38,203 bases of DNA from Steroidobacteraceae bacterium. Its GTDB lineage: Bacteria > Pseudomonadota > Gammaproteobacteria > Steroidobacterales > Steroidobacteraceae. The translations under genes and the position numbers were made by a program. Position 1 is the stretch's first letter. Each line of letters opens with the position of its first letter. Positions 1-38,203 of the stretch are shown piece by piece. The notes under the pieces are model-generated. The model searched no databases and was not told the DNA's origin. It saw nothing but the letters and a program-made list of their open reading frames with translations. The stretch lies in the NCBI GenBank assembly GCA_025451275.1, contig JANWKR010000017.1, positions 1 to 38,203 of the forward strand, in the 5' to 3' direction.

Positions 1-543
<543 letters not shown>

Positions 544-593
544 TCACTCCGCGGGCGTACTCATTCAAAAGGGGGATAGTCCAGGATCACTTC

Positions 594-620
594 TTAGGGG
601 TCCGGGGCGGGGCTTTCAAG
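594..620 (-). promoter_or_regulatory. Sigma-32-type heat-shock promoter for dnaK
   Basis: On the minus strand the gap between grpE and dnaK reads CTTGAAA (614-620), 13 bases, then CCCCTAA (594-600). This closely matches the RpoH consensus CTTGAA-N13/14-CCCCAT, and it lies about 55 bases upstream of the dnaK start. It would let dnaK be induced separately from grpE. Recognised by motif only. Confidence 0.7.
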
Positions 621-645
621 CGGGCCGGGGCCAAAATCGCACGCC

Positions 646-1206
646 TCAGGCCGGAGCCCGGGAGACGATCACCCGGGCCGGGCGCAGCAGGCGCCCGTTC
701 AGCTCGTAGCCGGGCTGGATCACCTGCAGGACCGAGTTCGGCTCGGCGGTAGCCGAGTCCTGCGCCATCATGGCCTCGTGCCGGGCCGGGTCGAAGGGCT
801 CGCCCTGGGGGTCCACCACCCTCACCCCGTGCTTCTCGAGCGCCCGGGCGAGCAGCTGGAGCGTCGCCGCCTGGCCCTCGACGAGGGTGCGGACGTCGGC
901 CTTGGAGGCGGACTGCACCGCCTGCTCGAGGCTGTCCCTGACCGGCAGCAGCTCGCTCACCAGGCGCTCGAGGCCGTAGCGGCTGGCCGCCTCGATGTCG
1001 CGGGCGGCCCGCTTGCGCACGTTGTCGAGCTCGGCGACCGCGCGCAGGTACTGGTCCCAGTGGTTCTTGGCGCGCTCCTCGGACGCTTCCAGCGCCTGCT
1101 GCAGGCGCTCGAGCTCCACCAGCTGTGCGGCCGTCTCCGGCAGCACAGCGGTCGGCTCCGCCGCGCCCGCTTCGGGTGCGTCCGCTCTGGACTCGTTCGG
1201 ACTCAT
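646..1206 (-). CDS. grpE: Nucleotide exchange factor GrpE
   Basis: 186-residue GrpE, which releases ADP from DnaK. An acidic, alanine-rich N-terminal segment is followed by a long coiled coil (about residues 40-95, with NHWDQYLRAVAELDNVRKRA) and the C-terminal beta domain (HGVRVVDPQGEPFDPARHEA, ending NGRLLRPARVIVS). A longer reading from 1269 is possible, but the ATG at 1204-1206 has a clear GGAGG (complement of 1216-1220) 9 bases upstream and gives the usual MSPNES-type start. It sits between hrcA and dnaK in the standard heat-shock order and has its own sigma-32-like promoter at the end of hrcA. Confidence 0.97.
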   Translation of the reverse strand: MSPNESRADAPEAGAAEPTAVLPETAAQLVELERLQQALEASEERAKNHWDQYLRAVAELDNVRKRAARDIEAASRYGLERLVSELLPVRDSLEQAVQSASKADVRTLVEGQAATLQLLARALEKHGVRVVDPQGEPFDPARHEAMMAQDSATAEPNSVLQVIQPGYELNGRLLRPARVIVSRAPA

Positions 1207-1233
1207 CTCGACGAACCTCCGCAAATGATCAAG

Positions 1234-1255
1234 GCCTGCCCGCCCCGGGGCAGGC
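1234..1255 (-). other. Hairpin in the grpE 5' leader
   Basis: GCCTGCCC (1234-1241) and GGGCAGGC (1248-1255) form a perfect 8-base-pair stem around a 6-base loop. It lies between the grpE heat-shock promoter and its ribosome site (1216-1220). It could affect translation or partly terminate hrcA read-through. There is no T tract, so an intrinsic terminator is unlikely. Function is inferred. Confidence 0.4.
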
Positions 1256-1275
1256 GGGGCGAACTGCACCCCCGG

Positions 1276-1301
1276 GTGGGGGTCAGCGCCGCGAATTCAA
1301 G
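1276..1301 (-). promoter_or_regulatory. Sigma-32-type heat-shock promoter for grpE
   Basis: On the minus strand CTTGAA (1296-1301) is followed after 13 bases by CCCCCAC (1276-1282), matching the RpoH pattern. The -35 part overlaps the last codons of hrcA (stop at 1283-1285), leaving a leader of about 60 bases before grpE. With the second site before dnaK, this suggests the grpE-dnaK part is driven by sigma-32. Confidence 0.6.
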
Positions 1302-2341
1302 GCGGCGCCGAGGAGTTTAGCCGTCATGTCGACGATCGGGATGACCCGCTCGTAGGCCATGCGGGTCGGGCCGATCACCCCGAGCACCCCGACCACCGAG
1401 TCGCCGTCGGCATAGGGGGCCGTGACCACGCTGCAGTCGTCCAGGATCTGGTAGCCGGACTCGTGGCCGATGAAGATCTGCACCCCTTCCGCCTTCAGGC
1501 TGTGGTCGAGCAGATGCAGGAAGTCACGCTTCTCGTTGAAGGCCTCGAACAGCCGGCGCAGCTTCTCGACGTTGGTGAGCTCGGCGACCCCCATGAGGTT
1601 GGTCTCGCCCTTGATCACGTACTCGAGCTTGCCCTCCTCGCCACCCTCGAACACCTGCTGCGCCACCGAGATGGCATCGAGCATGATCTGGTTCATGTGG
1701 GCACGCGCTTCCGACAGCTGGCTCAGGATCTCCTGGCGCACCTCGCGCAGGCTGCGGCCGCGGAACTGCTCGTTGAGGAAATTCGAGGCACGCTTCAGCT
1801 CGTCCGGGGAGAAGTGACGCTCGAGCTGGATGATGCGGTTCTGCACCTCGCGGTCGTTGTACACCAGCACCACCAGCACGCGGTTCTCGGACAGCGCGAC
1901 GAACTCGATCTGCGTCACCGCCGCCTGGCGCGGCCGCGGCACGGTCACGACCCCGGCGAGCCGCGTCGCCGAGGACAGCAGCTGCGAGACGCTCGCGATC
2001 AGGTCGGTGGAGGTGTCGCGGCTCGCCTCGACGTGGCGGCGGATCTCGGCGCTCATCGCCTCGTCGAGCGGCCGCAGCTGCAGCAGCGTGTCGACGAAGA
2101 AGCGGTAGCCCTTGTCGGTCGGCACGCGCCCGGCGGAGGTGTGGGGCGAGGCGACGAAGCCGAGCTCCTCGAGATCGGCCATGACGTTGCGGATGGTGGC
2201 CGAGGACAGCTGCAGCCCCGACTCGCGCGACAGCGCCCGCGAGCCGACCGGCTGGCCGTCGCGGATATAGCTCTCGACCAGAATCCGCAGCAGGTGCTGG
2301 GCCCGCTCGCCCAGGGCCTCGTCCCGTGCCTCGTGCGCCAT
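1283..2341 (-). CDS. hrcA: Heat-inducible transcription repressor HrcA
   Basis: 352-residue HrcA, which represses heat-shock genes by binding CIRCE operators and is itself helped to fold by GroEL. The N-terminal winged helix contains QPVGSRALSRESGLQLSSAT followed by IRNVMADLEELG, and SAGRVPTDKGYRFFVDTLL is the family hallmark; the C-terminal GAF-like part holds GHESGYQILDDCSVV. Translation could open earlier (2410), but the ATG at 2339-2341 gives the usual MAHEARDEALGERAQ start. First gene of hrcA-grpE-dnaK. I found no TTAGCACTC-N9-GAGTGCTAA element upstream of hrcA, grpE or dnaK, so its target operator is probably elsewhere, such as groESL. Confidence 0.96.
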   Translation of the reverse strand: MAHEARDEALGERAQHLLRILVESYIRDGQPVGSRALSRESGLQLSSATIRNVMADLEELGFVASPHTSAGRVPTDKGYRFFVDTLLQLRPLDEAMSAEIRRHVEASRDTSTDLIASVSQLLSSATRLAGVVTVPRPRQAAVTQIEFVALSENRVLVVLVYNDREVQNRIIQLERHFSPDELKRASNFLNEQFRGRSLREVRQEILSQLSEARAHMNQIMLDAISVAQQVFEGGEEGKLEYVIKGETNLMGVAELTNVEKLRRLFEAFNEKRDFLHLLDHSLKAEGVQIFIGHESGYQILDDCSVVTAPYADGDSVVGVLGVIGPTRMAYERVIPIVDMTAKLLGAALNSRR

Positions 2342-2431
2342 GGCTGCCTTTTGGCACAGCCGCGGCCGGAATACCAGTCTTCCAAGGCCCAAAAGCGTGA
2401 CCTGCGGCATTGGCCGCCGCCCGCGGGAGCG

Positions 2432-2440
2432 TGTTACAAA
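2432..2440 (+). promoter_or_regulatory. Extended -10 promoter candidate for nadK
   Basis: TG (2432-2433), one base, then TACAAA (2435-2440) fits an extended -10 element, putting transcription start near 2447 and giving a leader of about 40 bases before the nadK ATG at 2487. A weak TTGGCC (2410-2415) is the only -35 candidate and its spacing (19) is poor. Confidence 0.35.
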
Positions 2441-2486
2441 GGCCCGCTCCGCGATGCTGGCGGGGTTAAGTCAAGGCGTGGGACAG

Positions 2487-3371
2487 ATGGCCTTTCCGGT
2501 GCGCACCTGCGCGTTAGTGGGCAGATTCGCCGATCCGCGCATCGCGGAGAGCCTCGGCGCGCTCCTGCCGCACCTGCGCCAGCGCGGCGTCACGGTGCTG
2601 GTGGCCGAGGACGCCGAGCTCGACCCGGCCATGGACGGGGTGCAGCGCATGCCCGAGACGGAAATCCCCGAGCGCGCCGACCTCGTGATCGCCATCGGCG
2701 GTGACGGCACGCTGCTGTACGCCGCGCGCCTGGTGGCGCGCCACGCCGTGCCGCTGCTCGGCGTCAACCGCGGCCGGCTCGGCTTCCTCACCGACGTCAT
2801 GCCGCAGGACATGCTGCCGGCGGTCGACCTGGCGCTCGAGGGCCGGCTCGAGCGCGACGAGCGGCCGCTGCTGTCGGCGCGCCTGCGCGGGGCCCGCGGG
2901 GTGGCCGAGTCCTTCGCTCTCAATGACGTGGTCATGCAGAAGCACGACACCGGCCGCACGCTCGACTTCGAGACGCGCATCAACGGCACCTACGTGAACA
3001 CCCACGACGGCGACGGCATCATCGTCGCCAGCCCGACCGGCTCCACCGCCTACGCCCTGTCCTGCAACGGCCCGATCCTCGAGCCGGATCTGCCGGCGCT
3101 GGTCATCGTGCCGATCTGCGCCCACACCCTGTCCGACCGCCCGATCGTGGTGGCCGGCACCTCGGTGGTGGAGGTGACGCTGCTCGAGCGGCCCGACACG
3201 CACGCCCACGTCACCTGCGACGGCGCGGTGCTCGGGGCGATCTACCCGGGCGACCGGCTCGAGGTCACGACCGCGCCCGAGTGCGCCACCCTGCTGCACC
3301 TGGCCGGCCACGACCACTACAAGCTGCTGCGCTCCAAGCTCCATTGGGGCCGCGGCAGCTTCGAGCGCTGA
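2487..3371 (+). CDS. nadK: NAD kinase
   Basis: 294-residue ATP-NAD kinase, close to the 292 residues of the E. coli enzyme; it makes NADP in the cytoplasm. The catalytic GGDGT loop is at residues 71-75 (IGGDGTLLYAAR), followed by GVNRGRLGFLTDV, the LNDVV segment (NE/D NAD-binding motif), and SPTGSTAYALSCNGP, all diagnostic. The ATG at 2487 gives MAFPVRTCALVGR, matching family N-termini. An earlier in-frame ATG at 2454 is possible but lies too close to the predicted transcription start, and neither has a strong ribosome site. Divergent from hrcA; recN starts 5 bases after its stop, so the two are probably co-transcribed. Confidence 0.96.
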   Translation: MAFPVRTCALVGRFADPRIAESLGALLPHLRQRGVTVLVAEDAELDPAMDGVQRMPETEIPERADLVIAIGGDGTLLYAARLVARHAVPLLGVNRGRLGFLTDVMPQDMLPAVDLALEGRLERDERPLLSARLRGARGVAESFALNDVVMQKHDTGRTLDFETRINGTYVNTHDGDGIIVASPTGSTAYALSCNGPILEPDLPALVIVPICAHTLSDRPIVVAGTSVVEVTLLERPDTHAHVTCDGAVLGAIYPGDRLEVTTAPECATLLHLAGHDHYKLLRSKLHWGRGSFER

Positions 3372-3376
3372 AAACG

Positions 3377-5122
3377 ATGCTGACTCATCTGCAGATCCGC
3401 GACTTCGCCATCATCGACCAGGTGGAACTGGAGCTGCGACCCGGGCTCACCGTGCTCACCGGCGAGACCGGCGCCGGCAAGTCGATCCTGGTGGATGCGC
3501 TGCAGCTGCTGGCCGGCGGTCGCGCCGGCGCGGAGGTGGTGCGCCACGGCGCCGAGCGCGCCGAGATCTCCGCCACCTTCGAGCTCGCCAAGGCGCCGCG
3601 CGAGCTGAAGCAGTGGCTGGAGGAGCAGTCGATCAGCTCGGGCACCGAGCTCACCGTGCGGCGCGTCATCGGCAGCGACGGCCGCTCGCGCGCCTACCTC
3701 GACAGCCAGTCGGTGCCGGTGCAGCTGCTGCGCGAAGCCGGCAACATCCTCATCGATATCCACGGCCAGCACGAGTTCCAGTCCCTGACCCGCGCCGCCG
3801 CGCAGCGCGAGCTGCTCGACGGCTATGGCGGGCTCACCCCGCTCGTCAGCCAGGTGGGCATCGCCCACCGCGTCTGGCTCGAGCTCCTCAACCGCACGCT
3901 CGAGCTGGAAACCAAGGCGCGCGACCGGGATGCCAAGCTCGACATGCTGCGCTACCAGCTGCAGGAGCTCGAGGCGCTGAAGCTGCAGCGCGAGGAGCTC
4001 ACCGCGCTCGCCGAGGAGCAGGCGCGGCTCGCCAACCGCGGGCGCCTGGCCGAAGGCACGCAGCTCGCGCTCGGGGAGCTGTACGAGAACGACAGCGGCA
4101 GCGCGCACGCCGCGGTCAGCCGCGCGCTGCAGGCGCTGCGTCCGCTGGTGACCCTCGACGGGCAGCTCGGCCCGGTGCTGCCGATGCTCGAGGAGGCCTC
4201 GATCCAGGTGCGCGAGGCGGCGCGCGAGCTGGAGCGCTACCGCGAGACGCTGGACGTGGACGCGGCGCGTCAGGAGCAGGTCGAGCGGCGCCTGGCGGCC
4301 ATCGAGGAGCTGGCGCGCAAGCACCGCGTCGCCGCGGCGGATCTGCCCGAACGCGGCGGCCAGCTCGGCGCAGAGCTCGGCGCGCTCGAGCGCGCCGAGA
4401 CCGATCTCGCGCTGCTGCGCAAGGAGCTCGCCACCGCGCTCGATGCCTACCGCGCCCAGGCCCAGGAGCTGTCGGGCAAGCGCAGCGCCGCCGCACGCGC
4501 CCTGGCGCGCGACATCTCCACGCGCATGCAGACCCTCGGCATGGCCGGCGGGCGCTTCGAGACGGACGTCTCGCAGCACGGCAACGCGGAGCCGGCGCAG
4601 CACGGCATCGACCAGATCGAGTTCCGCGTGAGCGCCAACCCCGGCTCGCCGCCGCGGGCGCTCGCCAAGGTGGCCTCGGGCGGGGAGCTCGCGCGCCTGT
4701 CGCTGGCGGTGCAGGTGTCGTGCGCGGCGGAGGAGACCCGCTGCATGGTGTTCGACGAGGTGGATGCCGGCATCGGCGGCGCCATCGCCGAGATCGTGGG
4801 CCGCGAGCTGCGTGCGCTCGGCGCGCGCGGTCAGGTGCTGTGCGTCACCCACCTGCCCCAGGTAGCCTCGCAGGCGCACCACCACCTGCGCGTGACCAAG
4901 CTCACCGACGGGCGCACCACGCGCACCACCCTCACCGAGCTCACCGCCGATGACCGGGTGGAGGAGCTGGCGCGCATGCTGGGCGGGGTGGAAGTGACGG
5001 CCAAGGCGCGCGAGCACGCGCGCGACATGCTGGCGGCGGCGAGCGGCGCGCCGAGCGGGGCGGTCGCCACCGGCGAGGACACGGTGCGCCAGCCACGTCC
5101 GCCGAGCGCCCGGCGCCGCTAG
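3377..5122 (+). CDS. recN: DNA repair protein RecN
   Basis: 581-residue SMC-like ATPase for double-strand break repair. Walker A GETGAGKS is at residues 29-36, the ABC signature region reads KVASGGELARLSLA, and Walker B VFDEVDAGIGG starts near residue 458; long helical arms lie between. The N-terminus MLTHLQIRDFAIIDQ fits the family, so the ATG at 3377 is preferred over the longer reading that overlaps nadK. It is slightly longer than E. coli RecN (553) because of a charged, proline-containing tail ending PPSARRR, which is probably disordered. I saw no LexA box just upstream, where nadK is coding, so SOS control is not evident. Confidence 0.97.
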   Translation: MLTHLQIRDFAIIDQVELELRPGLTVLTGETGAGKSILVDALQLLAGGRAGAEVVRHGAERAEISATFELAKAPRELKQWLEEQSISSGTELTVRRVIGSDGRSRAYLDSQSVPVQLLREAGNILIDIHGQHEFQSLTRAAAQRELLDGYGGLTPLVSQVGIAHRVWLELLNRTLELETKARDRDAKLDMLRYQLQELEALKLQREELTALAEEQARLANRGRLAEGTQLALGELYENDSGSAHAAVSRALQALRPLVTLDGQLGPVLPMLEEASIQVREAARELERYRETLDVDAARQEQVERRLAAIEELARKHRVAAADLPERGGQLGAELGALERAETDLALLRKELATALDAYRAQAQELSGKRSAAARALARDISTRMQTLGMAGGRFETDVSQHGNAEPAQHGIDQIEFRVSANPGSPPRALAKVASGGELARLSLAVQVSCAAEETRCMVFDEVDAGIGGAIAEIVGRELRALGARGQVLCVTHLPQVASQAHHHLRVTKLTDGRTTRTTLTELTADDRVEELARMLGGVEVTAKAREHARDMLAAASGAPSGAVATGEDTVRQPRPPSARRR

Positions 5123-5140
5123 CCCGCGGCGGCGTGCGCC

Positions 5141-5575
5141 TCAGCTGCTCTTGCTGCGGCGGTGCGGGCAGTTCTGGCGGCGGCAGTGGCCGTAGAGGAT
5201 CAGCGAGTGGTCGCGGATGGAGAAGCCGAGCTTGCCGGCCACCGCCGTCTGGCGCTCCTCGATTCCGGCGTCCATGAACTCTTCGACGCGGCCACAGTCC
5301 AGACACACGATGTGATCGTGGTGCGTCCCCTGGTTGAGCTCGAACACCGCCATGCCGTCTTCGAAATGGTGCCGCGTCACCAGCCCCGCGGCCTCGAACT
5401 GCGTCAGCACGCGGTACACCGTGGCGAGCCCGATGTCCTCGTTCGACTCGAGCAGCGTGCGGTAGATGTCCTCGGCCGACAGGTGCCGCGTGTTGCTGCC
5501 CTCGAGGATCTCAAGGATCTTCAGGCGCGGCAGCGTCACCTTCAAACCGGCCTTGCGCAGGTCCTTGCCTTCCAC
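5141..5575 (-). CDS. fur: Ferric uptake regulator Fur (GTG start)
   Basis: 144-residue Fe(II)-dependent repressor. The winged-helix part reads DLRKAGLKVTLPRLKILEIL and then SAEDIYRTL and IGLATVYRVLTQFEAAGLV; metal sites include HHDHIVCLDC (residues 85-94) and a C-terminal Cys pair at 131 and 136. An ATG at 5629 would add 18 residues unlike Fur and leave almost no room for promoters between fur and bamE. The GTG at 5573-5575 has GGAGA (complement of 5583-5587) 7 bases upstream and yields the typical short N-terminus, so I choose it. Divergent from bamE, as in several other proteobacteria, with a partial Fur-box-like sequence between them. Confidence 0.95.
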   Translation of the reverse strand: MEGKDLRKAGLKVTLPRLKILEILEGSNTRHLSAEDIYRTLLESNEDIGLATVYRVLTQFEAAGLVTRHHFEDGMAVFELNQGTHHDHIVCLDCGRVEEFMDAGIEERQTAVAGKLGFSIRDHSLILYGHCRRQNCPHRRSKSS

Positions 5576-5643
5576 GGGGGCTTCTCCGGCGGGACGCGCA
5601 GGCCCTGAGGGACGGCCGGCACTCCGCAATCAGGTATGATTCC

Positions 5644-5662
5644 GCCAATGATTATCCCCCAT
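5644..5662. promoter_or_regulatory. Fur-box-like sequence between fur and bamE
   Basis: The core AATGATTATC (5647-5656) matches ten consecutive positions of the 19-base Fur box GATAATGATTATCATTATC; over the full 19 bases 11 agree. It overlaps the likely bamE start codon and lies upstream of fur on the other strand, where it would suit Fur autoregulation. Part of the match is coding sequence of bamE, so chance is possible. Confidence 0.35.
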
Positions 5663-6049
5663 CACAGACGGGCGCGCCTCCCCTGGGCGCGCGGCGCTGC
5701 ACTCGTGCTGCTCGCAGGCCTGCTCGGCGGCTGCGTGTATCGCATGAACATCCAGCAGGGCAACTACCTGGAAGGCAAGTCGGTCGACAAGCTCGAGGTC
5801 GGGATGACGCGCACCCAGGTGCGCTACCTGCTCGGCACCCCCATGGTGCCGGCGCCCTTCGACAAGGACCGCTGGGACTATCTGTACTACTTCCAGTCGG
5901 GCAAGCGGCTGCGCAAGCCCGACCAGCGCCACCTGGTGGTGTTCTTCAAGGACGACAAGGTGACCAAGTTCGAGCGCGACAACGTGCCCGAGAGCGCGCC
6001 GCAGGCCCCCGACCAGGGCGCACCGATCGCCAAGTTCCCGAAGATCTAG
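5648..6049 (+). CDS. bamE: Outer membrane assembly lipoprotein BamE (SmpA/OmlA)
   Basis: 133-residue lipoprotein of the BAM complex, which inserts beta-barrel proteins into the outer membrane. A signal peptide (RRARLPWARG then AALVLLAGLL) ends in lipobox LGGC with the lipid-carrying Cys at residue 29. The BamE core follows: NIQQGNYLEGKSVDKLEVGM, TRTQVRYLLGTP, DRWDYLYYF. Two starts are possible, ATG 5636 and ATG 5648, with no convincing ribosome site for either. A TATGAT at 5635-5640 could be a -10 element, which would favour 5648, perhaps as a nearly leaderless message. Divergent from fur. Its stop codon interlocks with that of rnfH on the other strand (shared CTAG, 6046-6049). Confidence 0.95.
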   Translation: MIIPHHRRARLPWARGAALVLLAGLLGGCVYRMNIQQGNYLEGKSVDKLEVGMTRTQVRYLLGTPMVPAPFDKDRWDYLYYFQSGKRLRKPDQRHLVVFFKDDKVTKFERDNVPESAPQAPDQGAPIAKFPKI

Positions 6050-6348
6050 CGCCCGCGGCGCTCGCGCGCCACGCGCGCCCGCCGCGCGCTGCGCGGGTCG
6101 CGCGTCAGCGGCCGGTACAGCTCGATGCGGTCGCCGTCCGCGCACGCGGCGCTGCGCGCGCACGGCTCACCGAAAATGCCGCCCGCGGCTTGCTCCCACG
6201 GCACCGCCGCCGCCGCCGCGCCCGCGGCCACCCGCGCGGCCGCCAGCGCATCCGCGACGCTCGCCGCGGCGTCGAGCTCGACCGTCCACAGGTACTGCCG
6301 CTCGCGCGTGGCGTAGGCCACCAGGCAGCGCTTGCGCGGCCCGCTCAC
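6046..6348 (-). CDS. rnfH: RnfH family ubiquitin-like protein
   Basis: 100-residue protein of the RnfH/UPF0125 family (beta-grasp fold; E. coli RnfH is 96 residues). Shared features are CLVAYATRERQYLW near the N-terminus, IFGEPCARSAACADGDRIEL, and YRPLTRDPRSARR near the end, followed by a basic tail. The GTG at 6346-6348 overlaps the ratA stop as GTGA, so the two are translationally coupled and probably one message, as in other gammaproteobacteria. The biochemical role is not settled; it was named from rnf operons. An alanine-rich stretch in the middle is unusual for the family. It converges on bamE with overlapping stop codons. Confidence 0.9.
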   Translation of the reverse strand: MSGPRKRCLVAYATRERQYLWTVELDAAASVADALAAARVAAGAAAAAVPWEQAAGGIFGEPCARSAACADGDRIELYRPLTRDPRSARRARVARERRGR

Positions 6349-6770
6349 GGCAGCGCGCGTGCCCGGGCGACGAAGGCATCGACCAGCGAGGCCACGGTCT
6401 GCGCGAACAGCGATTCGAACAGTACGCCGGCCAGGCGGTTGGCGAAGGCGAAGCGCATGGTGAGATCGACGCGGCAGCCGTCCGCCACCGGCGTCAGCCG
6501 CCATTCCCCGTCCAGGGTGCGGAACGGCCCGCTCACCAGCTGCATGTGCACGCGCGTGTCGGGCTCGAGGTCGTTGCGGGTGGTGAATTCCCCGTGCAGC
6601 GCCCCCTGGCGCACGCCGATGCTGGCGAGGATGTGGCCGGGGGTGCGCTCGAGCACGCGCGCGTGCGTGCACCACGGCAGGAATCGCGGGTAGCTCTCGA
6701 TGTCGTTGATGAGCGCAAACACGTCGGCCGGGGGCCTGTTGACCAGCGCCGAGCGCTTGACCTCTCGCAT
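6345..6770 (-). CDS. ratA: RatA/Coq10-type START-domain protein
   Basis: 141-residue polyketide-cyclase/START family protein. MREVKRSALVNRPPADVFAL and NDIESYPRFLPWC are the typical start, followed by FTTRNDLEPDTRVHMQLVSG and GCRVDLTMRFAFANRL. In E. coli the equivalent gene (ratA, yfjG) was reported to hinder 50S/30S association; the family also resembles eukaryotic COQ10, which binds ubiquinone, so either role is possible. The ATG at 6768-6770 is chosen because the alternative at 6783-6785 only adds five residues. It is upstream of rnfH and divergent from smpB with 27 bases between, the standard gammaproteobacterial layout. Confidence 0.93.
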   Translation of the reverse strand: MREVKRSALVNRPPADVFALINDIESYPRFLPWCTHARVLERTPGHILASIGVRQGALHGEFTTRNDLEPDTRVHMQLVSGPFRTLDGEWRLTPVADGCRVDLTMRFAFANRLAGVLFESLFAQTVASLVDAFVARARALP

Positions 6771-6797
6771 AGGGCATTGTCCCATTAGCCGCCCGCC

Positions 6798-7265
6798 ATG
6801 ACCAAAGCCCAGGAAACACCGCGACTGATCGCCGAGAACCGCAAGGCGCGCTTCGACTATTTCATCGAGGAACGCTACGAGGCGGGCCTGGCGCTGCAGG
6901 GCTGGGAGGTCAAGGCCATGCGCGCCGGGCGCGCGCAGCTGAAGGAGGCGTACGTCTACCTGCGCGGCGGCGAGGCGTTCCTGATCGGCGCGCACCTGTC
7001 GCCGCTGCCGTCCACCTCCACGCACATCAGCGCCGACCCGGTGCGCACCCGCAAGCTGCTGCTGCATCACAGCGAGCTGCAGGGCCTGATCGGGGCGGTC
7101 GAGCGGCGCGGCTACACGCTGGTGCCGCTCGAGCTGTACTGGAAGAGCGGTCGCGCCAAACTGCAGGTCGGTCTCGCCAAGGGCAAGAAGCAGCACGACA
7201 AGCGCGCGGTGGAGAAGGAGCGCGACTGGGCGCGCGACAAGGCGCGCGTCCTGCGCCGCGGCTGA
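6798..7265 (+). CDS. smpB: tmRNA-binding protein SmpB
   Basis: 155-residue partner of tmRNA in ribosome rescue; it delivers alanyl-tmRNA to stalled ribosomes. The core reads [40 protein letters not shown] and [13 protein letters not shown], and ends in the basic tail ([16 protein letters not shown], then [11 protein letters not shown]) that enters the mRNA channel. It is the usual length. ssrA lies about 930 bases downstream on the same strand, separated by one oppositely oriented gene, so the two parts of the rescue system are close but not co-transcribed. Confidence 0.98.
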
Positions 7266-7266
7266 G

Positions 7267-8058
7267 TTACTCCGGCGCCAGCTTCGGGTTCTTCATGTCG
7301 TAGACGAGGCTGAGCGTGGTGAGCGTGTCGCGCCGCCCCGAGCCGGGCGGCGGGCTCGAGTTGTCGGTCATCTGATAACCGGCGGCGAGCGCCAGGTGAT
7401 TCGACACCTTCACCTGCAGGGCGAGGCTGGCCGTGGTCAGGGTGTTCTCCTGGCCTGACTCGATCGCGACTGCGGCGAGGAGCTTGGAGTACTGGTTGAA
7501 GCTGTGCTCGTACGTGAGCCCGCCGTCGAACACCGCATCGCTCGTCGAGTCGAGCTCGGTGCGGCCGATGACTCCGCCGAGGTCGTCCTTCACCAGGATC
7601 TCCGGGCGCAGGCGCCGGTAGCCGGCGCCGGCCTGGATCGTGAGCTTGGTGGCGTCGGTCTCCACGACCTTGTAGCCGATGCCGCTCTTGACCGCCTCCT
7701 GGAAGGCGAAGCCGCTGAAGCGGTCGTCGGTATAACTCAGGCCGACGTACCAGAAGAAGCGCGACGAGAAGTTGTAGGCGGCCTGGACGTGGGCGTCCCA
7801 CGCTTGAGCGGTGGTCTCGCCGCGGGTCGAGCCGTACAGGCCCTCGGTGCCGAACAGCAGCTTCCAGTCACCGATGACGTGGGCGACGTGGAACAGGAGA
7901 TTGCCGGCACTGTTGTCGGTGTTGCCGCCGGTCTTGGTGTAGCCGAGCAGCGCTCGCATCGCCCAGTCGGGGTCGCCCGTATACGGCGGCTCGTCGGCGC
8001 GCGCCACGGCGGTAACGGCCACGAATCCGGCACAGGCGGCGGCGATCTTCCATGACAT
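7267..8058 (-). CDS. DUF481 family outer-membrane protein
   Basis: 263 residues with a signal peptide (MSWKIAAACAGFVAVTAVAR then ADEPPY) followed by repeated amphipathic beta strands rich in aromatic residues (WKLLFGTEGLYGSTRGETTA, FFWYVGLSYTDDRFSGF, ATKLTIQAGAGYRRLRPEIL), the pattern of DUF481/YdiY-type beta barrels. It ends in a strand (TLTTLSLVYDMK) rather than the classic terminal Phe. The ATG at 8056-8058 has GGGAGGG 9 bases upstream. Its substrate or role is unknown. It converges with smpB, one base between stop codons, and is divergent from ssrA. Confidence 0.9.
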   Translation of the reverse strand: MSWKIAAACAGFVAVTAVARADEPPYTGDPDWAMRALLGYTKTGGNTDNSAGNLLFHVAHVIGDWKLLFGTEGLYGSTRGETTAQAWDAHVQAAYNFSSRFFWYVGLSYTDDRFSGFAFQEAVKSGIGYKVVETDATKLTIQAGAGYRRLRPEILVKDDLGGVIGRTELDSTSDAVFDGGLTYEHSFNQYSKLLAAVAIESGQENTLTTASLALQVKVSNHLALAAGYQMTDNSSPPPGSGRRDTLTTLSLVYDMKNPKLAPE

Positions 8059-8136
8059 AGGGGTACACCCTCCCTGGTGGACTTAAAGTAAGCGCGCAAC
8101 CTTACCGGAAAGTGCCGACCGCAAGGAGCTTGGCAG

Positions 8137-8161
8137 CGCCAGCCACGCCGTCCGGCTGGCG
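8137..8161. other. Inverted repeat between the DUF481 gene and ssrA
   Basis: CGCCAGCC (8137-8144) and GGCTGGCG (8154-8161) can pair fully around a 9-base loop. It lies in the shared upstream region of the DUF481 gene and ssrA, just before the ssrA promoter region (TATGCT at 8176-8181 is a -10 candidate). It could be an operator or an upstream structure; no T tract follows. Confidence 0.3.
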
Positions 8162-8199
8162 GCGCCGTCATGGGGTATGCTGGCGGCGCATACCTGATC

Positions 8200-8554
8200 G
8201 GGGGCGACCGGTTTCGACGTGGGTTGCGAACCTTCAGGGGCGTACCGAGGCCGCAGGATCCTCGTAAATACTGCTGCAAATCATAGTTGCCAACGACGAC
8301 AACTACGCTCTAGCTGCCTAAACGCAGCTGACCTCTGACCAGCTCGTGCCTGTGCGACTGAATCAGGGGACGCGTTCACAGGATCGCGCACCGGCGATGC
8401 GAGCAGGCCGGCGCGCTAAGAGTCACTGATCGCTGGCGCAGCGTCTTCCCTGCTCCTCGGGTAGCGCGGCGCGAGAACCAATGAGAGAGCTACGTACGTA
8501 GATCCTGCAGTCTAGGACTTACGGACGGGGGTTCGATTCCCCCCGCCTCCACCA
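8200..8554 (+). ncRNA. ssrA: Transfer-messenger RNA (tmRNA)
   Basis: One-piece tmRNA of 355 bases including encoded CCA. The 5' end GGGGGCG (8200-8206) pairs with CGCCTCC just before ACCA at the 3' end (8551-8554), giving the acceptor stem with a G-U third pair that alanyl-tRNA synthetase recognises. The T arm GGGGGTTCGATTCCCCC is at 8527-8543. The tag frame begins at 8289 and encodes ANDDNYALAA then TAA. It rescues stalled ribosomes with SmpB and marks the unfinished proteins for degradation. A strong hairpin follows 5 bases after CCA. Confidence 0.97.
8289..8321 (+). other. tmRNA tag reading frame (ANDDNYALAA)
   Basis: Resume codon GCC at 8289-8291 and stop TAA at 8319-8321, ten encoded residues preceded by the alanine carried by the tmRNA itself. 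The tag differs from the E. coli one (ANDENYALAA) by Glu to Asp at position 4. The C-terminal LAA seen by ClpXP and Prc is kept. Confidence 0.95.
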
Positions 8555-8558
8555 CTAC

Positions 8559-8591
8559 AGCGGTTCCCGGCCGGTCACGGCGGGAACCGCT
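8559..8591 (+). terminator. Hairpin terminator after ssrA
   Basis: AGCGGTTCCC (8559-8568) pairs perfectly with GGGAACCGCT (8582-8591); inside, GCCG (8570-8573) pairs with CGGC (8578-8581) around GTCA, leaving one bulged G. It lies 5 bases after the tmRNA CCA end. The T tract is missing, as is common in high-G+C genomes, so it may act as terminator and 3' processing barrier. Confidence 0.65.
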
Positions 8592-8677
8592 GGCGCCGGT
8601 AAACCAACATACCGTGTAGGCGTTTGCCGATATGAGCTGCCCTGGGCCGCGACTAGACTCCTCGTACAGCAACACCC

Positions 8678-8914
8678 ATGCGGACAAGAATAACGATCAA
8701 GGGCCAGGTGACCCTTCCCAGAAGGGTGCGCGAGGCGCTGCGGCTCGCTCCCGGTGACGGCGTCGAATTCACTTCCAACGAGCGGGGCGAGGTCGTGATC
8801 ACGCGCCAAATGGGCGTGGCGCCCACCGCAGGCCGGGGGCGCCACCCGCCCGTCGCCGCCCAGGTGCGGCGCCGGGCGGTTGAGCTCGTGGCTCTCCTGC
8901 GCGGGCTCGACTGA
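8678..8914 (+). CDS. AbrB/SpoVT-type DNA-binding protein, orphan antitoxin-like
   Basis: 78 residues. The first 45 form a swapped-hairpin AbrB domain (ITIKGQVTLPRRVREALRL then APGDGVEFTSNERGEVVIT). The C-terminal 30 residues are basic and end in a short helix (RRRAVELVALLRGLD), which could be a toxin-binding or dimer-stabilising segment. Genes of this type usually pair with a PIN or MazF toxin, but none is adjacent: the next gene is the oppositely oriented amidase, 2 bases away, and tmRNA is upstream. No clear ribosome site precedes the ATG. It may be a stand-alone regulator or the remnant of a toxin-antitoxin pair. Confidence 0.72.
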   Translation: MRTRITIKGQVTLPRRVREALRLAPGDGVEFTSNERGEVVITRQMGVAPTAGRGRHPPVAAQVRRRAVELVALLRGLD

Positions 8915-8916
8915 CT

Positions 8917-9852
8917 TCAGCCGCAGCCGGCGCTGCGGTGGCTCCCGTCCAGCGACACCAGCGCCCCGTACAGGTCCGGGCGGCGGTCGCGGAACACGAA
9001 CCAGTTGTCGCGCAGCTGGGCCACGGCGTTCAGGTCGAAGGTGTACTTGAGCACCGCATCGCCCTCCTCGGCGGCCTCGGCCACCTTCGCCCCCAGGGGG
9101 TCGGCGATGAACGACGAGCCGTAGAAGCGGATGTAGAGCCCCTGTGGGTCCTGAATCGAGCGCTCGAGCCCGTAGCGGTTGGCGGCGATCAGCGGGGTCA
9201 GGTTGGCGGCGGCGTGGCCCTGCTGCGTGCGCTGCCAGTGCTCGCGTGAGTTGACCGGCAGCGCCGGCGGCGGCTCGCTGCCGATCGCGGTCGGAAACAG
9301 GAACAGCTCCGCCCCCATGAGCGCCATGACGCGCGCGGTCTCGGGAAACCACTGGTCCCAGCAGATGCCGATCCCGAGGCGCGCGAAACGCGTCGTCCAG
9401 ACGCGGAAGCCGCTGTCGCCGGGCGCGAAGTAGTTCTTCTCCTGGTAGCCGGGGCCGTTGGGGATGTGCGACTTGCGGTACACGCCGAGGTTGGTGCCGT
9501 CCGCGTCCAGCACCGCGATGGAGTTGAAGTAGGCGGGACCGGCGCGCTCGAAGAAGCTGATCGGCAGCACCACGCCGAGCTCGCGCGCGACGGCTGCGAA
9601 GTGCCGCACCGCCGGGTTCTCGGCCACCGGCCGGGCGAGGGCCAGATGGCGCGCGTCCTGCTCGATGCAGAAGTACGGCGTCTCGAACAGCTCCGGCAGC
9701 AGGATCACCTGCGCGCCCTGGCGCGCGGCCTCGCGCACCAGGCGCTCGGCGCGCGCGATGTTGCCGGCGGCGTCCCAGTCGCACGCCATCTGGATGGCCG
9801 CCACCGACACCGGTCGCGGCATGCCGCGGAAATGCTCTGGCTCCTTCGACAT
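8917..9852 (-). CDS. aguB: N-carbamoylputrescine amidase
   Basis: 311-residue nitrilase-superfamily enzyme that converts N-carbamoylputrescine to putrescine, CO2 and ammonia in the agmatine route. The catalytic triad is visible: Glu54 (LLPELFETPYF), Lys127 (VYRKSHIPNGPGYQE) and Cys164 (IGICWDQWFPETAR). The strings around them and TAIGSEPP are characteristic of AguB rather than other nitrilases. The ATG at 9850-9852 has GAGG 6 bases upstream, better than the internal Met 11. It lies 15 bases after the oxidoreductase gene, probably in one operon. The partner agmatine deiminase is not in the window. Confidence 0.92.
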   Translation of the reverse strand: MSKEPEHFRGMPRPVSVAAIQMACDWDAAGNIARAERLVREAARQGAQVILLPELFETPYFCIEQDARHLALARPVAENPAVRHFAAVARELGVVLPISFFERAGPAYFNSIAVLDADGTNLGVYRKSHIPNGPGYQEKNYFAPGDSGFRVWTTRFARLGIGICWDQWFPETARVMALMGAELFLFPTAIGSEPPPALPVNSREHWQRTQQGHAAANLTPLIAANRYGLERSIQDPQGLYIRFYGSSFIADPLGAKVAEAAEEGDAVLKYTFDLNAVAQLRDNWFVFRDRRPDLYGALVSLDGSHRSAGCG

Positions 9853-9867
9853 CTCGTACCTCGTGCT

Positions 9868-10836
9868 TCAGTGACCGCGCGTGCGGCGGCGCTCGGCGAG
9901 CGCCTCTTCCACCTGCGCCGTGATGCGCATGGCGGTCTCGAGCGCCATCAGCCCGGCCTCACCCGACACCACGGGCGGCCGGCCGTCGCGGATGCAGCCG
10001 AGGAACGACTCGATTTCCGCCTTGAGCGCATCACCCTGCTCGAGGCTCTGCTCCTCGATGGTCACCGGCAGCGGCCCCGGGCCGTCGGCGGCGGTGCGCT
10101 TGCGGATCAGCGTCATGATCTTCTGCTGCAGATCCAGGGACAGGTAGGCGTCGTCCTCAAAGATGCGCAGCTTGCGCTCGGTCTTCAGGCTCACGCGCGA
10201 GGCGGTGGCGTTGGCGATGCAGCCGTTGGCGAAGCGGATGCGGGCGTTGGCGATGTCGATCTCATCGGAGAACACCGGCGTGCCCACCGCGTCGATGCTC
10301 GCCACCGGCGCTCCGACGATGGTCTGCACGATGTCGATGTCGTGGATCATGAGGTCGAGCACGACGTTCACGTCGGTGCCACGCTCACGGTACGGCGCCA
10401 GGCGGTGGCACTCGATGAAGCGCGTCGACTTGAGATAAGGCTCGGCGGCGAGGATCGCCGCGTTGAAACGCTCGAGGTGCCCGACCTGCAGGATGCGCTG
10501 CACGCGCGCCGCGAGCGCGATCAGCTCGCGCGCTTCGGCCGCGGTCTCGGTGATCGGCTTTTCGACCAGCACGTGGGCGCCGGCCTCGAGGCAGTCGCGG
10601 GCGATGGCGAAATGCGCCGGGGTGGGCGTGACGACGCTCACCGCGTCGACCTGGCCGAGCAGCTCGCGGTAGTCCGCCAGCGCGCGCGTCTTGAGTTCCT
10701 CCGCCACGGCCGCGCGCGCCTCGGCGCGCGGGTCGACCACCGCCACCAGCTCGCAGCCGGCCGCCTGCGCGTACTTCTGCGCGTGGAAACGGCCGAGGTA
10801 ACCGACGCCGATCACGGCGGCTCTGATTTTGCGCAT
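9868..10836 (-). CDS. Gfo/Idh/MocA family NAD(P)-dependent oxidoreductase, GnnA-like
   Basis: 322 residues. The N-terminal Rossmann fold has GVGYLG (residues 10-15) and the EKP motif with the conserved Lys93 (VLVEKPITETAAEAREL); the C-terminal domain carries LDLMIHDIDIVQTIVG, with the His of the family active site. The N-terminus (AAVIGVGYLGRFHAQKYAQ) resembles proteins annotated as UDP-N-acetylglucosamine 3-dehydrogenase (GnnA), which with the aminotransferase GnnB makes diamino-sugar precursors of lipid A. No gnnB or lpx gene is next to it, so the substrate is unproven. The ATG at 10834-10836 is chosen over 10863 because it gives the usual start. Upstream of aguB in the same direction. Confidence 0.85.
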   Translation of the reverse strand: MRKIRAAVIGVGYLGRFHAQKYAQAAGCELVAVVDPRAEARAAVAEELKTRALADYRELLGQVDAVSVVTPTPAHFAIARDCLEAGAHVLVEKPITETAAEARELIALAARVQRILQVGHLERFNAAILAAEPYLKSTRFIECHRLAPYRERGTDVNVVLDLMIHDIDIVQTIVGAPVASIDAVGTPVFSDEIDIANARIRFANGCIANATASRVSLKTERKLRIFEDDAYLSLDLQQKIMTLIRKRTAADGPGPLPVTIEEQSLEQGDALKAEIESFLGCIRDGRPPVVSGEAGLMALETAMRITAQVEEALAERRRTRGH

Positions 10837-10885
10837 GGGAACGCTATTATGCCCGCCCGCCAAGTCAGCGCCCGAAGGTTACCGC

Positions 10886-11233
10886 ATGCCCGGACCGCCC
10901 CCGACCCCCGGCACGCCGCCCCCGCCGCCCGTGACGCGCCTGCGCGACACGTACGAGGCGCTGCCGCGGGCGCGCCGCGAGCTCGTCGTCTACGGCGCGG
11001 CACTGCTGTTCGGCCTGGTCATCATGCCGTTCCTCATCTGGTTCGGCGGCAGCCGGGTGCTCGGCCCCTACACCCACGGCCAGAACCCCCACGCCGGCCC
11101 CTTCGCCCTGCTGGCCGACTACTTCGTCGGGCTGGCGCACGGCTCGGTGGTGTTCTGGGCGGTGGCGCTGGGGCCGCTGCTGCTGCTGCTGCTGCTACGG
11201 CTGTTCACGCGCCTGTACCGCGCCCTGCCCTGA
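10886..11233 (+). CDS. Small two-helix membrane protein of unknown function
   Basis: 115 residues. The N-terminal 20 are proline-rich (MPGPPPTPGTPPPPPVTRLR). Two hydrophobic helices follow: about residues 34-54 (LVVYGAALLFGLVIMPFLIW) and 84-105 (VVFWAVALGPLLLLLLLRLF). Between them is a loop of about 30 residues with TYEALPRARRE just before helix 1 and LGPYTHGQNPHAGPFALLAD after it. The ATG at 10886 has GAAGG 7 bases upstream. I do not recognise the family. Divergent from the GnnA-like gene and convergent with another small membrane protein gene 30 bases away. Confidence 0.72.
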   Translation: MPGPPPTPGTPPPPPVTRLRDTYEALPRARRELVVYGAALLFGLVIMPFLIWFGGSRVLGPYTHGQNPHAGPFALLADYFVGLAHGSVVFWAVALGPLLLLLLLRLFTRLYRALP

Positions 11234-11263
11234 AGGGCCTGCGGCAGGGTGCGCGCCCGGCAC

Positions 11264-11551
11264 TCACTTCGGCCAGTAGAGCCACACCGCCACGGCAAAC
11301 ATCGCGAGCGTGGCGGCGTGCGCCCCGAGCCGCCAGCGCCGCTCGCGCAGCTCGCCGTAGAAGCTGCCGGCCGTGACCGCGGCAAAGAGCGTGAACACGA
11401 CGACGGCACGGATCAGGGCCGGCTGCTCCGGGGCGAAGCGCGCCTCGTCGGCGGGCAGCAACAGGATGACGATCCAGGTCATGATCAGCCCCGAGGCCAG
11501 GGCGACGGCCGAACCCATAAGAATTGCCAGTAAGGCGGCCAGAGGGCGCAT
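11264..11551 (-). CDS. Small three-helix membrane protein of unknown function
   Basis: 95 residues, nearly all in three hydrophobic segments: about 4-33 (LAALLAILMGSAVALASGLI and onward), 47-63 (IRAVVVFTLFAAVTAGS) and 75-93 (LGAHAATLAMFAVAVWLYW). The short loops carry LLPADEARFAPEQP and YGELRERRWR; the positive charge of the latter suggests it faces the cytoplasm. No good ribosome site is visible upstream of the ATG at 11549-11551. It is divergent from prc with 82 bases between, and convergent with the two-helix protein gene. Function unknown. Confidence 0.65.
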   Translation of the reverse strand: MRPLAALLAILMGSAVALASGLIMTWIVILLLPADEARFAPEQPALIRAVVVFTLFAAVTAGSFYGELRERRWRLGAHAATLAMFAVAVWLYWPK

Positions 11552-11633
11552 GGATGTGAGGACTGTACTTGCTAAAGTCGAACTGCACGCTCTAGCCTTG
11601 GTCCACTAGTCTAGCGAACCTGCGAGCCCGTAC

Positions 11634-13757
11634 ATGACCTTACCCCTGCGCCGATCCTCCGGATGGTTAACCGCGGCCCTGCTCGCGATCCTGGCGCTGG
11701 CGCTGGCGGGCTCCGTCCAGGCCCCGGCGAGTCCCTCGCTGCTGCCGGCCGGCGCGATCGCCCCGACCGATGCCCAGCGCTACACGGCGCGCAAGGTCGG
11801 CCGCATCCTCGAGGAGGCGCACTACAGCCGCGCCTCGATCGACGACAGGATGTCGGACACCGTCTACCAGCGTTACCTCGAGTTCCTCGACGGCCAGCGC
11901 AGCTACTTCCTGGCGAGCGACATCAAGGAGTTCGACGCCTACCGCCTGAAGTTCGGCGAGATGATCCGCACCGGCAACATCGACCCGGCCTACCTGATCT
12001 TCGCCCGCTTCCAGCAGCGCAACCGCGAGCGCATCCAGCACGCCATCGCGCTGCTGCAGACCGAGCCGGACTGGACGCTCGAGGAGTCCTTCGAGTTCGA
12101 CCGCAGCAAGGTGTCATGGCCACCCGACCAGGCCACCATGGACGAGCTGTGGAGAAAGCGCGTCAAGAACGACGCCCTGTCGCTGATGCTCACCGGCAAG
12201 AGCTGGACGGACTCCGCCGAGGTGCTGCGCAAGCGCTACGAGCGGGTGCTGAAGCGCGTCGACCAGGTGACCTCGGAGGACGTGTTCGAGAACCTGATGA
12301 ACGCCTACGCGCGCGCCTTCGATCCGCACTCGAGCTACTTCTCGCCGCGCAGCTCCGAGGAGTACCGCATCCAGATGAGCCTCAACTACGACGGCATCGG
12401 CGCCTCGCTGCAGCTGGTGGATGACTACGTCACCATCATGAACGTGCTGGAGGGCGGCCCGGCCGCGGTGGCCGGCACGCTCAAGGTCAACGACCGCATC
12501 ACCAGCGTCGGCCAGGGCCACGAGGGCTCGTTCACCGACGTCATCGGCTGGCGGCTCGATGACGTGGTGCAGCTGATCCGCGGCAAGGCCGGCACCAGCG
12601 TGCGCTTGCAGGTGCTGCCGGCGGGCGCCGCCCCCGGCACCGCGGAGAAGGTGCTCGAGTTCACGCGCGGCAAGGTGACGCTGGAGGCGCAGGCGGCGCA
12701 CAAGGAAGTCAAGACCGTGGCGCGCAACGGCCGCAACCTCAAGATCGGCGTCATCACCGTGCCCGGCTTCTACCAGGACATCGACGCGCAGAACGCCGGC
12801 GACGAGAACTACCGCAGCACGACGCGCGACGTGCTGAAGCTGGTGAACGAGCTCAAGTCCGAGAACATCGACGGCCTGGTGCTCGACCTGCGCAACGACG
12901 GCGGCGGCTACCTGCCCGAGGCCACCGCGCTCACCGGCCTGTTCATCGACCACGGTCCGGTCGTGCAGCTGCGCGACACCTCCGGCCGGCTCGAGGTGCT
13001 CGACGACCCCGAGACCAAGGCCGCCTACGACGGGCCACTCGCGGTGCTGGTCGACCGCCTGAGCGCCTCGGCCTCCGAGATCTTCGCCGGCGCCATCCAG
13101 GACTATCACCGCGGTGTGATCCTCGGCCAGACCACCTTTGGCAAGGGCACGGTGCAGAACCTCGTGAAGCTCGACCGCTGGTCGAACGAGCCGATCAACG
13201 GCCAGCTGACCGTCACCATCGGCAAGTTCTACCGCGTCACCGGTGAGAGCACCCAGCACCGCGGGGTCGAGCCGGACGTGCCGCTCGTCTCGCTGCTCGA
13301 CACCAAGGAAATCGGCGAGAGCGCGCTCGAATCGGCGCTGCCCTGGGACCGCATTGCCGGCGTGCCGTTCAAGACCAGCGGCGGCAGCTCCGCCGCGCCG
13401 CCGGTCGCCACCCTCGCCACCGAGGAGGATCTGCGCGCCCAGCGCGACCCGGACTACAAGTGGCTGGTGTCGGACATCGCCGCCATCGACCAGGTGCGCG
13501 ACCAGCACAGCGTGTCGCTGAATCTCAAGGTGCGCCGCGACGAGCGCACGCGGCTGGAGAAGGAGCGCCTCGACCGCGAGAACAGCCGCCGCGCGGCCAA
13601 GAGCCTGCCGCCGCTGAAGAGCATCGAGGAGCTGGAGAAGGCCAAGGACAAGGACGACGCCGCCGACGTGGTGCTCGACCAGGCGGCCCAGGTCATGGCG
13701 GACATGGTGACGGGCGCGAAGAACCTGCCGCAGCAGAAGACGGCGCGCGCCGGCTGA
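11634..13757 (+). CDS. prc: Tail-specific periplasmic protease Prc (Tsp)
   Basis: 707-residue S41A protease (E. coli 682) that degrades periplasmic proteins with non-polar C-termini, including ssrA-tagged ones, and trims cell-wall hydrolases. A signal peptide (WLTAALLAILALALAGSVQA) precedes the family N-terminal domain (DGQRSYFLASDIKEFD), a PDZ domain (about 225-330, beginning MSLNYDGIGASLQLVDDYV) and the catalytic core. By alignment with E. coli Prc the catalytic residues are Ser479, Asp490 and Lys504 (LSASASEIFAGAIQDY, FGKGTVQ). The C-terminal DUF3340 part contains DPDYKWLVSDIAAID. It lies near ssrA and smpB, which make the tagged substrates. Confidence 0.97.
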   Translation: MTLPLRRSSGWLTAALLAILALALAGSVQAPASPSLLPAGAIAPTDAQRYTARKVGRILEEAHYSRASIDDRMSDTVYQRYLEFLDGQRSYFLASDIKEFDAYRLKFGEMIRTGNIDPAYLIFARFQQRNRERIQHAIALLQTEPDWTLEESFEFDRSKVSWPPDQATMDELWRKRVKNDALSLMLTGKSWTDSAEVLRKRYERVLKRVDQVTSEDVFENLMNAYARAFDPHSSYFSPRSSEEYRIQMSLNYDGIGASLQLVDDYVTIMNVLEGGPAAVAGTLKVNDRITSVGQGHEGSFTDVIGWRLDDVVQLIRGKAGTSVRLQVLPAGAAPGTAEKVLEFTRGKVTLEAQAAHKEVKTVARNGRNLKIGVITVPGFYQDIDAQNAGDENYRSTTRDVLKLVNELKSENIDGLVLDLRNDGGGYLPEATALTGLFIDHGPVVQLRDTSGRLEVLDDPETKAAYDGPLAVLVDRLSASASEIFAGAIQDYHRGVILGQTTFGKGTVQNLVKLDRWSNEPINGQLTVTIGKFYRVTGESTQHRGVEPDVPLVSLLDTKEIGESALESALPWDRIAGVPFKTSGGSSAAPPVATLATEEDLRAQRDPDYKWLVSDIAAIDQVRDQHSVSLNLKVRRDERTRLEKERLDRENSRRAAKSLPPLKSIEELEKAKDKDDAADVVLDQAAQVMADMVTGAKNLPQQKTARAG

Positions 13758-13761
13758 GGAC

Positions 13762-14832
13762 TCAGCGGAGCAGGACCCGGAACAGGTCCCAGGTGTCCTC
13801 GGCGAGCACGTTCGGCAGCTGCCGCGCGGCGGCCGCGCCCGACGCATCCGTCGGCAGCGCATCGCCCTCGGCGAGCGAGATCGAGTCGGGCACCGGGGCG
13901 CTGTCGCTCTCGTTGCGGTAGCGCACCACCGCGCGCAGCCGCTCGCCACGCGCCCGCACCTGCTGGGCCAGGCCGTCGCTGTGACTCAGCAGCTTGTGTG
14001 CGCGGTTGATCTGCCCCATGAGCAGCACGCACTCGCGCGGCGTGCCGTAGTTCTCGCCCGCCTCGCGCTGCGCGGTCGCCTCGCGCGCCAGCTGCACCAG
14101 CGGCGTCTTCAGCTCCGCCACGCGCAGGCACAGCACCTCGGCATAGGCGATGGCGGCGAGGTTGATGGTGCGGCGCGCCTGCAGCGACAGGCCGGAGAAA
14201 TCCGGCGCCGGGCTGCGCTCGACCTCGTCCATCGCCGCCTGCGCGGCCGCCAGTGACCGGGCGGCCGCACCGAGGGCGCCCTGCGCACTCTCGATGCGTG
14301 TCTGCAGGGCGCGGCGCCTGAAGTAGTGCCAGAAGCGCGTGAGCTGGGCGCGCTCGGCCTCGAGGCCGGCGAGGTGCGTGCTGCACTCCGCGTTCAGCGC
14401 CTGGGCTTCGGTCAGCTTCTGCTGGGCCTCCTGGCGCAGCGCGAACAGGCGGCGGTTGTGCTGGGCGAGGTGCGCGCGGCGCTCGCGCTCGTCCTGCTGT
14501 CGCACCAGATCCTGGACGAACTGGGTGATGAGCTCGCGGCCGGCCTGCCACAGGCGGCGCAGCTGGAAGAACACCACGGCCGGGTAGGCCGTGTCGGTGG
14601 CGCCGAGGCGCGCCTCGAGCGTGCTCAGCATCTCCTGGGCGCGCTGCGTGGCGCCTTCCTGCTGCTTGACCAGGTCCTTGAGCCGGTAGGTCTCCTCCTC
14701 CAGCTCGCCGTAGGCCTTCTTGAGCTCGGCGCGGTTGCGGAATAGCTCGAGGACCCGGTGGTCCTCCTCGGGGGCGGCAGTCTCCGGGCGGAGGCTGATC
14801 TTGAGAAAACCGAGTTGTCGCAGCGCCTTCAT
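13762..14832 (-). CDS. Uncharacterised cytoplasmic coiled-coil protein
   Basis: 356 residues without signal peptide or membrane helix. Heptad-like, Glu/Gln/Arg/Ala-rich helices dominate residues 25-75 (RNRAELKKAYGELEEETYRL) and 110-210 (DERERRAHLAQHNRRLFALR, LAGLEAERAQLTRFWHYFRR). A more hydrophobic globular part follows (LQARRTINLAAIAYAEVLCL), then a flexible acidic region and a C-terminal DTWDLFRVLLR that looks like a docking motif. I do not recognise the family. It lies 28 bases downstream of the DUF1249 gene in the same direction, so the pair is probably an operon, and it converges on prc with 4 bases between stops. Confidence 0.85.
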   Translation of the reverse strand: MKALRQLGFLKISLRPETAAPEEDHRVLELFRNRAELKKAYGELEEETYRLKDLVKQQEGATQRAQEMLSTLEARLGATDTAYPAVVFFQLRRLWQAGRELITQFVQDLVRQQDERERRAHLAQHNRRLFALRQEAQQKLTEAQALNAECSTHLAGLEAERAQLTRFWHYFRRRALQTRIESAQGALGAAARSLAAAQAAMDEVERSPAPDFSGLSLQARRTINLAAIAYAEVLCLRVAELKTPLVQLAREATAQREAGENYGTPRECVLLMGQINRAHKLLSHSDGLAQQVRARGERLRAVVRYRNESDSAPVPDSISLAEGDALPTDASGAAAARQLPNVLAEDTWDLFRVLLR

Positions 14833-14860
14833 GAGAGATACGGCGGCGGCCCGCCACCTC

Positions 14861-15304
14861 TCAAACGCCGCGGGGGTGGGACTCCGTGCCGGCTGAGAAG
14901 CGATGACCTCGCTCCACGCAGTATTCCAGCCACTTGTTTAACATCATGTTGCGCGCCCAGCGCTGATCCAGTTCACGCTCCGCGTGGCTGCGCAGGGCCC
15001 GCAGCACCGGGTGCTCGGTCGTGGCCGCCCCGGGGGCGCAAGTGTGACCGCTGTTCCACTGCTGCGCCTCGACCAGGCGCGCGTCGTGGTAGACGCGCAC
15101 GCGCAGGTCCGGGCAGGCCACCGGCCCGTCGTGGCCGGGCAGCAGGTAGGTCAGGTTGAGCGTGCTGGTGTAGGGGGAGCGCTCGGTCACGGTGAGAACG
15201 AGGTCACAGTCGCCGCGCACCGCCGACACGTAGCGGCCGCACAGCCGCGCCAGCTCCCCCGCCAGCCAGCCGAGGCGGATGAAGTTGCTCTCGTACAAAC
15301 TCAT
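14861..15304 (-). CDS. DUF1249 family protein (YqiB-like)
   Basis: 147 residues matching the DUF1249 pattern: a start with YESNFIRLGWLAGEL, a central ERSPYTSTLNLTYLL, then DLRVRVYHDARLVEAQQW, and a C-terminal LDQRWARNMMLNKWLEYCVE. The E. coli relative YqiB is about 140 residues and of unknown function. Translation could be extended upstream to 15484, but the extension would cross a good promoter at 15377-15404, and the ATG at 15302-15304 gives the family start. First gene of a probable two-gene unit with the coiled-coil protein. Confidence 0.88.
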   Translation of the reverse strand: MSLYESNFIRLGWLAGELARLCGRYVSAVRGDCDLVLTVTERSPYTSTLNLTYLLPGHDGPVACPDLRVRVYHDARLVEAQQWNSGHTCAPGAATTEHPVLRALRSHAERELDQRWARNMMLNKWLEYCVERGHRFSAGTESHPRGV

Positions 15305-15376
15305 GAGCGCGACGAAGCTGCGCGGCTGCGCGCGCCATGAGACGACCGTTTGTGTGTCAGCAACCAGCACGCCGTG

Positions 15377-15404
15377 ACTATAACGCACAAGCCTTGCGCC
15401 GCAA
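15377..15404 (-). promoter_or_regulatory. Sigma-70 promoter for the DUF1249 / coiled-coil unit
   Basis: On the minus strand TTGCGG (15399-15404), 16 bases, then TATAGT (15377-15382). The -10 matches 5 of 6 and the -35 three to four of 6. Transcription would begin near 15370, leaving about 65 bases before the DUF1249 ATG, in the 180-base gap behind ppsR. Confidence 0.5.
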
Positions 15405-15484
15405 GTCGAACAGCGCGCGAATTTGTCGCCGTGACGTGCGCACGGTGCTTGCAATTTTCGTGCGCAAGTGCGCAGCGCGTGCAC

Positions 15485-16306
15485 TCAGGGGCGCAGGCGT
15501 CGCTCGATTCCGGTAGTGTTGAGGATCCGGCTCGCGATCTCCTCGATCGAGGCCTCACTCGTGTCGAGCGTCGGGATCGCGTAGCGCACGAACAGCGCCT
15601 CGGCGGCGCGCAGTTCGTACTGCACCTGCGCCTGCGAGGCGTAGCGGCTGTCGGGGCGGCGCTCGTTGCGGATCTGCTGCAGGCGTTCCGTACGGATGGT
15701 CAGACCGAACAGCTTGGCGCGGAACGGCTCGAGGCGCGGCGGCAGCGTGCCGGCCTCGAGATCATCCTCGGTGAGCGGATAGTTGGCGGCGAACACCCCG
15801 TACTGCAGCGCCATGTACACGCAGGTCGGCGTCTTGCCGACCCGCGACACGCCCATCATCACCACGTCGGCGTGCGCGTAGTCGCCGCCGGTCCCGTCGT
15901 CGTTGGCGAGCGCGAAGTTGGTGGCGTTGATGCGCGTGGTGTAGGCGGCCAGATCGGCGATGCCGTGGGCGCGACCGGCGCGGTGCGTGGAGCGGGTGTT
16001 GAGCTCGCGCTCGAGCGGACCGACGAACGCCGAGAACAGGTCGAGGAACAGGCCGTTGGCCGTCATGACCACGTCGCGCAGCTCATCCTGCACCAGGGTG
16101 CTGAAAATGATGGGCCGCAGCCCCTCGTCGACGGCGGCGCGGTCAATGCGCCGCACCGCTTCCTGCGCCTTGTCAAGGCTCGACACAAATGGCAAAGTCA
16201 CCGGCCGAAATTCCAGGCCCTCGAACTGCGTCATGAGACTGTGGCCCAGCGTCTCCGCGGTCACGCCTGTCTGGTCCGAGACGAAGAAAACGGTTCGGCG
16301 GCTCAC
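15485..16306 (-). CDS. ppsR: Phosphoenolpyruvate synthase regulatory protein (kinase/pyrophosphorylase)
   Basis: 273-residue DUF299 protein. It switches PEP synthase off by ADP-dependent phosphorylation of a Thr next to the catalytic His, and on again by phosphate-dependent removal. The family start is [20 protein letters not shown], and the P-loop-like [10 protein letters not shown] is at residues 151-160. Length is typical. It is divergent from its target ppsA with 96 bases between, a common arrangement. On the minus strand TTGTCA (16363-16368) with AAGACT (16340-16345) at 17-base spacing is a possible promoter. Confidence 0.95.
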
Positions 16307-16402
16307 GGCTGCAGCGTACCCAGCGGACGGCGGGACCGCAGTCTTTCACCGCCCGCGCGCACTGACAAGCACCGCGCGCGCGAGTTGACACCAGGAGCGC
16401 CC

Positions 16403-18772
16403 TTGGACGCATACGTCATCCCGTTCGAACAGCTCGGCATGCGCGACGTGGAGACCGTCGGCGGCAAGAACGCCTCGCTCGGGGAGATGATCAGTTCGCT
16501 GGCGCGCGCGGGCGTGAAGGTGCCGGGCGGCTTCGCCACCACCGCCCGCGCCTACCGCGAATTCCTCAAGCAGGACGGCCTCGATGCGCGCATCCGCGCC
16601 GAGCTCGCCGGGCTCGACGTCGATGACGTGGCGCGCCTGGCGACCACCGGCGCGCGCATCCGCCAGTGGATCCTGGCGACGCCCTTCCCGGCGCCGCTGT
16701 CGCAGGCGGTCAGCGCGGGGCTGAAGAGCCTGCAGGGCGGTGCTGACAGCGCCGTCGCGGTGCGCTCCTCGGCCACGGCCGAGGACCTGCCCGAAGCTTC
16801 CTTCGCCGGCCAGCAGGAGAGCTTCCTCAACGTGCGCGGCGAGGCGGCGGTGCTCACCGCCATGCACGAGGTGTTCGCGTCGCTGTTCAACGACCGCGCC
16901 ATCTCCTACCGCGTCCACCAGGGCTTCGATCACAGCGCGGTGGCGCTCTCGGCCGGCGTGCAGCACATGGTGCGCAGCGACCTGGGTGCGAGCGGCGTCA
17001 TGTTCACCCTCGACACCGACTCGGGATTCCGCGAGGTGGTGTTCATCACCGCCTCCTGGGGACTGGGCGAGACCGTGGTGCAGGGGGCCGTCAACCCGGA
17101 CGAGTTCTACCTGTACAAGCCGGCGCTGCGCTCCGGCAAACACCCGATCCTGCGCCGCAACCTCGGCGGCAAGGCCATCAAGATGGTGTACGCGCCCGAG
17201 GGCACCGGGGAGCGGGTGCGCACGGTCGAAGTGCCGGTCGCCGAGCGGCGCCGCTTCTGCCTCGCGGACGAGGACCTGGTGCAGCTGGCGCGTCAGGCGC
17301 TGCTCATCGAGGAGCACTACGGGCGACCGATGGACATCGAGTGGGCGCGCGACGGCGCCTCGGGCGAGATCTACATCCTGCAGGCGCGCCCGGAGACGGT
17401 GCAGAGCCGCGCCGGCCGCAGCATCCAGCGCTACGCCCTCAAGGGGCGCTCGCGCGTGCTGGCCACCGGGCGCAGCATCGGCCAGCGCATCGGTTCGGGT
17501 CCGGCGCGCGTCATCAAGGATGCGAGCGAGATGGCGCGCGTGCAGTCGGGGGATGTGCTGGTGGCCGACATGACCGATCCGGACTGGGAGCCGGTCATGA
17601 AGCGCGCCGCAGCCATCGTCACCAACCGCGGCGGCCGGACCTGCCATGCGGCCATCATCGCCCGCGAGCTCGGCATCCCGGCCGTGGTCGGCTGTGGCGA
17701 CGCCACGCAGAGGATCCGCGAGGGGCAGGAAGTCACGGTCTCGTGTGCCGAGGGCGACACCGGCCACGTCTACGAGGGCCTGCTCGAGTTCGAGCGCAAG
17801 CAGATCGAGCTGGACACGCTGCCGAAGATCCCGGTCAAGATCATGATGAACGTCGGCAATCCCGACCGCGCCTTTGACTTCGCCGGCATCCCCAACCACG
17901 GCGTGGGGCTGGCGCGCCTGGAGTTCATCATCAACCGCATGATCGGCGTGCACCCGCGGGCGCTGCTCGAGTTCGAGCGCCTCGACTCCGACCTCAAGGA
18001 GCAGGTGCGCACGCAGATGGCCGGCTACTCCGACCCGGTCGGCTTCTACGTCGAGAAGCTGGCCGAGGGCGTGGCGCAGATCGCGGCGGCGTTCGCGCCC
18101 GAGACCGTGATCGTGCGCCTGTCGGACTTCAAGTCCAACGAGTACGCCAACCTCATCGGCGGCGGGCGCTACGAGCCGCACGAGGAGAACCCGATGCTCG
18201 GCTTCCGCGGCGCCGTGCGCTACATCGACCAGACGTTCCGCCCGTGCTTCGAGCTGGAGTGCCGGGCGCTGAAGCGCGTGCGCGAGACCATGGGTCTCGA
18301 CAACGTCTGGGTGATGGTGCCGTTCGTGCGCAGCGTCAAGGAGGCGCGCCAGGTGACCGAGCTGCTGGCCGCCAACGGCCTGAAGCGCGGCGAGCACGGG
18401 CTCAAGGTGATCATGATGTGCGAGCTGCCGACCAACGCGCTGCTCGCCGACCAGTATCTCGAGTTCTTCGACGGCATGTCGATCGGCTCGAACGACATGA
18501 CGCAGCTGACGCTCGGGCTGGACCGCGATTCGGCCATCGTCGCCAGTCTCTTCGACGAGCGCGACGAGGCGGTGCGCAAGCTCCTGTCGATGACCATCGA
18601 GGCCTGCCGGCGCCACAAGAAGTACGTCGGCATCTGCGGCCAGGGGCCGTCCGATCACCCCGATCTGGCGCGCTGGCTGCTCGAGCAGGGCATCGAGAGC
18701 ATGTCGCTCAACCCCGATACCGTGGTGGAGACCTGGATGTTTCTCGCCCAGGCGGCCGGCAAGCGCGCCTGA
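16403..18772 (+). CDS. ppsA: Phosphoenolpyruvate synthase (TTG start)
   Basis: 789 residues (E. coli 792). Converts pyruvate, ATP and water to PEP, AMP and phosphate for gluconeogenesis. The N-terminal ATP-grasp part begins [20 protein letters not shown] and holds [20 protein letters not shown]; the swivelling domain carries the phosphorylated His415 in [20 protein letters not shown]; the C-terminal PEP/pyruvate barrel has [13 protein letters not shown] and [18 protein letters not shown]. No ATG fits: the reading frame upstream is open but unlike PpsA, while TTG at 16403 has AGGAG (16393-16397) 5 bases upstream. The preceding Thr of the His loop, the PpsR target, is present. Confidence 0.97.
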
Positions 18773-18780
18773 GCGGCGCG

Positions 18781-18809
18781 CGGCCTTCAGGGGGCGCCGC
18801 TGAAGGCCG
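18781..18809. terminator. Hairpin between ppsA and orn
   Basis: CGGCCTTCAG (18781-18790) and CTGAAGGCCG (18800-18809) form a perfect 10-base-pair stem with a 9-base loop, starting 8 bases after the ppsA stop and covering the last codons and stop of orn (18787-18789). It can serve both converging genes. There is no clear T tract. Confidence 0.6.
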
Positions 18810-19347
18810 GGGCAAACAGCCGCGCGCGATAGTGGCGCAGCTCGCGGATCGACTCGTGGATGTCCGCCTGCGCGAGGTGCGTGCCCTGCTTGGCGAAGCT
18901 GTCGGCCACCGCCGGCGCCCAGCGGCGCGCCAGCTCCTTGAGCGTGCTGACGTCCAGGTTGCGGTAGTGGAAGAAGCGCTCCAGGTCCGGCATGCAGCGG
19001 GCGAGGAAGCGCCGGTCCTGGCAGATGCTGTTGCCGCACATGGGCGAGGCGCCGGCATTGACCAGCGGGCTGAGGAACTCGAGCGTGCGCTGCTGCGCTT
19101 CGGCGACCGTGGTGCGGCTGGCGCGCACCCGCGCCAGCAGCCCCGAGGAGCCGTGCTGGCGCTGGTTCCAGTCGTCCATGCGCGCGAGCACCTCCTCGCT
19201 CTGATGGATGGCGAGCACCGGCCCGTCGGCGACGATGGCGAGCTCCTTGTCGGTGACCACGGTCGCGATCTCGATGATCGAGTCCGAGTCGGGCTTCAGG
19301 CCCGTCATCTCCAGATCGATCCAGATGAGGTAGTCGCCGTTCGGCAT
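18787..19347 (-). CDS. orn: Oligoribonuclease
   Basis: 186-residue DEDDh 3'-5' exonuclease that clears 2-5 base RNA fragments and pGpG. Asp11 and Glu13 ([20 protein letters not shown]) start the active site; [20 protein letters not shown] carries the second acidic motif, and the final [18 protein letters not shown] gives the His and Asp of the third. Usual length. The ATG at 19345-19347 is 47 bases from a possible extended -10 element. Converges with ppsA and is divergent from rsgA, the same neighbour as in E. coli. Confidence 0.97.
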
Positions 19348-19391
19348 GGGCTGCTGGCAGGTGGTAGCGTGGGCGGCGGCCGATCGATTCT

Positions 19392-19400
19392 AGTGTAGCA
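19392..19400 (-). promoter_or_regulatory. Extended -10 promoter candidate for orn
   Basis: On the minus strand TG, one base, then TACACT (19392-19400) fits an extended -10 site about 45 bases before the orn start. The 76-base region shared with rsgA holds both genes' upstream signals; no convincing separate rsgA promoter was seen. Confidence 0.35.
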
Positions 19401-19423
19401 GAGGGCCACAGGCTCACCCGCGC

Positions 19424-20341
19424 ATGCAGCAGATGCTCTTCGGACAGGTGATTGCAACTTTCGGCCGGCACCTGCTGGTGCGCACCGCCGACGGCAGCGA
19501 GCTCAAGGCGCGCCCCTTCGGCCGCGCGCTGACGGCGGTGTGCGGCGACGAGGTGCGCTGCCAGGTCGGCGCGCACCACGAGGAGCTGCACGTCGTGGAG
19601 GTCCTGCCGCGCCGCACGGCGCTGTGGCGTACCAACCTGCGCGGCAAGGCCGAGGCAGTGGTGGCCAACCTGACCCGCCTGCTGGTGGTATTCGCGCCGC
19701 TGCCGGCCCCCGACCTGTTCGTGGTCGACCGCTACCTGGCGGCCGCCGACTCCGCCGGCATCGCCGCCGCGCTCATCGTCAACAAGAGCGACCTCGGGCT
19801 GGCGCCCTCCCTTACCGCCGAGCTCACGGCCTACGCGGCAGCCGGCTACGGCTGGCATGCGTGCTCGGCCGAGTCCGGCGCCGGGCTCGACTCGCTGCGC
19901 GGGCTGCTGGGCCCGGGAACGCTGGCGGCGCTGGTCGGACAGTCCGGAGTGGGCAAGTCCTCGCTGGTGCTGCGGCTGCTGCCCGCCTCGGGCGTCGCGA
20001 TCGGCGCCCTGGTGCGCGAGGAGGAAGGCCGGCACACGACCACGGCGGCGCGGCGCTTCGAGCTCGGTGACGGCGCCGCGCTCATCGACTCCCCCGGGGT
20101 GCGCGACTTCGCCCCGGCAGTCGCAGCGCTCGATGCGCGCACGCTCGGCTTCACCGAGGTGGAGCGCCTCGCGCCCGGCTGCCGCTTCAACGACTGCAGC
20201 CACATGCGCGAGCCGGGTTGTGCGGTGCGCACCGCCGCCGAGAGCGGCACCTGGCACGCGCGCCGCTACGAGAGCTACCGCCGCCTGCGGCGCCTGCGCG
20301 AAGAATTGTCCGCCGCGCGCGGTCCGGCGCGACGCCGCTAG
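19424..20341 (+). CDS. rsgA: Small ribosomal subunit biogenesis GTPase RsgA
   Basis: 305-residue circularly permuted GTPase that checks late 30S assembly. An N-terminal OB-fold ([20 protein letters not shown]) is followed by the motifs in permuted order: NKSD at 120-123, GQSGVGKSS at 172-180, DSPG at 222-225. The C-terminal zinc site is Cys253, Cys258, His260 and Cys266. E. coli RsgA is 350 residues; this one lacks the longer N-terminal extension. ATGs at 19424 and 19433 are both possible. Its stop interlocks with that of recR (shared CTAG, 20338-20341). Confidence 0.96.
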
Positions 20342-20934
20342 AGCGACTGCCGGCCGGCGAGTGCGTGCGCGAGCGTGCCGCCGTCGACGTACTCGAGTTC
20401 CCCGCCCACCGGCACGCCGTGCGCGATGCGGCTCGCACCCACGCCGCGCCGCGCGGCCAGCTCGCTCAGGTAGTGCGCCGTGGCCTCGCCTTCGACCGTG
20501 GAGTTGGTGGCGAGGATCAGCTCGCGCACCTGCCCCTCGGCGAGAATGGCCTCGAGCTCGCGCACGCCGAGCTGCTCCGGCCCGATGCCATCGAGCGGCG
20601 ACAGGTGCCCCATGAGCACGAAGTAGCGCCCGCGGTAGCTGCCGGAGGACTCGATGGCGACCACGTCCGCCGGCGACTCCACGGCGCACAGCAATGCCGC
20701 CTCGCGCTGCGGGGCGCTGCAGATCGAACACAGCTCCCCCTCGGTGAGCATGCGGCAGCGGCGGCAGCGCGACACCGCCGCGAGCGCCGCCTCGAGGGAC
20801 GCGGCCAGCGCCGCCGCCCCGGGCCGTCCCTCCTGCAGCAGGTGGAAGGCCATGCGCTGCGCGGTCTTGGGGCCGACTCCCGGCAGGGCACGCAGCGCCT
20901 CGATGAGCCGGGCGAGTTGCGGCGAGTGCTTCAT
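20338..20934 (-). CDS. recR: Recombination protein RecR
   Basis: 198-residue RecR of the RecFOR pathway, which loads RecA at gaps. The helix-hairpin-helix part has [20 protein letters not shown], the zinc site is Cys57, Cys60, Cys69 and Cys72, and the Toprim domain includes [20 protein letters not shown] and [16 protein letters not shown]. Last gene of the dnaX-ybaB-recR unit, 10 bases after ybaB, the classic arrangement. Confidence 0.97.
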
Positions 20935-20944
20935 CGCGCGGGCC

Positions 20945-21268
20945 TCAGAACGGCAGCTTCATCCCCGGCGGCAGCTGCAGTCCGGCGGTGAGGCCCGCCA
21001 TCTTCTCCTGCACCCGCGCCTCGACCTTGTGCACCGCGTCGTTGGCGGCGGCGGCGATGAGGTCCTCGAGCAGCTCACGGTCCTCGGCGCTCACGGCCGG
21101 CTCGATCTGCACGCGCTTCACCTCGTGGCGGCCGTTCATGGTCACCTTGACCATGCCGCCGCCGGACTCGCCGATCACCTCGATGGTGGCGATCTCCGCC
21201 TGGGCCTTCTGCATGTTGGCCTGCATGGCCTGGGCCTGCTTCATCAGATCGTTCAAATTGCCGCGCAT
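20945..21268 (-). CDS. ybaB: YbaB/EbfC family nucleoid-associated protein
   Basis: 107-residue dimeric DNA-binding protein. N-terminal helix rich in Met, Gln and Ala ([20 protein letters not shown]), central beta strands ([20 protein letters not shown]) and C-terminal helices ending in a short proline-containing tail ([11 protein letters not shown]). Length is typical. It sits between dnaX and recR as in most bacteria and is probably co-transcribed with them; the 49-base gap to dnaX shows no terminator. Confidence 0.95.
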
Positions 21269-21317
21269 GAACTGGTACTCACTTGGCTGACGGCGCCGCG
21301 CGCCGCAGGGAATGGGG

Positions 21318-22883
21318 TCATTTTACCGGGCGCACGCTCTCGGGGAGCACCGTGGCACCGAAGCGCTCGCGCAGCCCCTGTACCGCCGGGTCGGCCTCGA
21401 AGCTGCGCCGCGCCGCCTCGAGTTCCGCCTCCGAGGCGCGCCGCGCCAGCGCCGCCGGCGTGTCGCTGCCCGGCGCCACCTGGAACTCGAGCCGCACCGG
21501 CACGCCAAAATGCTTGGCCAGCGCCTGGGCGAGCCGCTCCTCGGTGGCCGCGGTGCGCACCAGCTGGTTGCGCGGGTCGAGCGCCAGGCGCACCACCGCG
21601 CCCTGGCGGCCGATCAGCACGCAGTGGCTGGCCAGCTGGCGGGCGGCGCCCGTCAGCTCGAGCCGTCCCACCAGCTGCGCCCAGGAATCCGCCGCCGGGG
21701 CGGCCGCCGGCGCCGGGTCCGCGCTGGCGCCGGCCGCCGGAGCAGCGGGGGGGCGCGCCGCGGCCGGGGGCGCCGCGCTGCGCGCGCCGCCGGCGTCCGC
21801 CGCCGGGCGGAACGCGAGCATGCGCAGCAGCGTCATCTCGAACCCGCTGCGCGGCTCGGGGGCGAGCGCCAGGTCGCGCCGGCCGATGATCGCGGTCTGG
21901 TAGAAGAGCTGCACGTCCTCGGGGGCGAGCGCACCGGCCAGCCGCTGCAGCACTTCCGGGGCGTACAGCTCGTCGCCCTCATAGTCCTTGACCGCCTGGC
22001 GCAGGCCGACCCGCACCAGCAGCGCCGCCAGCGCATCGAGCACCTGCGCATAGTCGGGGGCGAACTCCTCGAGCGCCGCCGCGGCGCGCAGCAGGGCGCT
22101 GGCATCGCCGGCGGCCAGGAGCTCCGCCAGCTGCACCACCGTATCGCGCGCCACCGTGCCGAGCATGGCACGCGCCTCGGCCTCGCCCGCCTTGCCGTCA
22201 CCGAAGGCGATCAGCTGATCGAGCAGCGACAGCCCGTCGCGCATGCTGCCGTCGGCCGCCTGCGCCACCAGCGCGAGCGCGCCCGGCTCGCTCGCCACGC
22301 CCTCCTCGGCCAGGATGTGGCGCATGTGCGCGGCGATCTCCGCCGCCGGCAGGCGCTTGAGGTTGAACTGCAGGCAGCGCGACAGCACCGTCACCGGCAG
22401 CTTCTGCGGGTCGGTGGTGGCGAGCAGGAATTTGACGTGCGGCGGCGGCTCCTCGAGCGTCTTCAGCAGCGCGTTGAAGGAGTGCGCCGAGAGCATGTGC
22501 ACCTCGTCGATGAGGTACACCTTGAAGCGACCGCGGGCCGGCGCGTACTGCACGTTGTCGAGCAGGTCGCGGGTATCGTCGACCTTGGTGCGCGAAGCCG
22601 CGTCGACCTCGATGAGGTCCGGGAAGCGCCCGGCGTCGATCTCGCGGCAGCTGGCGCAGGTGCCGTCCGGCTCGGCGCTGACGCCCTGTTCACAGTTCAG
22701 GCACTTGGCGAAGATACGCGCGATGGTGGTCTTGCCCACCCCGCGCGTGCCGGTGAACAGGAACGCGTGGTGCACGCGGCCGCTGTTGAGGGCGTTGACC
22801 AGCGCGCGCCGCACGTGCTCCTGGCCGATGAGCTCGGAGAACTTCTTCGGTCGGTACTTGCGCGCCAGCGCGGTATAACTCAT
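21318..22883 (-). CDS. dnaX: DNA polymerase III subunit tau/gamma
   Basis: 521-residue clamp-loader ATPase. Walker A GTRGVGKT is near residues 45-52, the zinc site Cys61, Cys64, Cys76, Cys79, Walker [13 protein letters not shown], and the sensor motif [19 protein letters not shown] Pro/Ala-rich linker ([19 protein letters not shown]) leads to a C-terminal domain. It is about 120 residues shorter than E. coli tau (643), mainly between linker and C-terminus, where the DnaB-binding part sits. No A-AAA-AAG slippery site or run of A or T was found, so a programmed gamma product is not evident. The ATG at 22881-22883 has GAGG 6 bases upstream; the ATG at 23018 would overlap the SRP RNA gene. Confidence 0.96.
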
Positions 22884-22906
22884 GCACGTCCTCGGGCCCG
22901 GCTGGA

Positions 22907-23019
22907 GGCGGCCCGCACCAGCTTGAGCTCCGGCACCCGACATCGCCGCTGCCGCTGCTGCCTGCCGGCCCTGACGGGATTCACGACTGGTCGTCGCGGA
23001 GAAACCGATGCGGGCCACC
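22907..23019 (-). ncRNA. ffs: 4.5S signal recognition particle RNA
   Basis: 113 bases (E. coli 114). GGUGGCCCGCA at the 5' end (23009-23019) pairs with UGCGGGCCGCC at the 3' end (22907-22917), an 11-base-pair closing stem. The Ffh-binding region keeps the symmetric loop GUCAGG / AGCAGC, and the apical stem is GCC-GGCA-GGC where E. coli has UCC-GGAA-GGA, a compensated pair change. UCUCCGCGACG and GGGUGCCGG with AGCUGG also match E. coli in order. The gene lies 23 bases upstream of dnaX, a known location in gammaproteobacteria. It binds Ffh and FtsY to target membrane proteins. Confidence 0.87.
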
Positions 23020-23191
23020 GTAGGCTTGCTCTGCCACAGCCGGGCGACTCGCTAACTAATCCGGGCCACGGCCCCTTGATCGCGCCGAAACCGCACCGGC
23101 GGCACCCCGCCGCGGCCGTGCGGCGCGGGTCTTGCGTTCGCTGCGGGGATGCTATCACACGACCCTGCGGCGCCCGGCCGGGGTGCAGGGG

Positions 23192-23283
23192 TGGCGGAGA
23201 GGGTGGGATTCGAACCCACGAACACCCGTGAAGATGTTACTGGAATTCCAGTCCAGCGCCTTCGACCGCTCGGCCACCTCTCC
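23192..23283 (-). tRNA. tRNA-Ser(GGA)
   Basis: 92 bases including encoded CCA. Acceptor GGAGAGG (complement of 23277-23283) pairs with CCTCTCC before G-CCA (23192-23202). The anticodon stem CTGGA/TCCAG encloses the loop CTGGAAT with anticodon GGA, reading UCC and UCU. A long variable arm (class II) and the T arm GTGGG-TTCGAAT-CCCAC follow. It is upstream of ffs on the same strand. Confidence 0.97.
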
Positions 23284-23341
23284 GAGAAGGGCGGCGATGA
23301 TAAAGCATGCGCCCGGGGGGCGCACCCGCGGGCGGCGGGCT

Positions 23342-23638
23342 TCAGGCCTGCGGCGTTGCCGGCTTCGTCACCTTGAAGGACGGCGGATAGTCCAGGCACG
23401 GGTCCTTGGAGGTGCGCCGCGGCGGAGCCGGCTCGTTCAGTGCCGGCAGGCGCAGCGCGTTGGTGGTGTCCGGCGCATCGAGCCCCGCCGGGATCTTCAG
23501 CGGCGTGACGCTGGTCGCGCTCATGTACGGCTGCGGCCTGGCGCAGTAGCTGCTGACCCTGCGCAGCAGGTGACAGCCGTTCAGCAGCAGCAGCAGCGGC
23601 ACCAGCCACAGCAGATTCCGCGCCCATCTCGTTCGCAT
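23342..23638 (-). CDS. Short BamC-like lipoprotein
   Basis: 98 residues. Signal peptide RTRWARNLLWLVPLLLLLNG with lipobox LNGC (Cys22), then a low-complexity, proline-rich region containing TPLKIPAGLDAPDTTNALRL, similar in style and position to the unstructured N-terminal segment of BamC that binds BamD. In E. coli bamC directly follows dapA; here this gene starts 7 bases after dapA ends. The two folded domains of BamC are absent. Either a minimal BamC or an unrelated lipoprotein in the same place. The ATG at 23636-23638 is preferred over one at 23680 inside dapA. Confidence 0.8.
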   Translation of the reverse strand: MRTRWARNLLWLVPLLLLLNGCHLLRRVSSYCARPQPYMSATSVTPLKIPAGLDAPDTTNALRLPALNEPAPPRRTSKDPCLDYPPSFKVTKPATPQA

Positions 23639-23645
23639 CACTCTT

Positions 23646-24536
23646 TCATGCCCCCTCTGACAACGACAAACCGGCCGCACGCCCGGCCGCGCGTACCTGT
23701 GCCTGGTAGGCGGACGCCAGCGGCGTCAGCGGCAATCTTACCCCAGGGCCGATCAGGCCCATCTGCCCGAGCAGCCATTTGACCGGAATCGGGTTGGCCT
23801 CGACGAACAGCTCCCGGTGCAGTCCCGCCAGCGCCGCATCCAGCTGCGCCGCCGGCTCCCGCGACCCGGCGCGCGCCGCGGCCACCATCTCTGACATGCG
23901 TCGCGGCGCGACGTTCGCCGTGACCGAAATCACCCCGTGCGCCCCGGCGGCGATGGCCGCGCGCGCGGTGGCGTCATCGCCGCTCAGCAAGGTAAAGCCC
24001 GGGACGCACTGCGCCAGCAGTTGGCCGATGCGCTCGAGCTGCGGTACGGCCTCCTTGAGGCCGACGATGCCGGGCAGGCGCGACAGCCGCGCGACCGTCG
24101 CGGGCTGCATGTCGACCGCGGTGCGCGAGGGCACGTTGTAGAGCAGCACGGGTTTGCGCGCCGCCGCGGCGCAGGCGGCGAAGTGCTGATAGAGGCCTTC
24201 CTGGCTGGGGCGGTTGTAGGCCGGGGTCACGAGCAGCAGCCCGTCGATGGGCAGCTGCGCGAGCCAGCCGATGCGCGCCACGGTAGTGGCGGTGCTGCTG
24301 GTGCCCGCGCCGGCGATCACCGCGGCGCGGCCGCGCAGCTGCTCGCAGGCGCGCGCCGTGAGCTCGCGCAGCTCCGCCTCGGTGAGCGTCGCCGACTCGC
24401 CGGTCGTGCCGCCGACCACGACGCCGGCGGTGCCGTTGGCGGCGTGGAAATCCAGCAGCCGCGCCCAGGCTTCGAAATCGACCGTGCCATCGTCGCGCAT
24501 GGGTGTGACGATCGCGACCAGACTGCCGACAAACAT
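23646..24536 (-). CDS. dapA: 4-hydroxy-tetrahydrodipicolinate synthase
   Basis: 296-residue aldolase condensing pyruvate with aspartate semialdehyde in lysine and cell-wall diaminopimelate synthesis. TIM barrel with GGTTGESATL (Thr44, Thr45), Tyr133 in LLYNVPSRT, Arg138 and the Schiff-base Lys161 (IVGLKEAV), all in expected places. Upstream of the BamC-like gene and divergent from gcvR (156 bases), the E. coli order. No strong ribosome site precedes the ATG at 24534-24536. Confidence 0.97.
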   Translation of the reverse strand: MFVGSLVAIVTPMRDDGTVDFEAWARLLDFHAANGTAGVVVGGTTGESATLTEAELRELTARACEQLRGRAAVIAGAGTSSTATTVARIGWLAQLPIDGLLLVTPAYNRPSQEGLYQHFAACAAAARKPVLLYNVPSRTAVDMQPATVARLSRLPGIVGLKEAVPQLERIGQLLAQCVPGFTLLSGDDATARAAIAAGAHGVISVTANVAPRRMSEMVAAARAGSREPAAQLDAALAGLHRELFVEANPIPVKWLLGQMGLIGPGVRLPLTPLASAYQAQVRAAGRAAGLSLSEGA

Positions 24537-24692
24537 AAGGAAACCGCAGGTCCGCGGGGGAAGAAGCCGATGTTACGAGTGGCGGTTGCGTTCAGGCAAG
24601 GCCGCGCCGGACGCAAGGTCGCAACCTCTGCCGGCTCCCGGTACACTCGGACGCGGGCACACCGCCAGCCTGTACCCCACCACCCACAGCAG

Positions 24693-25223
24693 ATGAAGCA
24701 GCACCTGGCCGTTTCGGCGATCGGCAGCGACCGCACGGGGATGGTCCACGAGCTGACCCGCGTCATCAGCGAGTCGGGGGGTAATATCAGCGAGAGCCGC
24801 ATGGCGAACCTCGGCAACGAGTTCGCGATGCTGCTGTTGGTGTCCGGCAACTGGCACGCGCTGGCGAAACTCGAGACCGAACTCAAACGCCTCGCCGAGA
24901 CCAATAATCTCAGCATTCACCTCAAGCGCACCGAGCCGCGCACGGCACGCACCGACATGCTGCCGTACTCGATCGACGTGGTGTGCCTCGACCAGAGCGG
25001 CATCGTCTCCGGGCTGTCGGGCTTCTTCGCCACGCGTGGCATCGACATCGCCGAGGTGTCGACGCGCAGCTACCCGGCGGCGCACACCGGGGCGCCGATG
25101 TTTGCGGTGCAGATGATCGTCAACGTGCCGAGTCGCATCCACGTGGCGCACCTGCGCGAGGAGTTCATGGAGTTCTGCGATTCGCTCAACCTCGATGCCA
25201 TTCTCGAACCGGTGAAATCCTGA
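24693..25223 (+). CDS. gcvR: ACT-domain protein GcvR (glycine cleavage regulator)
   Basis: 176 residues with two ACT domains: residues 1-80 (LAVSAIGSDRTGMVHELTRV, ISESGGNISESRMANLGNEF) and 90-170 (YSIDVVCLDQSGIVSGLSGF, FATRGIDIAEVSTRSYP). In E. coli GcvR binds glycine and blocks the activator GcvA. The frame is open far upstream, but the ATG at 24693 starts the first ACT strand (MKQHLAVSAIG). A TACACT at 24642-24647 is a possible -10. bcp follows 7 bases later, so the two are co-transcribed, as in E. coli. Confidence 0.92.
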   Translation: MKQHLAVSAIGSDRTGMVHELTRVISESGGNISESRMANLGNEFAMLLLVSGNWHALAKLETELKRLAETNNLSIHLKRTEPRTARTDMLPYSIDVVCLDQSGIVSGLSGFFATRGIDIAEVSTRSYPAAHTGAPMFAVQMIVNVPSRIHVAHLREEFMEFCDSLNLDAILEPVKS

Positions 25224-25230
25224 AAGCGCA

Positions 25231-25698
25231 ATGCCAAAGATCAGTGTAGGGACAAGAGTGCCTGAGTTCGCCGTGCCCATGACCGGCGGCGGCACGTGGA
25301 GCCTCAAGGAAGCTTCGGGCAAAAAGCTGGTGATCTATTTCTACCCGCGCGACCTGACCTCCGGGTGCACGCGCGAGGCGCAGGACTTCCGCGACCTGCA
25401 TGCGGCGTTCCGCAAGGCCGGAGTGCAGGTGGTCGGGGTGTCACGCGACCCGGTCGCCTCGCACGACAAGTTCGCCGCCCGGGAATCCCTGCCCTTCCCC
25501 CTGCTCGCAGACCCGGACGAGAAGGTCTGCAAGCTGTTCGATGTCATCAAACAGAAAAGCATGTACGGCAGAAAGTACCTGGGGGTGGAGCGCAGCACCT
25601 TCCTGCTCGACGGCGCTGCTCGGCTGCGGCAGGAGTGGCGCAAGGTGAAGGTTCCCGGTCACGCGGAGGAAGTCCTTGAAGCAGCGCAGCGTCTATGA
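25231..25698 (+). CDS. bcp: Thioredoxin-dependent peroxiredoxin Bcp (PrxQ)
   Basis: 155-residue peroxiredoxin that reduces hydroperoxides. The peroxidatic Cys46 sits in YFYPRDLTSGCTREAQDF, where Ser replaces the Pro usual in the family (TPGC). There is no Cys five residues later and none in the following helix where the other PrxQ type has its resolving Cys; the only other Cys is 100 (DEKVCKLFDV). It may act as a 1-Cys enzyme or use Cys100. The C-terminal GVERSTFLLD is typical. The 3' end overlaps the PIN-PhoH gene by 23 bases. Confidence 0.94.
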   Translation: MPKISVGTRVPEFAVPMTGGGTWSLKEASGKKLVIYFYPRDLTSGCTREAQDFRDLHAAFRKAGVQVVGVSRDPVASHDKFAARESLPFPLLADPDEKVCKLFDVIKQKSMYGRKYLGVERSTFLLDGAARLRQEWRKVKVPGHAEEVLEAAQRL

Positions 25699-27154
25699 AC
25701 CCGGCCCCACGACCGGCCTCGCGGCCAGCACTCGCGACGTGAAGGGGCGCTCGCGCGCCGGTCGCCGCCTGTTCGTGCTTGACACGAACGTGCTGATGCA
25801 CGACCCGACGGCGATCTTCCGCTTCGAGGAGCACGACGTTTACCTGCCGATGATCGTGCTCGAGGAGCTGGACGCCCACAAGAAGGGCCTGTCGGAAGCC
25901 TCGCGCAACGTGCGCCAGGTGAGCCGCTTCCTCGACGACATGATGCGCGACGCCACCAAGGAGCAGATCGATCTCGGCCTCAAGCTGCCGAACGGTTACT
26001 CCGGCAATCACGGCAAGAAGCCCTCCTCGGGGCGGCTGTTCTTCCAGACGCGCCAGCTGGCCGGCGCGCTGCCGGCCAGCCTGCCCGGCCAGGGCGGCGA
26101 CAACGCGATCCTGGCGCAGACCCTGGCCCTGCAGAACGAGCAGGCCGATGCGCGCGTGATCCTGGTCTCCAAGGACATCAACCTGCGCATCAAGGCCGCG
26201 GTGCTCGGGGTGCACGCCGAGGACTACTACAGCGACAAGACGCTCGAGGACGCCGACGTCCTCTACAGCGGCATGGCGGCGCTGCCGACCGACTTCTGGG
26301 AGCGGCACGGCAAGGACATGCGCTCCTGGAAGGAAGCCGAGCGCACCTTCTACGAGATCACCGGTCCGGCGGTGCGCGAGTGGCAGCCGAACCAGGGCGT
26401 GTTCGAGGACACGCCCGAGGGCATCGAGGGCATCGTGCGGCGCATGTCGGGCGACACCGCGACGCTGGAGCTGACGCGCGACTACCGCAACGAGCGCCAC
26501 AACGTCTGGGGCGTGACGGCGCGCAACCGCGAGCAGAATTTCGCGCTCAACCTGCTCATGGACCCGGAGGTCGACTTCGTCACGGTGCTGGGACCTGCCG
26601 GCACCGGCAAGACGCTGCTGGCGCTCGCCGCCGGCCTGATGCAGACGCTCGAGACCAACCGCTTCGTCGAGATCATCATGACGCGCGTGACCATCCCGCT
26701 CGGCGAGGACATCGGCTTCCTGCCCGGTACCGAGGAGGAAAAGATGGAGCCGTGGATGGGTGCGCTCATGGACAACCTCGAGGTGCTCACCGGCTCGCAG
26801 GAGGGCGGCAACTGGGGTCGTGCCGCGACCAATGACCTGCTGCGCAACCGCATCAAGATCCGCTCGCTCAACTTCATGCGCGGCCGCACCTTCCTCAACC
26901 GCTTCCTGATCCTGGACGAGGCGCAGAACCTCACGCCCAAGCAGATGAAGGCGCTGGTCACGCGCGCCGGGCCCGGCACCAAGCTCGCCTGCCTCGGCAA
27001 CATCGCGCAGATCGACACCCCGTACCTCACGGAGATGACCTCCGGACTCACCTACGCCGTCAACCGCTTCCGCGGCTGGGCCCACTCCGGGCACGTCACG
27101 CTGGTGCGCGGGGAGCGCTCGCGGCTCGCCGACTTCGCCTCCGACATGCTCTAG
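25676..27154 (+). CDS. PIN-PhoH family ATPase/ribonuclease (PhoH2 type, TTG start)
   Basis: 492 residues joining an N-terminal PIN nuclease domain (about 30-170; VLDTNVLMHDP with Asp36, VLEELDAHKKG, and the acidic LVSKDINLRIKA) to a C-terminal PhoH P-loop ATPase (about 270-492; GPAGTGKT at 306-313, FLILDEAQNLTPKQMKAL, GNIAQIDTPY). Proteins of this architecture have been reported as RNA helicase/RNases. The TTG at 25676 has GGAGG (25665-25669) 6 bases upstream and overlaps bcp by 23 bases; no in-frame ATG fits. No small antitoxin gene precedes it. Confidence 0.93.
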   Translation: MKQRSVYEPGPTTGLAASTRDVKGRSRAGRRLFVLDTNVLMHDPTAIFRFEEHDVYLPMIVLEELDAHKKGLSEASRNVRQVSRFLDDMMRDATKEQIDLGLKLPNGYSGNHGKKPSSGRLFFQTRQLAGALPASLPGQGGDNAILAQTLALQNEQADARVILVSKDINLRIKAAVLGVHAEDYYSDKTLEDADVLYSGMAALPTDFWERHGKDMRSWKEAERTFYEITGPAVREWQPNQGVFEDTPEGIEGIVRRMSGDTATLELTRDYRNERHNVWGVTARNREQNFALNLLMDPEVDFVTVLGPAGTGKTLLALAAGLMQTLETNRFVEIIMTRVTIPLGEDIGFLPGTEEEKMEPWMGALMDNLEVLTGSQEGGNWGRAATNDLLRNRIKIRSLNFMRGRTFLNRFLILDEAQNLTPKQMKALVTRAGPGTKLACLGNIAQIDTPYLTEMTSGLTYAVNRFRGWAHSGHVTLVRGERSRLADFASDML

Positions 27155-27187
27155 GTGTACGCGTTGGGGGCCACCCCCGTGACGCTC

Positions 27188-27204
27188 CTGTAAGCGTCTG
27201 TAAG
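27188..27204 (+). repeat. Tandem CTGTAAG repeat before the BepA-type gene
   Basis: CTGTAAG at 27188-27194 and again at 27198-27204, ten bases apart, followed at once by TATAGG (27205-27210), a -10 candidate. The pattern GTAAG-N5-GTAAG resembles the CpxR box GTAAA-N5-GTAAA of the envelope-stress regulator and, more loosely, other OmpR-family sites. Placement next to an envelope quality-control protease fits such control. Inferred from pattern only. Confidence 0.45.
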
Positions 27205-27218
27205 TATAGGGAAACTTG

Positions 27219-27237
27219 GGACCGCTGCCGGCGGTCC
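27219..27237 (+). other. Leader hairpin before the BepA-type gene
   Basis: GGACCGC (27219-27225) and GCGGTCC (27231-27237) form a 7-base-pair stem with a 5-base loop, ending 8 bases before the ATG at 27246, exactly where a ribosome site would be expected; none is visible. It may limit translation. Confidence 0.35.
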
Positions 27238-27245
27238 AACCCGCG

Positions 27246-28775
27246 ATGATGCGCCGACTGCCCCTGCTGCTTGCGACCGCCGCGCTGAGCGCTGCCACCA
27301 CGGTGGCGGCGGCCGCCCCGCAGTCGGGCCAGCCGATCCTGAACGCACCGCCGGCCGGCTCCGACCTGCCGGACATGGGCAGCCCCGCCGCCGCGCTGCT
27401 GTCGCAGAGCGACGAGTACCGCCTCGGTGCCATGGTCGCCAAGCAGCTGCGCGACCAGAACGCGATCCTCGAAGACCCCGAAATCAGCGAGTACATCAAC
27501 GGCGTCGGCATGCGGCTCGCCTCGCAGAGCGCCGAGGGCGGCAAGGGCTTCCAGTACTTCGTGATCAAGGACCCGCAGATCAACGCGTTTGCGGTGCCGG
27601 GCGGCTTCGTGTTCATCAACGCCGGCACGGTGCTGGCGAGTTCGACCGAGTCGGAGCTCGCGGGCGTGATGGCGCACGAGACCGCGCACGTCACGCAGCA
27701 CCACATCGCGCGCATGATCCGCAACCAGCAGCAGCAGAGCATCACCTCCGCCGCGGCGCTGCTCGCGGCCATCCTGCTCGGCGCCATCGGCGGCGGCCAG
27801 GCGATGGAGGGCGGCATCGTCGCCGCCCAGGGCATGGCGGTGCAGCAGGAAATCAACTTCACGCGCGACAACGAATGGGAAGCCGACCGCGTCGGCATCG
27901 GCTTCCTGGCCGGTGCCGGCTACGATCCCAACGGCATGGGCACGATGTTCGAGACCATGAGCCGGCACGAAGGGCTCGCGGCCACCTACATTCCGGCGAT
28001 GCTCATCGATCACCCGATGACCACCGACCGCATCGCCGAGCAGAAGGCGCGGGCGGCGCAGTTCCCGCCGCGCAGCGGCGGCGACTCGCCGAGCTACGAG
28101 CTGGTGCGCGAGCGGGTGCGGGTCGTGACCACGACCGCGGACGTCGACATCGCCGCCCAGTACGCCTACAAGCTCGCGCACGGCCAGGACACGCTCGGCA
28201 ACCGCTACGGCGAAGCGCTGGCGCTCATGAACGGCAACCGCGCCGAGGAAGCGGTCAAGATCCTCACCCCAATGGTGCAGGAGCACGAGGGCATCACGCT
28301 GCTGCACGCCGCGCTCGGCCAGGCCCAGGCGCGTGCCGGGCACGTCCACGAGGCGCTCGCGACCTTCCAGCACGCCGCCAAGCTGTTTCCGCGCAACGTG
28401 CCGGTGACGGTGCGCTACGCCGAGGCGCTGATGGCGGCCGGTCGTCCCATGGACGCGCACAACATGCTGCTCGACCTGTTCAACAACGTGCCGCCGACGC
28501 CGGACCAGATCCGCCTCACGGCGCTGGCCGCGAGCGCCGCGGGCGATGCCGGCGATGCCTACTTCTACATGGGCGAATACCAGCTGGCGGGCGGCGAGCT
28601 CAATCTCGCGGCGCAGCAGCTGCAGCTGGCGCTGGCTTCACCACACATCAACCAGATCCAGCGCCAGCGCTACCAGGCGCGCCTCGATGAGGTGCGCGAC
28701 TACCTCGCCAGCATCCGCAAGCGCCAGTTCAGCGCCGACAACGGCGACCAGGGACAGCAGGGCCGCGGCCGCTGA
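27246..28775 (+). CDS. bepA: M48 family periplasmic metalloprotease with TPR repeats (BepA-like)
   Basis: 509 residues; E. coli BepA (YfgC) is 487. A signal peptide (RRLPLLLATAALSAATTVAA) precedes the M48 domain: zinc motif HETAH at residues 144-148, the third ligand region NEWEADRVG near 209, and DHPMTTDRIAE of the regulatory loop. The C-terminal third is TPR-like helices (AVKILTPMVQEHEGITLLHA, EALATFQHAAKLFPRNVPVT). BepA helps or degrades stalled LptD and other BAM substrates. Two adjacent ATGs (27246, 27249) can start it. Followed by mlaA. Confidence 0.94.
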   Translation: MMRRLPLLLATAALSAATTVAAAAPQSGQPILNAPPAGSDLPDMGSPAAALLSQSDEYRLGAMVAKQLRDQNAILEDPEISEYINGVGMRLASQSAEGGKGFQYFVIKDPQINAFAVPGGFVFINAGTVLASSTESELAGVMAHETAHVTQHHIARMIRNQQQQSITSAAALLAAILLGAIGGGQAMEGGIVAAQGMAVQQEINFTRDNEWEADRVGIGFLAGAGYDPNGMGTMFETMSRHEGLAATYIPAMLIDHPMTTDRIAEQKARAAQFPPRSGGDSPSYELVRERVRVVTTTADVDIAAQYAYKLAHGQDTLGNRYGEALALMNGNRAEEAVKILTPMVQEHEGITLLHAALGQAQARAGHVHEALATFQHAAKLFPRNVPVTVRYAEALMAAGRPMDAHNMLLDLFNNVPPTPDQIRLTALAASAAGDAGDAYFYMGEYQLAGGELNLAAQQLQLALASPHINQIQRQRYQARLDEVRDYLASIRKRQFSADNGDQGQQGRGR

Positions 28776-28803
28776 GCTTAAGCGCCCGGGCCGCGCGGCG
28801 CTC

Positions 28804-28819
28804 CGCCCCGGCCGGGGCG
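28804..28819. terminator. G+C palindrome between the BepA-type gene and mlaA
   Basis: CGCCCC (28804-28809), GGCC, GGGGCG (28814-28819) is a perfect 16-base palindrome 28 bases after the protease stop and before the mlaA promoter. It could end the upstream transcript. No T tract. Confidence 0.35.
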
Positions 28820-28827
28820 CACGCGGC

Positions 28828-28836
28828 TGTTACAAT
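28828..28836 (+). promoter_or_regulatory. Extended -10 promoter for mlaA
   Basis: TG (28828-28829), one base, TACAAT (28831-28836) matches an extended -10 element with 5 of 6 core bases. Transcription would start near 28843, about 20 bases before the mlaA ATG. No clear -35, as expected for extended sites. Confidence 0.5.
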
Positions 28837-28864
28837 GCGGGCTCCGTTTGTCTGTGGATCCCCA

Positions 28865-29704
28865 ATGTCACGCACTGCCCGCGCCTCCCTGCCCTTGCTC
28901 TGCCTGCTGTTCCTGTGCGGCTGCGCCACGCTGCCACCCGGCAGCAAGCGCGATCAGCGCGATCCGTGGGAGCGCATGAACCGCGCCACCTACACGTTCA
29001 ACGACAAGTTCGACAAGGCCATCGCCCGTCCGGTGGCGCGCGGCTACCGCAAGGTCACGCCGCACTTCGTACAGACCGGCATCCGCAACGTCTTCGACAA
29101 CGTCGATACCACGATCGTCATGGTGAACGACCTGCTGCAGGGGCAGTTCAAGCCGTTCGTCAACGACTTCAGCCGCCTGCTGCTCAACTCCACGCTCGGC
29201 ATCGGCGGCCTGTTTGACCCGGCCACCGCCGCCGGGCTCGAGAAGAACGACCGCGACTTCGGCCAGACGCTCGGCAAGTGGGGCGTGAAGAGCGGCCCGT
29301 ACGTGGTGATACCGTTCCTCGGGCCGAGCGACGTGCGCGATGCCTTCGGCAAGGTGGCTGACACCTACAGCACACCGCGCACCTACCTCATCAAGAACAG
29401 CTACTGGTACTACGGCACCTGGCTGCTCGACAAGGTCGACCAGCGCTCGCGCCTGCTCGACTATGACCACCTGATCGACGGCGCCTACGATCCCTACGCC
29501 TTCCTGCGCAACGCCTTCCTGCAGCGCCGCGACTTCAAGGTGCGCGGCGACCAGTCGCACGGCGATCAGGAGCAGGAGCAGGAGAACAAGCTCATGGAGG
29601 AGCTGGGCACGGACGACTCCGAGGCTGCCCCGGCACCCGCCCCGAACGGAACGCCGGGCGCCGCGCCATCGCCGCAGCCCAACGCCGCACCACCCAAGCC
29701 CTGA
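28865..29704 (+). CDS. mlaA: Outer-membrane lipoprotein MlaA (VacJ)
   Basis: 279-residue lipoprotein that removes mislocalised phospholipids from the outer leaflet and passes them to MlaC. Signal peptide RASLPLLCLLFLCG with lipobox LCGC (Cys20), then the MlaA core: DPWERMNRATYTFNDKFDKA, NVFDNVDTTIVMVNDLLQG, FGQTLGKWGVKSGPYVVIPF, LGPSDVRDAFG. The last 45 residues are a low-complexity Gln/Glu then Pro/Ala tail. The ATG at 28865 is used instead of one at 28835 that overlaps the promoter. It converges on the rest of the mla cluster. Confidence 0.95.
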   Translation: MSRTARASLPLLCLLFLCGCATLPPGSKRDQRDPWERMNRATYTFNDKFDKAIARPVARGYRKVTPHFVQTGIRNVFDNVDTTIVMVNDLLQGQFKPFVNDFSRLLLNSTLGIGGLFDPATAAGLEKNDRDFGQTLGKWGVKSGPYVVIPFLGPSDVRDAFGKVADTYSTPRTYLIKNSYWYYGTWLLDKVDQRSRLLDYDHLIDGAYDPYAFLRNAFLQRRDFKVRGDQSHGDQEQEQENKLMEELGTDDSEAAPAPAPNGTPGAAPSPQPNAAPPKP

Positions 29705-29728
29705 GCTGGGCGTGGCCGGCGGGGCGGC

Positions 29729-30076
29729 CTAGACGCCGCTCTGGAGCAGCTCCTGCACCTCGCTGATACGGCCGAGCGCGGCGAGGCCATCCGGCAGGCC
29801 GGTGTAGCGCAGCGTACGGCGCGCCGCCCGCGCGGCCGCCAGCCAGTCGATGAGCACCGCGAGCCCGGCACTGTCGGCGGCGCTGACGCCGCTGCAGTCG
29901 ACTTCCAGGCCGCCCGCGGCGGCGGCGAGCGCCTGGCGCCCAAGCTCGCGCGCCTTGCGTGCGGTCGCGAAGGTGAGCGGACCCTGGGCGGCGAGACGTC
30001 CGTCCGCCCCCGGCAGCAGCTGGAAGGTACCGGACGCGGGCGCTGGGCCCGCGGCGACGGGCGCGTGCGGCGCCAT
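29729..30076 (-). CDS. mlaB: STAS-domain protein MlaB
   Basis: 115 residues. The STAS fold is seen in LEVDCSGVSAADSAGLAVLI and DWLAAARAARRTLRYTGLP. MlaB binds the ATPase MlaF and is needed for stability and activity of the MlaFEDB transporter. Its ATG overlaps the mlaC stop by one base (TGATG), so it is coupled to mlaC and is last in the operon. A weak hairpin (29714-29729) lies between it and the converging mlaA. Confidence 0.9.
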   Translation of the reverse strand: MAPHAPVAAGPAPASGTFQLLPGADGRLAAQGPLTFATARKARELGRQALAAAAGGLEVDCSGVSAADSAGLAVLIDWLAAARAARRTLRYTGLPDGLAALGRISEVQELLQSGV

Positions 30077-30744
30077 CAGCCGCCGGACTGCTTGCCGATG
30101 GCGCTCGGCTTCTCGCCCGACTCGAGGCGCTTGATGACCGAGTCAATTCCCTGCTGCTCGATCTGCTCGCCGAAGTCGGTGCGGTAGCTGTTGACGTAGC
30201 TGATGCCGTCGATGACCACGTCCCAGGCCTTCCAGCCCTCGGGCGTCCTGAACAGGTAGTAGTTGACCGAGACGCGGTCGCCGTTGCTGCGCTTGACCTC
30301 GGTGCGCACGGTCGCGTTCTTGGCGTTCGCATCCACGTTGGTCGGGAAGATCTTCAGCCGGTCGGAGGTGAAGTCGACCAGGGCGGCGCCGTAGTTGTTG
30401 AGCAGCGAGTGGTAGAAGGCGTCGATGAAGCGCTTGCGCTGGTCGGGGGTCGCCGTGCGCCAGTGCTGGCCCAGCACCCCGCGCGCGGCGCGCTCGGTGT
30501 CGAAGTGCGGCAGCAGGTACTTGTCGACCAGCTGCGACACCTTGGACGGATCGCGCCGGTAGGCGTCGCGGTTCTTGTCGAGCTCGCCCAGCATGCCCTG
30601 GGCGGCAGTCTGCACCACTTCCGTGGGACCTTCGCCCGCGGGCGCGGCTGCCGCCGGGGCACCGCCCGCCGGCGGCGTGCCCTGCGCGAACACCAGCGCG
30701 GCCGCCAGCAGCATCGTGCTCATCGCCATGGTCGCATATCTCAT
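30076..30744 (-). CDS. mlaC: Periplasmic phospholipid carrier MlaC
   Basis: 222 residues. Signal peptide ATMAMSTMLLAAALVFAQ, a short Ala/Pro/Gly-rich linker, then the MlaC (Tol-Tol-Ttg2D) fold: VDKYLLPHFDTERAARGVLG, RFIDAFYHSLLNNYGAALVD, WKAWDVVIDGISYVNSYRTD. Carries phospholipids between MlaA and MlaFEDB. Start overlaps the mlaD stop as ATGA. Confidence 0.95.
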   Translation of the reverse strand: MRYATMAMSTMLLAAALVFAQGTPPAGGAPAAAAPAGEGPTEVVQTAAQGMLGELDKNRDAYRRDPSKVSQLVDKYLLPHFDTERAARGVLGQHWRTATPDQRKRFIDAFYHSLLNNYGAALVDFTSDRLKIFPTNVDANAKNATVRTEVKRSNGDRVSVNYYLFRTPEGWKAWDVVIDGISYVNSYRTDFGEQIEQQGIDSVIKRLESGEKPSAIGKQSGG

Positions 30745-31292
30745 TTCTTCGGCTCCGGCTTGCCCTGGTTGTCTGTGCCCTTGCCCTGATTGTCCGAGCC
30801 CTGCCCCGAGTTGTCACCTGAGCCGCTCTTGCTCGCGTAGTTCGCGAAGAACTTGTTGATGAGGCTCTCGAGCACGATCGCGGACTGCGTCTGATCGATG
30901 TGGCTGCCGTCCTTCAGGTAGGTGTCCTGGCCCCCCGGGCTCAGCCCGATGTACTTGCCACCCAGCAGTCCCTGCGTCTGGATGCTGGCGAAGGTGTCGT
31001 CGGGAATGTGCTTGTACTGCGGATCGACGCGCAGCGTCACGACCGCCTTGTAGGTCTGCGGGTCGAAGCGGATGGCGGATACGTCGCCGACCCGCACGCC
31101 CGCCATGGTGACCGGCGAGCCGACCTTCAGGTCCCCGATGTTGTCGAAGTCGGCGGTGACGTGGAACCCGGCCTTGGCGCCGCCGAACTTGATGCCGCTG
31201 GCCGGCAGCTGCGTGGTGAGGAACAGCAGGGCTGCAAATCCCAACAGCACAAACAGCCCGGTTCCGATTTCAAGAGTTCGATTGGCACGCAT
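30741..31292 (-). CDS. mlaD: MCE-domain protein MlaD
   Basis: 183 residues. One N-terminal membrane helix (IGTGLFVLLGFAALLFLTTQ), then the MCE domain (GFHVTADFDNIGDLKVGSPV, MAGVRVGDVSAIRFDPQTYK, LLGGKYIGLSPGG) and the central-pore helix region (QSAIVLESLINKFFANYAS). The tail after residue 155 is Gly/Ser/Gln/Asn-rich with two close copies of DNQGK, probably disordered. Forms the hexameric periplasmic channel of the transporter. 15 bases after mlaE. Confidence 0.95.
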   Translation of the reverse strand: MRANRTLEIGTGLFVLLGFAALLFLTTQLPASGIKFGGAKAGFHVTADFDNIGDLKVGSPVTMAGVRVGDVSAIRFDPQTYKAVVTLRVDPQYKHIPDDTFASIQTQGLLGGKYIGLSPGGQDTYLKDGSHIDQTQSAIVLESLINKFFANYASKSGSGDNSGQGSDNQGKGTDNQGKPEPKK

Positions 31293-31307
31293 GCAGGTAA
31301 GTTCCTC

Positions 31308-32072
31308 TTACAGGAAGGCCGCCGTCAACACGTAATCGAGCAGCAGCGTGAGCACGGACGAGGCCACGACGGTACGCGTGGTGGCCATGCCGACGCCGGC
31401 CGCGGTCGGCTCGGCGTGGTAGCCCTCGTGCACGGCAATCAGGCTGCAGGCGACGCCGAACACGACGCTCTTCATCACGCCTTCGTAGATGTTGTGCAGC
31501 CCGACTGCGCCCTGCATCTGCGACCAGAACACGCCGCGGTCGACGCCCATCAGCTGCACGCCGATCAGCTGCGCACCGTACAGGCCCACGATGCTGAAGA
31601 TGGCCGTGAGCAGCGGCATGGCGATGACGCCGCCGAGGAAGCGCGGCGCCGCCACGTAGCGCAGCGGATTGACCGCCATGATCTCCATGGCAGTGAGCTG
31701 GTCGGTGGCGCGCATCAGGCCGATCTCGGAGGTGAGCGCGGTGCCGGCGCGGCCGGCGAACAGCAGCGCCGTGATCACCGGCGCCAGCTCCTTCAGCAGC
31801 CCGAGGGCGGCTGCGATGCCGAGCGCCTCGACCGAACCGAAGCGTTGCAGCAGATCGTAGCCCTGCAGCCCCAGCACCATGCCGACGAACAGCCCCGAAA
31901 GCATGATGATGATCAGCGAGCGCGCGCCGGCGTTGTAGATCTGGTACACGATCAGGCGCGGACGCGCCAGCGCCGGCACGCACTGCATCAGCAGCTGCAC
32001 CAGAAAGATGACCACCGCGCCGAGGCGCCGCAGGCCCTCGAGCAACACGCCGTCGCGAGTGGCCGTGGTCAC
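31308..32072 (-). CDS. mlaE: Phospholipid ABC transporter permease MlaE (GTG start)
   Basis: 254-residue MlaE/YrbE permease with several membrane helices. Family strings: SLIIIMLSGLFVGMVLGLQG, LGLLKELAPVITALLFAGRA, LTSEIGLMRATDQLTAMEIM. It starts at GTG (32070-32072), overlapping the mlaF stop as GTGA, so the two are translationally coupled. Confidence 0.95.
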   Translation of the reverse strand: MTTATRDGVLLEGLRRLGAVVIFLVQLLMQCVPALARPRLIVYQIYNAGARSLIIIMLSGLFVGMVLGLQGYDLLQRFGSVEALGIAAALGLLKELAPVITALLFAGRAGTALTSEIGLMRATDQLTAMEIMAVNPLRYVAAPRFLGGVIAMPLLTAIFSIVGLYGAQLIGVQLMGVDRGVFWSQMQGAVGLHNIYEGVMKSVVFGVACSLIAVHEGYHAEPTAAGVGMATTRTVVASSVLTLLLDYVLTAAFL

Positions 32073-32911
32073 GGCTCTTCCGCCGCGAGCAGCTGCGCCG
32101 CGTAGTCCGGCGCCGGGTAATGGAACTCCACCGGGCCGTCGGGGCTGCCGGTCATGAACTGGCGCACCGCCGGCGAGTCGCTCGCGCGCAGCTGCGCCGG
32201 CGTGCCGGCCGCGGCGATGCGCCCGCCCGACAGCAGGTAGCTGTCATCGGCGATGGTGGCGAGCTCCTGCACGTCGTGCGATACGACGATGCTGGTGATG
32301 CCGAGGGCGGCGTTCATGTGCTTGATGAGGCGCTGGATCACGCCGAGCGAGATCGGGTCGAGCCCCACGAACGGCTCGTCGTAGATCAGCACCTCCGGAT
32401 CCATGACGATGGCGCGCGCCAGCGCCACGCGCCGTGCCATGCCGCCCGACAGCTCCCCGGGCATGAGCTCGGCGGCGCCGCGCAGGCCCACCGCCTGCAG
32501 CTTGGTGAGCACCAGTGTGCGCACCAGCGCCTCGGGCAGATCGGTGTGCTCGCGGACCGGGAAGGCGACGTTCTCGAACACGTCGAGATCGGTGAGCAGC
32601 GCGCCGTTCTGGAACAGCATGCCCATGCGCTGGCGCAGCGCGTAGATCCCGCGGCCGCCGAGCGTTGCCAGGTCCCGGCCGAACACCCGCACCTGGCCGC
32701 GGCTGGCCCTGATCTGTGCGGTGATGAGTCTCAGCAGCGTCGTCTTGCCGGTGCCGCTCGGACCCATGATGGCGGTGATGCGGCCGCGGCGCACGGTGAG
32801 ATCGAGCCCGGCAAAGATGGGCCGGCCGCCGACGGCGTAGTGCACGTCGCGCACCTCCACCACCGCTTCTGCCGTGGCGGCCGCAGCCGGCGGGGGAGCG
32901 GGGCTGGTCAC
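32069..32911 (-). CDS. mlaF: Phospholipid ABC transporter ATPase MlaF
   Basis: 280 residues (E. coli 269). Walker A GPSGTGKT at 50-57, Q-loop MLFQNGALLTDLDVFENVAF, signature ELSGGMARRVALARAI, Walker B VLIYDEPFVGLDP, switch His in IVVSHDVQEL. The start is uncertain: GTG at 32911 gives an Ala/Pro-rich leader before the first strand VVEVRDVHYAVGG; no strong ribosome site is visible. The frame is open further into the aldolase gene. 29 bases after the aldolase stop in the same direction. Confidence 0.94.
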   Translation of the reverse strand: MTSPAPPPAAAATAEAVVEVRDVHYAVGGRPIFAGLDLTVRRGRITAIMGPSGTGKTTLLRLITAQIRASRGQVRVFGRDLATLGGRGIYALRQRMGMLFQNGALLTDLDVFENVAFPVREHTDLPEALVRTLVLTKLQAVGLRGAAELMPGELSGGMARRVALARAIVMDPEVLIYDEPFVGLDPISLGVIQRLIKHMNAALGITSIVVSHDVQELATIADDSYLLSGGRIAAAGTPAQLRASDSPAVRQFMTGSPDGPVEFHYPAPDYAAQLLAAEEP

Positions 32912-32940
32912 GCGGGACGCAACGGCCGCCAGTGACGGCG

Positions 32941-33966
32941 TCAGGCCGCCTGGCTCTCCATCTCGGCCGTGTAGCGGCCGAGGGTCGCCAGTCCGTTCAG
33001 CTTGGCGCGCTTGCCGAATTCCTTCTGGCCGGCGCCAAAGTTGGCCGCCACGCCGCCCCAGGCCTTGAGCGCGGTGTCCTGCAGGGCCCGGCCGTAGCTG
33101 AAGGTCAGCGCCCACGGCAGCGGCTGTCCGATGCGGTTCATGAGCCCCAGATGCAGCGTCGCCTCGGTCGGCGACTGTCCACCGGAGAGGAAGGCGATGC
33201 CGGGCACGGCCGGCGGCACATGGCGCCGGAGCGTGCGCAGCGTAGCCTCGGCCACCACCTCGGGACCGGCGCGGTTGGTGGCCTTCTTGCCCGAGACCAC
33301 CATGTTGGGCTTCAGCACCATGCCCTCGAGCAGCACGCGGTGCGCGAACAGCTGCCGGAATACGGTCGACAGCACGTGGTTGGTCACGTCCTCGCAGCGC
33401 TCGATGGAATGCGCCCCGTCCATGAGCACTTCAGGCTCGACGATCGGCACGATGCCGTTTTCCTGGCACAGCGCCGCGTAGCGCGCCAGCGCATGGGCAT
33501 TGGCCTCGACGGCGAAGGCGCTCGGGATGCCCTCGCCGATGTCGATGACCGCGCGCCACTTGGCGAACAGCGCCCCCAGCGAGCGGTACTCGATGAGCCG
33601 CTCGCGCAGGCCGTCGAGGCCCTCGGTGATGGTCTCGCCGGGGAAGCCGGCCAGGGGCTTCGCGCCCGTGTCCACCTTGATGCCGGGGATGATGCCCTGC
33701 TTCATGAGGTACTGCGGGAAGGCCGTGCCGTCCTTGGTCTTCTGGCGCAGGGTCTCGTCGTACAGGATCACCCCGCTCACCGACTCGGCCGCCGCCGGCG
33801 CCGTGAACAGCATTTCGCGGTACGTGCGGCGATGCTCCTCGGTCGACTCGAGCTTGATGCCGTCGAAGCGCTTCTTGATGGTGCCGGTACTCTCATCCGC
33901 GGCCAGGATGCCCTTGCCCTTGGCCACCATGCCCTTCGCCACGTGCATCAGCTCGATCGCATTCAT
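32941..33966 (-). CDS. Fructose-bisphosphate aldolase class I
   Basis: 341 residues of the animal/plant-like class I family (Schiff-base, metal-independent), splitting fructose 1,6-bisphosphate. Matches to the known active site: Asp24 (KGILAADESTGTIKKRF), Lys136 (FAKWRAV), Glu177 and Glu179 (IVPIVEPEV), Schiff-base Lys219 (LEGMVLKPNMV), and SGGQSPTEAT. The ATG at 33964-33966 has GGAG about 9-12 bases upstream; the frame stays open far upstream but lies outside the protein family. It precedes mlaF in the same direction, and read-through into the mla genes is plausible. Confidence 0.95.
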   Translation of the reverse strand: MNAIELMHVAKGMVAKGKGILAADESTGTIKKRFDGIKLESTEEHRRTYREMLFTAPAAAESVSGVILYDETLRQKTKDGTAFPQYLMKQGIIPGIKVDTGAKPLAGFPGETITEGLDGLRERLIEYRSLGALFAKWRAVIDIGEGIPSAFAVEANAHALARYAALCQENGIVPIVEPEVLMDGAHSIERCEDVTNHVLSTVFRQLFAHRVLLEGMVLKPNMVVSGKKATNRAGPEVVAEATLRTLRRHVPPAVPGIAFLSGGQSPTEATLHLGLMNRIGQPLPWALTFSYGRALQDTALKAWGGVAANFGAGQKEFGKRAKLNGLATLGRYTAEMESQAA

Positions 33967-34063
33967 CGTTCCGCCCTCCGGCCTGGACGCCCTGCCGCCC
34001 GCGCTGCGCCCGCGCGTGGGATCACCCGGCGTCGTGAACAAAACCCCTGAATCGGGGGGCCCA

Positions 34064-34072
34064 AGGATAGCA
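34064..34072 (-). promoter_or_regulatory. Extended -10 promoter candidate for the aldolase gene
   Basis: On the minus strand TG, one base, TATCCT (34064-34072) fits an extended -10 element about 100 bases before the aldolase ATG. Just downstream in the leader, CCCC (34054-34057 complement) and GGGG (34044-34047 complement) flank GATTCA and are followed by TTTT, a small terminator-like structure that might reduce transcription. Confidence 0.35.
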
Positions 34073-34111
34073 AATCGCGCCCGCGGCCGGCCGCCACGCT
34101 GGCGGACACCC

Positions 34112-34140
34112 TTGGTTCCCGGCACAAACAGTACTAAAAT
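34112..34140 (+). promoter_or_regulatory. Sigma-70 promoter of the suf operon
   Basis: TTGGTT (34112-34117), 17 bases, TAAAAT (34135-34140). The -10 matches 5 of 6 and the spacing is ideal. Transcription would begin near 34147, about 18 bases before the first gene. Confidence 0.55.
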
Positions 34141-34143
34141 AGT
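34133..34143. promoter_or_regulatory. Predicted Rrf2 operator overlapping the suf -10 element
   Basis: ACTA (34133-34136), AAA, TAGT (34140-34143) is a perfect inverted repeat covering the -10 of the suf promoter; CTAGT follows at 34145-34149. A palindrome over its own promoter is what an autorepressing IscR/SufR-type regulator would bind. Inferred from position and symmetry. Confidence 0.5.
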
Positions 34144-34164
34144 CCTAGTTTCGAGGGTACCCCT

Positions 34165-34665
34165 ATGCTGCGCATCAGCCGGCTCACCGACTACGCGACC
34201 GTGCTCCTTGCCGCCCTGGCCGGCGAGCCGGGACGCGTACAGACCGCGACCGCGCTTGCCGAGCAGACGCATATCGCCGCGCCCACGGTCTCGAAGCTGC
34301 TGAAGCAGCTGCAGCGCGCCGGACTCGTGGCCTCGACGCGCGGGCTGCACGGCGGCTACCAGCTGGCGCGCCCGGCGGCGCAGATCAGTGCGGCCGCGAT
34401 CCTCGATGCGCTGGAGGGCCCGGTGGCCCTCACCGACTGCGCGGCCGGGCACGGCAACTGCGACATCGAGCACACGTGCCGTGTGGGACGCGTATGGCAA
34501 CGGCTGAACCTCGCCATCCGCCGCTCGCTGTACGACATCAGCCTCGCGCAGCTGGCGGGGCTCGACGCCGCGCCGGCGCGGCTGCCGGCCCTGGAACGCG
34601 AAATGAAATCCGCCGCGACGCGCGCCCCGGCGCACGTGCGGCCCGTGAACCCGGTCAAGCCATGA
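34165..34665 (+). CDS. Rrf2-family Fe-S cluster-sensing regulator of the suf operon
   Basis: 166 residues. The winged helix ([54 protein letters not shown]) is typical of IscR/SufR/Rrf2 proteins, and Cys92, Cys99 and Cys105 match the three cluster-binding Cys of IscR (92, 98, 104). Most likely the SUF-specific Rrf2 regulator that represses when it carries a cluster. GAGGG (34153-34157) lies 7 bases before the ATG. The stop overlaps the sufB start (ATGA). C-terminal 25 residues are basic and proline-containing. Confidence 0.92.
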
Positions 34666-36110
34666 GCGAGAACGCCAAACAACTCGAGCAGCTCCTCGGA
34701 CGCGGCTACCAGCATGGCTTCGTCACCGAGATCGATTCCGACACCGTGCCCCCGGGGCTGGACGAGGACATGGTGCGGCTCATCTCGCACAAGAAGCAGG
34801 AGCCGGCGTTCCTCACCGAGTGGCGCCTGAAGGCGCTGCGCCACTGGCTGACCATGAAGGAGCCGCACTGGGCGCACCTGAAGGTGGCGCCCATTGACTA
34901 CCAGTCGATCTCCTACTACTCCGCGCCCCGCAGCAAGAAGGACGGCCCGAAGAGCCTCGCCGAGGTCGACCCCAAGCTGCTCGAGACCTACGCGAAGCTC
35001 GGCGTGCCGCTGCACGAGCGCGCACGCCTCGCCGGCGTCGCGGTCGATGCCGTATTCGACAGCGTCTCGGTCGCGACCACGTTCAAGGAGCGCCTGGCGG
35101 CCGCGGGCGTGGTGTTCTGCCCGTTCTCGGAAGCGGTGCGCACGCACCCGCAGTTGATCGAGCAATACCTCGGCAGCGTTGTGCCGTATACCGACAATTT
35201 CTTCGCGACTCTCAATTCCGCGGTGTTCACCGACGGCTCGTTCGTGTACGTGCCCAAGGGGGTGCGCTGCCCGATGGAGCTTTCGACCTACTTCCGCATC
35301 AATGCTCTGAACACCGGGCAGTTTGAGCGCACGCTGATCATCGCCGATGTTGGAAGTTATGTCAGCTACCTCGAAGGATGCAGTGCACCTCAGCGTGACG
35401 AGAACCAGCTCCATGCCGCGGTCGTCGAACTTGTCGCTCTCGAGGATGCCTACATTAAGTACTCGACCGTGCAGAACTGGTACCCCGGCGATGCCGACGG
35501 TCGCGGCGGCATCTACAACTTCGTCACCAAGCGTGGCGACTGCCGCGGCCGCAACTCGCACATCTCCTGGACCCAGGTCGAGACCGGATCGGCGATCACC
35601 TGGAAGTACCCGAGCTGCGTGCTGCGCGGCGAGGGCTCGATCGGCGAGTTCTACTCAGTCGCCACGGTGAACAACCACCAGCAGGCGGATACCGGCACCA
35701 AGATGATCCACATCGGCAGGGACACGCGCAGCACCATCGTCTCCAAGGGCATCTCCGCCGGCCACGGACAGAATACCTACCGCGGCCTGGTGAAGATCCT
35801 GCCGAGCGCGCACGGGGCACGCAATTTCACCCAGTGCGATTCGCTGCTCATGGGCGGCCAGTGCGGCGCGCACACCTTCCCGTACGTGGAAGCCAAGAAC
35901 CCCACCGCCACGGTGGAGCACGAGGCCAGCACCTCCAAGATCAGCGACGAGCAGCTGTTCTACTGCCTGTCGCGCGGCATCACCGCCGAGGACGCGGTCA
36001 ACATGATCGTGAGCGGCTTCTGCAAGTCGGTGTTCAAGGAGCTGCCGATGGAGTTCGCGGTCGAGGCGCAGAACCTGCTGGCGGTGAGCCTGGAAGGCGC
36101 GGTGGGCTGA
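34662..36110 (+). CDS. sufB: Fe-S cluster assembly scaffold SufB
   Basis: 482 residues (E. coli 495). Builds clusters with SufC and SufD on the SufBC2D scaffold. Family strings: [57 protein letters not shown], and [19 protein letters not shown], whose Cys is the conserved SufB site. Starts at ATG 34662 overlapping the regulator's stop. The stretch 35160-35420 looks slightly less G+C-rich than its surroundings. Confidence 0.97.
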
Positions 36111-36877
36111 TGGGCGCACGCACGGCCATGCTCAGCATCGAGGACCTGCAGGCCCGCGTGGACGGCAAGCCGATCCTCAACGGCCTGACGCTCGAAGTCG
36201 GCGCCGGCGAGGTACACGCCATCATGGGCCCGAACGGCTCGGGCAAGAGCACCCTCGCCTACGTGCTCGCCGGACGGCCGGGCTACGAGGTCACCGGCGG
36301 CCGGGTGCTGTTCGAGGGCCGCGACCTGATCACGCTCGCTCCGGAGGAGCGTGCCCGCGCCGGCCTGTTCCTCGGCTTCCAGTACCCGGTGGAGATCCCG
36401 GGCGTCAACAACGTGTATCTGCTCAAGGCGGCCGTCAATGCCGCACGCAAGGCGCGCGGCCAGCCCGAGGTGGATGCCTTCGAGGTCCTGGGGCTGGTGC
36501 GCGAGAAGATGGCGCTCATGCGCATGGAGGACAGCTTCCTGTCGCGCGGTGTCAACGAAGGCTTCTCGGGCGGTGAGAAGAAGCGCAACGAGATCCTGCA
36601 GATGCTGGTGCTCGAGCCGCGGCTCGCCATCCTCGACGAGACCGACTCCGGTCTCGACATCGACGCCCTCAAGGTGGTCGCCGCGGGGGTGAACTCGCAG
36701 CGCTCGCCCGAGCGCGCCTGCGTGCTGGTCACCCACTACCAGCGCCTGCTCGAATACGTGGCGCCCGATTTCGTGCACGTGCTGGTGCGCGGCCGCATCG
36801 CCAAGAGCGGTGACCGCAGCCTCGCGCTCGAGCTCGAGCGCCGCGGCTACGACTGGGTCGCAGGCGAGGCGGCATGA
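36110..36877 (+). CDS. sufC: Fe-S cluster assembly ATPase SufC
   Basis: 255 residues. ABC-type ATPase: Walker A GPNGSGKS at 40-47, GLFLGFQYPVEIPGVNN, signature FSGGEKKRNEILQML, Walker B LAILDETDSGLDIDAL, switch His in VLVTHYQRLL. The ATG at 36110 overlaps the sufB stop (TGATG); a second ATG at 36128 gives the more usual MLSIEDLQ start and cannot be ruled out. Powers the SufBC2D complex. Confidence 0.96.
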   Translation: MGARTAMLSIEDLQARVDGKPILNGLTLEVGAGEVHAIMGPNGSGKSTLAYVLAGRPGYEVTGGRVLFEGRDLITLAPEERARAGLFLGFQYPVEIPGVNNVYLLKAAVNAARKARGQPEVDAFEVLGLVREKMALMRMEDSFLSRGVNEGFSGGEKKRNEILQMLVLEPRLAILDETDSGLDIDALKVVAAGVNSQRSPERACVLVTHYQRLLEYVAPDFVHVLVRGRIAKSGDRSLALELERRGYDWVAGEAA

Positions 36878-38166
36878 GCTCTCTCACCCCCGCCCTCGCC
36901 CAGCGTCTCACCGCCGAGCACGCCAGCGCCGCCCGGGCGCTGACCGGACCGGCGCTGGGTGCCGCGCAGAGCGCGCTCGAGGCGCTCCTGGCTGCCGGAC
37001 TGCCGAGCACGCGCGACGAGAACTGGAAATACGCCAACCTGCGCACGCTCGAGAAGCTGCGCTACCTGCCGGCGGCAACCGCGGGCGGGCATGCCGCGCC
37101 CGTCACCGCCGCGCTGCTGCCCCCCACGGTGCCGCAGTTCGCACGCTACGTGTTCATCGACGGCGTCCTGGCGCCGGGGCTGTCGGCCCCGCTGGGCGGC
37201 GCCGCCGCAACGCTCGCCCTGCATGACGCCACGGCGGGCACCGTGACGGCCGGGTCGGCTGATGAGCGCTTTGCGCTCCTCAACGCCGCCTTCGCCCCGC
37301 AGGGGCTCACCGTCGGCGTAGCCGCCGCCGCCACGGCGCGGCTTGAGCTGCTGTTCATCGCCGCGGCCGACGCGGAGCACGGCGCCTCCTACCCGCGCGT
37401 GCAGGTCGAGGTCGGGCCCGGCGCGCAGCTGGCGCTCATCGAGCGGCACCTGAGCGGCGCCGAGCTGCCGAGCTTCGTCAACGGCGCGGTGACGGTCGCG
37501 GTAGGCTCCGGCGGCAGCTGCGCGCACTACCGCCTGCAGCATCTGAACGGCCGCAGCACCTACTTTGACACCCTGACGGCGCGCCTGGCCGCGCGGGCCA
37601 CCTACCGCCTGCACGGCACCGCCACCGGCGGCCAGTCGGCACGCAGCACGGTGACGGTGCGCCTCGAGGGTGAGCGCGCCGAGCTGACGCTCGCCGTGGC
37701 CGCCCTGGGAGACCGCCAGCAGGTGCAGGACGCCTATGCCGTGGTCGAGCACTCAGCTCCCAACGCACGCACCGAGCAGATCTTCCGCGGCATCGCCGCG
37801 GGACGCGCCCGCGTCGCCTTCAACGGCAAGATCGTGGTGGCGCCGGGCGCCAGCGGCACCGACTCGCGCCAGTCGCTGCGCGGCCTGCTGGCCGGCCCCG
37901 GGGCCGAGATCGACGTGCGGCCGCAGCTGGAGATCTACACCGACGATGTGCGCTGCAGCCACGGCGCCACCGCCGGCAAGCTCGATGACGACATGCTGTT
38001 CTATCTGCTGTCGCGCGGCCTGACGCGCGAAACGGCGCAGCGCCTGCTCAAGTGGGCGTTCCTCGGCGACGTGGTCGCGAAGATCGAGCTGCCCGGCCTG
38101 CGGCGTCAGATCGAGGAGCGACTGGTGGGCCAGCTGCAGGACGATACCCTGCGGGAGCTACTGTGA
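36874..38166 (+). CDS. sufD: Fe-S cluster assembly protein SufD
   Basis: 430 residues (E. coli 423). N-terminal helices with PSTRDENWKYANLRTLEKL, a central beta-helix, and the conserved IYTDDVRCSHGATAGKLDDD with Cys361 and His363, equivalent to residues needed for cluster building at the SufB-SufD interface, then FYLLSRGLTRETAQRLLKWA. Overlaps the sufC stop as ATGA. Confidence 0.96.
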   Translation: MSSLTPALAQRLTAEHASAARALTGPALGAAQSALEALLAAGLPSTRDENWKYANLRTLEKLRYLPAATAGGHAAPVTAALLPPTVPQFARYVFIDGVLAPGLSAPLGGAAATLALHDATAGTVTAGSADERFALLNAAFAPQGLTVGVAAAATARLELLFIAAADAEHGASYPRVQVEVGPGAQLALIERHLSGAELPSFVNGAVTVAVGSGGSCAHYRLQHLNGRSTYFDTLTARLAARATYRLHGTATGGQSARSTVTVRLEGERAELTLAVAALGDRQQVQDAYAVVEHSAPNARTEQIFRGIAAGRARVAFNGKIVVAPGASGTDSRQSLRGLLAGPGAEIDVRPQLEIYTDDVRCSHGATAGKLDDDMLFYLLSRGLTRETAQRLLKWAFLGDVVAKIELPGLRRQIEERLVGQLQDDTLRELL

Positions 38167-38203
38167 TGGCGGCAAACGTGTCCCCGATGCGCCCCGCATA
38201 CGA
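38166..38203 (+). CDS. Start of the next suf gene, probably cysteine desulfurase SufS (cut by window edge)
   Basis: ATG at 38166 overlaps the sufD stop by one base (TGATG), continuing the coupled pattern of the operon. Only MAANVSPMRPAY can be read, which is too short to identify by sequence. SufS is expected here from operon order alone. Confidence 0.55.
   Translation, partial: MAANVSPMRPAY

Follow-up and report, generated by a model that had tools for sequence, protein, structure and literature searches.

FtsY docks on the apical loop of 4.5S RNA, and this docking speeds the assembly of the SRP with its receptor. In E. coli, the tetraloop of the SRP RNA binds the G domain of FtsY in the early targeting complex (PMC4737761, in extract), and a basic patch of FtsY, comprising K399, R402, K405 and K406, is described as contacting the negatively charged RNA backbone (PMC11404819, in extract). 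A UUCG-type control loop is described as non-binding in the same extract, and in yeast a swap of GAAA to UUCG reduced the association of SRP54 (PMC5115805, in extract), which indicates that not all loops suffice. Among GNRA-like motifs in known structures, 80 % have a purine as the third base, which is thus not universal (PMC12550061, in extract). Loops of GNYA sequence could fold in a GNRA-like manner through a G–A pair between bases 1 and 4, with few structures to draw on, while GNNA sequences can also adopt other turns (PMC5311481, in extract).

The window analysed here is the whole 38 203 nt stretch of DNA from a Steroidobacteraceae bacterium whose assembly is a draft (149 contigs, 81 % complete). 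It carries one gene for small bacterial SRP RNA (RF00169, Bacteria_small_SRP, 4.5S RNA, ffs), which agrees with this family in covering the full model, in its CAGG/AGCA core and apical stem and in the single copy found, and which differs from the model in having GGCA in place of a GGAA apical loop. The features of this gene and its surroundings are as follows.

21318–22883, minus strand: dnaX (DNA polymerase III gamma/tau), the downstream neighbour, with Pfam domains PF13177, PF22608, PF12170 and PF12169.
22913–23010, minus strand: small bacterial SRP (4.5S) RNA, model span, the sole copy found in the assembly.
22956–22973, minus strand: domain IV core CAGG...AGCA, the symmetric loop, from the RF00169 match and the core pattern.
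22960–22969, minus strand: apical hairpin GCC-GGCA-GGC, with a GCC/GGC stem common to the genus genes read.
22963–22966, minus strand: apical tetraloop GGCA, with C at 22964 as the one base private to this gene in the alignment of 36 genus genes.
23149–23159, minus strand: possible extended −10 element TGTGATAGCAT (tentative), which precedes the model start by 138 nt.
23192–23283, minus strand: tRNA-Ser(GGA), the upstream neighbour.

A search with cmscan matched RF00169 at 23010–22913 on the minus strand with 63.5 bits (E 6.8e-12; model positions 1–97 of 97), against a gathering cut-off of 40 bits. The paired ends of the 4.5S RNA run a few bases past the model span on both sides (22907–23019). 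The covariance model therefore bears out a sequence-only reading of this DNA, which had called a 4.5S RNA with SRP pairing here without giving its strand. A better 4.5S gene elsewhere would have spoken against that call, and no second SRP RNA over the cut-off was found in the 81 %-complete assembly. The only other match, on contig C135, scored 15.9 bits (E 2.34) and was dropped as a second SRP RNA because it lies under the RF00169 cut-off. Both protein partners, Ffh (TIGR00959, 544.7 bits) and FtsY (TIGR00064, 341 bits), are encoded in the same genome (G000) and exceed their cut-offs.

Read from 5′ to 3′, the core of the host gene is CAGG-GCC-GGCA-GGC-AGCA. The two sides of the symmetric loop, CAGG at 22973–22970 and AGCA at 22959–22956, are present exactly as the sequence-only reading had it and presumably form the Ffh-binding site. 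Between them, the stem arms GCC (22969–22967) and GGC (22962–22960) are paired. The third base of the tetraloop is C at 22964 in the minus-strand reading, so that GGCA fails both GNRA, in which this base is a purine, and GNAR, in which it is A; the earlier description of the loop as belonging to neither class was correct. By its sequence GGCA is a GNYA loop, with G first, A last and a pyrimidine third, as in the tetraloop GACA (PMC5311481, in extract). The GNYA examples of that source are ribosomal, whereas the host loop belongs to an SRP RNA. A GNRA-like turn is likely because the first-to-last G–A pair remains possible. The gene at 22913–23010 probably encodes a functional SRP RNA whose GNYA loop is able to keep this turn.

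Folding depended on how much of the RNA was included. The 98 nt model span alone folded no better than shuffled sequences (z −0.22), with another fold preferred. With the basal stem included, this alternative was set aside; the best fold with the domain IV pairs exceeded the minimum by 1.0 kcal/mol, with a probability of 0.84 for the apical stem, compared with 0.50 to 0.995 for 35 sibling genes. A long single hairpin with domain IV at its apical end was obtained, and the host fold lies inside the range of its siblings.

Within the genus, 37 genomes had an SRP match, of which 35 (the host and 34 others) were read and two (G038 and G102) were left out. Alignment of 36 SRP genes, comprising the host gene and 35 others from the 34 genomes, showed a GCC/GGC apical stem in every gene. 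The other 35 genes share this stem with the host, but all of them have the loop GGAA and the host alone has GGCA. The A-to-C change at 22964 is the sole private difference of the host gene in this alignment, which indicates that the gene has not undergone general decay. The sequence-only reading had coupled the loop with a change of the apical stem from UCC/GGA to GCC/GGC. This stem change is real and preserves pairing, but it is shared across the genus rather than peculiar to the host, and so did not arise together with the loop change; comparison with relatives, which that reading had proposed, leaves the loop as the unusual element. The CAGG/AGCA core is the same as in the host in 34 of the 35 other genes. 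At the remaining locus, L035 (G054:C10), there is a private core change, with GUGAGG for GUCAGG.

The GGCA core pattern was also searched for over 58 genus genomes (the SRP RNA was read in only part of the 57 others) and matched twice, in the host gene and at G194:C24. The latter was rejected as an SRP RNA, as it belongs to no Rfam family at the gathering score; the SRP RNA of G194 has GGAA. Outside the genus, GGAA was found in all 33 loci read in the rest of the family, out of 138 genomes with a match. For the class, a sample of 369 genomes gave the core pattern with A as the third loop base in 142 genomes and with a different base in two, these being pattern matches for some of the stems and flanks rather than individually checked SRP RNAs or totals. 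The two exceptions are the host genome (C) and G428 (G). On these pattern counts the third loop position is strongly constrained in the class sample, since 142 matches have A and two have another base. The locus in G428 (L253, G428:C38) is an SRP RNA of 51.3 bits whose loop, GGGA, is still GNRA.

The genes dnaX, ybaB and recR adjoin the SRP RNA gene, with whole domain matches in each. On the other side, the 3′ end of the same tRNA-Ser also precedes the SRP RNA in 12 of the 34 sibling genomes for which this flank is available. A scan for sigma-70 promoters was negative. The extended −10 motif has one match in the window against 0.01 expected, for a motif defined post hoc from three genomes. The element, TGTGNTAGCAT, lies upstream of the SRP RNA not only in the window but also at the sibling loci L036 and L055, at distances of 144 and 85 nt from the model start, respectively; three further loci listed for the motif are the same place as the one in the window. 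The element may thus be a weak sign of a promoter.

Several other observations concern the flanks of sibling genes and the rest of the window. At L047, L057 and L035 the SRP RNA gene is preceded by partial copies of the tRNA-Ser 3′ end, which at L047 and L057 come after a whole tRNA-Ser end; such copies might be the trace of past integration at the tRNA. In genomes G119, G166 and G181 (L040, L041, L050 and L055), contigs end 13–38 bases from the SRP RNA match, and G119 and G181 each have two SRP RNA matches, located where contigs end. This could reflect a repeated sequence, an inserted element or an effect of the assembly. The window also contains an ordinary tmRNA gene at 8200–8554 on the plus strand, with the tag ANDDNYALAA.

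The sequence-only reading had further proposed that the loop change may go with altered FtsY residues. Comparison of the proteins, using E. coli numbering for FtsY positions through alignments, does not support this. Of 20 genus genomes searched for FtsY, 17 gave a match over the cut-off, and three loci that proved to be Ffh matches (L102–L104) were excluded from its alignment. The host FtsY keeps K399 and R402. Positions 405 and 406 are Q and R, as in 15 of the 16 sibling proteins, with A and R in the other one. At all eleven contact or neighbouring positions (343, 354, 362, 365, 366, 398, 399, 402, 403, 405 and 406), the host FtsY has the same residues as 15 of the 16 siblings. Private substitutions numbered one in the host FtsY, compared with 0–9 in the 16 siblings, and four in the host Ffh, compared with 0–13 in 17 siblings (excluding L133, which is truncated, and L134, for which no Ffh was found). 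The four in Ffh, numbered on the translated frame, are V165I, K278Q, P297A and P395R, the last of which presumably lies in the M domain, close to the RNA-binding motif.

A scan for the GGCA core in a collection of species-representative genomes, which may omit the host genome, matched ten contigs. Eight of these were rejected as SRP RNA, with no Rfam family at the gathering score. The other two, both titled Gemmatimonadetes, are SRP RNAs over the cut-off, with 63.2 and 54.4 bits. Like the host gene, these loci (L075 and L077) have GGCA between NCC/GGN stems and exceed the RF00169 threshold, but they come from distant organisms and their stems are ACC/GGT and CCC/GGG, as opposed to GCC/GGC in the host. 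Their GGCA loops are presumably separate in origin from that of the host.

Both of these genomes (G217 and G218) belong to one order, here called Gemmatimonadota from the titles of the two records. An RF00169 match was present in 181 of 201 genomes of the order, with 168 over the cut-off. Loops were read at 70 loci (L154–L223), namely the 60 with the highest scores, taken as two successive sets of 30, and 10 picked from lower ranks, so the counts lean towards high scores. Half of the loci (35 of 70) have pentaloops, 29 have GNRA tetraloops and six have other tetraloops. The tetraloops are GAAA (26), UAAC (3), GGAA (2), GGCA (2), GAGA (1) and UAGC (1), and the pentaloops are CCGAA (13), GUGAA (8), CCGCA (7), UCGCA (3), UUGCC (2) and UCGCC (2). 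A GNRA tetraloop is therefore missing at 41 of the 70 loci, all of which are over the RF00169 cut-off, indicating that GNRA is typical of SRP RNA without defining it. Every pentaloop fits N-Y-G-M-M and, by sequence, can be viewed as a tetraloop expanded by one pyrimidine that follows the first base. The exchange of A and C at the third tetraloop position recurs in the pentaloops, and C is present at this position in 16 of the 70 loci, GGCA included. Loop length changed at least four times on a tree of the FtsY proteins. Matches to GGUA in G287 and G243 were dropped, as the SRP RNA of each is on another contig. In other RNAs, the known GNRA-like forms include UMAC loops, as well as pentaloops in which an additional residue follows the first loop base (PMC12550061, in extract). 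No description of Gemmatimonadota SRP loops was found among open-licence papers, and the extract of PMC7203096 makes no mention of SRP RNA.

To set these loops beside the protein, FtsY was sought in 32 Gemmatimonadota genomes selected according to loop type; 30 proteins were aligned, and G331 and G388, for which no locus was obtained, were left out. Across loop types, all 30 proteins have K399 and 29 of them have R402, while 405 and 406 vary. The sole exception is G217, a GGCA genome, in which FtsY (L145) has Q402; no FtsY match was obtained for G218, the other GGCA genome. Of the two GGCA genomes with an FtsY to compare, the host and G217, one thus has a change at position 402. This leaves a little room for co-change, with too few cases for a pattern. 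A co-change of FtsY with the loop was sought across the genus as well as in Gemmatimonadota, and none was found other than R402Q in G217.

It is likely that the window holds an ordinary 4.5S gene with one lineage-specific A-to-C change, whose RNA is bound by Ffh via the core and whose GNRA-like GGCA loop is docked by FtsY. In this scheme the RNA would bind Ffh through the unchanged CAGG/AGCA core, the GGCA (GNYA) loop would still form a GNRA-like turn and the basic face of FtsY (K399 and R402) would dock on it in early SRP–receptor assembly. The RNA is presumably transcribed and the call of C at 22964 correct, and GGCA would fold as a U-turn and be tolerated by FtsY. The loop C is probably a tolerated single-base variant, but possibly a sequencing error. 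If there was an error in sequencing or consensus, the true loop would be GGAA and C at 22964 a wrong base in the draft. The occurrence of GGCA in a single genus genome against 35 GGAA genes from 34 others points that way, as do the search of 58 genus genomes, which matched only the host gene and the non-SRP place in G194, and the fragmented, incomplete assembly. However, the remainder of the SRP RNA gene has no private differences, its protein-coding neighbours dnaX, ybaB and recR give whole domain matches, and the presence of GGCA in two unrelated SRP RNAs indicates that this state is biologically possible. An error is thus considered rather unlikely.

Co-adaptation, in which changes in FtsY or Ffh would compensate for the loop and create a private SRP–receptor interface, is highly improbable. 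The four private Ffh substitutions, with P395R among them, and R402Q in one of the two Gemmatimonadetes GGCA genomes are consistent with it, but the contact residues of the host FtsY are those of 15 of the 16 siblings, the private substitutions of both proteins are within the sibling range, and the loops of Gemmatimonadota vary widely, yet K399 is invariant and R402 nearly so. It is scarcely credible that the gene is a decaying or silent copy whose working counterpart lies in the missing part of the assembly. The completeness of 81 % and the two matches seen in two of the 37 genus genomes with a match would allow for this, whereas 35 of the 37 have a single match, the host gene differs at one base only across the 36-gene alignment, and it sits beside dnaX and tRNA-Ser with a possible promoter element upstream. 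The reading of an ordinary gene with a tolerated loop variant is therefore preferred.

The host offers a modest case, a single base in one draft genome, whereas the series in Gemmatimonadota is both stronger and more interesting. Natural loops that are neither GNRA nor GNAR, in genomes whose FtsY docking residues are kept, offer substrates for establishing what FtsY reads. Opinion is evenly balanced on the broader proposal that the apical loop of bacterial SRP RNA is far less fixed than the GNRA rule implies, with C arising independently at the third position in the host and in Gemmatimonadota, and with one Gemmatimonadota order switching several times between four and five bases (NYGMM pentaloops) and using UAAC and UAGC while the FtsY lysine is kept. 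If this is true, FtsY would read the shape and backbone of the loop and not the GNRA bases, and the GGCA loop of the host would be a small instance of this.
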